Shown in pieces: positions 1 through 64,000 of a stretch of 64,000 nt of DNA; position 1 is the first letter of the stretch; each line of letters opens with the position of its first letter. The translations under genes were made by a program, and so were the position numbers. The notes under the pieces are model-generated. The model saw only the letters and a program-made list of their open reading frames with translations, was not told the origin of the DNA and searched no databases. The stretch is from Calditrichota bacterium (lineage in GTDB: Bacteria; Zhuqueibacterota; Zhuqueibacteria; Zhuqueibacterales; Geothermadaptataceae), in contig QQUE01000013.1 in NCBI GenBank assembly GCA_008501765.1, positions 62,001 through 126,000 of the forward strand, in the 5' to 3' direction.

Positions 1-1074
1 GATGAGCCAGTTCGAAGAATTCAGATAAAATTAATTTTTGAGTACGCGCGTGATAATTTTGATGAAGAGATGTCATATAGTGCAGGTGCTTATGTCCGGC
101 GGAATCAAAAGGACGTAATAAAAGATAAAAAAGCGACGAATTCTGAACGTAATATGTTTATGCTTTCCATGCTACGCGCAGCAGGATTTAAGGCAGAACC
201 ATTGCTCATTTCTACCTGGGAGAATGGCTGGATCGATCCAGTATTTCCGTTTCTTACACAATTTAATCGCAGCATCGTGGCCATTAAAATGGGATCGCGT
301 TTCCAATTTTTGGATGCTAGTAAAAAATTGGGCACCATGCACAATTTACCAGCAGAAGACCTAACATTCCGCGGTTTACTTTTGAAAAAAGATGCCGCTA
401 AAATAGTTCGAATACCCAACAAAGGGATCAAAAGCATGGAAACTGTTCACTCGGTTGTCGACCTGAATTCTGATGGCAGTCTGAGTGGAAAAACGACGCT
501 TACATCTGTTGGATATGCTGCCTTCAATCGAAGTATAGAATTGCAAAAAGAAAAAGCAGTCTCTGATTTTATAACAGAACAAATTAGTGGAGATATCGAA
601 GGCTTTGAAGTTCTGGAATGTGATTCATTACTAAAACCAGTACCCAGTGATACTTTGGAAACACAATTCCAATTTAAAACTGGTGAGGTAGCTGAGATCA
701 TTGATGATGAAATCTACTTGCAACCTCTGCTGTATTTTGTGCAAAATGAAAATCTTTTTAAAAGTGAAAAAAGATATTTTCCTGTTGAATTTGGGTATCT
801 GGCAAAATGGGTTGAGCTTAATAGTATCAATCTACCGACTAATTTTGAGGTGCTCGAATTGCCTGAAGCGGCGATGGTCAATTGCGAGTTTTTTACTTAC
901 CGGTACACTATTATGAAAACGCCTGGGAATGAGCGGCAATTGACCGCTACTCGTTTTTTGAAGTTGAAAAAAGAATTTATTCCTGCGAGCGATTATCATC
1001 GTTTGCGCAATTACTGGTCGCGTATTGTTGATGGTGATCAGCAGAAGTTGATTTTGCAGAAACTACCAAACTAA
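1..1074 (+). CDS. DUF3857/transglutaminase-like protein, 5' partial, probably non-catalytic
   Basis: The reading frame is open from base 1, so the N-terminus lies outside the window. The visible part holds the end of a transglutaminase-like domain followed by the C-terminal beta-rich region usual for DUF3857 envelope proteins. Where active members have GDCKD-type cysteine motifs, this protein reads ATNSERNMFML, so the nucleophilic cysteine is replaced by serine. The following helix (LSMLRAAGFKAEPLLIST) is well conserved. Such Cys-less versions commonly accompany FCB-group DUF3857 proteins. The next gene downstream is a paralogue that keeps the cysteine. A structural or binding role at the cell envelope is an inference; the substrate is unknown. 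Confidence 0.75.
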   Translation, partial: DEPVRRIQIKLIFEYARDNFDEEMSYSAGAYVRRNQKDVIKDKKATNSERNMFMLSMLRAAGFKAEPLLISTWENGWIDPVFPFLTQFNRSIVAIKMGSRFQFLDASKKLGTMHNLPAEDLTFRGLLLKKDAAKIVRIPNKGIKSMETVHSVVDLNSDGSLSGKTTLTSVGYAAFNRSIELQKEKAVSDFITEQISGDIEGFEVLECDSLLKPVPSDTLETQFQFKTGEVAEIIDDEIYLQPLLYFVQNENLFKSEKRYFPVEFGYLAKWVELNSINLPTNFEVLELPEAAMVNCEFFTYRYTIMKTPGNERQLTATRFLKLKKEFIPASDYHRLRNYWSRIVDGDQQKLILQKLPN

Positions 1075-1295
1075 AATGATGAATTCTGGAAGGATACTAC
1101 GATTTGTAACTGCGATATTGAGAAAATTATCAGCTGGTAATCATAGTATTTGAGATATTTGGTGATGAATTGAGCATATTCCGTTAGTGTTGAAAGCGTA
1201 AACCTGTTTAGATTTCTGCATTGAAATACTGTGTCGGTTGATCATCAATTTTGCTTATGAAAATTTAAACTATAAAATTCACGGGTGGAAGAATT

Positions 1296-3164
1296 GTGAA
1301 ACAAAAATTTTTAGTTATTGCAATGCTAATTTGCAGCTGCACAAATACTACCTGGAGCCAAACAGAAATCGGTTCTTCGCGCATAATTTCCAGTCAACGT
1401 AAGATAATTATTCAGAGTCAGGATAAAATAATCGTTCATGACAAAAAACGAATTGCTATATCTGATGAGGATAAAAAACGTTTTGCCGGGGATCGGTTTA
1501 CGGAATCGAAATTTGCCCAATTGAAGAAGTTTGAAGCCAGGCTTTTATCAGCGAGCGGGAGTAAAATTAAAGTATTGGACAAGAAAGATATTGAAGAAAG
1601 TACGCTCTCATTCTATTCGATTTACAATGAGCATAAAACTAAATATTACAGTTTGCTACACCCCACTCTACCATATATCTGTGAGAAATACAAAAAGTAT
1701 GAGTTGAAAAGCTCATTTTTTCTTCCCAATTGGGATCCGCAATGGGGGAGTATTGATGTTGAGTATGCCTCATTGGAAATTGTTCTCGAATCTCCTGTTA
1801 AATTTAAATATGTAAATATTGGGGCAATCGATGAACCGCAGATATTTCAGGATAAAAAAGGCCATACACATTATAAATGGGAAGTTCGGGATGTGCTTGC
1901 GTACGAAAGTGAATACCATCGCACACCTGAAGCAACCTTTCAAATTGGTGTGAAACTGTTTGCTGAAGAATTTACTTTGGAAGGTTATCAGGGATCGAGT
2001 CAGTCATGGCAAAGTTTTGGCGATTGGTATATTGACCTTGTTGGGACACGGTCAAATTTTAAGGTACCACCTGTTGAATTCGCAGCATTTAAAAAATTGC
2101 CGGTGGAAGAGCGGGTACAAAATATTTACCAGCTTCTGCAAGAGAAAACGCGCTATGTACAAATATATTTAGGAATCGACGGATGGCAACCACACCCTGT
2201 TGATGAAATTCATAAAAATCAATATGGTGATTGCAAAGATCTTTCGATGTACATGATTGCCATGTTGGAACAAGCAGGTGTTCAAGCATACCCTGGATTG
2301 GCTTTTCCACGCAATTATGGCTGGGTCGATGAGGATTATCCTGGCAATCAGTTTAATCATTGTATATCAGTAGTGCCATTGCCGAGCGATACCCTTTGGC
2401 TGGAATGCACTGCGGATGTGACAGCATTTAATAATCCACCGGCAGGACTTGAAGGGGTTAATATTTTGTTAGTTAAGCCGGGTAGTAGTCGCCTTGTTCG
2501 AACACCGGTGAGCCCGGCTAAAGATAATAAATCTGTATTCACCGCGCATGTTTCGCTGACAACAGCCCGAAAAGCAAAAATGCAGGGCAAAGTGGTTTTT
2601 ACTGGAAATCGGGCAGTGGGTGCGCGACAGGGTTTGTGGGAACTTGATTATACAAAACAGAAAAAATGGTTTGCAAATCGTCTGGCCGAAAAAGCTGGGG
2701 ACGTGCGTATTGATGATTTAGCAATTAAAAATTTAAAAACAACAAACAGGCCGCTTGAAATCGAATTCACTGCAACATTGAACTATTTTGCTAAAAAGGC
2801 CGGTTCGCGAATGATTTTCAAGCCACGTTTCTTCCACAATATTTATTACGACGGTGAAGCACCTGAAAAAAGGAAAATGGCGCTCTATAATATGACCCGG
2901 TTTTGGGATCAGGATTCTGTTACATTTTCGCTGCCTTTTGGCTATACGAACCAACGTGATATAAAATCAGATTCTATTTCATCGCAATTTGGAAAATATT
3001 TTTCACGAATGAAACCAGAAGGTAACAATCTTTTATGGACCAGTACTTTTGTATCCCGTGCTCGCGAGATACCTTTAAATGAATATGCGGATTATCATGA
3101 TTTTATGACTGTCGTTAAAAAGCAGGCTGGAACAAAGTTTGTTATTCGAAAGCTGAAAAAGTAA
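1296..3164 (+). CDS. Secreted DUF3857/transglutaminase-like protein with intact catalytic Cys
   Basis: 622 residues starting at GTG. The first 22 residues form a signal peptide ending near TTWSQ, so the protein is probably periplasmic or surface exposed. An N-terminal DUF3857 beta-sandwich (about 60-250) is followed by a transglutaminase core (about 270-400). The nucleophile motif is GDCKDLSMYMIAML, followed by FNHCIS with the expected His and an LWLECTAD segment with the acidic residue. The C-terminal third is beta-rich. Family members are thought to be papain-like envelope proteins; none has a firmly known substrate. It follows its Cys-less paralogue by about 220 bases and converges on the barrel gene at 3175. 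Confidence 0.8.
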   Translation: MKQKFLVIAMLICSCTNTTWSQTEIGSSRIISSQRKIIIQSQDKIIVHDKKRIAISDEDKKRFAGDRFTESKFAQLKKFEARLLSASGSKIKVLDKKDIEESTLSFYSIYNEHKTKYYSLLHPTLPYICEKYKKYELKSSFFLPNWDPQWGSIDVEYASLEIVLESPVKFKYVNIGAIDEPQIFQDKKGHTHYKWEVRDVLAYESEYHRTPEATFQIGVKLFAEEFTLEGYQGSSQSWQSFGDWYIDLVGTRSNFKVPPVEFAAFKKLPVEERVQNIYQLLQEKTRYVQIYLGIDGWQPHPVDEIHKNQYGDCKDLSMYMIAMLEQAGVQAYPGLAFPRNYGWVDEDYPGNQFNHCISVVPLPSDTLWLECTADVTAFNNPPAGLEGVNILLVKPGSSRLVRTPVSPAKDNKSVFTAHVSLTTARKAKMQGKVVFTGNRAVGARQGLWELDYTKQKKWFANRLAEKAGDVRIDDLAIKNLKTTNRPLEIEFTATLNYFAKKAGSRMIFKPRFFHNIYYDGEAPEKRKMALYNMTRFWDQDSVTFSLPFGYTNQRDIKSDSISSQFGKYFSRMKPEGNNLLWTSTFVSRAREIPLNEYADYHDFMTVVKKQAGTKFVIRKLKK

Positions 3165-3174
3165 ACACTTAAAC

Positions 3175-4632
3175 TCAAAACGAATACTTCACCTCAAAAA
3201 ACACACGATCGTTATCGGCGGCCTGTTTGCTCAGCAGTAAGTCGCCTGATTGGTACTGCACACTTCCCGCCATAAATTCCAAATTATCACTCCAGTCATA
3301 GGACAGCGAAATCCGCTCGTAAGCGCCTTTTTCACCCCAGTCGTCTTGCAGGGCAGCAACGGCCATAAAGTGCCACGTTTCGCGCATAAAATCTTTTCGC
3401 AGCGTGAGAACCAATTGCATGTCATTTTCTGAAATCTGATCCGGCGCTGCCGCCATTTTTTCCTCATGCTCATGAACATGCCGATTGACGATATCCATCG
3501 CCAATGTTGTATTTTTAAAGCCATTGTATTCAAAGCCAGCCAGCATATCGATGCGTGATTTATTATCAGAAACAGTCGCATATTCGAGGCCGTCGATGTA
3601 GGCTAATTCACTTTTCAGGAGCCAACTGCCACGCGCGATTCCCAACGATGCTCCCACAAGATTTAACTTGCTGTGCTGTAAAGTGATTTCAGGTGATTTT
3701 ATTTTTAAATGAAAGGCGTCATCAAAAAATCTGGCAAAATGGAGAGAAAAATCGGTGGCTGGAAAAATACTGGTTCCTCTGAGTGCGAAGGCAAATTCCG
3801 TATTTTCGAAACTGTTTTCCGGAATAGTTTCATGCGGTTTTTCGATGGGCAACGGATAAAATTCACTGCCGTATGCCGGAAATTTGTTAAAGCGGATCTC
3901 GTGAATTGCCGCTCCTGTCAGCGTCCATTTGCCGAAAAGATAATCGATGCGGCTCATGGTGACCGGCAGCCGCAAATCTTCAATATCGACCATGCCGGGT
4001 TCGCGCAGATCGAGCGGATTGAGCACGTCCAGCACACGAATATTGTCGGCGCGCCCCCAGTTTATGACCTGGCGCCCGATGCGCAAATCGAGATTTTGCA
4101 TCGGGCTGCCCTGAATGTAGGCTTCCTGCAGTTCAAATTCGCTTTCGTAAGCATCAAGTGTCTGCTGCGAAAAGTCATCACGATTTTTGATGCGATAGGC
4201 AAAATCATAAAAAACAAGACTGCTGGCATAAATTTTCCAGTTTCTGGGCAGCTTGATTTCCAGTTTCAGATTGTTTTTAAGACGCAGCCGTGTGAGACCA
4301 CGGTAATCCGCATTTTCTGAAATGACCTGCGGCAAGATTGGAATGGGCAAACTCTCCAATCCCACTCGATGCGTCTGGTGATCGTAATTGAACGAAGGGC
4401 TGAGGCGGATATCGCCGGTCAGTGACCAAAATTTCTCTTTTTCGAATTGCGTTTTAACGGCAGTCTCTTCGTCAAATCCCGAGAGTAAATCATCCTCGTC
4501 ATCAAAAATTTCCAGAAGCGTGTCTGGCACCACCACGGCTGATGAATCGACATCCTGCGCGAAAAGTGGCAGTGAAATCAGGCTAAACCCGAGCACACAT
4601 CTCAAAAATATGCTCATTGAACCACCACGCAT
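3175..4632 (-). CDS. Outer-membrane beta-barrel protein (DUF1302/alginate-export-like)
   Basis: 485 residues. A signal peptide (IFLRCVLGFSLISLPLFAQ) is followed by an acidic linker and a long beta-strand-rich region ending in VFFEVKYSF, a typical barrel C-terminus with terminal Phe. The segment LRIGRQVINWGRADNIRV resembles DUF1302-type porins found next to RND transporters. The first ATG (4632) lies one base past the stop of the LolA-like gene and has AAGGG upstream; a second ATG at 4617 is an alternative. It is the last gene of the tetR-RND-carrier-barrel cluster, so it is probably the outer-membrane exit. Cargo unknown. Confidence 0.75.
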   Translation of the reverse strand: MRGGSMSIFLRCVLGFSLISLPLFAQDVDSSAVVVPDTLLEIFDDEDDLLSGFDEETAVKTQFEKEKFWSLTGDIRLSPSFNYDHQTHRVGLESLPIPILPQVISENADYRGLTRLRLKNNLKLEIKLPRNWKIYASSLVFYDFAYRIKNRDDFSQQTLDAYESEFELQEAYIQGSPMQNLDLRIGRQVINWGRADNIRVLDVLNPLDLREPGMVDIEDLRLPVTMSRIDYLFGKWTLTGAAIHEIRFNKFPAYGSEFYPLPIEKPHETIPENSFENTEFAFALRGTSIFPATDFSLHFARFFDDAFHLKIKSPEITLQHSKLNLVGASLGIARGSWLLKSELAYIDGLEYATVSDNKSRIDMLAGFEYNGFKNTTLAMDIVNRHVHEHEEKMAAAPDQISENDMQLVLTLRKDFMRETWHFMAVAALQDDWGEKGAYERISLSYDWSDNLEFMAGSVQYQSGDLLLSKQAADNDRVFFEVKYSF

Positions 4633-4633
4633 T

Positions 4634-5440
4634 TTATAATCCCTTTTCTAATTGCCGCGTTGTAAACAAGTTCTCGTTCAATTCCTGATTATAGCGCACA
4701 TCGTGGTGTTTGATAATCGTTTTGTGGATGGATTCCCTGCCTTCTTTTGTCGTCATGTGAATTTCTGTTGCCGTCCAGACGCCGTCGATAATCTGCAGAT
4801 TCTTCACTTCCATATATTTCCTGCGGTTGCTTTTGTAGACCCAATAAATACCACGGATGGCGACAAAATTATCCTGCCGGATGAAAATAACGCCTTTTTC
4901 GTAGCCTGTCTCATCCATAATTTCGGTTGTTTTGGGGATGGATTGTATCTGCCAGGCTTTAACACCATCGATTTCCAACTCTTTCATAAGGGTAAAATTG
5001 TAATCAGGCAGGTTTTTGGAAGTCATATCTGAATAATTGAAATCGGATCCCATGAAACTGCTGCTCTTGTCGCTGGCGCTGATGCGTTTAACCTTTTTTA
5101 AAGCAGGGAGATAGAGCCACTGGTCGTCATCTTTTCCGTAATCGTCAAAATCATAGGTGAGGAATCCGGTGCCTTTCACATCGGAGGGGGAGAGGAAAAA
5201 CATAATTCGCTGCGAGTCTTCGCCTTTATCTTTGGTAAAAGTGCGTATTTTGCGGACGCGTGTTTTTTTATTCTTATCGATAAGAATCATTTCCATATCG
5301 CTGATCGAATTGTCACCGTCTTCCCGGTCCTGCATTTTTGTGACAATTTCAAGGGCAGTCAATGATTGCGCTCCACTATGCTGGACGGAAACCACAATGA
5401 AAAATACGACCAGAATTGTTAAAATATATTTTGTCCTCAT
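4634..5440 (-). CDS. LolA-like outer-membrane lipoprotein-sorting family protein
   Basis: 268 residues with a signal peptide (about 1-24, ending SGAQS), preceded by AAAGGGA. The mature protein fits the LolA/LolB-like family PF17131: strands around ISDMEMILIDKNKKTRVRK, then SDVKGTGFLTYDF, WLYLPALKKVKRIS and SSFMGSDFNYSDM. This fold makes a greasy half-barrel that carries lipids or lipoproteins across the periplasm. Family members are recurrently encoded between an MMPL-type RND pump and an outer-membrane barrel, exactly as here. The inferred role is a periplasmic shuttle for a hydrophobic substrate of the adjacent pump. Confidence 0.85.
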   Translation of the reverse strand: MRTKYILTILVVFFIVVSVQHSGAQSLTALEIVTKMQDREDGDNSISDMEMILIDKNKKTRVRKIRTFTKDKGEDSQRIMFFLSPSDVKGTGFLTYDFDDYGKDDDQWLYLPALKKVKRISASDKSSSFMGSDFNYSDMTSKNLPDYNFTLMKELEIDGVKAWQIQSIPKTTEIMDETGYEKGVIFIRQDNFVAIRGIYWVYKSNRRKYMEVKNLQIIDGVWTATEIHMTTKEGRESIHKTIIKHHDVRYNQELNENLFTTRQLEKGL

Positions 5441-5476
5441 TTTTATTCCCTTTGTATTGGTTCGATATTTCTTGAG

Positions 5477-7915
5477 TTAAGACTTTTTCGTGCCGTAAAA
5501 AATCTGCATTAAGGCGGGTGCGAGCAGAAAATCTGCCAGTAAAGCCATGCTGATAGTGAATCCGGTTAATAGCCCAAAGTTGAACAAATTACCCATCGAT
5601 GCAAACATAAAAATAAAGAATCCCGCAGTCAGTATCAGCGTTGTGAACAGCATTGCCCTGCCGGCAATTTCCAGGGTCTTCTGTACCGCTATTGAAACGT
5701 CGCCACTTTCATTGTAATAGCGGCGAAAATTGTGCATAAAATGGATTGTATCATCGACGGCCAGCCCGAGCGCAATGCTGCCGATCAGCAAAGTGAAGAC
5801 ATCCAGCGTCAGACCAAACCAGCCCATAAAACCTAAAGTTAAAAGAATGGGCATCAAATTGGGAATCATGCTTAGTGCCCCCATGCGAATGCTGCCAATC
5901 ATCAACATCATTAAAAAAGTAATGATGACAAAAGCGTAGAAATAGCTTTCAACCATACTTGTCATCACTTCGTCCAGGGTGGTGACTAAAAGCACCATAA
6001 TGCCTGTGAGTTTGATATCGATATCATTCCCAAATTCTTCTGTTAATTTCTGCTTTAAAGAAGAGAACAGCGGCTTGTATGCCTTGGCATCGCGAAAAGG
6101 TGATTTTAACATCATCCGCGCTTTGCTGAACTGGCTGTCGGTGAAATCTTCCAGGTCGTCCGAACCGCTGTTTTCGAATAGCAGAAACTCTTGTGCGATC
6201 AGTTCGCGACCCTGGGGTATTGCGTGAAATTCGTCACTATTTTCATGGAGCGCCTTGTTTATTTCCTTCAAAATATCAGCCAGGGAAAAAGCGCGGCCAA
6301 AGAAGACTTCCGGTTTTTCGATCGATTCTGCAAACTGTCCGACTTCGTTCAGTTTTTGCAAATCCTCATAGGAATACCAGCCATTTTCTTCTCTTTTGTC
6401 GAGGACCAGTTCCATTGAAATTGATCCTCTTAGTTCTGTATCAATCTTCTGAGTTGCAATGCGGGTGGCTTCATTTTTGGGCAGCCATTCAAGTGGTTTG
6501 TGGGCAAAATCAATTTGAGCGATTCCTACGAGCGCAACGATAATTAATAAAGCTGAAATACTCAAGACAAGCCAGTGGCGTCTTGTAGCAAAACTGCCAA
6601 AGCTGATAATAAATTTATCGAGGCGGCCGGTATATTTTTTTTCACTTGTTCTCTTTGGTATTTTCACCGGGCGAAATGGCGTTATTGCCAGCAAAGCCGG
6701 CAGCAAGACCAGCGAAAGGAAAAGTGCGATCATCACACCGTAGGGGGCGAAAATACCGAGCTCGGAAATTGGTGCCAGTCCGGATGATGCAAAGGAAAGC
6801 AGGCCTCCGGCAGTGGTTAAACTGGTTAAAACTATTGGCAGGCCAGCGTGTTCAAGGCTAAAAATAATAGCTGAACGTTTGTCCTCCCCGGCATTTATCC
6901 GCCTGAAAAACAAGGAAAGGATATGCACACAATATCCAATTCCAACAGCCAGCAGGAATGAGGGCAGAATTGTCGTTGGCAGTTTCAATGGGGTGCCTGT
7001 CAGTGTCATGAGTCCAACGGTAGCCAGCAAGGAAAGAATGACGATCAATAGAGGCCAGACAACGGCTACGATTCGGCGGAACAAGATCAACAGAAAAAGA
7101 GCAATGGCGATCAAAGTGAGGCGGATAAATCGTGCCATATCGTTTTGCATGGCTCTCTTAATATAATCTGCAACAACGTTTGAGCCGCTAAAATAGATGG
7201 GGAAGTCAGCGCTTTTATAGCCGGCAATTATTTCTTGTACAGCGGCGACAGCTTCACTGTTTTCAGCATCTGTTAGAAATTCCCGCGGTGCAGTCGATAG
7301 ATCTGTGCTTGTTTCATCCGCAAAATCTTCTTCAAAGTTCTCTAAAGCGAGATCGTCATCGCTCTCGGCCCCGACAGCGGAGTAATTATTGGTTCTGATG
7401 ACGATCGTGGTAAATTTTCCGTTTTCCGAGATAAGCAGATTGCGGTAAGTTGGATTATCGAGCACAAAATTTTTAATAGCTTGCAATTCAATCTCGTTCT
7501 TTGGCCACTTTTCCAGTAAATCCTCAACGATCAGTTCGTCTTTCTTGCCGCGTGTGACACGGGCATTTATCAGGCTGGTGACTTCTTCAATATGGGGAAC
7601 TTCTGTCTCCAGCCTGTTATGAATTTCTCTGAGTTTATCCAGAAATGAAAAATCAAATACTTCAGGTGGATTGAAAGCGAGAATCATGAGTTCATCGCGT
7701 CCAAATTGATCGCGAAATTCATTGTAATCAACAATAGCGGGATCGTTTTCGTGTAAAAAACTTTCTGTTGAGGTGTCCAAAGTAACGTGGGGCAACTGCA
7801 AAATTGGGGGTATCAGGGATAATAAAACGACGATAATGGTGAGCCACCTGTATTTGTAAATGAATTCACCCATCCGGGCAAATCCCGCATCGAGCTTGTG
7901 ACGAATTTTATCCAA
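5477..7915 (-). CDS. RND superfamily transporter, MMPL/HAE3-like
   Basis: 812 residues. The start is TTG with GGGAG six bases upstream. Topology is two repeats: a membrane segment near residues 25-45, a large periplasmic loop, and a block of about five helices; then a second membrane segment (LVLSISALLIIVALVGIAQ), a second loop and a second helix block. The second block keeps the GLAVDDTIHF signature of the proton-relay helix in RND/MMPL proteins; the first block has VGIGYCVHILSLFF. The length fits single-polypeptide MMPL or HpnN-like exporters of lipids and hydrophobic compounds. No adaptor protein is encoded nearby; the LolA-like neighbour may take that role. Confidence 0.88.
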   Translation of the reverse strand: MDKIRHKLDAGFARMGEFIYKYRWLTIIVVLLSLIPPILQLPHVTLDTSTESFLHENDPAIVDYNEFRDQFGRDELMILAFNPPEVFDFSFLDKLREIHNRLETEVPHIEEVTSLINARVTRGKKDELIVEDLLEKWPKNEIELQAIKNFVLDNPTYRNLLISENGKFTTIVIRTNNYSAVGAESDDDLALENFEEDFADETSTDLSTAPREFLTDAENSEAVAAVQEIIAGYKSADFPIYFSGSNVVADYIKRAMQNDMARFIRLTLIAIALFLLILFRRIVAVVWPLLIVILSLLATVGLMTLTGTPLKLPTTILPSFLLAVGIGYCVHILSLFFRRINAGEDKRSAIIFSLEHAGLPIVLTSLTTAGGLLSFASSGLAPISELGIFAPYGVMIALFLSLVLLPALLAITPFRPVKIPKRTSEKKYTGRLDKFIISFGSFATRRHWLVLSISALLIIVALVGIAQIDFAHKPLEWLPKNEATRIATQKIDTELRGSISMELVLDKREENGWYSYEDLQKLNEVGQFAESIEKPEVFFGRAFSLADILKEINKALHENSDEFHAIPQGRELIAQEFLLFENSGSDDLEDFTDSQFSKARMMLKSPFRDAKAYKPLFSSLKQKLTEEFGNDIDIKLTGIMVLLVTTLDEVMTSMVESYFYAFVIITFLMMLMIGSIRMGALSMIPNLMPILLTLGFMGWFGLTLDVFTLLIGSIALGLAVDDTIHFMHNFRRYYNESGDVSIAVQKTLEIAGRAMLFTTLILTAGFFIFMFASMGNLFNFGLLTGFTISMALLADFLLAPALMQIFYGTKKS

Positions 7916-7949
7916 AAGAGACTCCCTCGGTCAATCGTGATTATTTAAA

Positions 7950-8564
7950 TTAATTTTGTTTAATTCCGCTCCAGAGGAGGTCAAAAACCTCCTGGTTACG
8001 TTTGTCTATAAATGCCGCATCGGTCATGTCAGGAATTTGAAAAATGTTTTCAAATATCGGCCGTGCGATAAATGGATAGAGAACAGTGCTCAATAAGGTA
8101 AGAAGAAAGTTTTGCGCATCAATCGGCCTTATGACGCCTTCTTTTTTTGCCTGCTCAATCTTGCGGATTATAAAATCCGGTGCGGAGTCACCATTTAATT
8201 GGGCTTCCCGCAGGCTTTTGATCATGAGTTTTCCACCACGCTGAAATTCCCATAGAATGAATTTCGTTAACTCAGCATGCTCGGTAATGTTTTGTGAATA
8301 ACTCACGATGAAGTCATAAAGAAATTCCTTGAAATTATCTTTTTCTGAAATACTACTGAAGACACTTTTTAAAAAATTATTTATGATTTCTGAAAAGACA
8401 GCGTCGAATAGCTTTTCTTTGGAGCGGAAATAGTAATGTAAAAGTGCCTGATTTATTCCTGCTTCGGCTGCAATTTCCTGCATGCGCGCGCCATCCATTC
8501 CTTTTTTTACAAAAATAGTTGCCGCTGCTTTGATGATTTGTTCTTCGATATTTTTCTTGGCCAT
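7950..8564 (-). CDS. TetR/AcrR family transcriptional regulator
   Basis: 204 residues. The N-terminal helix-turn-helix is clear: AAATIFVKKGMDGARMQEIA, then AAEAGINQALLHYYFRSKEK, then LFDAVF. The remainder is a helical ligand-binding region typical of TetR proteins. It is first in a minus-strand cluster with the RND pump 34 bases downstream, so it probably controls its own operon. A 20-bp inverted repeat directly upstream of its start (8568-8587) is the obvious operator candidate. The ligand is presumably the pump substrate or a membrane stress signal; this is inference. Confidence 0.9.
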   Translation of the reverse strand: MAKKNIEEQIIKAAATIFVKKGMDGARMQEIAAEAGINQALLHYYFRSKEKLFDAVFSEIINNFLKSVFSSISEKDNFKEFLYDFIVSYSQNITEHAELTKFILWEFQRGGKLMIKSLREAQLNGDSAPDFIIRKIEQAKKEGVIRPIDAQNFLLTLLSTVLYPFIARPIFENIFQIPDMTDAAFIDKRNQEVFDLLWSGIKQN

Positions 8565-8567
8565 AAT

Positions 8568-8587
8568 ATTAAACTAATCGGTTTAAT
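8568..8587. promoter_or_regulatory. Candidate TetR operator (perfect inverted repeat)
   Basis: ATTAAAC-TAATCG-GTTTAAT: two perfect 7-bp arms around a 6-bp centre, three bases upstream of the tetR start codon. Size and position fit autorepression by a TetR dimer. Related TGATTAAAT half-sites recur at about 8591 and 8662 in the same AT-rich intergenic region. Confidence 0.6.
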
Positions 8588-8836
8588 TGTTTGATTAAAT
8601 TTTTAAATTAAAATAAAACTTCGTAGAATAGTTGCAAGTATTTTTATTAAAATTTTAACTGATTGATTAAATATCAAATAAAATGCGTCTTTTTTAAGGG
8701 CTGACCGTCAAAAGAGGATGCTGAATGTTTTACCTTCTGGTTTTTATAAGTAATTAAATGAGATATAAAAAATAAGCGTGAATTCACTCAAGGAAAATAG
8801 TATCTTCACAGGAGCATTTAATTCACGGCCAACAAG

Positions 8837-9394
8837 ATGGAGCAAAACGTGACCCAACAAATCGCTGAAAAATTTCATCTTCGATTGAAAGAATATATCC
8901 AAAAACGTGTTAAGCACGTACACGATGCCGAAGACATTTTGCAGGATGTTTATCTTAAAATTCACCACAATGGTCAAAACCTGCGCCAGCGTTCAAAGTT
9001 GGAGGCCTGGCTATTTCAAATTGTCAGAAATGCGATTATTGATTTTTATCGCCGGAATAAGCGGCACCAGGAATTCAAAGAAGGCGTCGAGCCCGGGGCT
9101 GAAAGCGAAATTCAAAACGAAACAGCAAACCTCGCTGCTTGTTTGGAACCAATAATTAATGAGTTGTCGGATAAAGACCGACGGACCCTCCAGTTGATTG
9201 ATTTGCAGGGAAAACGACAAACGCAACTGGCGCACGAATTGGGTGTGCCGGTCTCCACTGTGAAGTCGCAGGTGCAGCGTGCACGTAAAAAACTGGGAAG
9301 CGCCCTATTGCGCTGCTGCGAAATCACGACTGATGACTGGGGCAATATTTTAGACTATGAAGCTCGTAGAAAAGCATGTGATAACTGCGATTGA
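8837..9394 (+). CDS. sigZ: ECF RNA polymerase sigma factor, SigZ-like
   Basis: 185 residues. Sigma region 2 is visible in HDAEDILQDVYLKIHHNG and LEAWLFQIVRNAIIDFYRR; region 4 in LIDLQGKRQTQLAHELGVP followed by VSTVKSQVQRARKKL. The tail with paired cysteines (RCCEI...) and the closing DYEARRKACDNCD is characteristic of SigZ-type sigma factors. It is encoded divergently from tetR. No anti-sigma gene follows, so control may come through the cysteine-rich tail or from elsewhere. The shine-dalgarno is weak. Family assignment is firm; the regulon is unknown. Confidence 0.85.
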   Translation: MEQNVTQQIAEKFHLRLKEYIQKRVKHVHDAEDILQDVYLKIHHNGQNLRQRSKLEAWLFQIVRNAIIDFYRRNKRHQEFKEGVEPGAESEIQNETANLAACLEPIINELSDKDRRTLQLIDLQGKRQTQLAHELGVPVSTVKSQVQRARKKLGSALLRCCEITTDDWGNILDYEARRKACDNCD

Positions 9395-9737
9395 TCCTGC
9401 AATTTTTGGAAACGGCCGGCTTATAAATGAAGCAATATTATTTTGCGATTTTTCTTCAAGAATCGTGAACAATGACTTCTCAAAACCTGAATTCTGCTTG
9501 CGTTTGGCAGCGTATTCTGTAAATTAAGTTTTGCTCAATCGACATAAAGTATTTCACGATTTAGTGCCGGAGTATTGGTGTGAATTTTCAATTGCTTTCT
9601 TCCACGGGAAAAATTTTCTGAAATTATGATGTATTTTTTCGATTATTAGTTGCTTTAGGCAATTAATTAAGAGAAGATGAGCCCACACGAATATTTCGAA
9701 ACTATTTTTTTATCCCAAATTCCACAGGAGATAAACA
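9395..9737. other. Intergenic region, no gene seen
   Basis: 343 AT-rich bases between the sigma factor and nagB. I see no open frame with a ribosome binding site, no strong hairpin and no repeat family member. It presumably carries the nagB promoter. Confidence 0.5.
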
Positions 9738-10544
9738 ATGAGAATGATAATCCAGAAAGATTTCGAGGCTATGAGTACGTGGGCAGCGAGTTATATTGCA
9801 AATCGAATCAAAAAATTTAATCCGACGAAAGACAACCCCTATGTGCTTGGATTACCAACCGGTTCTTCTCCAATCGGCACATATAAAAAACTCATCGAAT
9901 TGTATCGGGCGGGCAAAATCTCCTTTAAAAATGTAATCACTTTTAATATGGATGAGTATATCGGCATTGCTGAAGATCACCCCGAAAGTTATCATTATTT
10001 TATGTATAATAATTTCTTTGATCATGTGGATATTCCCAAAGAAAATATTAATATTTTGGATGGCAACGTAATGGATCTTGAGGCAGAATGTGCCCGTTAC
10101 GAAGAAAAAATCAAAAGTACCGGCGGCATCCAGTTATTTCTCGGCGGCATCGGCCCGGACGGCCATATTGCGTTTAATGAACCGGGCTCATCCCTCACCT
10201 CCCGTACCCGTGTAAAAACGCTGACATTCGACACGATTTCCGCCAACGCCCGATTTTTTGATAATGATCTTGATAAAGTACCGCATACGGCTTTGACAGT
10301 GGGTGTGGGAACAGTCATGGACTCAAAGGAAGTTCTGATTTTGGTGAGCGGCTATTCCAAAGCAGCAGCGCTGCAAAAGGGAATAGAGGAAGGCGTCAAT
10401 CACATGTACACCATCTCGATGCTTCAGCTCCATCCCAAGGGAATGGTTGTTTGTGATGATGATTCGACGATGGAACTGAAAGTCTCGACAGTGCGCTATT
10501 TCCAGGATGTCGAACGCTTCAATCTGAAACCGATTAAATTGTGA
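9738..10544 (+). CDS. nagB: Glucosamine-6-phosphate deaminase
   Basis: 268 residues, preceded by AGGAG. It converts glucosamine-6-phosphate to fructose-6-phosphate and ammonia in the cytoplasm, feeding amino sugars into glycolysis. Visible motifs are [16 protein letters not shown] (phosphate binding), FNMDEYIGI with the catalytic Asp, and the active-site loop [17 protein letters not shown] with its His. Length is normal for NagB. No nagA or transporter gene is adjacent. The gene is followed by pta-ackA after about 120 bases, so it may or may not share their transcript. Confidence 0.95.
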
Positions 10545-10662
10545 TAATTTCATTTGTGCCCTGCAATAAAGCCTGCTATTTTTCAGGGCATGAGTTTTAG
10601 TTTCGCTTGCTAAACTTTCTAATTAAAATAGTGCTACCAAACGCGATTGCCTGGAGCAAAAA

Positions 10663-11664
10663 ATGAACCTGATAGATAGTTTTGTTGAAAAGGCACGGCA
10701 AAATCCCGCACGGATAGTTTTTCCTGAGGGATCGGGTGAGCGGATAATTGTGGCCGCTGCGAAAGTGAAAAAGATGGGCATTGCCCGTCCGGTGATTTTA
10801 GGGAATCCGCAGGAAGTGGAAAAACACGCTGCAGCATTAAAAGTTAATATAAAGGATTTAGAAATTATCCACATTCCAGACCAGGGGAAAAAGCTTGAAG
10901 AATATGCGCAGGCCTATGCAGCAACCCGCGAAGTTAAACTCGGTATCGCACAGAAACTTGTGAAAAAACCGCTGGCTTTTGGCGGCATGATGGTAAAAAA
11001 CGGGGATGCGGATGGCATGGTTGCCGGCGTTGCAACAGCGACTGCATTTGTCATTCAGATTGCTTCGTTGACGATCGGGTTTCAGCAGGGATTTACCAAA
11101 CCGTCCAGTTTTTTCATTATGGTTATCCCTGAATATTTGGGAGAAAAAAACAAGCCGTTTATCTTTGCCGATTGTGCGGTTGCTGTTGCTCCGAATGCTC
11201 AGGAATTGGCAGAAATTGGCGTGGCAGCGGGCATGAACGCCAAAGTATTATTAGGCATCGAACCACGAATCGCCTTCCTTTCTTTTTCCACAAAAGGCTC
11301 AGCCAACCATGCTGATGTGGATAAAATCCGCGAAGCGGTCAAATTGGCCCGGGAATTGAATCCGAAATTGGCCATCGACGGAGAATTACAGGCTGACGCG
11401 GCCATCGTACCGCGGGTGGCCGCTAAAAAGGTGAAAGAGAGCGATGTCGCCGGCATGGCAAATGTACTGGTATTTCCTGATTTAGATGCAGGAAATACCA
11501 ACTACAAGCTGGTCCAATATCTCGCAAATGCCAAAGCCTTCGGGCCGATTATGCAGGGATTTGCCAAGCCGGTAAATGATATGTCGCGCGGTGCAACTGT
11601 AGATGATCTCATCGGTGTGACAGCGATAACTTCTGTGCAAGCTCAAAATTTGAATGCGGGGTGA
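10663..11664 (+). CDS. pta: Phosphate acetyltransferase
   Basis: 333 residues, the size of the short catalytic-domain form of Pta, with no N-terminal DRTGG/P-loop extension. TGGAG precedes the ATG. It interconverts acetyl-CoA and acetyl phosphate. Recognisable segments are VRIVFPEG-like ARIVFPEGSGERII, DGMVAGVATAT, DGELQADAAIVPRVA, NVLVFPDLDAGNTNYKLVQ and GFAKPVNDMSRGAT. The stop codon sits one base before the acetate kinase start, so the two genes are translationally coupled and form the standard acetate/ATP pathway. Confidence 0.95.
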   Translation: MNLIDSFVEKARQNPARIVFPEGSGERIIVAAAKVKKMGIARPVILGNPQEVEKHAAALKVNIKDLEIIHIPDQGKKLEEYAQAYAATREVKLGIAQKLVKKPLAFGGMMVKNGDADGMVAGVATATAFVIQIASLTIGFQQGFTKPSSFFIMVIPEYLGEKNKPFIFADCAVAVAPNAQELAEIGVAAGMNAKVLLGIEPRIAFLSFSTKGSANHADVDKIREAVKLARELNPKLAIDGELQADAAIVPRVAAKKVKESDVAGMANVLVFPDLDAGNTNYKLVQYLANAKAFGPIMQGFAKPVNDMSRGATVDDLIGVTAITSVQAQNLNAG

Positions 11665-11665
11665 G

Positions 11666-12874
11666 ATGAAAATTCTTGTTTTAAACTGCGGCAGCTCCTC
11701 GATCAAATACCAGCTTTTTGAAATGCCGGAAAATATTGTACTGGCAAAGGGATTGGTTCAGCGAATCGGGGAAGCGCATTCCGAGGCACGACAAAATACA
11801 AACGGATCTGATCTTGTTGTTAATACAGAGATTGGCGACCACCAGCAGGCGATGGGAATCATCGAAAAAATGTTAACTGACAGCACAAAAGGGGCGATTG
11901 CCTCCTTATCTGAAATTCAGGCTTGTGGCCATCGCGTCGTGCATGGTGGGGAGGCATTTACCGGTTCGGTGGTGTGCAGCACGGAATTGGAATCAGTCAT
12001 CGAGAATTATTCCGAACTGGCGCCGTTGCACAACCCGGCCAACCTTACCGGGATTCGTGCCGCCAAAAAAATGTTGGGAGCCGCACCCCACGTCGCCTGT
12101 TTTGACACGGCATTTCATCAAAGTATTCCACAAAAAGCCTATCTCTATGCGCTGCCCTACGAATTTTATGATAAACATCAAATTCGCAAATATGGATTTC
12201 ATGGGACCTCACACCGTTTTGTTGCCAGGGCGGCTGCGAGCTTTTTAGGAAAACACAAATACGGTGTTGATTTAATTACCTGCCACCTCGGAAATGGCTG
12301 CTCAATCGCCGCTATCAAAAATGGGAAATCTGTCGATACGAGCATGGGATTGACCCCGCTCGAAGGTTTGGTAATGGGAACGCGCACGGGTGATTTGGAT
12401 CCGGCGATCATTTTTCATTTAATTCGTAAAGGCTACAAACCGGCGGAACTGGATACTATTTTTAATAAAAAATCCGGCCTTCTTGGCATATCCGGGCTTT
12501 CAAACGATGTCCGCGATTTGGAACAAAAGGAGAAAGTTGGATTGGAGTCTGCAAGGTTGGCATTGGATATCTTTGCATACCGAATTAAGAAATACATCGG
12601 GTCCTACCTCGCGGTTTTAAATGGGTGCGATGCGATCGTCCTGACTGGTGGAATTGGAGAAAATAGTCCTGTTATGCGCGAAAGAATTTTCCGTGATTTG
12701 GAGAATTTGGGCATTGAGCTTGATGAAAGCAAAAACCATTCGCTTAGAGGGACAATTGGTGAAATACACGCACCTGATTCGAAAATAAAAATTCTTGTTA
12801 TCCCGACTGATGAAGAAGGTGCCATTGCGCGGGATACCTATGCGCTGGTTCGTGAGAAAGAATTAGCAGTCTGA
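11666..12874 (+). CDS. ackA: Acetate kinase
   Basis: 402 residues from the ATG at 11666, chosen because GGGGTGAG lies just upstream and because the family starts MKILVLNCGSSSIKYQLF; an in-frame ATG at 11654 lies inside pta. It makes acetate and ATP from acetyl phosphate. Motifs: NCGSSSIKY, YGFHGTSHRFVA, LGNGCSIAAI, GLTPLEGLVMGTRTGDLDP and LTGGIGENSPVMRE, all typical of the ASKHA fold. Completes the Pta-AckA substrate-level phosphorylation pair and fits the 2-oxoacid:ferredoxin oxidoreductase encoded a little downstream. Confidence 0.95.
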   Translation: MKILVLNCGSSSIKYQLFEMPENIVLAKGLVQRIGEAHSEARQNTNGSDLVVNTEIGDHQQAMGIIEKMLTDSTKGAIASLSEIQACGHRVVHGGEAFTGSVVCSTELESVIENYSELAPLHNPANLTGIRAAKKMLGAAPHVACFDTAFHQSIPQKAYLYALPYEFYDKHQIRKYGFHGTSHRFVARAAASFLGKHKYGVDLITCHLGNGCSIAAIKNGKSVDTSMGLTPLEGLVMGTRTGDLDPAIIFHLIRKGYKPAELDTIFNKKSGLLGISGLSNDVRDLEQKEKVGLESARLALDIFAYRIKKYIGSYLAVLNGCDAIVLTGGIGENSPVMRERIFRDLENLGIELDESKNHSLRGTIGEIHAPDSKIKILVIPTDEEGAIARDTYALVREKELAV

Positions 12875-12920
12875 GCTTATATTGGGATTTTTTAATCACA
12901 TTCTAAATCGGAGTAAAATT

Positions 12921-13160
12921 ATGGCCACAACATTGGAAAGAGTCAAAAATGTTACTGCAGAACTGCTCAAAATTGATGTTGCTACTATCAAAGAAGATTC
13001 TCGATTTGTGGAAGATTTAGGGGCGGAGTCGATTCAGTCAATCGAGCTGGTTGCTGCTTTCGATGAGGAGTTTGATATTGAAATGGATGAAGACGAGGCT
13101 TTGGCCGTCAGAAATGTTAGCGATGCGGTGACTTTTATCGATCGCTACATTCAGGGGTAA
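12921..13160 (+). CDS. Acyl carrier protein
   Basis: 79 residues from the ATG at 12921, preceded by CGGAG; an upstream in-frame ATG at 12882 would add 13 unlikely residues. A four-helix acidic carrier with the phosphopantetheine attachment serine in DLGAESIQSIEL. Helix III is acidic (EEFDIEMDEDEA). It lies between ackA and a DUF4954 gene, away from any fatty-acid synthesis gene, so it may be a dedicated carrier rather than the housekeeping AcpP. Its acyl group and partner enzymes are not evident from the sequence. Confidence 0.88.
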   Translation: MATTLERVKNVTAELLKIDVATIKEDSRFVEDLGAESIQSIELVAAFDEEFDIEMDEDEALAVRNVSDAVTFIDRYIQG

Positions 13161-13254
13161 ATAAGACCGCTTGACGCACCAGGACTTATAGAATTGATTG
13201 AAGCCGATTTAAGAAAATAAATTCACAAACCGGGCATTTTACAGGAGTGGCAAA

Positions 13255-15237
13255 ATGAGTGAGAAGAAGTACTTTCCGTTGAGTAAAGAAAATATTTCTG
13301 CTTTAATTGTAAATGGATGCCACGCCCAAAATTGGTCGAAGGTCTCGGTGCCCAGGGACTTTGACCCGGCTCGGATTCGTAACTGTACTTTTGCCGGTGC
13401 GGTGGAAATCGGCAAACAATCGGGTGATATCGTTCTCATAGATGGCCGACGGAAAGTTTGTGGAATTTACAACAGTACCCTTGAAAATGTCACCGTTGGG
13501 GAAAATTGTTTCCTCTCGAATGTTTCGGTTGGGCTCACAAATTTAATAATTGAATCCGGTGTCGTCATTGAAAATGCGGGCGAAATTGCCTGCTTCGGTG
13601 AAAGCACTTTTGGCAACGGACATGCCGTTACAGCGCTCAATGAGGGAGGTGGGCGCGAATTAAAAATCTGTGAAAAAACCAGCGCTCAATTGGCTTATCT
13701 GACGATTTTTTATCGGGACAACAAACAGCTTATCGACCGATTAAACTATATTGCCGATGAATTCTGTGCGCAAATCAAAAACAACCGTGCTACCATCGGA
13801 TGCGATACGCAAATCAAAAATTGCCAGAAAATCATCAATGTCCGCATCGGTAAAAATGCGATTTTGGACGGTGTGTTATCCTTGAAAAACGGCACGATCG
13901 ATTCTTCTGTTGAAGCAGCAACTTTTGTTGGCAGCGGCGTCATTGCCGAAAATTTCATTTTCCAAAAAGGCGCCAGCGTCGATGAAGGGGCCCTCATTTC
14001 TTCCAGCCTCATTGGTGAAGCCTGTAAGGTCGGAAAACAAGCTTCGATTGAAAATTCGGTATTGTTCGCAAATTCGGAAGCATTTCACTCTGAACTCTGC
14101 TCAGTTTTTGGTGGCCCGTACACCGTAACACATCACCGCTCAACGCTGCTCATCGCTGGATATTTCTCATTTTTTAATGCGGGCAGCGCCACCAACCAAT
14201 CCAATCACATGTACAAACTTGGCCCGGTGCACCAGGGAATTTTGGAAAGAGGGTGCAAAACCGGCTCCTCTTCCTACTTGCTTTGGCCGGCGCGGGTCGG
14301 CGCTTTTAGCGTCGTTTTGGGGAAGCATTACACGAGTTTTGATACGACCAATTTTCCATTCTCTTATCTCAGCGACGAGGCGGGTAAATCGTACATCATT
14401 CCGGCGATGAATTATTTTACGACCGGTACATTCCGGGATGGATTTAAATGGCCGGTGCGCGATAAACGGATAAACAAAAACAAGCTCGATCAAATAAATT
14501 TTGAAATTCTGTCGCCATACACGGCTCAGAAAATTATCAATGGCCGGGAAATACTCATGGATTTATATGAGAGCTCGGAAAAGGGGCAGCCGTTCGTCGT
14601 GTTAAAAGGAATTCATATCAAAAGATTGCTCTTGAAATCATGCGCACGGTACTACCAGCTTATTCTCGACAAATATTTTGGTGATTTGATTATAAAACGT
14701 GCTGAAAGAAGAAATATTTCGAGTTTAACGGGGCTATTCACCGATGCAAAAAACGGTGCCAATGCTGCCGATGAATTCTGGGTCGATATCTGTGGCATGC
14801 TGTGCAGGAAAAGCCGAATCGACGAATTCAGTTCAGCGGTGGCCGCCGGGAAAATCCAGTCATTGGAACAAATTAACGCAGAAATCCAGAAAATATATAT
14901 GGCCTACGAAGATGACGAGTGGGATTGGTTTTTAGCCAGCTATAATAAAATGTACAAGTGTGAGCTTTTTGAGGAACAATCGGAAAACATTTTAACTTTT
15001 ATGGAGCAATGGCAGAAATCATCACTCAAACTTTTAAACATGGTAACAGGTGATGCGAAAAAAGAGTTTGAAGGCCCGGTTAAAACCGGATTTGGCATCG
15101 ATGGCAACCAGGAAGCAGATTTTGAAAATGTCAGGGGCATATTTGAAGAAAATTCATTTAAAATTCAACTTGAAAAAGAGCGTGAATTGGTGAACAGCCA
15201 GTTCGAAAATATTGCGAAATTGATTGCACAGGGGTAA
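13255..15237 (+). CDS. DUF4954 family left-handed beta-helix protein
   Basis: 660 residues, preceded by AGGAG. The central part (roughly 60-300) reads as hexapeptide-like turns, for example NSTLENVTVGENCFLSNVSV, IGKNAILDGVLSL and KQASIENSVLF, which form left-handed beta-helices in acyltransferases and sugar-nucleotide enzymes. A conserved block follows (SSSYLLWPARVGAFSVVLGK, then FDTTNFPFSYLSDEAGKSY), then a mainly helical C-terminus. Length and order match DUF4954, a family without a firm function. The acyl carrier protein immediately upstream suggests acyl-ACP or sugar-linked transfer; that is inference from context. Confidence 0.8.
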   Translation: MSEKKYFPLSKENISALIVNGCHAQNWSKVSVPRDFDPARIRNCTFAGAVEIGKQSGDIVLIDGRRKVCGIYNSTLENVTVGENCFLSNVSVGLTNLIIESGVVIENAGEIACFGESTFGNGHAVTALNEGGGRELKICEKTSAQLAYLTIFYRDNKQLIDRLNYIADEFCAQIKNNRATIGCDTQIKNCQKIINVRIGKNAILDGVLSLKNGTIDSSVEAATFVGSGVIAENFIFQKGASVDEGALISSSLIGEACKVGKQASIENSVLFANSEAFHSELCSVFGGPYTVTHHRSTLLIAGYFSFFNAGSATNQSNHMYKLGPVHQGILERGCKTGSSSYLLWPARVGAFSVVLGKHYTSFDTTNFPFSYLSDEAGKSYIIPAMNYFTTGTFRDGFKWPVRDKRINKNKLDQINFEILSPYTAQKIINGREILMDLYESSEKGQPFVVLKGIHIKRLLLKSCARYYQLILDKYFGDLIIKRAERRNISSLTGLFTDAKNGANAADEFWVDICGMLCRKSRIDEFSSAVAAGKIQSLEQINAEIQKIYMAYEDDEWDWFLASYNKMYKCELFEEQSENILTFMEQWQKSSLKLLNMVTGDAKKEFEGPVKTGFGIDGNQEADFENVRGIFEENSFKIQLEKERELVNSQFENIAKLIAQG

Positions 15238-15867
15238 AAAAATCCTATATTGAATTCTACATTGAAATTTGCATGTGCATTTCTTAAATGCCCAATCGGC
15301 CGGTTCCATTGCGGCGCTGAGCAATGCACCTTGTAACAGGATTTCCCAGCGGTGTTTTTGAACCCGGAGCGGATGCCATGCTCGTATAATCGATCAATAA
15401 TTAGTTCTTTATGTACGCCATTTATTCTGTTTAGATAATCTCCTGGACTCAATTTGCTTCCGGCAAAACCATTCGACCAGCCTTTAAATTTGTGTGTCTC
15501 CGTTCTAAATAATTTTTGACTTTAAAATATATTGAATCAGCCCGGATTTAAAAATAGGGAATATCCGCTGCGAGCACGAGTTAAATTAACAGGATTTTGT
15601 TCCGCTCTTTCGGAATTGATTTCGGTTTTGTGGTGTTTGCAATAAATAGATTTTGATTTACTTAAATTTAAACAGTTTGGACTTTCCTTTGAGCAGGTTA
15701 TGAAGCAAGAATCGGAGAAATTAATTTTTTTTCTGACAGGAATAAAAATGATTGAAATAAACAGATAAGAAAATATATTATAGCCTTTATAATTGATAGC
15801 CAGCTTATATATTTTCAATAACAATATTTGTAAAAATTTACAATGTGTGATTGTGAGGCCAATACAA
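15238..15867. other. Long intergenic region, no supported gene
   Basis: About 630 bases between the DUF4954 gene and the oxidoreductase. The minus strand of 15240-15480 has an open frame of gene-like composition (SPGDYLNRINGVHKELI) but no ribosome binding site and no match I recognise, so it may be a gene remnant. The rest is AT-rich and probably carries the korAB promoter. Confidence 0.4.
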
Positions 15868-17709
15868 ATGAGTGAAAAAGATGTACAGGAACTTGAACGC
15901 GTAACCATCTGTTTTGCCGGGGATTCCGGTGATGGAATGCAGCTTACCGGCAGTCAATTTACAAATACCACTGCTGGTATTGGCAATGATTTAAATACAC
16001 TGCCTGATTATCCAGCAGAAATTCGGGCGCCGATTGGAACTACATTTGGTGTGTCCGGTTTTCAGATTCAATTCAGCAGCAGCAATGTACATACACCGGG
16101 AGATTCCCCGGATGTGCTTGTGGCAATGAATCCTGCAGCTTTGAAAGTGAATTTGAAGCAACTTGTCAATAATGGAATTATCATCATTAATACGGATTCA
16201 TTTCAGAGCCGAAATCTGACTTTGGCAGGTTACGCTAGCAACCCATTGGAAGACGGTTCTCTGGATGGCCACCAGGTTTTTCCGGTAAATATTACGGGGT
16301 TGACCCGGGAAGCGCTTAATGATGTCGATCTTTCCCTGAAAGAAAAAGACCGCTGCAAAAACTTTTTTGCCCTGGGAATGACTTACTGGATGTACAGTCG
16401 GCCGCTGGAAACAACGGAAACATGGATCGGGCAGAAATTTAAAGGCAAAGATGCCCTGATTGAAGCCAACACGAAAGCGCTTAAAGCAGGTTATTCTTAT
16501 GCTTTGTCCACCGAAATTTTCACTACCTCTTATAAAGTCCCCAAGGCTGAAAAACAAGCGGGTCACTACCGAAATATAACCGGGAATCAGGGTATCGCAT
16601 TCGGATTAATCACCGCAGCCAAGAAGGCTGAACGTGAGCTGTTTTTGGGTAGTTATCCAATCACACCGGCCAGTGATATTTTGCATGAATTGGCAAAACA
16701 CAGAAATTTCGGTGTAAAAACCTTCCAGGCAGAAGATGAAATTGCCGGTATCGGTGCGGCGCTTGGAGCAGTCTATGCCGGTGCATTGGGCGTAACAACA
16801 ACCAGTGGGCCCGGGATCGCACTGAAGTCGGAATTCATGGGACTTGCCATGATGACCGAATTGCCACTCGTAATCATTAATATTCAGCGTGGCGGCCCGA
16901 GTACCGGTTTGCCAACAAAAACCGAGCAATCCGATCTGCTGCAAGCTCTTTACGGTAGAAACGGTGAATCGCCAATTCCTGTTATTGCGGCAGCAGGTCC
17001 TGCCGATTGTTTTAATGCTGCATTTGAGGCGGCGCGCATCGCTTTGCAATTTACGACGCCGGTTATTTTACTTTCGGACGGCTACATTGCCAACGGAACC
17101 GAGCCGTGGCTCATACCTGATCCCGGAACCATCCCTGATATTGTGATTAAACAACCTCGTACGGATGAAGAATATTTACCCTACAAAAGAGATCCGGAGC
17201 GATTATCACGCTTGCATGCACTTCCCGGCACCCCGGGACTCGAACATCGCATCGGCGGATTGGAAAAGCAGGACGTGACCGGAAATATCTCCTACGATTC
17301 CGATAATCACGATAAAATGGTACGCATCCGGGCTGACAAAGTCGGTCGAATCAACCGGTTTGTCGATGATCCCGAATTGATAGGCAAAGATCACGGCGAC
17401 CTTCTTATTTTAAGTTGGGGCAGTACTTATGGCCCTATTCTGGCGGCTGTAGAAAAAGTGCAAAAACAGGGCAGGGAAGTTTCATGGTGTCATCTGCGCT
17501 GGATAAATCCCTTACCGAGTAATTTGTCTCGGTTTATCAATAATTTTAAAACAGTGCTTATCCCGGAAATTAATCTTGGTCAACTATCCAAAGTCATCCG
17601 GGCTGAATACCTCGTCGATGCCCGGGGATTTAATAAAGTGCGCGGATTACCGCTCAAGACTTCAGAGTTGCTTGAAGAAATTGACAGTATCTTGAAAGGA
17701 TTGAATTGA
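15868..17709 (+). CDS. korA: 2-oxoacid:ferredoxin oxidoreductase, fused gamma-alpha subunit
   Basis: 613 residues from the ATG at 15868, with TGAGG upstream; an in-frame ATG at 15793 is not supported. The N-terminal gamma domain (about 10-190) starts with ICFAGDSGDGMQLTGSQF. The alpha domain follows with GNQGIAFGLITAAKKAE, SYPITPASDILHELAKH, FQAEDEIAGIGAALGA and TTTSGPGIALKSEFMGLA, then a C-terminal domain. It works with KorB to oxidise a 2-oxoacid to acyl-CoA with reduced ferredoxin. 2-oxoglutarate is the likeliest substrate for this two-subunit gamma-alpha/beta architecture, but pyruvate cannot be excluded. Confidence 0.92.
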   Translation: MSEKDVQELERVTICFAGDSGDGMQLTGSQFTNTTAGIGNDLNTLPDYPAEIRAPIGTTFGVSGFQIQFSSSNVHTPGDSPDVLVAMNPAALKVNLKQLVNNGIIIINTDSFQSRNLTLAGYASNPLEDGSLDGHQVFPVNITGLTREALNDVDLSLKEKDRCKNFFALGMTYWMYSRPLETTETWIGQKFKGKDALIEANTKALKAGYSYALSTEIFTTSYKVPKAEKQAGHYRNITGNQGIAFGLITAAKKAERELFLGSYPITPASDILHELAKHRNFGVKTFQAEDEIAGIGAALGAVYAGALGVTTTSGPGIALKSEFMGLAMMTELPLVIINIQRGGPSTGLPTKTEQSDLLQALYGRNGESPIPVIAAAGPADCFNAAFEAARIALQFTTPVILLSDGYIANGTEPWLIPDPGTIPDIVIKQPRTDEEYLPYKRDPERLSRLHALPGTPGLEHRIGGLEKQDVTGNISYDSDNHDKMVRIRADKVGRINRFVDDPELIGKDHGDLLILSWGSTYGPILAAVEKVQKQGREVSWCHLRWINPLPSNLSRFINNFKTVLIPEINLGQLSKVIRAEYLVDARGFNKVRGLPLKTSELLEEIDSILKGLN

Positions 17710-18725
17710 TGGAAAAAGATATACAACTGACAAAAGAAGATTTCACTTCTGATCAGGAAACGCGTTGGTGCCCGGGATGCGGCGATTATTCGATTCTGGC
17801 ACAGATGAAAAAAGTATTGCCAACTTTAGGCATTCCAAAGGAGAATTTTGTCTTCGTCTCCGGTATCGGCTGCTCAAGCCGTTTCCCGTATTACCTCGAT
17901 ACGTACGGCATCCACGGCATTCACGGACGGGCTCCGGTTATCGCCAGCGGGGTGAAATTAGCACGACCAGATTTAAAAGTATTCGTCATTACCGGCGATG
18001 GTGACGGACTTTCAATTGGTGGAAATCACCTTATCCATTTGTTTCGCCGCAATATTGATATTACAATTATTCTGTTCAACAATCAGATTTACGGATTGAC
18101 AAAAGGCCAATATTCTCCCACATCTGAGAAAGGAAAAGTGACTAAATCCTCGCCTTTTGGATCCCTGGAAAATCCGTTTAATCCGGTACAAATGGCTTTG
18201 GCCTCCGGCGCTACTTTTGTTGCCCGTTCCATCGACCGGGACCCGAAACACCTTGCCGAAACTTTAGCGCGCGCCGCCAAACATAAAGGCACGGCATTCG
18301 TTGAGGTTTACCAGAATTGCAATATCTTCAATGACGGTGCCTTTATTTCGTTGACCGATCCAAAAGAAAAGAAAAAGCACCTGCTGAAAATGGAGCATGA
18401 CAAACCTTTTGTTTTTGGTGAAAAAGACGAACATTTGTTGGCGTGGACCGGGAAAAAATTCGCGGTTGCTTCCAGTGATATGAAGGAAAATGGCCGGGAA
18501 ATTCTCAAACACAATGAAAACGGCAGCGGGCCGGCTGTTGAATTTATGTTAGCCAGCTTGTCCCATGGACCGGAATTACCCACCCCAATTGGTATTTTTC
18601 GCTCAATCGAGATGGAAACATACGATGAAATGCTGACACAACAAGTCGAACACGCCAAAGAGAAAAAAGGCGAAGGCGATTTGAAAAAGTTGTTTACCGG
18701 TGGCTATACCTGGACAAATAATTAA
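17709..18725 (+). CDS. korB: 2-oxoacid:ferredoxin oxidoreductase, beta subunit
   Basis: 338 residues. The ATG overlaps the korA stop by one base (TGATG), so translation is coupled. Thiamine diphosphate binding is shown by GDGDGLSIGGNHLIHLF followed by ILFNNQIYGLTKGQ. Cysteines in RWCPGCGDYS, SGIGCSSRF and YQNCNIF are the expected four ligands of one 4Fe-4S cluster. No separate delta ferredoxin-like subunit follows; the next feature is a strong terminator. With KorA it forms the cytoplasmic enzyme supplying acyl-CoA. Confidence 0.93.
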   Translation: MEKDIQLTKEDFTSDQETRWCPGCGDYSILAQMKKVLPTLGIPKENFVFVSGIGCSSRFPYYLDTYGIHGIHGRAPVIASGVKLARPDLKVFVITGDGDGLSIGGNHLIHLFRRNIDITIILFNNQIYGLTKGQYSPTSEKGKVTKSSPFGSLENPFNPVQMALASGATFVARSIDRDPKHLAETLARAAKHKGTAFVEVYQNCNIFNDGAFISLTDPKEKKKHLLKMEHDKPFVFGEKDEHLLAWTGKKFAVASSDMKENGREILKHNENGSGPAVEFMLASLSHGPELPTPIGIFRSIEMETYDEMLTQQVEHAKEKKGEGDLKKLFTGGYTWTNN

Positions 18726-18751
18726 TCCATCGCTGCACCAACTGATTTGAT

Positions 18752-18782
18752 AAAACGGGACCCTGGCGTCCCGTTTTTTTTT
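18752..18782 (+). terminator. Rho-independent terminator after korB
   Basis: AAAACGGGAC-cctggc-GTCCCGTTTT followed by a T run. A 10-bp perfect stem with 6-base loop, 26 bases after the korB stop. Confidence 0.9.
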
Positions 18783-19328
18783 ATTTTTGAGCCGAATAAT
18801 TCAGGCCATTTTGACTCTGATTTTTGCAATTTCTCCAATGTTAGTTCCTCTTGTGAATTCGTAGTACCGCAAGAATATCATCAATTGTAACTCCCCACTT
18901 CTTCCTTTTGAATAATCATTAAAATCCTTATTTTTTTATCGCATATCATTCCAATGTTATGGCCCGAATAATTTTCACCCATAGCCACTGAGTACCCAGA
19001 GTTTTGTTTTTTTACTCTTCATGTATTTTACTCTGCGGCTTTGCGGCTCGGCGTGCGACATTTTTTTAAAGTTCTATTTTTTCGGCGCTCCGAATTCAAG
19101 TTTATAATTATAGTTAAGCTAAATATAACCTGCTGCGCATAATTTACCAGATTTGATTGCAAATCCTATTATTGTCATCCCCGAATGCTTCTCTCGGGGA
19201 TCCAGAAGTTGTGCAAGCTTGGATTCCGGATAAAAATATTCGGGAATGACATATCGGTGGCAACAAAAATATTTTTTTGGACTATTTTGCACAATAGGTA
19301 AAGTATAAATCTTTTCAAGGGATGAAGT
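18783..19328. other. Intergenic region with one dispersed-repeat copy
   Basis: About 545 AT-rich bases without a supported gene. It contains a 77-bp two-hairpin repeat at 19174-19250. The rest shows no recognisable element. Confidence 0.5.
19174..19250. repeat. 77-bp GTCAT two-hairpin dispersed repeat, copy 1
   Basis: Begins GTCAT and ends ATGAC. The left hairpin is CCCCGA...TCGGGG, followed by ATCCA; after a short middle it has TGGAT and a right hairpin that reads ATTCCGG...ATTCGGGAAT. Left and right halves are inverted relative to one another. Copies of the same 77-bp length occur at 21921 and 34035, and a longer one at 60520. Confidence 0.75.
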
Positions 19329-20513
19329 ATGAATCTGCCGCGTGAACCAATCGAAAAACTTTATCAAAATCTACCTGCCACCACTAAAACTGCTTTGGAT
19401 AAGTGTATTTCAAAGATAATCGAAACCAAGAAAAATGGCGGCAAAATTGTGGCTGTAACTGGCAGTGGTCCCAATTTGCACGAAGGGGTTACAACGCTGA
19501 TTGCGGAATTGATAACAAAAGGTATCATCGATGGTGTGACGACAAGTTCGGCTGTCATCGCCCACGAAATGGCCGGCACATTGGATGAAGTGCACCGCGT
19601 CGATGGTCGTCAGCTTGATTTTCCCGCAGATATTTTGCCCAAAGGAAATATTTTTGAGGCCTCAATTCTGTCCCCTGATTGGTTAAAACAAATTTCCAGC
19701 GAGATGATAATCGACCCGAATTTTCTCGAAAATATATTGGCATTAAAAGGGGATCGCATCATAAAAGCTGCCGGGAATATGGCTTATCCCATGGGGTTGC
19801 GCACCGAAAATCTTGCAAAAGAAATTATGTTCATCGCCAAAAGTAAGGGGCTGCCATTTGAAGCTGTTGCTGGCAAGGGCGCTGATCCGCAAACGATGCT
19901 TGGCGCCGCAGTGCGAAAAAATATCCCGGTTTTGGTGACAATTCCACAGCTTGTTGGTGGTGGCGCTGTTGGCCTCGCTATCGGCGATTCAATTTCCCTA
20001 ACCGAGCGCGCGACACGCATAGCTGCAATGATGGATTCCGCTGATATTATCATCGAATCTGCCGTGGCTTTGACACAGGAAATTCACGACGGGCCTTTCG
20101 AAACCTACACTGGCCACGGCATTTGGGCGCACTGGGAAGGTTACTCAACGTATTCGCTGAAAGGTAAAACTCTCATTCGTTTTGATCTCGATCCCAACCT
20201 GCAAAAAGCCTGGGACTTCGAAAAAAAATCCAGCCAGGTGCAACAGGCTATCGACAAAGGCCTGCCAAAAACTAAAATGATGGACATCCCGTTCCGCATG
20301 GAAATGTCGGGATTTGCCCGCCTGGAAAACAGCATTCCCGTCACCGGAGATATCGGTGTGATTTGGCCGATCATCGCATTGCGTCTGGAAAAAGAACTCG
20401 GCCTGGATTTGGATTTTATGTCCTATCCCCAGCAATCGCCCGAAGGGCAAAAAATGCGGCAATGGATCGTGGAAAATGTGCAGCCTATTGAGAAAAAGAA
20501 GCTTTATAATTAA
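19329..20513 (+). CDS. Uncharacterised protein, deoxyhypusine-synthase-like fold suspected
   Basis: 394 residues with AAGGGATG upstream and no signal peptide. Segments such as KIVAVTGSGPNLHEGVTTLI, ITKGIIDGVTTSSAVIAHEM and IPVLVTIPQLVGGGAVGLAI recall NAD-binding Rossmann-like proteins of the deoxyhypusine synthase or LOR/SDH-like group (binding-loop, then a loop naming an accessible His). No catalytic Lys motif of true deoxyhypusine synthase is evident to me. It stands alone, followed by a repeat tract. It is clearly a conserved-looking real gene, but the reaction is unknown and the fold link is a weak inference. Confidence 0.6.
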   Translation: MNLPREPIEKLYQNLPATTKTALDKCISKIIETKKNGGKIVAVTGSGPNLHEGVTTLIAELITKGIIDGVTTSSAVIAHEMAGTLDEVHRVDGRQLDFPADILPKGNIFEASILSPDWLKQISSEMIIDPNFLENILALKGDRIIKAAGNMAYPMGLRTENLAKEIMFIAKSKGLPFEAVAGKGADPQTMLGAAVRKNIPVLVTIPQLVGGGAVGLAIGDSISLTERATRIAAMMDSADIIIESAVALTQEIHDGPFETYTGHGIWAHWEGYSTYSLKGKTLIRFDLDPNLQKAWDFEKKSSQVQQAIDKGLPKTKMMDIPFRMEMSGFARLENSIPVTGDIGVIWPIIALRLEKELGLDLDFMSYPQQSPEGQKMRQWIVENVQPIEKKKLYN

Positions 20514-20573
20514 GCAGAAGAACGTGTTCAGAAAAATGCAGTTGGCCATTGGCTGCGAGCTTTTAGATAAAAG

Positions 20574-20671
20574 ACCAATTGCCAATTGCCAATTGCCAAT
20601 AGCTAAAAGCCAAAAGCCAAAAGCCAAAAGCCAAAAGCCAAAAGCCAAAAGCCAAAAGCCAAAAGCTAATC
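20574..20671. repeat. Heptamer tandem repeat tract
   Basis: Four GCCAATT-like heptamers (20574-20601), one GCTAAAA, eight GCCAAAA (20609-20664) and a closing GCTAATC. It lies between two genes. The minus strand therefore reads as an open but artefactual FWLLAFG-type peptide. Confidence 0.9.
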
Positions 20672-20705
20672 TCCCTTAAAACTGTCTCTCAAAAAGGAAT
20701 AAACC

Positions 20706-21887
20706 ATGATTGCAAAACGCAGCCTGTTTTTTCTTGCCAATGCATTTATTTTTATCCCGTCTTTCCTTTCAGCCCAGTCGCATTTTAAAAAAGAATCCAT
20801 TTTTCCGACACAAAATAAACACGTGCACAGTAGCAGTATTGTCGAGGCTGCAAACGGGGATTTGCTGGTCTGCTGGTTTTACGGCTCCGGTGAGCGCACG
20901 GCGGATGACGTGCTCGTGCAGGGAGCGCGGTTGAAAAAAGGCGCCACGCAATGGTCTCCGGTATTTTTAATGGCCGACACGCCGGGATTTCCCGATTGCA
21001 ATCCGATGTTGTTTATCGATCCAAATCAAAAACTGTGGTTATTTTGGATTGTTGTGCAGGCCAATCGCTGGGAGCAGTCTATCTTGAAATATAAAACGTC
21101 TGTCGATTATCTCGGCGACGGCCCACCAAAGTGGTCGTGGCAGGATGTCATTCATCTAAAGCCAGGCGAAAAATTCGCTCAAACTGTAAAAAACGATTTT
21201 AAAAAATATGCCGATGAAGGCATGTGGGCCGAGTACGCGCCTGCCTATATCGACTTGCTCATCGAAGCAGCGAAAGATCCGGTGAAGCGGCAGATCGGCT
21301 GGATGACGCGCTGTCACCCGACAGTTTTACCGAGTGGCCGCATTTTATTGCCGCTTTATTCCGATGGGTACTGCCTCGGCCTCGCAGCGATCAGCGATGA
21401 CGCCGGACAAACCTGGCGCGCAAGCGGGCCGATGGTAGGGCTGGGGCTCAATCAACCGACGATTGTGCGCAAAAAAGACGGCAATCTCGTCGCTTATTTG
21501 CGCGATGAGGGCGTTCTGCCGCAACGTGTTTTGCAGAGCATTTCAACCGACGATGGCGAAACCTGGTCGTACGCCACCGATACCGAAATCCCAAATCCAG
21601 CATCCAGCCTCGAGGTTATCGTTTTGAAAAATAGCAACTGGTTGATGATTTTTAATGATACCGAAGACGGCCGCCACAGTTTGGCAGCTGCGCTTTCTGA
21701 TGATGAAGGCAAAACCTGGAAATGGAAAAAGCACATTGCCTTAACCGAGTTTGGCAAAGCTTCCTTTTCATATCCGTCGGTGATTCAAACAAAGGATGGA
21801 ATGCTACATGTGACTTATTCATTTACCGATGGCACAAACAAAACCATTAAACACGTCACTTTCGATGAAAAATGGGTTAAAAACTAG
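20706..21887 (+). CDS. Secreted BNR/Asp-box sialidase-like protein
   Basis: 393 residues with AAGGAA upstream and a signal peptide ending FLSAQ. It is a six-bladed propeller type with Asp boxes SDDAGQTW, STDDGETW and SDDEGKTW, matching the BNR_2 exo-alpha-sialidase-like family. Other landmarks are CNPMLFIDPNQKLWLFW and RCHPTVLPSGRILLPLY. True sialidase activity would need the arginine triad and nucleophilic Tyr, which I cannot confirm by eye; many family members act on other sugars. Exported, possibly acting on host or environmental glycans. A secreted phosphoesterase follows. Confidence 0.8.
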   Translation: MIAKRSLFFLANAFIFIPSFLSAQSHFKKESIFPTQNKHVHSSSIVEAANGDLLVCWFYGSGERTADDVLVQGARLKKGATQWSPVFLMADTPGFPDCNPMLFIDPNQKLWLFWIVVQANRWEQSILKYKTSVDYLGDGPPKWSWQDVIHLKPGEKFAQTVKNDFKKYADEGMWAEYAPAYIDLLIEAAKDPVKRQIGWMTRCHPTVLPSGRILLPLYSDGYCLGLAAISDDAGQTWRASGPMVGLGLNQPTIVRKKDGNLVAYLRDEGVLPQRVLQSISTDDGETWSYATDTEIPNPASSLEVIVLKNSNWLMIFNDTEDGRHSLAAALSDDEGKTWKWKKHIALTEFGKASFSYPSVIQTKDGMLHVTYSFTDGTNKTIKHVTFDEKWVKN

Positions 21888-21920
21888 CTGCTGCGATTTG
21901 CAAAAGTAGGTTCGGTGTGC

Positions 21921-21997
21921 GTCATACCCGAAGGCCTTTATCGGGTATCCACATTTATTCCATGTATGGATTCCGTCTAAAAGCATGACGGAATGAC
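21921..21997. repeat. 77-bp GTCAT two-hairpin dispersed repeat, copy 2
   Basis: GTCAT, hairpin TACCCGA...TCGGGTA, ATCCA, a short middle, TGGAT, hairpin TTCCGTC...GACGGAA, then TGAC. Same 77-bp length and inverted layout as copies 1 and 3. It lies between the sialidase-like and phosphoesterase genes. Confidence 0.85.
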
Positions 21998-22069
21998 GAA
22001 TCAAGGGTTTGATAAGACATAATTTTTGCAATTTAATAAAGCCATTCGACAAAAACTCAAGGAGCTAAA

Positions 22070-23812
22070 ATGAACCGAGCTATTATGCGCCTCATCTTGT
22101 TCGTTCTTATTTTGGTATTTACCTCACAGGTGATGGGGCAGTTTCCCGAGGGTACCCCCTGGCTTAAAAGACCGTTTCCCGTCAATAATGAGAAATTTAC
22201 ATTTGCTATTCTCGGCGACAAAACAACGGGTGGCGAAAATAACTGGCCGATATTTGACAGAGCCGTCGACGAAATAAACCACCTGCGACCTGATTTTGTC
22301 ATCATGGTGGGCGATCTAATTCAAGGTTATGTTGCAGATAAAAACCATGTGGAATTGATGTGGCAGGAATTCATGACCCATGCGGAAAGATTGCAGGTGC
22401 CGTTCTTCGTCCTGCCGGGCAATCATGATATTTCCAACGAAATGATGTATGATTTTTGGACTAAAAATGTCGGTCCGCCGTATTACTCTTTTGTCTACAA
22501 TAAATCCTTGTTTTTATTGTTGAACTCGGAGGAATATAAAAAGACAAAAGCCGGACAGTTTGGTGAAAAACAATTGCAATTTATCAAAAATAAAATTGGC
22601 AAAAATAGTCGTGTGAACCATATGTTTTTATTTATGCATAAACCAACCTGGAGCCCAAACGAAGGTGAGTCGAGTTTGACGGAAGAGTGGAAAACTGTCA
22701 TTCCCTGGTTAAAAGGGAGAAAAGCCACGGTTTTCGCCGGGCACAGGCACCGGCTTCTCTACAAAACAATCGACGGCCATCGACACATTCTTCATTCAGC
22801 CACCGGAGGTAAACTGGCCCCGAAAGAGATGGCAGAATTGGGCAATTTTCATCACTTTTCGCTGGTTACGGTGGAACCGGACACGGCTGTTATTGCAATA
22901 ATAAAACCGGGCCATATTTTCCCGGGTGATATCGCCAGACCGGATTTCATCGATAAAGCTAATAGCACGATTTCTGCAAAAAGTGCGGTGGATGTGGATC
23001 AAGCTGAAAACAAAATTCGGGCAACAATTGTGTTTAAATTTACCAATCCATTTAACCGGCTATTACAGGCTAAATTTAGAATTGATATTGCAGAAAAAAG
23101 TGATTGGGTATTTGATAAATTGCAGCGTTTTGTCGAACTCGAAGCTGGCACTTCTGCTGAAATATCTTTCTCAGGGAAGAGCAAAATTGACTCGAGTATG
23201 CCATTTCCTGAAGCACGGTTTGATGTTTCATTGGGGCGGGATGTTGTCAATGAAGGCGTTGTTCAATTTTATCCCGGTGAGGAGGCAGGCTGGCACTCAC
23301 CTGCAGAAGTCCTTGTTCTCGGCGCTGTGGACATGGGCATAAAACGGAAACCAACGGTCAACAATGGCTTGTTGAAATCAGCGAAAATGCTCGTGCAGCC
23401 ATGGGGACCTGAAATTGATTTTAATATTCAAAAAACACAAATGACAGCGGAAGGCCTTAAAAAGTGGCAGCGACTTAAAGTGACGGAGGGCAAAATCGAT
23501 TTTGACCAGTATTTTCGCGATCGGGATTATTCGGTCGGATTTGCCCATTTCACTATCGAGAGTCCGAAGGATAAATTTGTGCTCGCCAGCGTTCGTCCGG
23601 ATAATTTTTGCCAGGTTTATTTAAATGGGGAAGTTGTCTTGACTGGCCAGGCATTGCGCGGAGTTCCCGCGGTCCCATATATTTTTTTGTTGCAATTAAA
23701 AAAGGGTAATAATGAAATACTATTAAAAATGGCCGATTATACCGGCAGTTGGTACAGCAATTTTGCGGTCATCGATCCCGGTAAAGATTTACAATTTAAA
23801 ACCCAGTGGTAG
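22070..23812 (+). CDS. Secreted calcineurin-like phosphoesterase
   Basis: 580 residues with AAGGAG upstream and a signal peptide ending QVMGQ. The metallophosphoesterase domain (about 40-290) shows FAILGDKTTGG, DFVIMVGDLIQGY, LPGNHDISNEM, FLFMHKPTW and VFAGHRHRLL. The usual D-x-H of the first motif is D-x-T here, a variant seen in some secreted members, so one metal ligand is changed. The C-terminal half (about 300-580) is beta-rich and ends in a lectin- or carbohydrate-binding-like sandwich. Substrate unknown. Confidence 0.85.
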   Translation: MNRAIMRLILFVLILVFTSQVMGQFPEGTPWLKRPFPVNNEKFTFAILGDKTTGGENNWPIFDRAVDEINHLRPDFVIMVGDLIQGYVADKNHVELMWQEFMTHAERLQVPFFVLPGNHDISNEMMYDFWTKNVGPPYYSFVYNKSLFLLLNSEEYKKTKAGQFGEKQLQFIKNKIGKNSRVNHMFLFMHKPTWSPNEGESSLTEEWKTVIPWLKGRKATVFAGHRHRLLYKTIDGHRHILHSATGGKLAPKEMAELGNFHHFSLVTVEPDTAVIAIIKPGHIFPGDIARPDFIDKANSTISAKSAVDVDQAENKIRATIVFKFTNPFNRLLQAKFRIDIAEKSDWVFDKLQRFVELEAGTSAEISFSGKSKIDSSMPFPEARFDVSLGRDVVNEGVVQFYPGEEAGWHSPAEVLVLGAVDMGIKRKPTVNNGLLKSAKMLVQPWGPEIDFNIQKTQMTAEGLKKWQRLKVTEGKIDFDQYFRDRDYSVGFAHFTIESPKDKFVLASVRPDNFCQVYLNGEVVLTGQALRGVPAVPYIFLLQLKKGNNEILLKMADYTGSWYSNFAVIDPGKDLQFKTQW

Positions 23813-24168
23813 AATTTGATGGCTGTATCACGGAATACAATTAATATATCCCCGCTCCTTGTGGGCGGCGGTGATGTGAATATTCCAGGCCACAAGGGCC
23901 TGGGCTACAGTTTGAACTTAAATTTTCGATATACGGATCAATTCGATTTTTTTCGATAAATCATCGGTGAAAAAAAATCGTCACCCCGCCCCTCGTGGAC
24001 GGTGGAGATGTGAATTATCCAGGCCACAAGGGCCTGGGCTACAATTTGAACTAAAATTTTTGATATACAGATCAATTCGATTTTTTTCGATAAATCATCG
24101 GTGAAATAATAATCGTAGCCCCGCCCCTTGTGGGCGGATAAATGAGTTTATTTTAAAAGGGGATCAAA
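23813..24168. repeat. REP/BIME cluster upstream of the RAYT gene
   Basis: Two inverted hairpin types alternate. Type B is CCAGGCCACAAGGGCCTGG followed by GCTAC, at 23885-23908 and 24019-24042 (134-bp period). Type A is GTAG plus CCCCGCCCCTTGTGGGCGG, best at 24115-24137, with degenerate copies near 23850 and 23980. Read on the minus strand, B also begins GTAG. An AT-rich spacer with TCGATTTTTTTCGA lies between B and A. Confidence 0.85.
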
Positions 24169-24657
24169 ATGTCCACAACACGTGCATGGTTTCCGCCGAA
24201 ACCACGGAATCACCGCTTGCCAATTGAAACATATTCCAGACCAGATATCGTTTGGTTTTTCACAATTACCTGTTATAAACGACTAAAACCGTTCATTCGT
24301 AAAGAATTGAATCAAATGGTTATCGATGAAATGCAATCAATTCGAACCGGGTGTCGTTGTGAAATTTTTGTCTATTGTCTCATGCCGGATCATCTGCATT
24401 ATCTGATAAAACCGCGTGAACAAGATGCGTCTGTCCTTGTTTTTCACGATCGATTCAAGGGTCGAACAACCAATTTGAGTTGGAACTATGGCTGGAATGG
24501 AAAGTTGTGGCAGCCACGATCATTTGATCATGGATTGCGTCGGGAAGAACAATTTAATGATGTGGCAGCCTATATATTGGAGAATCCCGTGCGGAGTAAT
24601 TTGGTCAAACGGATCGAAGATTGGCCGTGGAGCGGGGTGATGGATGAATGGATGTGA
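24169..24657 (+). CDS. rayT: REP-associated tyrosine transposase (RAYT, IS200/IS605-like Y1)
   Basis: 162 residues with AAGGGG upstream. The HuH motif is in CLMPDHLHYLIKP; the catalytic tyrosine is likely in DVAAYILENPVRSNLV, a typical RAYT ending. Length fits a single-domain Y1 HUH nuclease. It has no terminal IS ends but sits inside GTAG-headed hairpin repeats on both sides, the hallmark of a domesticated TnpA_REP that acts on REP elements. The TGA stop lies within repeat sequence shared with other units (ATGTGAATTATCCAGG). It probably mobilised the 146-bp array at 52.9 kb. Confidence 0.9.
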   Translation: MSTTRAWFPPKPRNHRLPIETYSRPDIVWFFTITCYKRLKPFIRKELNQMVIDEMQSIRTGCRCEIFVYCLMPDHLHYLIKPREQDASVLVFHDRFKGRTTNLSWNYGWNGKLWQPRSFDHGLRREEQFNDVAAYILENPVRSNLVKRIEDWPWSGVMDEWM

Positions 24658-24830
24658 ATTATCCAGGCCACAAGGGCCTGGGCTACAATTTGAATTAAAA
24701 TTTTTGATATGCAGATCAATTCGATTTTTTTCGATAAATCATCGATGAAAAAGAATTCGTAGTCCCGCCCCTTGTGGGCGGCGGAGATGTTAATATTCCA
24801 GGCCACAAGGGCCTGGGCTACGTGGTAGTA
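24658..24830. repeat. REP/BIME cluster downstream of the RAYT gene
   Basis: Type B hairpins at 24663-24686 and 24798-24821 (135-bp period) and a type A hairpin with GTAG head at 24759-24781. The spacer between them matches the upstream spacer (TCAATTCGATTTTTTTCGAT). Confidence 0.88.
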
Positions 24831-25369
24831 TTTTTCCCTAAAATCGCTTTATATTTAAATTTCGACAACTTTTTTATTATTCGAATTGTGTTGTCATTTT
24901 TTCCTTTCATTTCAACACCATGTGATTAAAAAAAAATGAGGTTATGGTTTTTTCAGGTTTGATAAACAAAATATTTACAAAGAAATCTTGCTGATTACGA
25001 GAAATCTTTATATCTTAATTTAATTATTGTGATAGCTTGAACGAATTTTTTACCTGATATCTATCTTGAAACTCTCAAAATGAGTTAAATAATCTCTAAA
25101 TACTCATTGAAATTTTTCCTACCACGATGCGGCTAACTTTCCAGAAACTACACAGACTATAAAGTTTCACGGGTATGAGATGGAGAAATACGATTGCAAT
25201 AAATATCAGTCGACTGGCTTGAGGATTTAACGTAATTGACCGCTCAAAAATGGTGTCAAATCCTTGCGTAAATTTAGGTGCATCACATAATTATTGCATT
25301 AAATCCTGCAAATAAAATTGCAATCTCCACATTATAAATAATTAGTTTAACAATAGAATCTCAGAAAAA
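24831..25369. other. Intergenic region, no gene seen
   Basis: About 540 AT-rich bases between the REP cluster and the phosphatase gene. I see no supported gene or clear hairpin. No Shine-Dalgarno precedes the ATG at 25370. Confidence 0.45.
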
Positions 25370-26665
25370 ATGAACGATGTCAAACTTCAGAAACTGGAAG
25401 AGGAAAATAAAACCCTGCGCGGCGCTGTAGCTGAGCTCTCCATTCTTAATGATATTGCCACGGCAATGAGTTCAACGCTCTCGCTTGCTGCTATCATGGA
25501 ATTGATAGTCAATAAATGCGTCAAACATTTGGCCGTCGAGCAGGTGGCAATTATGCTTCTCGATGAAAAAGGGCAGGATGAGCCAATGCACACGATGGTT
25601 CGTGGCGCGGATTCCAAAGCGGGTATTCTGCCTTACCGCCTGGATGCCCAGTTGACAGGCTGGATGCTGAAAAATCAAAAACCGTTGCTTGTTAATGATC
25701 TGGAGAATGATGAACGATTTCAACTTACAAGAATATCCGATCTCCATATAAATTCTTTACTGAGTGTCCCGTTGCGCCTCAAGGGAAATCTCATTGGTAT
25801 TCTAAATATTTTTAATAAGCAGCGGGAAACAGGGTTTACTTCATCGGATCAGAAATTACTTTCGATCATCGCATCGCAATCGGCACAGGCGATTGAAAAC
25901 GCGCGTTTGTATGAAGAAGAGCAGGACTTGATCCATATGCGTGAGGAAATGCGCCTGGCTCACAGTATCCAAACGAAATTAATGCCAAAAACGGCTCCTG
26001 AAATTGCGGGTTATGCAATCGCCGGCAAAAATATTCCGGCGAAGGACGTGGGTGGGGATTATTTTGATTTTATTCCCATGGAAAATTCCAAGCTGGCTTT
26101 TTGTCTCGGCGATATTTCCGGAAAAGGAATTCCGGCTGCCCTATTGATGGCCAACCTGCAGGCGACAATCCGGGCGCAGACGCTGATGGAAATGCCGGCA
26201 CAAACATGCATTGAGAAATCTAACATTTTGCTTTTTCGCAGTACGGATGTAAACAAATTTGCGACGTTTTTTTATGGCATTTTGGATCCGGTCAATCATC
26301 GATTTTGCTACTGCAACGCCGGCCACAATCCGATATTTAAATTTTCCACTGATGGTAGTTATGAGCGTCTGCAAACAGGGGGAACGGTGCTGGGCATTGT
26401 TGAGAACCTGCCTTATGCTGAAGAAACTATCCAATTTAATAAAGGGGATGTTCTGCTCCTGTATTCTGATGGAATTACCGAGGCGACAAATGCGGCAGAT
26501 GAAGATTTTGATGAGCCGCGACTTATCGAACTCGCCCAAAAGAACCGTGATGCTTCCCCTGCGGAAATCATCGATAAAATTATTAACTCTGTTGAAAAAT
26601 TTTCGGAAGGCACGCCGCAGGATGATGATATTACAGTTGTGGTTATAAAAAGGTTAATGGATTAG
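25370..26665 (+). CDS. GAF domain plus PP2C/SpoIIE-type phosphatase (RsbU-like)
   Basis: 431 residues. A short coiled coil (LQKLEEENKTLRGAVAEL) leads into a GAF sensor (about 35-185) and a SpoIIE/RsbU phosphatase domain (about 235-430). Metal-binding motifs are visible: DVGGDYFDF, CLGDISGKGIPAALLM, NAGHNP, LLLYSDGITEAT and DDDITVVVIKR. Such proteins dephosphorylate anti-sigma antagonists or other phosphoproteins in response to a GAF ligand. It is followed one base later by a Ser/Thr kinase, so phosphatase and kinase are probably co-made and may oppose each other. Confidence 0.9.
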   Translation: MNDVKLQKLEEENKTLRGAVAELSILNDIATAMSSTLSLAAIMELIVNKCVKHLAVEQVAIMLLDEKGQDEPMHTMVRGADSKAGILPYRLDAQLTGWMLKNQKPLLVNDLENDERFQLTRISDLHINSLLSVPLRLKGNLIGILNIFNKQRETGFTSSDQKLLSIIASQSAQAIENARLYEEEQDLIHMREEMRLAHSIQTKLMPKTAPEIAGYAIAGKNIPAKDVGGDYFDFIPMENSKLAFCLGDISGKGIPAALLMANLQATIRAQTLMEMPAQTCIEKSNILLFRSTDVNKFATFFYGILDPVNHRFCYCNAGHNPIFKFSTDGSYERLQTGGTVLGIVENLPYAEETIQFNKGDVLLLYSDGITEATNAADEDFDEPRLIELAQKNRDASPAEIIDKIINSVEKFSEGTPQDDDITVVVIKRLMD

Positions 26666-26711
26666 AGTGGAATTGGTAAATGCAAAAATTCCGTACGAAG
26701 TTGAGAAGCAA

Positions 26712-29336
26712 ATGATTGGCAAAACAATATCCCACTATAAAATTGTGGAAGAAATTGGCCGCGGCGGCATGGGCGTTGTGTATAAAGCAGAAGACCTGCG
26801 CTTGAAAAGAATTGTTGCGATTAAATTTTTACCGCATCGTATTTCAGGGGATGAAAATGAACGGCAGCGCTTTATGAATGAAGCCCAGACAGCCGCAGCG
26901 TTGAACCACCCCAATATTGCCACAATTCATGATATTGAAGAAGCGGATGATGAAATATTTATCGTGATGGAACACATCGATGGCCGTGAATTGCAGGACA
27001 TTATTAAATATCCGGCGAATCAAATCGCTTCGCAGCCTGGCGCCGAAGTTGATGGCAGTCATCTTTCTATGGATGATATTAATAAATATGCATTGCTCAT
27101 TTTGGCCGGGCTGCAGGCTGCACATGAGAAAGGCATCGTTCATCGGGATATCAAATCAAGCAATATCATGGTCACGGATGATGGGCAAATCAAAATCATG
27201 GATTTTGGTTTGGCCAAGCTGGTCGACGATACCCCTTTTGTGCAGGATGATTCCACTGTGGGAACTGCTGCTTTTATGTCTCCGGAGCAGGCACAGGGCG
27301 GTGCGGTTGATCAGCGCTCCGATATTTGGGCTTTTGGTGTTGTGTTGTATGAAATGATAAGTGGAAAATTGCCATTTCAAGGTGCTTATGAACAAGCTGT
27401 TATTTATTCGATTTTAAATGAAGAACCCGAATCGGTTGCAAACGCCGGTCGCGATGTACCGGAATATTATCAGGAAATCATCGCTAAATGTTTGCAAAAA
27501 AATGTGGAAAACAGATACGATTCAGCATCAGCAATTTTGCGGGATATAACCAGGTTCACCGCGACGTCACAATCGTCATTTGAGATTAAAAAGTGGCGTG
27601 AGCTCTCGCCCCACATTTTGTCAAAATTAGTTTTTTCAATCGTAGTTGTCCTGTTGTTAGTGGTTGGACTGACAAATTTTAGTACGGTACAAAACTGGTT
27701 CGGTTTTTCAATCCTGCCTGCAGAAAAACACATTATCGTTCTGCCCTTTGCCAATATTTCGGGTGACGATGCGAGCCAGGCTTTTTGTGATGGATTAATC
27801 GAAGTGCTCACCAGTCAAATCACGCAATTCGAGCAATTTCAACGCTCACTTTTGGTGATTCCAGCATCCGAAGTCCGGCAACTTGGAATTAACAGCGCCA
27901 GCGAAGCAAGAAAGAAATTCAATGCCAATTTAGCGATATCGGGAAGTGTGGTACGAACAGATGAGTCCCTGCAACTCACAATGAATTTGGTGGATGCTGA
28001 AAAACTGCGGCAGCTCAATTCGGTTGTTCTCACCGATGAATTTCAGGGACGGTCTAATTTTCAAGACAGAGTGGTTACGCATCTCGCGAGCATGTTGCAG
28101 CTTAATTTGCAGCCGCACAACAAACGTGTATTAGTGGCAGGTCACACAACTGTTCCCGGAGCCTATGATTATTATATCCAGGGCCGGGGATATCTGCGTG
28201 ATTTCGATCGGTTAGAGAATATAAATATGGCAATCACTTTATTCAGCCGCGCCATTGAGGAAGACTCTCTTTACGCCCTTGCATATTCCGGATTGGGTGA
28301 TGCTTATTGGCGTAAATATGAAGAAACAAAAGAGGTGAAATGGATCGAACTCGCACAGAAAAAATGCGAAAAAGCAGTGGCATTAAACGACTTGCTTGCC
28401 CCGGTACATGTAACCCTCGCAATTCTTGCAAAAGGCAAAGGGCAGTATAATCTGGCAGTAACCGAATTAATCCGGGCACTGGAGATCGACCCCGTTAACG
28501 CGGATGCCTTTCGTGAGTTGGCAGGGACCTATGCAAAACTAAACAAATCGGATAAAGTTGAGGAGACCTATCTGAAAGCGATCGAATTGAAACCGGGGCA
28601 TTGGGAAAATTATTACGAGCTGGCTCTGTTTTATTACCGAAAAGGGGATTATGAGAAAGCGGAGCACCAGTATCAATTTGTCGTTAAACTTTCGCCGCAA
28701 AATTACAAGGCCGTTCGCAATTTAGGGGTTATCTATTTGCTGAAAGAACAATATGAAAAAGCGCAAATAATGTGCGAACGATCGATAGCAATTCATCCGA
28801 ATTATGGAGCCTATGCTAATTTGGGACTTATTCATTTTACCCTGAACAGGTACGAAGAATCAGCTCGCATGTATGAAAAAGCCCTCGAATTGAATGATAA
28901 ATATTACCTCAACTGGGGCAATTTGGCGATTTCCTATCAGATGATTCCTGCAGAAAAGGACAAGGCCAAAGCCACGTTTCTGCATGCGATAGACCTGGCA
29001 GAAAAACAACTGGCTATCAATCCAAATAATATAAAATGCCTACGCTCTTTGGCCAGTTATTATTCCGCTTTAAAATTATTTGACAAAACGATTATCTACC
29101 TGGAAAAAGCGCTTGCATTAGCCCCGGAAGATGTTGAACTCATGTTTCAGGCGGCAGGACGATTTTTAGAAGTACGGGATCGTAATAAAGCACTTTTTTA
29201 CATCGAAAAAGCGTTGAAAAACGGATACTCACCACAAAAAATTAAACAATCGGATTCTATGAAATCATTGAACAAAGATCAGGATTTCATTGCATTGCTC
29301 GAGAAATATTCTCGTAGCAAAAATTCACCTCACTAA
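26712..29336 (+). CDS. Transmembrane Ser/Thr protein kinase with FlgO/TolB-like and TPR domains
   Basis: 874 residues from the ATG at 26712; a GTG at 26667 would add 15 residues but the family starts MIGKTISHYKIVEEIG. Kinase domain: GRGGMG loop, VAIKFL lysine, VHRDIKSSN, MDFGLAKL and FMSPEQAQG. A membrane segment follows (KLVFSIVVVLLLVVGLTNF, about 305-325). Outside lies a FlgO/TolB-N-like module (IVLPFANISGDDASQ) and about ten TPR-like repeats to the C-terminus. The TPR region is thus probably periplasmic and senses or scaffolds. Paired with the RsbU-like gene just upstream. Confidence 0.9.
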   Translation: MIGKTISHYKIVEEIGRGGMGVVYKAEDLRLKRIVAIKFLPHRISGDENERQRFMNEAQTAAALNHPNIATIHDIEEADDEIFIVMEHIDGRELQDIIKYPANQIASQPGAEVDGSHLSMDDINKYALLILAGLQAAHEKGIVHRDIKSSNIMVTDDGQIKIMDFGLAKLVDDTPFVQDDSTVGTAAFMSPEQAQGGAVDQRSDIWAFGVVLYEMISGKLPFQGAYEQAVIYSILNEEPESVANAGRDVPEYYQEIIAKCLQKNVENRYDSASAILRDITRFTATSQSSFEIKKWRELSPHILSKLVFSIVVVLLLVVGLTNFSTVQNWFGFSILPAEKHIIVLPFANISGDDASQAFCDGLIEVLTSQITQFEQFQRSLLVIPASEVRQLGINSASEARKKFNANLAISGSVVRTDESLQLTMNLVDAEKLRQLNSVVLTDEFQGRSNFQDRVVTHLASMLQLNLQPHNKRVLVAGHTTVPGAYDYYIQGRGYLRDFDRLENINMAITLFSRAIEEDSLYALAYSGLGDAYWRKYEETKEVKWIELAQKKCEKAVALNDLLAPVHVTLAILAKGKGQYNLAVTELIRALEIDPVNADAFRELAGTYAKLNKSDKVEETYLKAIELKPGHWENYYELALFYYRKGDYEKAEHQYQFVVKLSPQNYKAVRNLGVIYLLKEQYEKAQIMCERSIAIHPNYGAYANLGLIHFTLNRYEESARMYEKALELNDKYYLNWGNLAISYQMIPAEKDKAKATFLHAIDLAEKQLAINPNNIKCLRSLASYYSALKLFDKTIIYLEKALALAPEDVELMFQAAGRFLEVRDRNKALFYIEKALKNGYSPQKIKQSDSMKSLNKDQDFIALLEKYSRSKNSPH

Positions 29337-29351
29337 TATTGGAGGCTTTTC

Positions 29352-29735
29352 ATGGCGAATCATCAAATTACAGTCCAAACGGCGGACCGCAAACAGGGAG
29401 CAACATTTAACCCGGTTTCACTGACTGCCAATCCTGGGGATAAAATTACGTTTGTTTCAGTGCACAAGGGACAAACTGCTCCTCAATCCATCACAATTGC
29501 GATAACTTCCGGGAATATTTGTTCGGCAACAGAGTCTGGCAAAAAACAGGATTCTGTTGTATTGCCGGGTAACAAATCAGCATCAGTTTCAATGTGTTCG
29601 AACGCACAACCGGGTGGCGTTACTTATAAACTTGCAGCAATATCAAGCAGCGCACAATCTGGGTTTAGTATGGGAGCGACAACGAACGCAACGATGACGG
29701 GCGACCCCGAACCTGTTATGGATGACGACGATTGA
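29352..29735 (+). CDS. Small protein, cupredoxin-like strand pattern
   Basis: 127 residues with TTGGAGG upstream, 15 bases after the kinase gene, so probably in the same transcript. FNPVSLTANPGDKITFVSV resembles the N-terminal strand of cupredoxin-like folds, but there is no full type-1 copper site (only two cysteines, no clear His pair) and no signal peptide. The tail is acidic (MDDDD). It could be a partner or substrate of the kinase-phosphatase pair. Function unknown; the fold is an inference. Confidence 0.65.
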   Translation: MANHQITVQTADRKQGATFNPVSLTANPGDKITFVSVHKGQTAPQSITIAITSGNICSATESGKKQDSVVLPGNKSASVSMCSNAQPGGVTYKLAAISSSAQSGFSMGATTNATMTGDPEPVMDDDD

Positions 29736-29767
29736 AAACTTTGTCGTCGGATTAGACATTTTCAACG

Positions 29768-29808
29768 GGCTATAAAATCAGGAACATCCCCGATTTTATA
29801 GCCTGATT
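29768..29808 (+). terminator. Rho-independent terminator of the kinase operon
   Basis: GGCTATAAAATC and its perfect complement GATTTTATAGCC around a 12-base loop, followed by TGATTTTT, 33 bases after the stop of the small protein. Confidence 0.85.
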
Positions 29809-29844
29809 TTTCCACTTTAATAATAGGGAATGGACGGTCGAAGA

Positions 29845-30198
29845 ATGGCTAAATCGAAAATAATGCTGGGCGTTGTTTTTATTGTTTTGTTGGCATTTCT
29901 GGGATTCGTACTTGGGACATTTATTGGAAAAATGAATGTACCTGCAGGCAGTGGTCTCGCCGGTCCGGCAATTGCTCTCAGTTATGGCGCTGCCGGATTT
30001 GTGCTGGCATTGGTGCTAGGAATTTTGTTGACTGGCAAACTAAATCATGCCCGTCTGCGCATTTTTGTGATCTGCTTATCGTGCTTTGCCTTTTTGGTTA
30101 TCATCTTTTTCGCCTATAGGATAATAATGCTGGATCAAAGCAACGAAAATGCAATGCAGTCAAAACCGCCTGAAAGCACCGCTCTTCCACAAAATTAA
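29845..30198 (+). CDS. Small integral membrane protein, unknown
   Basis: 117 residues from the second ATG (29845); the first ATG at 29830 has its GGGA too close. Three hydrophobic segments are visible: LGVVFIVLLAFLGFVLGTFI, AIALSYGAAGFVLALVLGIL and FVICLSCFAFLVIIFFAY. The short C-terminal tail is polar. No family recognised. Lies alone between the kinase operon terminator and the cytochrome gene. Confidence 0.6.
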   Translation: MAKSKIMLGVVFIVLLAFLGFVLGTFIGKMNVPAGSGLAGPAIALSYGAAGFVLALVLGILLTGKLNHARLRIFVICLSCFAFLVIIFFAYRIIMLDQSNENAMQSKPPESTALPQN

Positions 30199-30302
30199 AA
30201 TGGAAAATAAATACCTAATAAATATAGCTTTATCAAGCTCGTAATAAAGATGTTTCTCGCCCTGAGTTCTGCTTGGGGGTCTGAATAAATTGGAGATGGA
30301 GA

Positions 30303-31268
30303 ATGAAAAAAGTATTTAAAATTGTCGGGATTCTGCTGGGTGTCATCGTTTTGCTGTTAATTGGTGGTGTTGTTTTTTTGATGCTGCGTTTTCCGCTTAT
30401 CGAAGAGGCACCGATAGTAAAAATTGATGCAACTACCGAGCTGATTGAGCGTGGTGAATATTTAGTAAATAATGTTACGGCCTGTTTTGAGTGTCACTCG
30501 CCAAACAACGAAACTTATTTCTCAAAACCGATAATCAAGGGAAAAGAAGGGAGCGGGCGCCTTTTTCTTGGGGATGAATCCGGTTTTCCTGGCAATCTTT
30601 ACTCGCGCAATATTACGCCAACCACTTTGAAGAACTGGACGGACGGTGAAATCATGCGCGCCGTTACCTCCGGGATCGGGAAAGATGGCAATCCGCTTTT
30701 TGCAATTATGCCCTATAAATCTTATCAGCAATTGTCTGAACCCGATCTGCACGCCATAATTGCATACCTGCGTTCAATCCCAGCACTTGAGGGAGAAACC
30801 ACGGCAACAACGCTAAACTTCCCGCTTAATTTGGTAGTGCGCATAATGCCAAAACCGGCACAGGCAAAACCACACCCGGATTTTACGAATGCCTTGGAAC
30901 GGGGAAAATACCTGACTTTCATTGCGGGATGCCACAGCTGCCACACCAATGGGGAAGATGCTGCGCCATTTTCCGGGGGCACGGAATATCCGCTCAATAA
31001 TGGCATGCTGCGCTCGGCTAATATTACACCGGATAATGAAACCGGATTGGGATCCTGGACGCTGGAAGATTTTATCCAAAAATTTCGTATGTTTGCCGAG
31101 CCTGAAATGCAGACCACTGTTGTCGCGGATGATAGCTACAATACAGAAATGCCATGGACGGTTTATGCCGGCATGACTGAAGAAGATTTGACCGCTATAT
31201 ATACTTATTTACGCTCGGTAAAACCTGTAAAAAATAGTATTGACGTTTTTACACCCACCCCTAAATAA
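30303..31268 (+). CDS. Membrane-anchored diheme c-type cytochrome
   Basis: 321 residues with TGGAGA upstream. An N-terminal membrane anchor (IVGILLGVIVLLLIGGVVFL) is followed by two cytochrome c domains. Heme-binding motifs are CFECH (about residue 61) and CHSCH (about 210); axial methionines may lie in FAIMPYKSY and TEMPWTVYAG. The arrangement resembles cytochrome subunits of quinoprotein or alcohol dehydrogenases, but no such dehydrogenase is adjacent. Likely a periplasmic electron carrier attached to the inner membrane. Confidence 0.88.
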   Translation: MKKVFKIVGILLGVIVLLLIGGVVFLMLRFPLIEEAPIVKIDATTELIERGEYLVNNVTACFECHSPNNETYFSKPIIKGKEGSGRLFLGDESGFPGNLYSRNITPTTLKNWTDGEIMRAVTSGIGKDGNPLFAIMPYKSYQQLSEPDLHAIIAYLRSIPALEGETTATTLNFPLNLVVRIMPKPAQAKPHPDFTNALERGKYLTFIAGCHSCHTNGEDAAPFSGGTEYPLNNGMLRSANITPDNETGLGSWTLEDFIQKFRMFAEPEMQTTVVADDSYNTEMPWTVYAGMTEEDLTAIYTYLRSVKPVKNSIDVFTPTPK

Positions 31269-31296
31269 CAAGTAATTGCGGTTTTGCAAAGTGAAC

Positions 31297-31350
31297 ACAA
31301 CTTCGATAGATTTAGATTAATTCCTTATTCAGATTTTCTATCGAAGTTGT
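31297..31350. terminator. Inverted repeat between convergent genes, possible bidirectional terminator
   Basis: ACAACTTCGATAGA at 31297-31310 and its perfect complement TCTATCGAAGTTGT at 31337-31350, with a 26-base AT-rich loop. It lies exactly between two converging genes, but only weak T runs follow. Confidence 0.45.
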
Positions 31351-31359
31351 GGGGGGAAA

Positions 31360-31899
31360 TTACTTTTTTACCAAGAATTTTGAGGAAATTACATATGGCC
31401 CCCAAAGCAGACTCAAGGTGCCATGTCCTTTTTTCTCAGTCGAAATTTCGATTGTCATTTTCTCAACTTGTTTTTCCGTTTTTTCCATCGTCAGGGGAAT
31501 GACGACAAAATCTTGTTTCTTGTCATAATTTGAACCCCACTGCCCTGTCTGTTTGTTGACGATGAGATGCCATTTATCCGCAGTTATGTGGCGCATAAAC
31601 AAGGTATAAGTTCCTTTGGGAATGATTTTTTCACCAAAAACAAGATCGACTTCCGAGGTGAAATGCGTCGCTTTGTCCATGCCCATGCGCCAGACAAATC
31701 CCTCCGGGGCCTGCGAAAGACGGTCAACTTTGCCCCAGCTTGGACGCCCATAATCAACGCTGATTGCTTTTTCCCCGATTTTAGCTGTGGCTGTACCACG
31801 GTTTTTTCCGTGGGCAAAGCCTTGATTCAGGAAAAGCAGAGAAAACAAAACTGTGGAAATGATAAGCAGATTTACTTTTTGAATTTTCGAAGAAATCAT
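31360..31899 (-). CDS. Secreted DUF2911 protein
   Basis: 179 residues with AAGGAG upstream and a signal peptide ending LNQGFA. DUF2911 landmarks are SVDYGRPSWGKVDR, WRMGMDKATHF, IPKGTYTLFM and WHLIVNKQTGQWGSNYD. Members are periplasmic or lipoprotein beta-sandwich proteins common in Bacteroidota and relatives, without known function. Encoded alone on the minus strand, converging on the cytochrome gene. Confidence 0.88.
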   Translation of the reverse strand: MISSKIQKVNLLIISTVLFSLLFLNQGFAHGKNRGTATAKIGEKAISVDYGRPSWGKVDRLSQAPEGFVWRMGMDKATHFTSEVDLVFGEKIIPKGTYTLFMRHITADKWHLIVNKQTGQWGSNYDKKQDFVVIPLTMEKTEKQVEKMTIEISTEKKGHGTLSLLWGPYVISSKFLVKK

Positions 31900-32216
31900 T
31901 TTTACTCCTTTGTGCTATTGTTTGGTTGTTTATGATCGTAGTTAACGAAAAAAATTTTAAATCAATTATAGGACTGCGGTAAGAGCCAGATTGTTTAAAT
32001 AAAATCAAATATTTATTAATCTTTTTACAGCAGGATAGTATTTCGTAGATTAATAAAAAAAATGAAAAAATATTATTTGGCATCAAAACGATAAATCCAA
32101 TGGCAGATGCATTCTTTCCATGTTCTTTTTATCCGGGTATAAATTTTCAATCAGCGCATCATCATATCAGGCAGGAAAAGGGCACTTGATTCGAGTCGTT
32201 TCGATGTAGTGATTTG
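31900..32216. other. Intergenic region, no gene seen
   Basis: 317 AT-rich bases between the DUF2911 start and the end of the GNAT gene. No element recognised; it should contain the DUF2911 promoter. Confidence 0.45.
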
Positions 32217-32648
32217 TTATGATTCGCTTACCAGGCCAATTTCGATCGCCCGGCTTTGATTTTCGAATATAGCCATGGCTGTTTTCATTTTGTTGAACCC
32301 GAGATTCTCATAAAAATTTTCTTTGCCGGGGTTGGCGTACAATATGATTTTCTTGTGCCCGTCCGATAGTTCGACTAATTTGTTAACAATTTTTTTGCCG
32401 AGTCCCAGCCCCTGGTACTCAGGATTGACGGCGATATCGCAAATATAGGAGCAATCAATTCCATCAGCTAAAGCGCGGCCGACACCAATTAATCTTTGAT
32501 TATCGAAAATAAAGCATTTGAATCTGCTGTTCGTAAACGCCGTTTTCAGACTTTCAGGCATTTTTTTACCCAAAGGAGCCACCCGGTATAATTCTGAAAG
32601 TTCAATCCAATCGATATTCTCTTGTGTGTAAACCCAAACGAAATCCAT
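32217..32648 (-). CDS. GNAT family N-acetyltransferase
   Basis: 143 residues from the ATG at 32648, preceded by TTGGAG; a longer frame upstream runs into a palindromic element and is not supported. The acetyl-CoA binding motif is DIAVNPEYQGLGLGKKIVNK, with YANPGKENFYENLGF as the C-terminal conserved part. Similar to small GNATs acting on amines or arylalkylamines. Substrate unknown. Transcription would start inside or beyond the 177-bp palindromic element at 32665-32841. Confidence 0.88.
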   Translation of the reverse strand: MDFVWVYTQENIDWIELSELYRVAPLGKKMPESLKTAFTNSRFKCFIFDNQRLIGVGRALADGIDCSYICDIAVNPEYQGLGLGKKIVNKLVELSDGHKKIILYANPGKENFYENLGFNKMKTAMAIFENQSRAIEIGLVSES

Positions 32649-32664
32649 CCTGGACTCCAATCTA

Positions 32665-32841
32665 TTAATTAACGTGAGTTCGATATAAAAAGAATTGGGA
32701 CAAAACGAATTAATTATAGGATCTAGTCCGAAGGCGTCCCGCCGAGGATAACGCACGAAACGCTCGGCGAGACGCCTTCGCTCTATTATAATTATGCTTG
32801 GTAAAGAATGTTACAGCTTTCATCAAACTCACGTTAATTAA
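32665..32841. mobile_element. 177-bp MITE-like palindromic element
   Basis: Ends TTAATTAACGTGAGTTCGA (32665-32683) and its inverted copy TCAAACTCACGTTAATTAA (32823-32841), 18 of 19 matching. Inside is a second inverted repeat, CGAAGGCGTCCCGCCGA (32729-32745) and TCGGCGAGACGCCTTCG (32764-32780), 16 of 17 pairing. The right end overlaps the stop codon of the FabH-like gene. No coding content. The terminal repeats, small size and internal hairpin fit a non-autonomous element; only one copy is present here. Confidence 0.6.
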
Positions 32842-33817
32842 ATTCGATTGCCATTCCAGCCCAGGTTAGCCCTGCACCTACCATAACCATGGCTAAAACA
32901 TCCCCTTTGCGGAATGAATCCCAGTTTTGACTCATCACCGTTGGTGCGCCTGCTGCTGCGGTATTTCCGAATGCGTTTACATTAAAAAAATGCTGACCCG
33001 GTGCAATCTCGCATCGCCGGCACACGGTTTCGAGCATGCGTAAATTGGCCTGATGTCCGATAAACAGCATCTGCTCGCCTTGCCCGTTGTAGCTTTCACG
33101 AATATTTTTGACCGTCGTTGAGGTTTTTTTCACGGCAAAAGATTGCACCGCCGGCCCGTCCTGATCAAAATGGCCGGTGCGCGGAACGACAACTTTGTCC
33201 CAACCGGAGGGATCGCTAATCAACGAGGTAGATTTCACGATTGCTTTGCCACGAACTTTGGTAGAAACAACAGCCGCGCTGGTGCCATCGCCCCATAAAA
33301 CAGCCGCACGGCGGTCAGCATAATCGACGACGCGGGTTGTATTTTCAGGCGAAACGATCAAAATAAACTCCGGTACTTTTTCGTCATTCAGCATGGAGAG
33401 AAAATGAATCTGTGCTCCAAAACTGGAGCAGGCTGAATTGATATCGATGCACGGTGCGGTTATTTCCAGCGCGCTTGCGATCGCGCAGGCCTCTGCCGGA
33501 GTTGAGATTTCCGGGGTGCAGCCACCGGCAACCACCATTCCGATCTGGTCCTTTTCGATGCCGGCACGTTTAATCGCGATCTCGGCAGCATATTTTCCCG
33601 TTTGTGCGTTGGAATAAATCGATGCCTCGGCAGCGCCGCGGGTATCTTTATTTTTAGTCTCGCGAATATAATCCAGTGACATAACAGTCCGGCGATTTTC
33701 AATGCCCACCCGGTCCATAATCCACTCGTGGTTGGTGCCGATATCGAGATCTTCGAGAAATTTATTGCAAATTTGATTTTCCGGATGAAAATGCCCCATT
33801 CCGTGTATATAAAGCAT
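32834..33817 (-). CDS. 3-oxoacyl-ACP synthase III (FabH-like)
   Basis: 327 residues with GAGG upstream. The thiolase-fold catalytic triad is visible: Cys in INSACSSFGAQ, His in FIGHQANLRML and Asn in NVNAFGNTAAAGAP. It condenses an acyl or acetyl-CoA with malonyl-ACP, or acts in a specialised lipid or polyketide pathway. No other fatty-acid genes are adjacent, so it may be a non-housekeeping paralogue. Its last codon and stop overlap the end of a MITE-like element. Confidence 0.9.
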   Translation of the reverse strand: MLYIHGMGHFHPENQICNKFLEDLDIGTNHEWIMDRVGIENRRTVMSLDYIRETKNKDTRGAAEASIYSNAQTGKYAAEIAIKRAGIEKDQIGMVVAGGCTPEISTPAEACAIASALEITAPCIDINSACSSFGAQIHFLSMLNDEKVPEFILIVSPENTTRVVDYADRRAAVLWGDGTSAAVVSTKVRGKAIVKSTSLISDPSGWDKVVVPRTGHFDQDGPAVQSFAVKKTSTTVKNIRESYNGQGEQMLFIGHQANLRMLETVCRRCEIAPGQHFFNVNAFGNTAAAGAPTVMSQNWDSFRKGDVLAMVMVGAGLTWAGMAIEFN

Positions 33818-34325
33818 GTCTTACCTCAAAAATAGTTTAAATTCTACTGAATGCCGCGCCTGGCTCTGTGTTTTCTACCCTGATATTTAATAAATAATTA
33901 TACAAACAGTAGATTTTTTTACAGAATAAATTAAATATATTTATAAAAAATGGCAAAGCGCTTTTTTAGAAAGCGCATTAAACAAATTCTATACTGATTT
34001 TCAAGAGTAATCTCTTCCCAAGATGCCTTAATTCGTCATTCCGTCATGCTTTTAGACGGAATCCATACTTGAAATCATTGTGGATTCCCAATAAATGCAT
34101 TTGGGAATGACGAACATCGGACAATACTTTTGCAAATCAATCTGACCACGATCATAACGGCTGTAAATTCAAATAAGTGGATAATGCGAGTGAATTTTAC
34201 GCTTGTATCGCTATTTGGCGCACAAATAATTGTGGAATATATCGAATTAAAAGTTAAGTTTATAACCGCAGGCACCTGGAATTTATTTCAACTAAAATAT
34301 TTATTACCAAAACCCCCAATTCACA
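33818..34325. other. Intergenic region with one dispersed-repeat copy
   Basis: About 510 bases. Holds the 77-bp repeat at 34035-34111 and AT-rich DNA with a small hairpin (AAGCGCTTTTTTAGAAAGCGC) near 33957. No supported gene. Confidence 0.5.
34035..34111. repeat. 77-bp GTCAT two-hairpin dispersed repeat, copy 3
   Basis: GTC then hairpin ATTCCGTC...GACGGAAT, CCA, a middle segment, TGG, hairpin ATTCCC...GGGAAT, GAC. Exactly 77 bp, same layout as copies 1 and 2. Confidence 0.85.
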
Positions 34326-34700
34326 ATGAAGAAAAAAATTCTGCTTAGTATTTTCTTTTTTGGAACGCTCATTTACCTGTTGCAGTTTGAGGGGGTGGGG
34401 CCGGTTGCGACCGATTATAATGTTTCAATATCGTGTATTGCCACCGAACTCATATATACACCTCCAGATTTCGAGCGAACGTCACCAAATACCCCGCAAC
34501 AAACTCTCCTTTCGCTGAACACGACAACATCCGTAGGGGTTGTTCTTCACCCAGATATCTTTTTGATTCATCGGATTATTTATGCTCAATTAAAACAGAT
34601 TGAAATTCGAACTCTCAATTTTATCCATCCGTCAAGCGCGCAAAAGTTTCATAATTGCCAATTCATCTCCGGGGACGATGAACCAGCCTTCCTGTGCTAG
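34326..34700 (+). CDS. Short hypothetical protein with N-terminal membrane/signal segment
   Basis: 124 residues. KKKILLSIFFFGTLIYLLQF could be a signal peptide or anchor; the remainder is unremarkable and ends in cysteine. No Shine-Dalgarno is visible and no family is recognised. It lies about 110 bases before the SecA paralogue. It may be spurious. Confidence 0.35.
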   Translation: MKKKILLSIFFFGTLIYLLQFEGVGPVATDYNVSISCIATELIYTPPDFERTSPNTPQQTLLSLNTTTSVGVVLHPDIFLIHRIIYAQLKQIEIRTLNFIHPSSAQKFHNCQFISGDDEPAFLC

Positions 34701-34812
34701 CTTTATTAATTCCAAATCAAAAGGTGATTAATCCGGCCATAATATCGTTAATTTATGGCTTGCTCAAATTCACCATTCTAATTTGAAGATTTGAAAAAGC
34801 ACAGGAAAAATT

Positions 34813-37230
34813 ATGTCATCTCAAAATATAAAAACCAAAATTTACCGCTGGCACCATCGATTAAATGGCAGCATGACCGAATACGATCTTTCTGCGTATC
34901 AGCATCAATTATCAGAAATTCGTGCTCAAATTACACAAATTGAAAATAGGAATAATTCAGCACTGCGCCAAAGTGCAGAAAAATTTAAAAATACCGCGCA
35001 TGCAGGCCGATCACTGGAAAGCTTGATGGTCGAGTCATTCGCGCTCGTTTATGAAACCATTCGACGGCAGTTGCATTTGCATGCTTTCGATGAACAACTT
35101 ATCGCCGGGCTTGTGTTGCATCAGGGGAAAATTGCAGAAATGCAAACCGGGGAGGGAAAAACTCTGGCTGCTGTTTTTCCGGTTTGCCTCAATGCGCTCA
35201 CCGGAAAAGGTGTGCACGTTCTGACATTCAACGACTATCTCGCCCGCCGGGATGCACAGTGGATGGGACCGGTTTACAAGGCGCTCGGATTCAGCATCGC
35301 TTTTGTTCAGGAAGGGATGTCTATCCAGGCGAAAAGACAAGCGTATCTTGCGGATATTACATACCTCACGGCGAAAGAATCCGGTTTTGATTATCTGCGA
35401 GATACTTTGTGCCGGGCCGAGGAAGATACCGTTCACCGTGAATTTCATTTTGCGCTCATCGATGAGGCCGATTCGATCCTTATCGACGAAGCACGAATTC
35501 CGTTGGTCATCGCCGGCTCTTCCGCTAGCAAAAGATTTAATGAGCAGGAATTGGCTGAACTCGCACAAAGTCTTGATCAAAAACACCACCTGGAATTTGA
35601 TGAGTTTGGACGCAATTTTAATTTCACCGACGCCGGGGTACAATTCGTCGAGCAAAATTTGCAATGCGGCAATCTGTTTCATGCAGAAAATATCGATTTA
35701 ATGACGCGATTAAATTGCGCTATCCATGCGACTTTTTTCTTGCAGCGGGATGTGGATTATATTGTTCGCGGCAATGAAATTGAGCTGGTTGACGGATTTA
35801 CCGGGCGGGTGGCTGATAAACGACGCTGGCCGGATGGTTTGCAAAGAGCGCTGGAAGCCAAAGAAAAAATCAACAAGCAGTCCGGGGGAGCGATTTTAAA
35901 TTCACTCACCCTGCAACACTTCATCAATTTATATCCGAAAATTGCAGGCATGACGGCCACGGCCCAGGTGGCGGAAGATGAATTTAAACATTTCTATAAT
36001 CTGACCACCGTGGTAATTCCCTCTCATAAACCATGTATCCGCGAGGATTTTACGGACGTCGTGTTCGCAACAAAATCTGCAAAATCACAGGCTTTGATAG
36101 CGGAAATTTCAGCTATTCACGATTCCGGCCGGCCGATTCTCGTTGGCACCGCCAGTATCGATGAATCGGAGCAACTGGCTGCAGCATTGCATAAAAATGC
36201 GATAAGCTGTACGGTTCTCAATGCGAAAAATGATACGTATGAGGCTGAAATTATCGCAGAAGCGGGCCGTCTCCACGCCGTAACTATCTCGACAAATATG
36301 GCCGGCCGCGGCGTTGATATTGTGCTTGGCGCTGCAAATGAAGATGAAAAAATCAAAGTTGTTGCGCTGGGAGGTTTGTATGTTATCGGCACCGGCAGGC
36401 ATGAAAGTTTGCGTATCGATAAACAACTGCGCGGTCGGGCCGGGCGGCAAGGTGATCCCGGATCATCGCGCTTTTACATTTGCATGGAAGATGCTATTTT
36501 TATAAAATATAAGCTGCTCGATTTGCTGCCAAAAAAATTAAAATCGGCAGCCGTTGCGGAGAGAACCATCCAGCACATTGTTAAAAAGAAAATTCATATC
36601 CTGCAAAAAATTATTGAGGGGCAAAATCTGGAAATTAAAAAAACGTTGAATCAATACGCCTCACTTATCGAGCAGCAAAGGAAAGTTTTGTATCGAAAGC
36701 GAAAGGAAATAATGGTTCAAAAAAGTGGGGCTGAGTTTTATAAAAATAATGCGCCGCAGCAGTATAAGTTACTACGCGCTCGGTTGGGGGAAGAGCAGAT
36801 TTTGAACATTTGCACGCTGATCACGATCCATTATATTGATAAATTCTGGAGTGCCCATCTCGCCGATATAAACGATATCCGTGAAGGCATTCATCTTGTT
36901 CGCCTCGGTGGACAGAAGCCGGAATTTGAATTTCAGAAACTGGCAGTCAAACGATTTACAAACCTTCTGGTTGAACTCGAGACTGAAATCCTGCGAATAT
37001 TTAATACACTTCAAGTGCAGGGAAACAAGGTGGATCTGGAAAGTGTCGGCATTAAAGCGCCATCCGCGACATGGACTTATTTAATCAACGACAATCCCTT
37101 TGAAAATATGTTTGGAACCAGTCTTATTGGCAGCGCCAACATGGGACTTTCCATTGCCGCCGCTGCCTGGACGCCGCTGCTGGTTCTTTACATGCTGTGG
37201 AAAAAAATGACCCGAAAAGTGATGAATTGA
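34813..37230 (+). CDS. SecA-like preprotein translocase ATPase with C-terminal membrane segment
   Basis: 805 residues, AGGAA upstream. SecA signatures in order: MQTGEGKTLAAVFP (Walker A), FNDYLARRDAQWMG, DEADSILIDEARIPLVI (Walker B and following), VDGFTGRVADKRRWPDGL, TNMAGRGVDIVLG and the arginine finger region QLRGRAGRQGDPGSSRFY, then a helical scaffold with KFWSAHLADINDIREGIHL. The usual C-terminal linker and zinc-binding CxC motif are missing; instead the chain ends with a hydrophobic helix (SIAAAAWTPLLVLYMLW) and basic tail. Probably an accessory SecA paralogue. Confidence 0.88.
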   Translation: MSSQNIKTKIYRWHHRLNGSMTEYDLSAYQHQLSEIRAQITQIENRNNSALRQSAEKFKNTAHAGRSLESLMVESFALVYETIRRQLHLHAFDEQLIAGLVLHQGKIAEMQTGEGKTLAAVFPVCLNALTGKGVHVLTFNDYLARRDAQWMGPVYKALGFSIAFVQEGMSIQAKRQAYLADITYLTAKESGFDYLRDTLCRAEEDTVHREFHFALIDEADSILIDEARIPLVIAGSSASKRFNEQELAELAQSLDQKHHLEFDEFGRNFNFTDAGVQFVEQNLQCGNLFHAENIDLMTRLNCAIHATFFLQRDVDYIVRGNEIELVDGFTGRVADKRRWPDGLQRALEAKEKINKQSGGAILNSLTLQHFINLYPKIAGMTATAQVAEDEFKHFYNLTTVVIPSHKPCIREDFTDVVFATKSAKSQALIAEISAIHDSGRPILVGTASIDESEQLAAALHKNAISCTVLNAKNDTYEAEIIAEAGRLHAVTISTNMAGRGVDIVLGAANEDEKIKVVALGGLYVIGTGRHESLRIDKQLRGRAGRQGDPGSSRFYICMEDAIFIKYKLLDLLPKKLKSAAVAERTIQHIVKKKIHILQKIIEGQNLEIKKTLNQYASLIEQQRKVLYRKRKEIMVQKSGAEFYKNNAPQQYKLLRARLGEEQILNICTLITIHYIDKFWSAHLADINDIREGIHLVRLGGQKPEFEFQKLAVKRFTNLLVELETEILRIFNTLQVQGNKVDLESVGIKAPSATWTYLINDNPFENMFGTSLIGSANMGLSIAAAAWTPLLVLYMLWKKMTRKVMN

Positions 37231-37278
37231 TCCCGGGACTGTAGAAATATATCTGCGTGAACAGGCAAGTTTTTTTGC

Positions 37279-37305
37279 TTGATCACGATCTTTTGATCAA
37301 TTTTT
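37279..37305 (+). terminator. Probable rho-independent terminator after the SecA paralogue
   Basis: TTGATCA and TGATCAA around an 8-base loop, followed directly by TTTTT, about 50 bases after the stop. The stem is short, so confidence is moderate. Confidence 0.55.
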
Positions 37306-37443
37306 CTCGGCAAAAATGAGTCAGCGGGCCATTTTTGTATTAAACTGTTTGCTCATTTAAGTAAAATTACTTTATTCACAATACCCATTGAACAGATTTA
37401 CCATTTTTACGTTTAAAAAACGGACTTAATCTCAGGTATTATA

Positions 37444-38757
37444 ATGCGGCTTATTCGACTTTTAAAAAAAGATTTAGCTCAGGAAACGAAAACCTGGGTT
37501 AGTAACGGCATTATTTCCAAAGAACAGGCTGATGCTATCTGCTCCCATTATGGAATTGATATTCACGATCAGAACAGCCCTTTTTATGGTTATTCTGTGC
37601 TTATAACATTGGCATATTTATTTCTCGGAATGGCCGTCATAACGCTCATTGGCGCCAACTGGGAAGATATTCCGCGGGCAGTGCGCATGCTTGGCCTGGT
37701 GGGATTCACATTGGGCATAAATTTATATGGTCTGAAAAAATACAAAATGGGGGAAACGAATGCAGCCGTTGGTTGGTTCTTTCTGGGTGGATTGTTTTAC
37801 GGTGCTTCGATCATGCTTATCGCACAAATATATCATATTGGTGAGCATTTCCCCGATGGCGTCTTTTGGTGGGCGATCGGTGTGCTGCCGCTGGCCCTGC
37901 TGCTCGAAAGCGTTGTTTTGATGATTTTAGCCGGCACATTGGCTTTTCTCTGGTTTTTTATGGAATCGTCGCTCAATTTCTATCCCCTGCTTTTTCCTTT
38001 GTTTTTAGCCGCTTTCACCTGGCAACTCATACGTGGAAAACAAAGTTATGTGCTGTTTATCGGTCTGATAATGGGCGTTGTTTTTTGGATGGAATACACA
38101 CTTGCCTGGTATCTCAATGATTATCCCGGTTTTTATTTCGGCAGTGAAAATATAATATTTGGCGCTGGAATATTTCTGGCGCTGCATGGTTTGGCGAAAT
38201 GGCTGATGCGCAGAAAACACCATAATTTAATTGATTACGGCACTTTGCTGGGAATTTGGACTTTGCGTTTTGGTATCATTCTGTTTTTTGTGCTGAGTTT
38301 CGAAGAACCCTGGGTAGAGCTGCTCAAAACAGCCTGGAAAAAGCCGGGATTAATTTTTGCTTTGGCTGCCTGCCTGGCGGCCGTCGCCATTGGTTTTGCA
38401 TTTAAAGCGAACAAACAATTAATTTCCACCACTTTTTTTTCTGTGCTTTATCTGGGAAGTCTCGCTGTTTTATTAGTGGATAAAAATACCGAAACCGCGC
38501 TATCATTTCAGGTATTCGATAATGTTATTCTGCTGGCAATGGGAATCTGGCTGATAGTTCAGGGAATAAAAAGCAGTATTTCTCATTATTTTTTTCTCGG
38601 TATTGTTACTATTCTTTTAACCGGTTTGCTGCGCTACATCGATTTTGTCGGCGACTATGTAGGCGCCACGATCCTTTTCACTGTTTTCGCTGCCATATTG
38701 CTGTCCGCTGCGAAATACTGGAAATCGCAGCACGATATTCCGGGAGATAAAAAATGA
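37444..38757 (+). CDS. DUF2157 multi-pass membrane protein
   Basis: 437 residues. A soluble N-terminus (about 1-55) typical of DUF2157 (WVSNGIISKEQADAICSHYG) leads into roughly eleven or twelve hydrophobic helices, for example VLITLAYLFLGMAVITLIGA and NWEDIPRAVRMLGLVGFTLG. Members are inner-membrane proteins without known function, often paired with GDYXXLXY proteins. Its stop overlaps the start of exactly such a gene by four bases (ATGA), indicating a conserved functional pair. Confidence 0.88.
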   Translation: MRLIRLLKKDLAQETKTWVSNGIISKEQADAICSHYGIDIHDQNSPFYGYSVLITLAYLFLGMAVITLIGANWEDIPRAVRMLGLVGFTLGINLYGLKKYKMGETNAAVGWFFLGGLFYGASIMLIAQIYHIGEHFPDGVFWWAIGVLPLALLLESVVLMILAGTLAFLWFFMESSLNFYPLLFPLFLAAFTWQLIRGKQSYVLFIGLIMGVVFWMEYTLAWYLNDYPGFYFGSENIIFGAGIFLALHGLAKWLMRRKHHNLIDYGTLLGIWTLRFGIILFFVLSFEEPWVELLKTAWKKPGLIFALAACLAAVAIGFAFKANKQLISTTFFSVLYLGSLAVLLVDKNTETALSFQVFDNVILLAMGIWLIVQGIKSSISHYFFLGIVTILLTGLLRYIDFVGDYVGATILFTVFAAILLSAAKYWKSQHDIPGDKK

Positions 38758-39275
38758 ATAAAAAATATTTATTAAGTGGCCTGGTGGTCGTGATTTTATT
38801 TCAAATATGCGTGCTCGGTGGTGAATATTTAAACGCCGTTTACCCATTATGGACCGGGCAGGAAATTAAACTCCGGATAGTGCCCGTCGACCCGCGCAGC
38901 CCATTTCGCGGTAATTACCTCCGTCTGCGGTATGGTATCAGCACAATTGCAAAAAGTGAACTTGGGCAAATTGAGCGACCGAGAAATAATGAAATAATTT
39001 ATATTTCCCTGCAGCCTGGGCATGATGGCTTTTATGAATTTGCCGCTGCCAGTCTGGATATCCCGCAAGATAGACTCTTCATTCGCGGCAGAATTCAAAA
39101 CCCGCGTTGGAGAAAAGATGTGCCGGAATATACAGTATTCTTTGGTATTGAGGCCTGGTTTGCCTCAGAAGAGAAGGTGGATGCGCTGGACAAAGAACTG
39201 CGGAGAAATGGTGTAGCCGTAGTTGTGGTGGCAAAAAATGGCAAAGCCGCATTGAAAAATGTCTATGCTGAGTGA
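38754..39275 (+). CDS. GDYXXLXY domain membrane-anchored protein
   Basis: 173 residues. Translation is coupled to the DUF2157 gene (overlapping ATGA, GGGAG upstream). An N-terminal membrane helix (LLSGLVVVILFQICVLGG) is followed by the family motif, here RGNYLRLRYG instead of GDYxxLxY. The remainder is a small extracytoplasmic beta domain. Function unknown; the fixed partnership with DUF2157 suggests a two-part membrane complex. Confidence 0.88.
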   Translation: MNKKYLLSGLVVVILFQICVLGGEYLNAVYPLWTGQEIKLRIVPVDPRSPFRGNYLRLRYGISTIAKSELGQIERPRNNEIIYISLQPGHDGFYEFAAASLDIPQDRLFIRGRIQNPRWRKDVPEYTVFFGIEAWFASEEKVDALDKELRRNGVAVVVVAKNGKAALKNVYAE

Positions 39276-39471
39276 ATATAAATCTACAAAGTCTTGCATT
39301 TTAGCTTGCTGCACGTAAGTAGGGGGTGCCTTTCAATTCTCCTCCAATTTTATATTCAGAGATTACAAATTGTCCTATTTATCACATTTATAAATATTTG
39401 GATTACAGAAAAAATAAAATGAATACAATAAAATTCCATAAAACTTCATCAGAGGAAGGATTCGCGGGCAC

Positions 39472-41019
39472 ATGAGTAAAAAATCAAAGAAGAAAGAAAA
39501 ATCGAATGAACCACTTTTTACACGTTTTTTAACCAAAGTAGAGGTCGCTGGCAATGCGCTACCGCATCCGGCAGTAATATTTGCTTTGTTTGCGATCACT
39601 ACCGTTTTTCTCTCCGGTTTGGCCGCTGCGTTCGATTGGCAGGCAGTCCACCCGACTACCAAAGAAGTCATCCAGCCATTTAATTTGCTCAGCAAAGTTG
39701 GCCTGCATCGTATTTTGCTCGAAATGGTTGTAAACTATACTAATTTCGCACCACTTGGTATCGTAATCGTGGCCATGCTCGGTATCGGCATTGCGGAAAA
39801 AAGCGGCCTGATTACGGCCGGCATCAGGCTTTTGGTGATGTCTGCCCCCAAACGCTTGCTTACACTCATTCTCGTTTTTTCAGGTGTGATGTCCAACGTC
39901 GGCAGCGACGTCGGTTATGTTCTGCTCATTCCCCTCGCCGGTGTGATTTTTATCGCAGTTGGCCGCCACCCGATAGCTGGAATGGCAGCGGCTTTTGCCG
40001 GTGTTTCCGGGGGATTTAGCGCAAACTTACTGCTCGGAACCGTCGATCCGCTTCTGGCTGGATTATCGGAAGAAGCGGCGCACATCGTTGATCCTTCGGT
40101 TTTGGTAAACCCGACTGCCAATTATTATTTTATGGTTGTTTCCACATTTATAATCACAGTTGCGGGCACCTGGGTTACAGAAAAAATTGTAGTGCCGCGA
40201 CTCGGTGAATGGAAATCCGATGCGCCAACCGAAACAATTGACGAGCTGGGCCCAAAAGAAAAACGCGGCTTGCGCTGGGCATTGGTAACCGCACTCATTT
40301 TGACAGCCATGATTTTAATTGGAATTATTCCCGAAGCTGGTTATTTGCGCGCTGCTGACGGCAGCATTTTAACCTCACCGCTGATCAAAGGAGTCGTTGC
40401 TTTTCTTCTCATTACAGCTGGCTTGACCGGGCTAGCTTACGGATTTGCGGCCGGTACATTTAAAAACGATGACGATGTGGTCAATGGCATGGGGGAGGCC
40501 ATGAAATCGTTGGGGCTTTATCTGGTATTGGTGTTTTTTGCCGCACAGTTTGTCGCTTATTTTAAGTGGAGCAATCTTGGAGTTATCATCGCGATTAAGG
40601 GCGCCAACACACTCTCCAGCATGGGACTTGGTGTCATTCCCCTGATGATAATGTTCATCATTCTGTCCGCTTCTATCAACATGCTCATGGGCAGCGCCTC
40701 GGCGAAATGGGCGCTCATCGCGCCGATTTTTGTGCCGATGTTCATGCTTTTGGGTTACTCACCGGAATTGACGCAAGTGGTTTACCGCATTGGTGACAGC
40801 ATCACCAATGTCATTTCCCCGATGATGAGTTTCTTCGCCCTGATCATTGCGTTCTTCCAGAAATACGACGCCAAAGCCGGCATCGGCACTGTCATGGCGA
40901 CGATGCTGCCTTATTCGCTGGTGTTTTTCGTTTTCTGGGCTGTGTTATTGGTCATTTGGATTTCATTTAGTTTGCCGCTGGGTCCGGGTGCAGGGTTGTT
41001 TTATCAGATGCCGGGGTAA
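39472..41019 (+). CDS. AbgT family transporter
   Basis: 515 residues with GAGGAAGG upstream. The N-terminus is basic, then [20 protein letters not shown] begins the AbgT pattern, with about twelve membrane helices and two re-entrant regions. Conserved segments include [39 protein letters not shown] and [20 protein letters not shown]. Family members import p-aminobenzoyl-glutamate or expel sulfonamides and p-aminobenzoate using proton or sodium gradients. No abgAB hydrolase genes are next to it, so direction and substrate cannot be told. Confidence 0.93.
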
Positions 41020-41058
41020 ATCGGTCGCTTCGATGGGATTGAAACATTTTAGAAAGAC

Positions 41059-41090
41059 GCAGCAATTTCGCGATTGCCGCCTCTTTTTTT
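41059..41090 (+). terminator. Rho-independent terminator after the AbgT transporter
   Basis: GCAGCAATTTCGCGATTGCCGC hairpin (stem GCAAT/ATTGC extended by flanking GC) followed by CTCTTTTTTT, 40 bases after the stop. Confidence 0.75.
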
Positions 41091-41198
41091 ATTGTCAGAA
41101 TAGAACTTCTGGCGTTACCTGAACGGATTAATTATGCTCAAGTAGCAATGCTAAAACGTTATTTAACCTAAATTTTAAACCTATTCCCGGAGGTTTTA

Positions 41199-42473
41199 AT
41201 GAGCAAGAGTAAAAACACATTCTACACTGCACTACTCTTTCTAACAACATCACTCGTATTTGGACAATCTGAGGCCACAGTTCAATTCCTGTTAATTAAT
41301 CCATCGAATGTGGCAATGGGAAAAGGGGGTGCTTCGGTTGTTAATGCATATTATGACCCTTCATCAGTTCTTTTTAATCCAGCCAATATTGCTGATTTGT
41401 ATATCGACAAAAAATATAGCATTGTTGGGCAAACACATCTTAAGAGTTCAGGCTGGCTGCCACAACTTATGTCAGATTTAAGCTATACTTCCCTGACTAA
41501 CCAATACGGCTTCAAGATTCCGAATACTCGGCTAACCTTAGCCGCTGGTTATTCCTTTATTCACTTCGACCTTGGCAAACAAAACATTAACGCTGAGGAC
41601 AGCCCCGTTACTATTGCCACATTTCATGCAAAAGAAAATGCTCATGTTTTTACATTGGGTATGAATTACGAGTATTACATAAAATTAAATGTGGGATTTA
41701 ATGCTAAGAAATTTACTTCAAAACTGACTCCACCACAGCCGGCTTCCGCCACTGATCCATTAGAAAATCGTTCAGTAGCAGGTTGGGGATACGACTGGGG
41801 TTACTCTATTAAGGCTCCTTTATTAGATTGGTATGATTTCAAGCAGCATTCAAAAATATTTATTCCTTTTCTAAACTTGGGTTATGGCTTTTCAAAGAGT
41901 AATATTGGCGATGAGGTTACCTATCCTGATCAAGAACAATCTGATCCTATACCCAGAATTGCCAGACAAGGTCTCAATTTGTTTGGGGGTTTAAAGATTT
42001 TGAGTAACGACTTTAACTTTGATATCTTGTCCATAAATTATTCAAGAGAATTAAGTGACTTATTAATAAATCGCTATATCGATTCTAGTGGTGAAGTCCA
42101 AATAGAATATGAAGGTGGGAATGGCAATATAAATTTTTGGGATAATATCTTCAATAAAAATATTCACATGAAAGTGATATCTGAACGTGGAATTGAAATG
42201 AATTTCATCGAAATTTTGATGGTTCGAACCGGAAAACACAGAGATATTCGTGGTAAGGTTATTTATGATACTTTCGGTTATAGTTTTCATTCAGTAGGCG
42301 CATTCAAGCTGTTAAGTTTTTTTGATCCTGGTTTAAATCAAAGTAATTCGTTATTTAACTTCCTACTTAATTCTGATATATATTTCGATTATTATAAATT
42401 AGAACCAATTAATTGTGGACACCCCCTAGATAACACCTGGCACACAAGTTTGGGTGCCAAAATTTATTTTTAG
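41199..42473 (+). CDS. PorV/PorQ-like outer-membrane barrel protein
   Basis: 424 residues with GGAGG upstream and a signal peptide ending SLVFGQ. The opening of the mature protein, INPSNVAMGKGGASVVNAYY followed by DPSSVLFNPA, is the standard start of PorV/UPF0164-type beta-barrels of the FCB group. The chain is rich in alternating strands and ends LGAKIYF. Members act in the type IX secretion system or as FadL-like transporters; here no PorU or other T9SS genes are near, so the role is open. Confidence 0.8.
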   Translation: MSKSKNTFYTALLFLTTSLVFGQSEATVQFLLINPSNVAMGKGGASVVNAYYDPSSVLFNPANIADLYIDKKYSIVGQTHLKSSGWLPQLMSDLSYTSLTNQYGFKIPNTRLTLAAGYSFIHFDLGKQNINAEDSPVTIATFHAKENAHVFTLGMNYEYYIKLNVGFNAKKFTSKLTPPQPASATDPLENRSVAGWGYDWGYSIKAPLLDWYDFKQHSKIFIPFLNLGYGFSKSNIGDEVTYPDQEQSDPIPRIARQGLNLFGGLKILSNDFNFDILSINYSRELSDLLINRYIDSSGEVQIEYEGGNGNINFWDNIFNKNIHMKVISERGIEMNFIEILMVRTGKHRDIRGKVIYDTFGYSFHSVGAFKLLSFFDPGLNQSNSLFNFLLNSDIYFDYYKLEPINCGHPLDNTWHTSLGAKIYF

Positions 42474-42596
42474 GAGTTAGGATTCGACCGGTTTAGATTT
42501 ATTTACAATGACCATCATTAACTGAAAACTGAAATTAAATCATTCATTTAGTAAAATTTAAGCCAAATCGTTGTATTTGTAGAAATTATGGTCATA

Positions 42597-43013
42597 TCAA
42601 AATTTGTAAATAAGATTAAAACCAAAATGAACTATTGAGAAAGATCGGTCAGGCGACACAATGAATTGACCAGGCGAAAAAACTGTAGTTATCTGAATTG
42701 AGCAGTAAACGAATTGACGGATTCCCCTTCTTCGACCTACAGGCTTGGAAGCTTGCTGCGCCAGGTGACGCAGCAATAAAAACCAATTACCCTTTTTTAT
42801 GCTGCCAACAATGCTTTGAACCGTCCGAGGCGTTAGGCTTACATCTGTTTCCCTCTTTGGTAATGCCGTTACACTGACCTTTTTTGGCCGCGGCGACCGA
42901 TCTTTTATCTTTGGCATCTTCGCTTTTGCAGAAGCCCTCGATTTAGCCTTGGATTTAGAATTCTTTCCGTCTTTGGCTTTTCTTTGAAGATTTTTTCTTC
43001 TTTTTTTAATCAA
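42597..43013 (-). CDS. Doubtful lysine/arginine-rich small protein
   Basis: 138 codons from a TTG without a clear ribosome binding site. The N-terminal half is very basic (KKRRKNLQRKAKDGKNSKSK, then AKSRASAKAKMPKIK), like a histone H1-like or nucleoid-associated tail; the C-terminal half shows no pattern. The base composition is higher in GC than its flanks, which favours a real or formerly real gene. I cannot name it. Confidence 0.3.
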   Translation of the reverse strand: MIKKRRKNLQRKAKDGKNSKSKAKSRASAKAKMPKIKDRSPRPKKVSVTALPKRETDVSLTPRTVQSIVGSIKKGNWFLLLRHLAQQASKPVGRRRGIRQFVYCSIQITTVFSPGQFIVSPDRSFSIVHFGFNLIYKF

Positions 43014-43042
43014 CCTTTGTTGTTATCGATTATCTCCTCAAT

Positions 43043-43058
43043 TGTCAATTTTTTGACA
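43043..43058. promoter_or_regulatory. Operator-like inverted repeat 1 upstream of TonB receptor
   Basis: TGTCAA-TTTT-TTGACA, perfect 6-bp arms. A near-identical site follows 93 bases later. Both lie 190-300 bases before the TonB receptor start. Confidence 0.45.
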
Positions 43059-43135
43059 GCCATCCTGATGACCATTGACATTACTCTAAACAGTTACAAA
43101 TTAAACAGATAGCATTGACTGTAATTATTGCGAAT

Positions 43136-43151
43136 TGTCAAAAAATTGACG
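43136..43151. promoter_or_regulatory. Operator-like inverted repeat 2 upstream of TonB receptor
   Basis: TGTCAA-AAAA-TTGACG, five of six pairs match. Same spacing and sequence as the site at 43043. Confidence 0.45.
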
Positions 43152-43342
43152 CTTCACAGATTCAATTCTATAGCCTGGTTTAATTTTACGACCTCTAACT
43201 TGCAGAAATTTATGAGTATAGAACTATAAATCATCTTCTGGCATGTTGTTTGGATTATCTAGGATTCACACAGAAAATGCGATATACCAATCCAAATTAT
43301 AGTGAAAATCCAATCCCGTTTAAAATAATCTGGAGGTGATAA

Positions 43343-45769
43343 ATGCGCGAGCCATTGTTTTGCTTCAACTCGAAGATTGCATTTTGGGTGCTATTATTCA
43401 CATTCATAAGCGCGATTGCGTATGCAAACACGGGTGGTGCGACTCCGTCTGAAAAACCTAAGGGCACGATAAAAGGCGTTGTTATCGATGAGAAATCACA
43501 GAAACCTTTACCAGGGGTCAATATCACGGTTGAAGGGACACGCCGGGGCACAACAACCAATGAAAACGGGGAATTCAAAATCCCCAAATTGAATCCGGGG
43601 CAATACACCCTTATTTTTGACTACATCGGTTACAAGCGATTTGAGCAAAGTGCGACCACCGTCACAAAAGATGCAACGACAGATCTGAAAACGATCGCGC
43701 TGGAGGAACAGGCCATTCCGTTGCGGGAGATCATCGTGACTCCGGGCAGCTACGCAATCATGGGCAGCGAGTCCTCGGTGCGGCAAACACTGACCAGCGA
43801 GGATATCAAAATTATGGGCTGGGCCGAAGATATCACCCGCGCAGTGCAACGAATTCCCGGCATTTCTTCCACGGACTACTCGGCAAAATTCAAAATCCGC
43901 GGCGGGGATGTGGATGAAGCGCTGGTGCTTTTGGATGGAATGCAAATTTATAAACCCTTTCATCAAAAAGATTTTGGCGGCGGCCTTTTCAGTACTGTCG
44001 ATATTGAAGCGCTGCAGGGAGTTGACCTCTTGACCGGCGGTTTCACAGCGGATTACGGCGATAGAATGAGCGGTGTTCTCGACATGAAAACGAAAACTGC
44101 GACGGCGAACCAGCGCAAAACATCACTCGGTTTCAGCTTGATGAATGTGCGGCTATTTTCCATGGGCACGTTCAAGGAAAACCAGGGTTCGTGGCTTGTT
44201 TCAGCGCGCAGAGGCTATCTGGATATTTTGAATAATTTGATGAAAAATGAGTTTAAACTGGAACCAAAATATTATGATATTTTAGGTAAAGTTGACTTCA
44301 AATTGAATGACAAGCAGCGCCTTTCTGCTCATGTTTTCATTTCCGATGATGTCTATAAAATGGATGAAAGTGTCATAGAAAAGGGCAAGACCGTGCCGAA
44401 TATCGATTTTGTGGACACAAAATATGGCAGCGATTATGGCTGGTTAACTTTGAAATCATTGTTTTCACCGCGATTATTTGCTCGTTCTATTTTGTACTCT
44501 GGCCGCATCACAAAAAAACGCTTTTGGAATGTGTTCGATGATGATCCCAACTACCATCTGAATATGGCGACCATCGACGATGACCGGGAGTTTCAATTTT
44601 ATGGATTGAAGCAGGACTGGAGCTTTGATGCTTCGGATAAATTATTTCTGAAATGGGGCTTGGATGTCAAAGCACTGGATGCGAAATACAATTATTTTAA
44701 CACGATTAATAATGAGTTTATCGCGGCAAACAATACGATTATTCGTCAAGTGGAGGAATACAAAACAGATACCAGTCTCACCGGAAAGCAGCTTGGATTT
44801 TACCTGTCCAGCCGAATTCGGCTTTTCTCACCGTTAACCCTGGAAACTGGAGTGCGCTACGACCACAGTTCCCACACGGATGATAAATTTTGGAGTCCGC
44901 GTGTCGGGCTGATTTATGCGCTTGGCAATGCTACATTTTTGCGCGCTGGCTGGGGCCATTTTTACCAAATGCAGGGCATCGATGATATGCAAATTCAATA
45001 CAAGGAAAATTTTTACAATCCGGCGCAGCTGGCCGAGCATTTTGTCGTCGGCTTTGAACATCATTTTAACAATGGCATCCAATTCCGTGCTGAAGGATAC
45101 CAGAAAAATATCAGCGATATGCCCACCGATTACTATTCTTTTGCCAACATCGACGAGTTTTTTCCGGAAGCGCGGGACGATTTGATAACCCTGACTTACG
45201 ACAAAGCAACGGCCCGAGGTTTGGAACTCTATCTCAAATACGATACCGGCAATAAATTTTCCTGGTGGCTAAGTTACGTGCTCTCCGAGGCAAATGATGA
45301 AGTGACAAACATCGATTATGCTGGACGATTGATTGGTGTCCCCGGAACCCATCCCCGTGCCTGGGATCAACGCCATACGGTTAATTTTGATGTGAACTAC
45401 CGGCCGAACCGCAGGTGGCATTTTAATTTTGCGGGCCAGTACCGCAGTGGCTGGCCGCAGACGCCGTTTGAAGTGCAGCGCTTGCAGCGAGATGACGGAA
45501 CTTTTGCTTATTACCACGATTATGGTCAATTTTACAGCACCCGTTACCCGGCGTACAATCGGCTGGACACCCGGATAAACCGTCATTTTTATACCTCCAG
45601 GGGCAAAGTCTCGGTTTTCCTGCATGTGATCAATGTGCTCAATCATGAGAACATCGATAATTATGATCATGAAATTTTGGAATCGGATGCTGCGACTTTC
45701 CGGTCTGTGATCGAAGCAGAAACCTATTTTCCGATCATCCCGTTTTTGGGCGTGAGTTGGGAATTTTAA
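43343..45769 (+). CDS. TonB-dependent receptor 1 with carboxypeptidase-regulatory prefix
   Basis: 808 residues with TGGAGGTGA upstream and a signal peptide ending SAIAYA. After it comes a CarboxypepD_reg-like beta-sandwich (about 33-115: TIKGVVIDEKSQKPLPGVNI), then a plug domain (AQRIPGISSTDYSAKFKIRG-type segment and VLLDGMQIYKPFHQKDFGGG) and a long barrel ending LGVSWEF. The layout is that of SusC-like or siderophore-type receptors of FCB bacteria. It imports a large substrate using TonB energy; no SusD gene is present. A close paralogue follows in tandem. Confidence 0.92.
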   Translation: MREPLFCFNSKIAFWVLLFTFISAIAYANTGGATPSEKPKGTIKGVVIDEKSQKPLPGVNITVEGTRRGTTTNENGEFKIPKLNPGQYTLIFDYIGYKRFEQSATTVTKDATTDLKTIALEEQAIPLREIIVTPGSYAIMGSESSVRQTLTSEDIKIMGWAEDITRAVQRIPGISSTDYSAKFKIRGGDVDEALVLLDGMQIYKPFHQKDFGGGLFSTVDIEALQGVDLLTGGFTADYGDRMSGVLDMKTKTATANQRKTSLGFSLMNVRLFSMGTFKENQGSWLVSARRGYLDILNNLMKNEFKLEPKYYDILGKVDFKLNDKQRLSAHVFISDDVYKMDESVIEKGKTVPNIDFVDTKYGSDYGWLTLKSLFSPRLFARSILYSGRITKKRFWNVFDDDPNYHLNMATIDDDREFQFYGLKQDWSFDASDKLFLKWGLDVKALDAKYNYFNTINNEFIAANNTIIRQVEEYKTDTSLTGKQLGFYLSSRIRLFSPLTLETGVRYDHSSHTDDKFWSPRVGLIYALGNATFLRAGWGHFYQMQGIDDMQIQYKENFYNPAQLAEHFVVGFEHHFNNGIQFRAEGYQKNISDMPTDYYSFANIDEFFPEARDDLITLTYDKATARGLELYLKYDTGNKFSWWLSYVLSEANDEVTNIDYAGRLIGVPGTHPRAWDQRHTVNFDVNYRPNRRWHFNFAGQYRSGWPQTPFEVQRLQRDDGTFAYYHDYGQFYSTRYPAYNRLDTRINRHFYTSRGKVSVFLHVINVLNHENIDNYDHEILESDAATFRSVIEAETYFPIIPFLGVSWEF

Positions 45770-45955
45770 TACACGCTTATTCAAGATTAATTAGAAAAAT
45801 AGAGGCGCATCTTGAGTAACCGTGTGTATTTTGCACGGTGTTTCAAAGAGACGATTTGATATCACCACCACCCCCTCGATATATCCCATTCAAAAAGCAA
45901 ATGGGACACTCGGGATGCTAGTACGAAATATAAATACAAAAATTGGGAGGTTCGA

Positions 45956-48343
45956 ATGAAAATTACTAAATCATGTATACTTTTTCTTCTTTTCTTTGCA
46001 CAGTTTTCCTCAGCTTATGCCCAACCAGGTAATTCTACAGGCACGATTCAAGGCACAGTGCTCGATCAAAAAACACAGAAACCATTGCCGGGAGTCAACA
46101 TAATGGTCGAAGGTACGCTTCGCGGGACAGCCACAAATACCGATGGAAATTTTAAGATTGCCAAGCTGCCCACGGGCACCTGCACTCTGGTATTTGCTTA
46201 TATCGGTTATGGGAAAATACGAGCAGAAAATATTCTGATAAAAGCAGGAAGTGAAAATAATCTCGGCCAAATTACGCTGGTGGAGGAAGCGATCACCTTG
46301 CAGGAAATTGTGGTGACACCGGGCAGTTATTCAATAATGGGCGATATGCCTGTGGCCCGGCAGACGCTATCTGAAGAAGATATTAAAAGCATGGCCTACG
46401 CTGAAGATATTACCCGGGCAGTCACCCGGCTGCCCGGCATCTCTTCCAATGATTATTCGTCAAAATTTACCATTCGCGGCGGCGAGGCCAACGAAGTGCT
46501 CATGGTTTTGGACGGCATGGAATTGTACGAACCTTTCCATCAGCGTGATTTTGCCGGCGGACTTTTCAGTATCGTCGACGTGGAAACGATTCAGGGTATC
46601 GATTTGCAAACGGGCGGTTTTTCAGCAGAATACGGCAACCGGCAGAGTGGAATTTTTAACATGAAATCACGAGATATAACGGATGATGATCGCCGAACTT
46701 CGCTTGGTTTGAGTGTTATGTCGGCCAGCTTCTACACCGACGGCACATTTGCAAACAGTAAAGGATCGTATCTGGTTTCAGCCAGGCGCGGCTTGCTGGA
46801 TCAGGCCTTCAAACTGATTGGGGAAGAGGAAAGAACACCAGAATTTTATGATGTGCTGGGCAAACTGACCTATGTTCTCAGCACTAATCATAGCCTTTCT
46901 CTTCATTTTCTCAATGCCGGCGATAAGACTGAAATTCGCGATGTATCGCCGGAAGCGTTTGACAAGCACAATACTGAGTACGGCAATACGTACGGCTGGT
47001 TAACGCTCAAATCTTTTTACACTGCCAAACTCTTTTCCCGCACACTTTTGTTCGGCGGGCTCATCACCCACGATCGCAACGGGGCGATGGACAAATATGA
47101 AAATTCCGATAAGCTCACATTTTCGGTGAAAGATAAGCGAAAGTACAATTTCCTGGGCATAAAACAGGATTGGAACTGGGATTTATCTGATCGTATTTTC
47201 TTGCGTAGCGGATTTGAGGCCAGACAAATGAGCGTCGATTATGATTATTCCTATTCGATCAATGAGTTGCGCCTTTCTCCGGAATTCGAGCTCGTAGATT
47301 ACCAAAATAGTTTTTCATATGACGAAAAACCAACCGGTGAACAAACAAGTTTTTATCTGACCTCACGCTTGAAAGCAACCTCAAAATTATTTCTTGAAAC
47401 CGGAGTGCGATTCGATCACGTTTCCTACACCAACGATGATTTGTGGAGTCCACGGTTGAGCTTTGCCTATTCCCTGGCTGAAAATACATTTTTGCGCGGA
47501 GCCTGGGGATATTACTACCAATCGCAGTTTATGAATGATCTCGATGTCAATCACAATGTCACTGAATACGATCCGGCAGAGCTTTCCAAACATTATGTAC
47601 TCGGCCTGGAGCACCTGTTTGCCAGTGGTATCAATTTGCGGCTGGACGGCTATTTCAAAGATATTTCGCGCATGAGCCCGACCTACCAGAATTTGCGCGA
47701 TCAATGGGAACTGTTTCCCGAGTCACGTAATGATGAACTGCGGCTGGATTTTGATGGCGCTTCTGCAAAAGGTATCGAGTTATTCCTGAAATACGATACC
47801 GGGCGGAAAATTTCGTGGTGGTTCAGCTATGCCTATGCGAAAGCTGAAGAAAAGGTGACGAACATTGATTTTTATGGTGTTGTGGGGGAAAACCTCGGCA
47901 CGCTGCCACGAGCCAATAACCAGTTGCACACGGTTTATACCGACATGAATTATCGACCCACGAAAAAGTGGCATTTGAATTTGTCCTGGCAGTATTACAC
48001 CGGCTGGCCGATCACGACTTATACTTTTGTCGATCATACTTTGGATAACGGTGATTTGCATTTTACGCCGGCGCACTACAAATTTCGCGGAGAGGAAAGT
48101 CCGGCGACGCACCGCATGGATGTGCGTATCAACCGTTATTTCAAGCTCGGACAGCAACGACTTTCCACCTATTTGCATGTAATTAACGTGTACAACCGCG
48201 AAAATTTCCGCAAGTGGGATCTGGACACGGTAAACGATCAGGAACAGCTCGAACCCAACGGCGAAGGCGGATACAATTATTTTGAAGACAACACTTATTT
48301 TATGACAATCACCCCGGTTTTGGGCGTGAGTTGGGAGTTTTAA
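45956..48343 (+). CDS. TonB-dependent receptor 2, tandem paralogue
   Basis: 795 residues with GGGAGG upstream and a signal peptide ending SSAYAQ. Same order as the previous gene: regulatory beta-sandwich (TIQGTVLDQKTQKPLPGVNI), plug (VLDGMELYEPFHQRDFAGG, SAEYGNRQSGIFNMKSRDI) and barrel ending LGVSWEF. The two proteins match closely through the plug and diverge in barrel loops, so they arose by tandem duplication and may have different ligands. A strong terminator follows. Confidence 0.92.
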   Translation: MKITKSCILFLLFFAQFSSAYAQPGNSTGTIQGTVLDQKTQKPLPGVNIMVEGTLRGTATNTDGNFKIAKLPTGTCTLVFAYIGYGKIRAENILIKAGSENNLGQITLVEEAITLQEIVVTPGSYSIMGDMPVARQTLSEEDIKSMAYAEDITRAVTRLPGISSNDYSSKFTIRGGEANEVLMVLDGMELYEPFHQRDFAGGLFSIVDVETIQGIDLQTGGFSAEYGNRQSGIFNMKSRDITDDDRRTSLGLSVMSASFYTDGTFANSKGSYLVSARRGLLDQAFKLIGEEERTPEFYDVLGKLTYVLSTNHSLSLHFLNAGDKTEIRDVSPEAFDKHNTEYGNTYGWLTLKSFYTAKLFSRTLLFGGLITHDRNGAMDKYENSDKLTFSVKDKRKYNFLGIKQDWNWDLSDRIFLRSGFEARQMSVDYDYSYSINELRLSPEFELVDYQNSFSYDEKPTGEQTSFYLTSRLKATSKLFLETGVRFDHVSYTNDDLWSPRLSFAYSLAENTFLRGAWGYYYQSQFMNDLDVNHNVTEYDPAELSKHYVLGLEHLFASGINLRLDGYFKDISRMSPTYQNLRDQWELFPESRNDELRLDFDGASAKGIELFLKYDTGRKISWWFSYAYAKAEEKVTNIDFYGVVGENLGTLPRANNQLHTVYTDMNYRPTKKWHLNLSWQYYTGWPITTYTFVDHTLDNGDLHFTPAHYKFRGEESPATHRMDVRINRYFKLGQQRLSTYLHVINVYNRENFRKWDLDTVNDQEQLEPNGEGGYNYFEDNTYFMTITPVLGVSWEF

Positions 48344-48355
48344 GCAATGTGTAAT

Positions 48356-48401
48356 TGGGATACTCTTTGGTTGGATTTCTTGCGAGTATCCCATTTTTAT
48401 T
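48356..48401. terminator. Terminator after TonB receptor 2
   Basis: TGGGATACTC (48356-48365) and its perfect complement GAGTATCCCA (48384-48393), followed by TTTTTATT. It lies between converging genes and may serve both. Confidence 0.8.
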
Positions 48402-48418
48402 ACAAATTTATGGAGTTG

Positions 48419-49099
48419 TTAGAGATCTGTTAGTCGGTACAGGTTTGCCCGGCCCCGTTTTCCTATTAACACACTCGTACCGGATTTTCTCAAACAATAG
48501 GCCATTCTCTGGGACAAGCGTGTTCCGATACCCAAGGCTTCGGATAAATCTTTTGTTGTAAAGGACTGCATCGGCGCAGGGGTGAACGCTTGCCAATCTG
48601 CTGGGTCTGCAAACAATTTACGGTCGATTACTTCCAGCAACCGGCGTTCTTCGATACGCCACCCTTTCCTGCGCCAATTCCGTTTACCATCACGAGCCCT
48701 TATTTCTTCTTCCTTTATCAGCACTATTTCCAATGAAAAGTTGGGATGTGTCAGCAATTTTGGAAAGCTCACCATTTCCCAAAACAAATCTTCCAACCGC
48801 CCTCTTTTGGGCGATTTGCGACGCGTGGTTTCATTTTCATACTCTGCGGCCAATTTGACGATCCACTTCTCCTGCGCGATTGGATAGATCAAACGCACGT
48901 GATGCGAACGCAGCAGTTTGTTCAATTTTAATTTGATGGCAGCAAAATTTGCCGTCTGGATTTCCAGCAATAAATCTTCACGAACAATATCGATAACAAA
49001 ACCGTCGATTGGAACTTCGAATTGATCCCCGGGTTGTGCGTAATATTCTTTTAACGCAGCGTGCAGCGGTTTTTCGTTCAGCAATCCAATGCGAGACAT
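48419..49099 (-). CDS. Uncharacterised protein, nuclease-like N-terminus and winged-helix C-terminus
   Basis: 226 residues, no signal peptide. The N-terminus (MSRIGLLNEKPLHAALKEYY) leads to GFVIDIVREDLLLEIQTANF, an Asp followed by a strand and E-x-Q, which resembles the core of PD-(D/E)XK-type nuclease folds with Gln in place of Lys. A conserved basic-aromatic middle (KSPKRGRLEDLFWEM, WRRKGWRIEERRLLE) precedes a C-terminal winged-helix-like segment (FTTKDLSEALGIGTRLSQRM). I recall similar proteins scattered in Chloroflexi-like and related genomes, but none with a known function. Confidence 0.6.
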   Translation of the reverse strand: MSRIGLLNEKPLHAALKEYYAQPGDQFEVPIDGFVIDIVREDLLLEIQTANFAAIKLKLNKLLRSHHVRLIYPIAQEKWIVKLAAEYENETTRRKSPKRGRLEDLFWEMVSFPKLLTHPNFSLEIVLIKEEEIRARDGKRNWRRKGWRIEERRLLEVIDRKLFADPADWQAFTPAPMQSFTTKDLSEALGIGTRLSQRMAYCLRKSGTSVLIGKRGRANLYRLTDL

Positions 49100-49335
49100 C
49101 TTACACCAAATCCCGGTTAATTTTAGCGATTAGCAGGCAAAAAAAATGCAGCCAAAACTTTGCATAAATCCAGTGTCCTGGCCGCAGAAATAATCTTTGA
49201 GAAATAGAGGAAATTACTGGTTCGGTGTCGACCAATTGATTATGCAGTTTTCCTGGTATGGGTTGATAGCTTTCGTTTCAATAAGGCAAATTCTTACAGC
49301 GGAAACTGCATAAGCTTCTATTTCAAAAAATAGCG

Positions 49336-49497
49336 TTAATTGTTTTTTGCGATCAGCGCTGCAGCTATCAAACCAACACCAAGACCGCCTATAATACTGC
49401 CGACAAAATAAAATACGGAAATTTCAAAAACAAAGAATCCTACACCGACTCCTAACATAGTTCCACCACCAACAGCCCAGGCGCTTCTTTCAGACAT
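49336..49497 (-). CDS. Tiny glycine-rich membrane protein, 53 residues
   Basis: Starts at the ATG at 49497 with AAGGAG upstream, so it is well supported. Two hydrophobic segments (AWAVGGGTMLGVGVGFFVFE and FYFVGSIIGGLGVGLIAAAL) separated by a short turn form a helical hairpin. No family recognised. Confidence 0.7.
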   Translation of the reverse strand: MSERSAWAVGGGTMLGVGVGFFVFEISVFYFVGSIIGGLGVGLIAAALIAKNN

Positions 49498-49731
49498 AAT
49501 AATTTCTCCTTCATTTTGTGAACGTGTTTTGCGCTCGCGAGTTATCTGTTTTGAACTACCGCACATCAATTACGCATCAAGTCGAGAAACTCCCGCGCAC
49601 AATGTGAGTTACCAGGGTTGCAATTGTAGTAATACGATGCGATGCAGAATCGGTTGCAGCAATTATTTTTGTTGGTCATAATTGCCTAAACGATAGCCTC
49701 CAATGCTTAGATCCTGTGTCTGCGCTTATAG

Positions 49732-49896
49732 TTACGGCTTTTCAGCTCCAGTTTGCGAATTCTCGTTTTTGTTCTTTGAAGCTTCTATTTCCAACTGTTT
49801 CATTGTTTTCTTATGACCTAAATAGATCACAAACATAATAAACAATACTCCAAATATGACAGCTACACTTAAAAAAAACCATAGATTTACATTCAT
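49732..49896 (-). CDS. Tiny single-pass membrane protein, 54 residues
   Basis: Reads MNVNLWFFLSVAVIFGVLFI, then MFVIYLGHKKTMKQLEIEAS and a polar tail ending GAEKP. GGAG lies seven bases upstream. One membrane helix plus a charged, possibly coiled-coil cytoplasmic tail. The pattern resembles small stress or lipoprotein-regulatory membrane proteins, but no family is recognised. It lies about 235 bases from the other tiny membrane protein, on the same strand. Confidence 0.65.
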   Translation of the reverse strand: MNVNLWFFLSVAVIFGVLFIMFVIYLGHKKTMKQLEIEASKNKNENSQTGAEKP

Positions 49897-50140
49897 AATA
49901 AGCTCCATTATTTTTATTTAGATCGTTCATGGTATCCACATGAATTAGCTGCTAACGCGATTTTTTACCGGCGCGAACGATGGGCAAAACCTCACACCGC
50001 TAATTCACCTCCTGCAATGAGCCTCCGCGTTGAACATTCTGTGTGTGTCCGGCATGGCACGTGTGTATTTGATTATATTAAATATACACAGATTATCCAA
50101 TGGGTGCAAGTCCCTAAATGGGTGAGTTGGCGCAGCCTAT

Positions 50141-50336
50141 TGGTAAGGCGCAAAGCTTGTCCCGGTCTTGAACCGGGGTTGTTCCGGATCACCGAAAATC
50201 TGAATGAAAACTTGGCTTCATAACCAACTTTGTGTGCAAGCAACATCAACGACTTTTGTGACTCTCGTAGAAGGCGGGTGGCGATGCCCATGCGCCACCG
50301 TGTGAGATAGGAAAGCGGTAGTTCCCCCACCAATAC
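50141..50336 (-). pseudogene. Remnant of an AraC-family regulator (C-terminal DNA-binding part)
   Basis: The minus strand encodes LVGELPLSYLTRWRMGIATR, then LLRESQKSLMLLAHKVGYEA and a degenerate SRPGQ ending, an unmistakable AraC-type double helix-turn-helix. The frame before LVGE has a stop, the KVGY region lacks its usual AFxRAFKR, and there is no start or N-terminal sensing domain. So only a decayed fragment of roughly 65 codons remains. Confidence 0.65.
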
Positions 50337-50639
50337 ATAATATTACAATCTCCGCGTTGACAAACATGAAAATATTGGCTATTTAATTCAAGTATCCAAC
50401 AAGATGAAATGTTCGTGTCTAACCGGCTTTGTCAATCCGGTTTTCATCACTGCAATTCCTTCGTTATATACTTCGATCCTGTAGTGATGAAATAACGGAA
50501 TCCCCTTGAATCGAACACCTGCTTGTTTTGAGGAAATCCCGGTATTTCACTGTGCTCCGCTTAGTGAAAACCGGAGTGGCACTTGGCCTAAATAGGTACG
50601 ATGAAATAAAAGTAAACTCAATTTGAAGAGCTGTTTATC

Positions 50640-52907
50640 ATGCAAAAAATGATACTTCCAATTTCTTGTCTCTGTTTTATTCTTCTGACTGCATGCGCCG
50701 AAAAAAACACCCGGCAACCCGTGTACAAAGACGTGCCCTATTTGCAGGATTACGCTATCAAATTCTACGCAGATAGTTCGATTGGTGAGCTAAAAAAAGT
50801 GGCGACCGATCGTAATGGCGTGGTGCAGGTGTTGGCTTCCAATGGATTATACCGGCCCAATAATGGACATTTTCAATATCCGGGTAAGCTCAGCCAGGAT
50901 CGATCCTATCGCCCGATGGCAGATAAAGAAATCCGCGATATCGCTGCCTACAAAAACCAGTTTGTCTATCTCGATGAAGTGGCTGTTTTTAGCAATGCCT
51001 GGGCGGGAAAACTCTTTTCCCGGCACGGATTGTCAACAGCGACACAATTCTGTGGCGGCCCGGAATTTGCATTTTTGCTCGCAAATGAAACTAAGCTATT
51101 TTATGTGAAAGATTCAAAATTACAGTGGCAGGGGAATACGCAAAATGGTGAAATTCTTGCGATAAAATACAATGAAACTGCACAGCGGTTTTATATTCTC
51201 ACAGAAAAAGCCGTTTATTCATTTTTCCCCAAAAAGGAAGAATTGATGCTGTTATTCGAAGGGGAAAAATTGACCTGTTTTGAAATCGCTGCAGATAGGA
51301 AAAACCTCGTTATTGGCACTTTGGACGGATATTTTAGCCTTGATGCTGGTGGTAGAATTCAAGTTGATATTGAGAACAAACTTCCCTGGCCCGAGCTGAC
51401 ATGCATCACAGAAATTGATGGCCGACTGTGGTTCGGTTCTACAAAAGGTGCTTTCATGCTGCGCGACGATGGCAAATTCAATTATTATTTTGGCGAGCGT
51501 TGGCTTCCGGGAAAAATAGTAAAACATATTTCCGCCGGCCCGGAAATTTCTGTTTTAATTTTGACCGACAAAGGATTGGGGCAAATTTGCTTCAAAAAAA
51601 TGACGCTGGAAGAAAAGGCGATGATTTACGAAAAACAGGTGCGGCAGCGGCAAATACGCTACGGTATCAACAGCCAGCTCTCCCGCCTTGAAAATCATGA
51701 TTTATCCACCACTCAAAACCGTGTGGCCGACAGCGATAATTTATGGACAGGCATGTATCTCGGCAGCCAGCTTTTTCGCTACCTTGCAACCGGATCAGAA
51801 GAAGCTAAAGAGAATTGTTATGAAGCTTTTGAGGCTATGGAACGCATGCACGAAATTAACGGCATCGAAGGATTATTTGGCCGCTCTTTTGAGCGCCGGG
51901 GTTACCACGAATTCCGGCAAGAATTTCGGGATTATGTCAATCATTACTGGTATGAAGGTTATCAGGGCACCGTCAGTTGGCGCCATGCCGATGATCCTGA
52001 ATGGGATTGGCGCGCTTCTGCCAGCAGCGATCAGACTGTGGGGCAGATTTTCGCTTTGACACTGATTGCTGAATACATTGACGATGATGATTGGCGTGGC
52101 CGGGCGATCAAACTTTTGGATGGCCTGATGAGCTATATTGTTGAGAATGACTTGTGCCTGATCGATTACAATGGCAAACCTTCTCTTTGGGGACGATGGA
52201 ATCCAGAATATGTCAATCGATTCGAAACGATGATTGGCGATCGAAAAATTTGCTCTTCCAATATAATCGCTTTTCTGCAGACGGCTTATAAATTTACCGG
52301 GAAGGAAATCTTTAAAAATAAAGCCTTTGAGTTGCTGAATGAACACGGTTATCTGGAAAATCTCATGCGCCCGTTTGCTGAAATAGGGCCGGCTCCGGCG
52401 GGCGCCGATGGCTGGAGCGCTTTGCTCTCGGAAGAGTGGAACCATTCTGATGATGAGATGTATTTTCTCGCTTATTGGGGGTTATATCCTTACGCATTTA
52501 ACGATTCTTTGCAGGAAAAATACCGCACCGCTATCAAAGACCACTGGCAGTGGGAACGTCCTGAAAAAAATGCACTGTGGAATTTTTGTTACGCCATGAC
52601 GGGTGCAACGGAATTCGATCTCGATGCATCTATTTGGCATTTAAAAGAATTTCCTTTGGATATGATTCAGTTCGAAGTGGAAAACAGCCACCGGAAGGAC
52701 ATTGAGTTCGTGGAATCAAATTTCTGGGGGCAAACAACCTCGGAAGTGCTGCCGCCGGATGAACGACCAGAGCTCAAACACAACCGAAGTCTTTTCAAAC
52801 TCGATGCAGGGGACCGGCACAGTGAACTCAGCGCTGGAGATACATTTTTGCTGCCCTATTGGATGGGACGATTTTTGGGAGTGATTAGCGCCCCGGTGGG
52901 GGAATAG
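50640..52907 (+). CDS. Lipoprotein with beta-propeller-like and alpha/alpha-barrel-like domains
   Basis: 755 residues. The signal peptide ends in the lipobox LLTAC, so it is a lipoprotein. The N-terminal half (about 30-330) has repeated short strands with GTLDGYF and LWFGSTKGAFML turns, like two-component-sensor-type propellers. The C-terminal half (about 370-740) is helical with WTGMYLGSQLFRYLATGS and DWRASASSDQTVGQIF, reminiscent of (alpha/alpha)6 glycosidase or epimerase barrels. Together with the downstream secreted hydrolases it suggests glycan handling. Its last codons lie in the first unit of the 146-bp repeat array. Confidence 0.75.
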   Translation: MQKMILPISCLCFILLTACAEKNTRQPVYKDVPYLQDYAIKFYADSSIGELKKVATDRNGVVQVLASNGLYRPNNGHFQYPGKLSQDRSYRPMADKEIRDIAAYKNQFVYLDEVAVFSNAWAGKLFSRHGLSTATQFCGGPEFAFLLANETKLFYVKDSKLQWQGNTQNGEILAIKYNETAQRFYILTEKAVYSFFPKKEELMLLFEGEKLTCFEIAADRKNLVIGTLDGYFSLDAGGRIQVDIENKLPWPELTCITEIDGRLWFGSTKGAFMLRDDGKFNYYFGERWLPGKIVKHISAGPEISVLILTDKGLGQICFKKMTLEEKAMIYEKQVRQRQIRYGINSQLSRLENHDLSTTQNRVADSDNLWTGMYLGSQLFRYLATGSEEAKENCYEAFEAMERMHEINGIEGLFGRSFERRGYHEFRQEFRDYVNHYWYEGYQGTVSWRHADDPEWDWRASASSDQTVGQIFALTLIAEYIDDDDWRGRAIKLLDGLMSYIVENDLCLIDYNGKPSLWGRWNPEYVNRFETMIGDRKICSSNIIAFLQTAYKFTGKEIFKNKAFELLNEHGYLENLMRPFAEIGPAPAGADGWSALLSEEWNHSDDEMYFLAYWGLYPYAFNDSLQEKYRTAIKDHWQWERPEKNALWNFCYAMTGATEFDLDASIWHLKEFPLDMIQFEVENSHRKDIEFVESNFWGQTTSEVLPPDERPELKHNRSLFKLDAGDRHSELSAGDTFLLPYWMGRFLGVISAPVGE

Positions 52908-53914
52908 GGTCAAATAGTCTGTGATTTCCAGGCCACAAGGGCCTGGGCTACGAATACCAATATCTCTGAAATGTAGTCTGCCCCCTTGTGGGGCGGTGTG
53001 GAATGTTAATCCGGCCACACTGGCCGGGGCACCAATTTCGAGTGGGGGAATAGGGATAAATAGTCTATGATTTCCAGGCCACAAGGGCCTGGGCTACGAA
53101 TACCAATATCTCTGAAATGTAGCCTGCCCCCTTGTGGGGCGGCGTGGAATGTTAATCCGGCCACACTGGCCGGGGCACCAATTTCGAGTGGGGGAATAGG
53201 GACAAATAGTCTTTGATTTCCAGGCCACAAGGGCCTGGGCTACGAATTCCGATATCTTTGAAATGTAGTCTGCCCCCTTGTGGGGCGGTGTGGAATGTTA
53301 ATCCGGCCACACTGGCCGGGGCACCAATTTCGAGTGGGGGAATAGGGACAAATAGTCTTTGATTTCCAGGCCACAAGGGCCTGGGCTACGAATTCCGATA
53401 TCTTTGAAATGTAGTCTGCCCCCTTGTGGGGCGGTGTGGAATGTTAATCCGGCCACACTGGCCGGGGCACCAATTTCGAGTGGGGGAATAGGGACAAATA
53501 GTCTTTGATTTCCAGGCCACAAGGGCCTGGGCTACGAATTCCGATATCTTTGAAATGTAGTCTGCCCCCTTGTGGGGCGGTGTGGAATGTTAATCCGGCC
53601 ACACTGGCCGGGGCACCAATCTCGAGTGGCGGAATAGGGATAAATAGTCTATGATTTCCAGGCCACAAGGGCCTGGGCTACGAATTCCGATATCTTTGAA
53701 ATGTAGTCTGCCCCCTTGTGGGGCGGTGTGGAATGTTAATCCGGCCACAATGGCCGGGGCACCAATTTCGAGTGGGGGAATAGGGACAAATAGTCTTTGA
53801 TTTCCAGGCCACAAGGGCCTGGGCTACGAATTCCGATATCTCTGAAATGTAGTCTGCCCCCTTGTGGGGCGGCGTGGAATGTTAATCCGGCCACAATAGC
53901 CGGGGCACCAATTT
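52896..53914. repeat. Seven-copy 146-bp tandem array of compound REP hairpins
   Basis: Seven units of 146 bp; type B hairpins start at 52928, 53074, 53220, 53366, 53512, 53658 and 53804. Each unit has B (CCAGGCCACAAGGGCCTGG-GCTAC, reverse of GTAG-headed), A (GTAG-TCT-GCCCCCTTGTGGGGC-GG) and C (CCGGCCACACTGGCCGG-GGCAC, reverse of GTGC-headed). A and B are the same hairpin types found around the RAYT gene. The middle units are almost identical, the outer ones differ by a few bases. The first unit contains the end and stop of the lipoprotein gene. Confidence 0.95.
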
Positions 53915-53941
53915 GTAATTTCAAACGAACGGCAGCCTGCC

Positions 53942-55246
53942 TTATTTTTCGATAAAAATTTCTACACCCTTTTCATTAACACCGGAAAAAAGGGCATAAA
54001 CCAATCCATTTTCATCAACGGCGGCCTCTGTTTCGCTGTGCTCGGGATTGGTAAAACTCCAGCCTGTGATATAGTCACCATTGTTGTTAAATTTCATTAT
54101 GCTGATTTTTTTTCCGTGTTCACGCTGCACAACTCCTTGAGAACCCGTGATACTTCGCACGAGCAAATAAACATTGCCCCAGCGGTCTCCGGTAATGTTA
54201 TGAAAATACACAGGCCCATCCGGCGGATCACCATGCGCGAATTGCATAAGCAGGTGCCCGTCCGGTGTAAATTTTTGTGTTGGACCGTAATAGCTGGTCA
54301 CAAATACGTCGCCACTGGGATCGACGCTGATGCCGTGCGGCGCATTAAATTCGCCGGGATTCATATTTTCGTAGACGAATCCTTCGCTGAAAGCGTGGGA
54401 AAATTCACCGGTGGCGCTGTAAACATTGACGCGCATATTGTCAACATCGGTGATAAATAACCGTTGTTTATGATCAAAACCAATGCCGTGGGAGCGGAGT
54501 ATTTGTCCCGGGCCTCTGCCTTTATCACCAAAAATTCGCAGGAATTCACCCTCGTGATTAAAAAACTGAATTCGCGGTTTATCTCCCTTGCTGTCGGTTA
54601 CACAAATATTACCGTCTGCATCACTTTTAACCTCGCGTGGTTCTTTAAAATATCCATTTGCTCCACCGGGACCCTTGCCAATTTCACCGAGAAATTTACC
54701 ATCAGAATTATAGCGAAAAACGCGGGATGCTGTTTGATCGGCAATTAAAATATTCCCATTTTTATCGAGCCCAATGCCGTGCGGAGATCGAAGATGCGTA
54801 TCAGAATCGCCTGATTTCTCAGACCAAATTTTTAGCGATTTGTAAACTGGCGGATCATCCCCAATTATGACCGTCGCATACAATCGGCTGTTTGCCGCTT
54901 CTGCGACTTGAGCGCCGATATGAATTTCATTCGGCACCGGCGCCTTTTGCGGGGCTTTGTAAACGCCATCGGAATCTATGGTGCCAAATTCATCTGTGCC
55001 GCCCGGGACGTCATTCACCGTCCAGATGGTCTTTTCCGGGGAACGTGCGGCCATGAGACGGGTGGCCAGCATCACAACTTTAAATTGTTTTTGCTGCAAT
55101 AAATGTAAATTTACCACCGAGGGTTTTATAATTGCGCGGCCGTGAATAGGTTGGCTTTGTGCGAGCAGGGAAGAGATTGAAATTGAAACCAAAAATACCA
55201 GCGGGAGAATCCATCGAACTATTTGATTAAAAATAAAGCTTTTCAT
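53942..55246 (-). CDS. Secreted NHL-repeat six-bladed propeller protein
   Basis: 434 residues from the ATG at 55246 with AAAGGAG upstream; an upstream in-frame ATG at 55309 is not preferred. A long signal peptide (IFNQIVRWILPLVFLVSISI to SLLAQ) is followed by an Ig-like domain (about 30-130, WTVNDVPGGTDEFG) and NHL repeats: SPHGIGLDKNGNILIADQTA, EPREVKSDADGNICVTDSKG, SHGIGFDHKQRLFITDVDNM and APHGISVDPSGDVFVTSYYG. Propellers of this kind bind sugars or proteins, some have lyase activity. It is in a minus-strand run with the two hydrolase-like genes upstream. Confidence 0.88.
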   Translation of the reverse strand: MKSFIFNQIVRWILPLVFLVSISISSLLAQSQPIHGRAIIKPSVVNLHLLQQKQFKVVMLATRLMAARSPEKTIWTVNDVPGGTDEFGTIDSDGVYKAPQKAPVPNEIHIGAQVAEAANSRLYATVIIGDDPPVYKSLKIWSEKSGDSDTHLRSPHGIGLDKNGNILIADQTASRVFRYNSDGKFLGEIGKGPGGANGYFKEPREVKSDADGNICVTDSKGDKPRIQFFNHEGEFLRIFGDKGRGPGQILRSHGIGFDHKQRLFITDVDNMRVNVYSATGEFSHAFSEGFVYENMNPGEFNAPHGISVDPSGDVFVTSYYGPTQKFTPDGHLLMQFAHGDPPDGPVYFHNITGDRWGNVYLLVRSITGSQGVVQREHGKKISIMKFNNNGDYITGWSFTNPEHSETEAAVDENGLVYALFSGVNEKGVEIFIEK

Positions 55247-55409
55247 GCAGATTTTCTCCTTTAATTTATTCTCTAATTTTTGGTATTTGTTTATCCTGAT
55301 ATCTGCCACTGATAGACACAGATCAAACTCGGATCATTTAATTATAAAAAAAATCCGTGTTCAATCAGTGAAAATCTGTGGCGAAAAATTAGTTAACGTT
55401 TCTGTTCTT

Positions 55410-57752
55410 TTACCGTTTTATCACCCAAACATCGGAGATGTGGGAAAATTTTGTCCAGCGCAGGTGCGATTCTTCGGGTTTATCAAACGAAACACGCATT
55501 TTACCGTCTTGTGTGATGTGTTTGGGAACGACAAATTCTTTAAATTCACCGCGGTCTTTGTTGTATAAAACAGGTTCGAGCCGTTCGCCATCTACTCTGA
55601 TCAGCGCATCGCCCTGACCGCAGACACGAATAATGTAGCGTCCGTTGAAATCCAGGTTTTCATATTCCAAAACCGGTTCCCACTGAAACAACTGGGATGA
55701 AAGTCGTTCACGGCTGTAACCGCCATCCCACCAGGCGACATCGCAGGCGTCGTATTGGGTTGTCAGCACCCTCCTTCCGGTTTCGATGTTCGAAACATTG
55801 TCGTAATAGCTGCCATCGCCCGGATTTTCCCAGGTATGAATTATTTTTAACCGGGCGAGTTTTTCTTTTTCAGTCGCCAGTGCTTTTATTTTTTTAGATT
55901 CATCTACGAGCCACCAGCGGTTGTTGAGTGGATAATTGACAAATTGCAGCATGCAGCCGCGCTGCGCACCCGAAGCTTTGTATTTTTCCACGTCGGTCTG
56001 CAATCCGATGGAGTGAAATAAATCATCGAAATACTGCACGATTTTCGTGTGCAAATCCTGCGCGACAGGTTCGGAGTCCGCTTTATTGACGATGGCTAAT
56101 GCTTTGTCCAAAGCCTTGTCGGCGCCAATTGATTGTGCCTTGGCAAGGATTGCATTTGCTTCCTTTTCAAGGCCTGTTTCATAGATTTTTCTGCGACGTT
56201 GGTAGGTGTCGTAATAAGCCCGTAAAACCAACATTTGCCAGCGCCAATTTCCAGCCAATTGCGGATTCTCTTTTTCGAGTTTTTGCCAATATTCGAAAGT
56301 GGTTTCGATGCTGCCATTTTCGATAATTGGCCCGACCCAGTTATGTTCAAGACCGAAAATGCCATCAGCCGCTTTTTCTGCCACCTGATCGCCAAAAAAG
56401 AAGCGGCAGTAATCGATCATAATGTCGCGCACATTTTTTTCGATATCCCAGCTGCGCATACTCCACACAACTTTGTTGACGTCATCGTGGGCGCCGTCGG
56501 AATAAGCGACAAATCCATCAGTAAATGGGGCGTAGGTGGCGTGGATTTTAGCGTAATAATTGGGCTGTGGATTGATGCCTTCGCGGCCGATTGTCAACAT
56601 GTAGGCCTGATCCCAATTTATCGCCGGATAATCACATCGCAGGTTGTGGGTGATATCAGGATAATGACGGTGTCGGTATTGCGCCGGTAGGCGGTGCCGT
56701 GTTCCGGCGATGGACGGGCTGCTGGGACCGGAAACCACGCCGCGCAGCCAGTCGGGTTTAAACTCGTCGAGATAGGTGTAAAAATAATCGATCTGTTCGG
56801 CGCTAAATCCCTGCAAAGAAATCCACATTCCTGCTTTGGGATGGTGTTTTTTCAGCAGTTTTGATAAATCATGCAGAAAAGGCATCACTTCTCGCGGATG
56901 ATTGTGCCCCGGATCACCACCGGGAAAAAAGATTTGATCGAGTTTAGGGCATGCTTTATAAAACGCCTCATGTGTTTTAAGCATGGCTGTGCGTTTTTCA
57001 TTATCTTTTAGATCAAATGTTGCCGGAGTCCACACCCAATAATCCAGATCGTAGGCTGCACAAATTTTACTCATTTCGATATTCATTTTTTCGCGGGGGA
57101 TCGGCATGTGCGGGCTATCGTCTGGCCCGAATGGAATATTTTCAATGGCATTGGTGCCGAAAAGAGCCAGCTCACGGATGTATTTTTCATATTGGGCCAC
57201 ATCCCAGGCATCGTATGAATTGGCTGTATTGCGGTATCCGAGCTGATGCCCGCGTATGGATTGCATCGGTGAAGTGGCTAAATCAAGTGGTTGAGATAGA
57301 TATGCCTTTTTATCTAAAAGTACGGCAGTTCGCAAAATGTGTCCGACGCCAAAAAGACATCCCCGTGCATCGGCTCCGAGAATCCAGACAATATTTTTAC
57401 CATCTTTTTTCTGCGTGAAAATGCGGTAGCCTTCCGGTTTATATTCGGCATCCCCCGATTTATTTCTTTGCGGAATGGTCTTACCGAACAGTTTTTTATC
57501 CCTCGAAAGGGCAATTGCAATGATGGCATTTTTGCCACTGTCCCAGTTTTTGGCAGTGTGCCACGCAACAGAGGTGCGGTTTGAAATTTCTTCCTGCAAA
57601 ATTTTTATGAGAGTCGCCCGAACAGGCGACTTGATTTTATTGGAAATGAGAATGCTAGCATTTGTGATATCGATTTTTTGTGCCTGTGCAAAATTTAAAA
57701 GAAACAGAATGGTGATTAGTATCGCCACCGAGGTGAATCCTGTTTTTCGCAT
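55410..57752 (-). CDS. Secreted glycoside-hydrolase-like protein (GH20-type N-terminal fold)
   Basis: 780 residues with AGAGGA upstream and a signal peptide ending NFAQA. The first domain (about 25-160) is the small alpha/beta domain preceding many GH20/GH67/GH115-type enzymes (ISNKIKSPVRATLIKIL ... ILGADARGCLFGVGHILR). A TIM-barrel-like region follows (about 165-480) with IRGHQLGYRNTANSYDAWDV, FFPGGDPGHNHP and RGVVSGPSSPS; then helices and a beta-sandwich C-terminus ending in WVIKR. Substrate not recognisable; uronic-acid or hexosamine glycans are plausible. The next gene upstream is a distant paralogue. Confidence 0.75.
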   Translation of the reverse strand: MRKTGFTSVAILITILFLLNFAQAQKIDITNASILISNKIKSPVRATLIKILQEEISNRTSVAWHTAKNWDSGKNAIIAIALSRDKKLFGKTIPQRNKSGDAEYKPEGYRIFTQKKDGKNIVWILGADARGCLFGVGHILRTAVLLDKKAYLSQPLDLATSPMQSIRGHQLGYRNTANSYDAWDVAQYEKYIRELALFGTNAIENIPFGPDDSPHMPIPREKMNIEMSKICAAYDLDYWVWTPATFDLKDNEKRTAMLKTHEAFYKACPKLDQIFFPGGDPGHNHPREVMPFLHDLSKLLKKHHPKAGMWISLQGFSAEQIDYFYTYLDEFKPDWLRGVVSGPSSPSIAGTRHRLPAQYRHRHYPDITHNLRCDYPAINWDQAYMLTIGREGINPQPNYYAKIHATYAPFTDGFVAYSDGAHDDVNKVVWSMRSWDIEKNVRDIMIDYCRFFFGDQVAEKAADGIFGLEHNWVGPIIENGSIETTFEYWQKLEKENPQLAGNWRWQMLVLRAYYDTYQRRRKIYETGLEKEANAILAKAQSIGADKALDKALAIVNKADSEPVAQDLHTKIVQYFDDLFHSIGLQTDVEKYKASGAQRGCMLQFVNYPLNNRWWLVDESKKIKALATEKEKLARLKIIHTWENPGDGSYYDNVSNIETGRRVLTTQYDACDVAWWDGGYSRERLSSQLFQWEPVLEYENLDFNGRYIIRVCGQGDALIRVDGERLEPVLYNKDRGEFKEFVVPKHITQDGKMRVSFDKPEESHLRWTKFSHISDVWVIKR

Positions 57753-57754
57753 GA

Positions 57755-60430
57755 TTAATCCTCTTTTTTCATCAGCCAGATTTCAGAAATTAAAGTCCCC
57801 CAGCCCCCTGAGTTTCGCCACTGTTCGATTTTCACCTGGTCACCGCGAGCCACATCGGCTGCCTTTTCTAAACGAATAATTAATTTTCCATCACGTGTTG
57901 CTGCCGCAGGAATATCAAAATGGAAAAAATCACTCATTTGCAGTGGCAGTTCGAGATTTTCAGCCAAAATAATATCATCCGCATAAATTTTTTGGCTTTT
58001 TTGATTCATCCGGTCTGCATAACGTGCCTGATACCAGGGGCGGACTAAAGTGAAGCGAACACGATAAGTGGCCTGTGGATCTAAATTCTCATACCTGAAT
58101 GTCACTCCCCGTTCTTCATCCTGGGTAAAATGCATCGATCGCTGGCTTGGCCGGTTGTGCTCCGAGAGCATTTTCCCGACGTAGGGCTGGCCGTGATCGT
58201 AGGGATAACCAGAAACAACATTTGGCGCAGGATTAAATGTGCCGAGATTATCATAAAACCCACCTTCACCCGGGTTTTCGTAGTCGATGATCATGTTGAG
58301 AAGTTCGAGCTTTTCCCTCCCTTTGGCTTGTTTGGCGCGCTCAAGTTGGCGGCGCAACCAGCCCAGGCCGATGAAATCATGATCGAGATTGAAATATCCT
58401 TCGCTGCGGACGCCGAAAAGCGCGTTGCTTTCTTCGCCGAGTCGACCGGCTTCGTCTCGAAGGTGTTTCATTTCAAGGGTCTCTTTTTCAGCATCAAACC
58501 AGGTCAGCATCACATCGATTTTGTCATTCTTATCGCTTTCCTGCAAAACTGCCGAAGTATTTTCTTCAATGCGCTGCTGTAGTAATAATTGTTGTTTTAC
58601 AGCAAGCTGAACGTATTTGTCCAAAGCAGCTTTTTGCATGTACATTCGCCAAAGCCAGTTGTTTTTCCTACGCGAAACAGGCATTAAATCACCAGCTTTT
58701 TTCACGAGTTTGTAGTAGGTGTCGATTCCTTTTTTTTCTGTCAGCGGGGTATCAGGTATTTCTTGCAGGTTACTTTCAAGCTGAAAAATCGCTTCGGCCA
58801 TTGCCGGGGCGGCGGGGCGGCCAAACCATGTCGTGCAATATTCATCGACGACCTCGTGTACTGGTTTGCGTGGTGACCATAAAAGTCGCTGCCACATCCA
58901 CTGATTAAAATGGTCGTGATGGCCGCTGGAATGGGTGATATCGCCGACGCCGTAAGGCATTAAATCGTTAAACACGCGGTGATAATATTTTGGCCAGGCG
59001 AAAAAAGTCAGGCGGTTATAAACCATTGTGAGAAATTGGTCGGGGCGCCGCTCGTAGATATCGTGGCTCCAGTGTGGTGGCAAATCGCCGTTGCGGTCGG
59101 CTCGCGGATACATTTGAATGTAGGCATGCTGGGCATATTTCCAGTGGGTGATTTCATTATAATAAACGAGGTCGTGACGTTTAGGCAATTGATGCAAAAT
59201 CTCCTTTGGATACAAGCCATAGGGGCCAAATCCCGGATAGCGAAATAAATCCATGCGGTGTGTTTGCCGGTGGCCGGGCTGCCAGCTTGCGGCATCGGAA
59301 CCCGGGCCATAGCCCCAGGCCCAGAGCCACACCCTTGGTTTTTCCTGCAGATAGGAAAAGATGGCATTGTCATCTTCATTGTCAAATTTTTGGTTGGTAA
59401 AATATATCCGGGATTCGGGGTGGTATTTATGGATAATTGCAGCCATTTTTTCCACAATTTTGATGAATTTTAAACCGTAGGGATTGCATTTATCGCATTC
59501 GCAGCCGCCGCCATCGCCGCCGTGAAATTTTACCAGATCGTAGGTGGGACTGTCCTTAAATTGCTGCTCACATTTTCGCAGCATAAATTCCGCTGCTTCC
59601 GGTATGGAAAGGCAAACATAACCCAGCCTGCCGATGGATTCCGAAGCATGCCATTCAGCAAGTATTTCTCGTCCTGATGTGTTCGCTCCAAATCCGCCCT
59701 GCGTCATCAAACCAAATGATTTGATAAAATCAAACATCGGTCCGGGACGGCAATTGAAGATATTAGCTCCGGCAAGCGCATAGTCCAATATAACACGCTG
59801 CGTTTCTTTTTTCGTCCAGTCACGAACATGCGCCAGCCTTTTTGCTACATGGCTTTGGCCGAATTGTGTGCCGCGAATTTCAAAAGCAGGGGCGGTGCGC
59901 ACTGCAAAATTTTGCGGAATTTCGATGGCGCCATCGATGACTGGAAACTGCCGCAAAATTTCACCGACGGCGTACAGACAACCACGGTCATCGACACCGG
60001 CAGCGAGCAAAGTCGGATGTTCTGCTGTGAATAACATTTTCAGCAGGAATCCTTCCGGACCCGGGGCACGGTCTGTCAATGATTGAATTCGGTTAATTTT
60101 AATTTGCCGGGCAATTTTTGTGTGACTTTTTGTGGTTCCCAATAAAATTAACAGCTCGTCAGCAGCAATATTTTTCCGACTGGATTCTGTCTCTATGCTT
60201 AATATTTTGATTCCCGCTTCCGTTAATCTCTCGACCAACAGATGGGCGACATTTTTTTCAACTGGACTCGCCATGTCTCCCGTTTGTACAATAATTTTGC
60301 TGAATTCTTCTGCAGCGACAGGTTTGCATGGTAGAATGAACAAAAAAATGGTTATTGTCAAAATTTGTATAAACGCGGCAATTGAGGTGCAGCAGGGGAT
60401 GTTTCGAACAGAAGTTTGCATTTTTTGCAT
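57755..60430 (-). CDS. Secreted glycoside-hydrolase-like protein, DUF4838-like
   Basis: 891 residues from the ATG at 60430, picked because the longer frame begins with TTG and neither has a clear ribosome binding site. Signal segment AFIQILTITIFLFILPCKPV to AAEEF. N-terminal alpha/beta domain with LLAAGVDDRGCLYAVGEILR parallels the neighbouring gene; FHGGDGGGCECDKCNPYG resembles the Cys-rich motif of DUF4838 proteins. The C-terminus is a beta-sandwich ending LISEIWLMKKED, again like its neighbour. The two genes abut (two bases apart), so they are co-transcribed paralogues. Confidence 0.75.
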   Translation of the reverse strand: MQKMQTSVRNIPCCTSIAAFIQILTITIFLFILPCKPVAAEEFSKIIVQTGDMASPVEKNVAHLLVERLTEAGIKILSIETESSRKNIAADELLILLGTTKSHTKIARQIKINRIQSLTDRAPGPEGFLLKMLFTAEHPTLLAAGVDDRGCLYAVGEILRQFPVIDGAIEIPQNFAVRTAPAFEIRGTQFGQSHVAKRLAHVRDWTKKETQRVILDYALAGANIFNCRPGPMFDFIKSFGLMTQGGFGANTSGREILAEWHASESIGRLGYVCLSIPEAAEFMLRKCEQQFKDSPTYDLVKFHGGDGGGCECDKCNPYGLKFIKIVEKMAAIIHKYHPESRIYFTNQKFDNEDDNAIFSYLQEKPRVWLWAWGYGPGSDAASWQPGHRQTHRMDLFRYPGFGPYGLYPKEILHQLPKRHDLVYYNEITHWKYAQHAYIQMYPRADRNGDLPPHWSHDIYERRPDQFLTMVYNRLTFFAWPKYYHRVFNDLMPYGVGDITHSSGHHDHFNQWMWQRLLWSPRKPVHEVVDEYCTTWFGRPAAPAMAEAIFQLESNLQEIPDTPLTEKKGIDTYYKLVKKAGDLMPVSRRKNNWLWRMYMQKAALDKYVQLAVKQQLLLQQRIEENTSAVLQESDKNDKIDVMLTWFDAEKETLEMKHLRDEAGRLGEESNALFGVRSEGYFNLDHDFIGLGWLRRQLERAKQAKGREKLELLNMIIDYENPGEGGFYDNLGTFNPAPNVVSGYPYDHGQPYVGKMLSEHNRPSQRSMHFTQDEERGVTFRYENLDPQATYRVRFTLVRPWYQARYADRMNQKSQKIYADDIILAENLELPLQMSDFFHFDIPAAATRDGKLIIRLEKAADVARGDQVKIEQWRNSGGWGTLISEIWLMKKED

Positions 60431-60519
60431 GGGAATGGGATAGTTTGGGTGTGCAGTTTTTTTACGATTAACCCGTTGTGCAGAATTCAATCTAATCTGT
60501 CACAAGTCGACCTTTTCTC

Positions 60520-60625
60520 GTCATTCCGTCATGCTTTTAGACGGAATCCATCGTTTTACAGTCTAATCCTATCTGGATTCCCGCTAAAATCGTGCGGAGC
60601 CGCAGGCCGGCGCCAGCAAAATGAC
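60520..60625. repeat. GTCAT dispersed repeat, copy 4, 106-bp variant
   Basis: The left half is identical to copy 3 (GTC then ATTCCGTC...GACGGAAT-CCA). After TGGATTCCC the right hairpin is longer and GC-rich (GCGGAGCCGCAGGCCGGCGC) before the closing AATGAC, making 106 instead of 77 bp. Confidence 0.75.
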
Positions 60626-60702
60626 GAATAAATAGAAAAAATTTCTATTCTGCACAACGCGTTACGATTAATTAAACTTAAAGAAGCGAAGCATGAAAGG
60701 CA

Positions 60703-60857
60703 AGTTCCACAATGTAAAGAATTGTAGTTGTGGAGCTTCAAGCTTAATTTTGTGAGATGCTTAGTGATGCGTTCACTTTTTAATTGGGCAAAAAACTTCG
60801 TGGTTCAGAGCGTTCTCTGAAAACACACATTTGCAAACAGAGCACACGCTGAACTAC
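60703..60857. repeat. GTRG-headed hairpins near 60.8 kb
   Basis: GTAG is followed by TTGTGGAGCTT at 60724, pairing with AGTTCCACAA at 60703; GTGG is followed by TTCAGAG-cgtt-CTCTGAA at 60800-60821; and minus-strand GTAG with TTCAGCG lies at 60838-60857. They look like a third, more diverged REP-type family. Confidence 0.5.
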
Positions 60858-61300
60858 AAGCTTATGCTCTTAATATTAAAAATGAACCATCCACATTTTT
60901 AAACTTGAAAGACAAGTAGGTCAGATAAAAAGATCGTGTGTAAAAACAAAGGCTTTCCGAAAATAGTGCGTACAACACAAATTTTCAGTGAAAGTGCATA
61001 GTTTGCACAGAATACATTAGTAGTGAGAAAATAACAGCAATTTTTCTGGATTTTGCAGCAAAAACCATTATATTTTATTGTTGTGCAAATTCGCTCATTT
61101 ATTCAGTAAACCTCTGTTCTTAAACTCGGAATATAAACCCTAAATGAATGATCTGTTTGTTTCGCATTGCTTTAAGGCAATTGTATATTTTTAACAGCCG
61201 GAAAAAAACAGAACAAGTTAAAATAAACATAACGGATTATAATAATAAGGATGTTTTCGCTCAATTGATGATTGATTTCAGTAAAAAGTATCGTGAATAT

Positions 61301-62329
61301 ATGAATTGTAAGAAATCCACTTTGATTACCTGTTTCGCCCTGTCACTCGTTTTATACCAGTGTCTTGGCGATGTTCCGCATAGCAATCCACTCGACCCGG
61401 GTAATAGCAATTTTGGTTTCTCGATAAGCGGTTCGGTAACGACTTATTATTCACCCACAACCCCAATTTCGAACGCCATCGTCACCCTTTTGCCGGACAA
61501 GGCAAAATTTGTAACCGCCAACGACGGCTTTTTTTCATTTACCAAATTGATCCAGCCATCTTATGATGTTGTTGTTGCGGCAGATGGTTATGTGAACGAC
61601 ACGCTCCACATCAATTTGCAGTCGAATACTGTGCTTGATTTTCAACTGAATGCATTGCCTTATTTCGAAAATATCACCCTGACAACCCACCACGATCATC
61701 CATATTATCCTCCTGAAAGACGTTATTTCCTTCGAATTAATGCGGCAGTCAATGATCCCGATGGCTATTTTGATATAAATAGAGTTTATTTTTCAACACG
61801 GGATTTTCAACTTGATTCGGTCACTATTGTAGATACGCTGAATGCGAGTATGACCCAGGGGCATTTCAGTCGATTGGTAGATATTATTCGACTTAATGTC
61901 GGTGAGATTAAAAACTTAATCGGGCATGAATTTGTTATGCATGTCATTGATGATGTTGGTGCTACCGTCAAAGTTGGAGGAAATTATGTCTTCAGAATAA
62001 TGGACAAATCCTTTGACGAAACCAATATGAAAGTGACGGCTGTACCGGCACCCGCAGATTCAGCAGGTGCAGATTCCACGCGGTTTTTCAACTGGATCGG
62101 GTTAAATTTAGATTATAATTATAAGCATACAATTGAGGTCTATCAGGAGAATCTGGGTGGGTTGACTTTTATACTGGACATAAAAAATATTCCAAAAGCA
62201 ACGGTTAAACAGCAAATTCCTTTCCTGGAAGATGAGGGGGATTATGTTTGGGTTATTACTGCTACGGATGACCTGGGCAATACAACACGCTCCCGCGAGA
62301 GAAGTTTTACGATTCGCAGAACAAATTAA
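61301..62329 (+). CDS. Lipoprotein with carboxypeptidase-regulatory-like domain
   Basis: 342 residues from the ATG at 61301; a longer frame from 61148 lacks a signal sequence. KKSTLITCFALSLVLYQC is a probable lipoprotein signal though YQC is not a classical lipobox. It continues HSNPLDPGN, the short tag after the lipid-modified cysteine seen in Calditrichota-type lipoproteins, then a beta-sandwich (ISNAIVTLLPDKAKFVTAND, SYDVVVAADGYV) and two further beta domains. It precedes the sigma-54 activator by only ten bases and may belong to that operon. Confidence 0.7.
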   Translation: MNCKKSTLITCFALSLVLYQCLGDVPHSNPLDPGNSNFGFSISGSVTTYYSPTTPISNAIVTLLPDKAKFVTANDGFFSFTKLIQPSYDVVVAADGYVNDTLHINLQSNTVLDFQLNALPYFENITLTTHHDHPYYPPERRYFLRINAAVNDPDGYFDINRVYFSTRDFQLDSVTIVDTLNASMTQGHFSRLVDIIRLNVGEIKNLIGHEFVMHVIDDVGATVKVGGNYVFRIMDKSFDETNMKVTAVPAPADSAGADSTRFFNWIGLNLDYNYKHTIEVYQENLGGLTFILDIKNIPKATVKQQIPFLEDEGDYVWVITATDDLGNTTRSRERSFTIRRTN

Positions 62330-62339
62330 TGGAGAATAA

Positions 62340-63815
62340 ATGGCATTAATCAATCCTTTTGAAAAGCTTCTCGAAATAAGTGAAGAAATTAATTCTACCC
62401 GGGAAATCAACGTTTTGCTGGATCGCATTATGGATTCGGCTTTGGGCGTGCTGGGTGCCGAGCGCGGCTTTATCCTGTTAAAAAGAAATGCAGATGAGTC
62501 CGATTATCAAATCGTCACCGCTCGAAATTTGACAAAAGACGCTATTGACTCTATCCGTGAGCATTCCACAAGCGTTGTTCACAAAGTGCTGGAAAGCCAA
62601 ACGCCACTCATTAGTGTTGATGCGCAAGCAGATGAGCGCTTTTCCGGGGCGGAGAGTATTCTGATACAGGATATTCATTCAGTAATTTGCACACCGCTCA
62701 TTTATAAAGATTACCTGATGGGCGCCATTTATATGGACCGGCGCATGTCGAAGAAAAATTTTACAGAAGAGGCCCTTGAATTTCTCAATGCATTTTCGGC
62801 ACAGGCAGCGGTGGCGATTCAGAATGCCCGCCTTTTTGATGACCTGCAACAGGAAAATAAGAAGCTCAAAGAGCAAATTTCATTGCTCGATCAATTTCCA
62901 GAAATAGTCGGGAGCAGTGAACCGATAAAACAGGTATTTGAAACTGTACGCAGTGTCGCGGCCTCCAATGCCACTGTTCTGATTGCCGGAGAAAGCGGCA
63001 CCGGGAAGGAGCTTGTCGCCCGGGCGATTTATAAAAATTCTGATAGAAATAATAAGCCGTTTATCCCCATTTTTTGTGGAAGCCTGTCGGAGAACCTGCT
63101 GGAAAGTGAGTTGTTTGGCCACAAAAAAGGCGCTTTCACCGGGGCCAACGAAAATAAACCGGGTTTATTCGAAGAAGCCAATAATGGGACTATTTTTCTT
63201 GATGAAATCGGCGAAATTGGTTTGAATGTACAGACCAAGCTGCTGCGTATTATTCAGGAAGGCGAGCTTAAAAGAGTCGGGGAAAACCAGTTTAGAAAAG
63301 TGGATGTGCGAATAATTTCCGCTACCAATAAAGACTTGATGGAAGAGGTGAAAGCAGGGCAGTTTCGGGAAGATTTATTTTATCGCCTGAATGTCATCAA
63401 CATTAAAATGCCGCCGCTACGTGAGCGCCGGCAGGATATTTTATTATTGGCCGATCATTTTTTTAAATATTTTACGTTCAAAAACAAAAAAACTTTTAAA
63501 GGATTTACGGCTGCTGCGAAACAATACCTGCAGGAATATGATTGGCCGGGCAATGTTCGTGAGCTCGAAAATGCCATTGAACGAGCCGTGATTTTGTGCC
63601 ATGAAAATGAAATTCCACCGGACTCTTTCCAGTTGCAAAATTCCGATCCCAAAATGCCGCTGGGAAAAACACTGAAGGAAATCAATAAATATGCAATCGT
63701 CAAAACCATCGAGATGACCAGTGGAAACCGCACGCGCGCCGCTGACATTCTCGGTGTCTCCAGACGCTGGCTGCAGTATCAGTTGAAGGAGTGGGGCATG
63801 ATTGATGAAAATTAA
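62340..63815 (+). CDS. Sigma-54-dependent activator with GAF sensor and Fis-type HTH
   Basis: 491 residues with TGGAGA upstream. GAF domain about 20-170 (GAERGFILLKRNADESD), then AAA+ domain about 185-415 with GESGTGKELVARAI (Walker A), GAFTGA loop that contacts sigma-54, and TIFLDEIGEIG (Walker B), and a C-terminal Fis-like HTH (RAADILGVSRRWLQYQLKEW). It activates sigma-54 promoters in response to a GAF ligand rather than a receiver phosphorylation. The next gene, a Ser/Thr kinase, overlaps its end by 11 bases. Confidence 0.93.
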   Translation: MALINPFEKLLEISEEINSTREINVLLDRIMDSALGVLGAERGFILLKRNADESDYQIVTARNLTKDAIDSIREHSTSVVHKVLESQTPLISVDAQADERFSGAESILIQDIHSVICTPLIYKDYLMGAIYMDRRMSKKNFTEEALEFLNAFSAQAAVAIQNARLFDDLQQENKKLKEQISLLDQFPEIVGSSEPIKQVFETVRSVAASNATVLIAGESGTGKELVARAIYKNSDRNNKPFIPIFCGSLSENLLESELFGHKKGAFTGANENKPGLFEEANNGTIFLDEIGEIGLNVQTKLLRIIQEGELKRVGENQFRKVDVRIISATNKDLMEEVKAGQFREDLFYRLNVINIKMPPLRERRQDILLLADHFFKYFTFKNKKTFKGFTAAAKQYLQEYDWPGNVRELENAIERAVILCHENEIPPDSFQLQNSDPKMPLGKTLKEINKYAIVKTIEMTSGNRTRAADILGVSRRWLQYQLKEWGMIDEN

Positions 63816-64000
63816 AAACCATCAAATTCTTCATGAAATTAGCCGTGGCTCCCTAACAACGGTATATAAAGCACGGCATTTGAATCTGGACCGGTTTGTT
63901 TTATTGAAAGTTTTAAACAGCCAGTGGTTGCAGGAAGCCGATCTGCTCGAAAGGTTTCGCCGTGAGGCACAAATCAGCGCACAAATAAATCACCCAAATA
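63805..64000 (+). CDS. Ser/Thr protein kinase, 3' partial
   Basis: Only the first 65 residues are inside the window. KNHQILHEISRGSLTTVYKA followed by RHLNLDRFVLLKVLN and EADLLERFRREAQISAQINH is a kinase N-lobe of the bacterial Pkn type. The glycine-rich loop reads RGSLTTVY where GxGxxG is usual, so it may be a degenerate or atypical kinase. The start overlaps the end of the sigma-54 activator gene, implying coupled translation. Confidence 0.85.
   Translation, partial: MKIKNHQILHEISRGSLTTVYKARHLNLDRFVLLKVLNSQWLQEADLLERFRREAQISAQINHPN

Follow-up and report, generated by a model that had tools for sequence, protein, structure and literature searches.

A seven-unit tandem array of GTAG-type REPs occupies the gap between two convergent genes in the stretch of DNA that was analysed (64,000 nucleotides, hereafter the window), which comes from a KSB1-class bacterium. 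It is very likely that this array is a BIME, in which REPs of a family served by a RAYT (REP-associated tyrosine transposase) landed between the two genes and were then amplified in place. The array carries REPs of the family found on both sides of a RAYT gene in the same window, each of its units opens with a copy of the last codons of the gene upstream, and the corresponding gap in a genome of the same genus holds no array.

Structure of the array and origin of its unit

The features of the array and its two flanking genes are as follows, in window coordinates:

50640–52907, + strand: upstream gene, 755 aa, putative lipoprotein with no Pfam family; the gene-end piece was copied from it
52896–53914, no strand: tandem array of seven units (146 bp; last unit 143 bp), from TRF and unit comparison
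52896–52907, + strand: GTGGGGGAATAG, 12 bp shared by the upstream gene, as its four final codons (V G E stop), and by unit 1, as its opening; from the ends of array-free homologues
52928–52951, − strand: REP A of unit 1, an inverted REP with its GTAG head on the − strand; recurs every 146 bp
52973–52996, + strand: REP B of unit 1, with its GTAG head on the + strand; recurs every 146 bp
53011–53033, − strand: hairpin C of unit 1, a decayed A-type REP with a GGTG head in place of GTAG, from comparison of B-linker-C with the RAYT-side B-linker-A
53942–55309, − strand: convergent downstream gene, 455 aa, NHL repeats; its G002 ortholog lies in the same place (63% identity)

For the interval 52896–53914, TRF gave a period of 146 bp, 7.0 copies, 97% matches, 0% indels and a score of 1891, confirming the seven-unit, 146-bp array proposed in a preliminary description of this DNA. 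Units 1 to 6 measure 146 bp, and unit 7, which ends in CACCAATTT, measures 143 bp. Twelve of the 143 columns shared by all units are variable; units 3 and 4 are identical, and there is at most one base of difference among units 3, 4 and 5. Within a unit the order is the gene-end piece with about 20 nt of downstream DNA, A, 21 nt, B, 13–14 nt, C and AATTTCGA, after which the next unit begins. A and B alternate regularly, with gaps of 21 nt and 77 nt across six intervals, and C forms a third, A-oriented arm; in its alternating REP orientation and regular spacing the array has the organisation of a BIME. A three-nucleotide CGA at the unit junctions is accounted for by neither flank, and no clear microhomology was found there.

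The start of unit 1 had been placed inside the last codons of the upstream gene, and the array had been proposed to have grown from that gene's 3' end. Both statements hold for the gene at 50640–52907. Its 755-aa product, whose N-terminus resembles a lipoprotein signal, ends in V-G-E-stop, and copies of GTGGGGGAATAG open all later units, with one change in the copy of unit 6. Two homologues that are followed by no array, L044 from a KSB1 relative (72% identity) and L052 from Spirosoma, both end in ISAPVGK and a stop. Because these array-free homologues have the same C-terminal residues, GTGGGGGAATAG is, judged by sequence comparison, copied gene sequence and not a landed repeat that became the gene end. 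The left end of the unit thus lies inside the gene and not at a GTAG head.

The REP family and its transposase

REPs A and B share a plan of 24 nt, consisting of GTAG, 1 nt, a 7-bp stem, a CTTGT loop and the second half of the stem. The stems are CCAGGCC/GGCCTGG and CTGCCCC/GGGGCGG, either perfect or with one wobble, and both REPs fall within the definition of GTAG-type REPs (20–40 bp palindromes headed by a conserved GTAG). In a set of 35 distinct REP sequences that includes two forms of C, pairing holds in 90.6% of stem cells. Changes on both sides were counted in 57 cells, whereas shuffles gave 19.7 (0 of 500) and slid controls no more than 14. A and B are one covarying hairpin family.

The palindrome is kept in hairpin C, with a GGTG head instead of GTAG and with a loop that departs from CTTGT (ATTGT in units 6 and 7, AGTGT in units 1–5). 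An alignment pairs the segment B-linker-C with the B-linker-A found directly after the RAYT gene, the linker ATGTTAAT being common to both, and the similarity between A and C was equalled by 1 of 20000 palindrome-preserving shuffles. By virtue of this alignment, C is evidently an A-type REP that has lost its former GTAG head, and the three-hairpin unit is then evidently an inverted REP followed by a head-out REP pair in which one arm is dead. The preliminary count of three hairpins per unit is accordingly right as a count of palindromes, two of them the REPs A and B, and wrong in treating C as an independent hairpin. The possibility that C was the gene's original terminator hairpin was considered and rejected on the same alignment and shuffle result. 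Apart from one weak 85% stretch, no C-like sequence was found elsewhere in the host genome. B-linker-A with a linker like ATGTTAAT is present at the RAYT gene and in L137, and as B-linker-C in the array; head-in REP pairs of about 23 nt occur just as often.

The RAYT gene and the REPs beside it lie in the same window:

23850–24138, no strand: BIME upstream of the RAYT gene, 134-bp period, 2.1 copies, with A and B REPs, from TRF and REP search
24169–24657, + strand: RAYT, 162 aa, from NF047646, PDB 4er8 and Pfam Y1_Tnp
24663–24821, no strand: REPs A, B and A downstream of the RAYT gene; B-linker-A is the intact counterpart of B-linker-C

The RAYT scored 107.5 bits against NF047646 (NCBI curated cut-off 80) and matched TnpAREP of PDB entry 4er8 with E=2.1e-10, the HLH and Y..NPV motifs being aligned, and it has the domain of a Y1/HUH transposase with HUH-type and tyrosine motifs. 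A and B REPs are found on both sides of the gene, and among the four Y1 transposase genes of the host genome it is the only one that A/B REPs adjoin. The three further Y1 transposase genes, at L110 (contig C6), L111 (C10) and L113 (C4), have no A/B-family REPs beside them. Hairpins A and B had earlier been said to match those flanking a RAYT gene about 28 kb away; the distance is right and A matches exactly, whereas B is a variant, GTAGTCTGCCCCCTTGTGGGGCGG in the array and GTAGTCCCGCCCCTTGTGGGCGG at the RAYT gene. Taken together, the sequence matches support the assignment of the array REPs to the RAYT at 24169–24657.

RAYTs 58–61% identical to this one are encoded in G012 and G013, which belong to another family of the same order. 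They lie near GTAG hairpins whose stems differ but whose loop is mostly CTTGT, as in the host; in G013 such hairpins recur at about 165 bp beside the RAYT gene. This is the pattern that co-evolution of RAYTs and REPs would give.

Other arrays in the host genome

A pattern search of the host genome returned 51 A-type REPs on at least nine contigs (reversed control, 0), in a census by pattern and BLAST searches in which degenerate copies may be missed. In gammaproteobacteria REP copies usually number over 100, and the host genome is below that. Nineteen regions covering 20 REP loci were examined. The REPs are dispersed over about 20 loci, nearly all outside long ORFs, and about 13 of the 20 are tandem arrays (L150 being uncertain), with units mostly of 80 to 166 bp in 2 to 7 copies. 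For 12 of 13 arrays a gene 3' end is no more than about 75 bp away, a count that comes from mechanical ORF calls with no formal null, most intergenic gaps having a 3' end nearby. The array had been called unusual and its closeness to its own RAYT notable. With about 12 further arrays of the same REP family in the genome, and with literature precedents for REP clusters with flanks, the first statement is not borne out; nearness to the RAYT also weighs little, because arrays sit on other contigs too.

The spacers are private to each array. A query of eight joined spacers matched only their own arrays, plus one gene stretch beside the L136 array, and the reading of the spacers as dispersed repeats was rejected on this result. 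The 146-bp unit is likewise private to its locus, and its absence from a RAYT-carrying relative, previously proposed as a refutation, is not an apt one.

Coding sequence is captured at a second locus. L134 (host contig C8, 2548–3678) is a seven-copy REP array with units of about 165 bp and two unit kinds interspersed; each unit includes about 71 nt from the end of the neighbouring TPR gene's coding sequence (ending in DHPSTQTVQRNLQSLLGKIKGGK and a stop), and the last copy is the gene itself. Higher-order periods are seen in other arrays, 218 bp in L141 and 234 bp in L140. At L136 (host contig C6, 2825–3248) a spacer matches a stretch in the adjacent gene about 85 bp past the array end, so the captured DNA is not just the sequence directly adjoining the array. 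L150 (host contig C14, 2078–2319) has a 50-bp unit in about five copies, each with only half a B-type REP (AGGGGGCGGACTAC), and this seems to be a tandem array grown from half a hairpin. The window also contains a heptanucleotide repeat, AAAAGCC in about 14 copies (20569–20666), between two + strand genes; it ends about 40 bp before the gene start at 20706, and variation in its length could shift the spacing upstream of that gene.

Array-free sites in the same genus

In G002, a genome of the same genus, orthologues of both flanking genes bracket the gap (upstream, 81% identity over the part present; downstream, 63%). The gap there contains one head-out REP pair of another family (GTAGTCCAGAGCTTGCTCTG ... 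CAGAGCAAGCTCTGGACTAC; L153, contig C583, 1300–1358) and no array. This second GTAG family (CAGAGCAAGCTCTGGACTAC) often forms head-out pairs and is common to all three genomes of the genus, with 11 matches in the host genome on contigs C3, C6, C8, C9 and C12. At two other array loci, no array follows the orthologous genes (87–88% identical) in same-genus genomes. In a search of 60 genomes, the A-type REP was found only in the host genome and in G002, the latter with 9 matches. The RAYT was not found in G002, whose genome is 67% complete, and neither the A-type REP nor the RAYT was found in G001, of the same genus and 97% complete.

Origin of the array

The RAYT would first have spread REPs through the genome, and one A...B-linker-A cluster would have come to rest immediately past the 755-aa gene's stop codon. 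A block running from the gene's last 12 bp, recognisable as such in every unit, through the REP cluster would then have been tandemly duplicated together with this neighbouring DNA, probably through slippage or misalignment that the hairpins promoted during replication. The seven units, and the shuffled variants seen among them, could subsequently have arisen by gene conversion or unequal exchange from one unit to another, and in parallel the second A arm would have decayed into C. The variant columns do not pass the four-gamete test: columns 16 and 26 are shared by units 2 and 6, columns 61 and 64 by units 1 and 2. This failure and the higher-order periods of other arrays point to exchange between units. 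Any effect on the cell is probably modest and would come from hairpins repeated through the 3' regions of the two convergent mRNAs.

The same captured flanks could arise if the RAYT made arrays directly, by cutting a single-stranded REP and joining its end to a neighbouring site, such that REP and flank, gene ends included, were copied in tandem and each private unit represented one transposase event. E. coli TnpAREP does cut and rejoin REPs as single strands, at CT sites that lie to either the 5' or the 3' side and in some cases at a distance (PMC8266576). The host RAYT retains the HLH and Y..NPV motifs, and REP arrays adjoin the related RAYTs of G012 and G013 too. However, unit ends stand at no fixed distance from the GTAG head, one lying in the gene here and another inside the TPR gene in L134, which favours general slippage over units made by the transposase, and the four-gamete failure fits ordinary exchange. 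Direct synthesis by the RAYT is distinctly unlikely. It is a little less unlikely that selection keeps the array as a 3' element, a bidirectional barrier stabilising or terminating both convergent mRNAs more strongly as units are added. The position between convergent genes and the closeness of 12 of 13 arrays to gene 3' ends agree with such a role, and mRNA stabilisation and termination appear as proposed REP roles in the GTAG survey (PMC3733652). Against this, no intrinsic terminator was found in the gap, and the unit's RNA fold (+ strand) is only moderately better than shuffles (z −1.68; as DNA on the − strand, z −2.87). REPs near 3' ends are moreover usual in many genomes with no need of locus-specific selection (PMC3733652), and the same gene ends occur in same-genus genomes without arrays.

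An assembly artefact, with a true locus of one, few or another number of units, is very improbable. Short reads could not count units 3, 4 and 5, which differ by at most one base, but the twelve variable columns form an ordered pattern along the array, the genome is assembled in 21 contigs for 5.9 Mb, and arrays with private units stand at about 12 other loci. The usual assembly error at repeats is collapse, not inflation, which also counts against an artefact. We give almost no credence to an element of another kind, whether a structured RNA family, a CRISPR array or a coding repeat, as might be suggested by regular tandem repeats with hairpins and by short ORFs of 74 aa that open on the − strand of the array. 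A search of 52500–54500 against Rfam at E values up to 1 gave no match, and the array's spacers are repeated and not unique as in a CRISPR. As three does not divide the unit length of 146, no frame continues between units, and the covariation of the REPs and their link to the RAYT speak against all three.

Comparison with known systems

The amplification of REP clusters with flanking DNA is already described in the literature, and the array, read as a BIME amplified in place, is a clear example of a known process. In P. fluorescens SBW25, 16 tandem clusters of nearly identical REP pairs include their flanks, and a second mechanism was called for to account for local amplification of REP clusters (Bertels and Rainey 2011, PMC3116915). 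In two of the host arrays the flank that was copied can be recognised as coding sequence, and in all arrays tested it is private, which allows the limits of the duplicated block to be drawn; since the same-genus genomes supply array-free comparison sites, the lineage can be used as a natural experiment. A well-formed RAYT/REP/BIME system is also extended here to a KSB1-class bacterium; within a partial coverage of the literature, no papers naming both RAYT and candidate division KSB1 were found.

The closest likeness is to the REPIN clusters of SBW25 (PMC3116915), which are tandem REP pairs with flanks and of which one lies beside each RAYT. The host arrays are longer, reaching seven units, whereas the largest ordered REPIN cluster of SBW25 has four REPINs. 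Arrays also make up most of the REP loci in the host, the unit of the present array has an extra inverted REP and a decayed one, and the captured flank is recognisable coding sequence. The 2013 survey of GTAG and CGTC palindromes (PMC3733652) describes large clusters of GTAG-family REPs, with GTAG-tagged palindromes and REPs near gene 3' ends as in the host, which differs in belonging to another phylum-level lineage and in the stems and CTTGT loop of its own REPs. In E. coli, BIME-2 at the RAYT gene yafM consists of tandem units of two opposite REPs, and two REP variants flank yafM, with BIMEs to either side of it (Nunvar et al. 2010, PMC2817692). The E. coli REP stem is bulged, whereas the host stems are perfect or have one wobble and the host units are private to each locus. 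What the present system adds to these precedents is its lineage, a REP set dominated by arrays, and recognisable coding flanks with array-free comparison sites.
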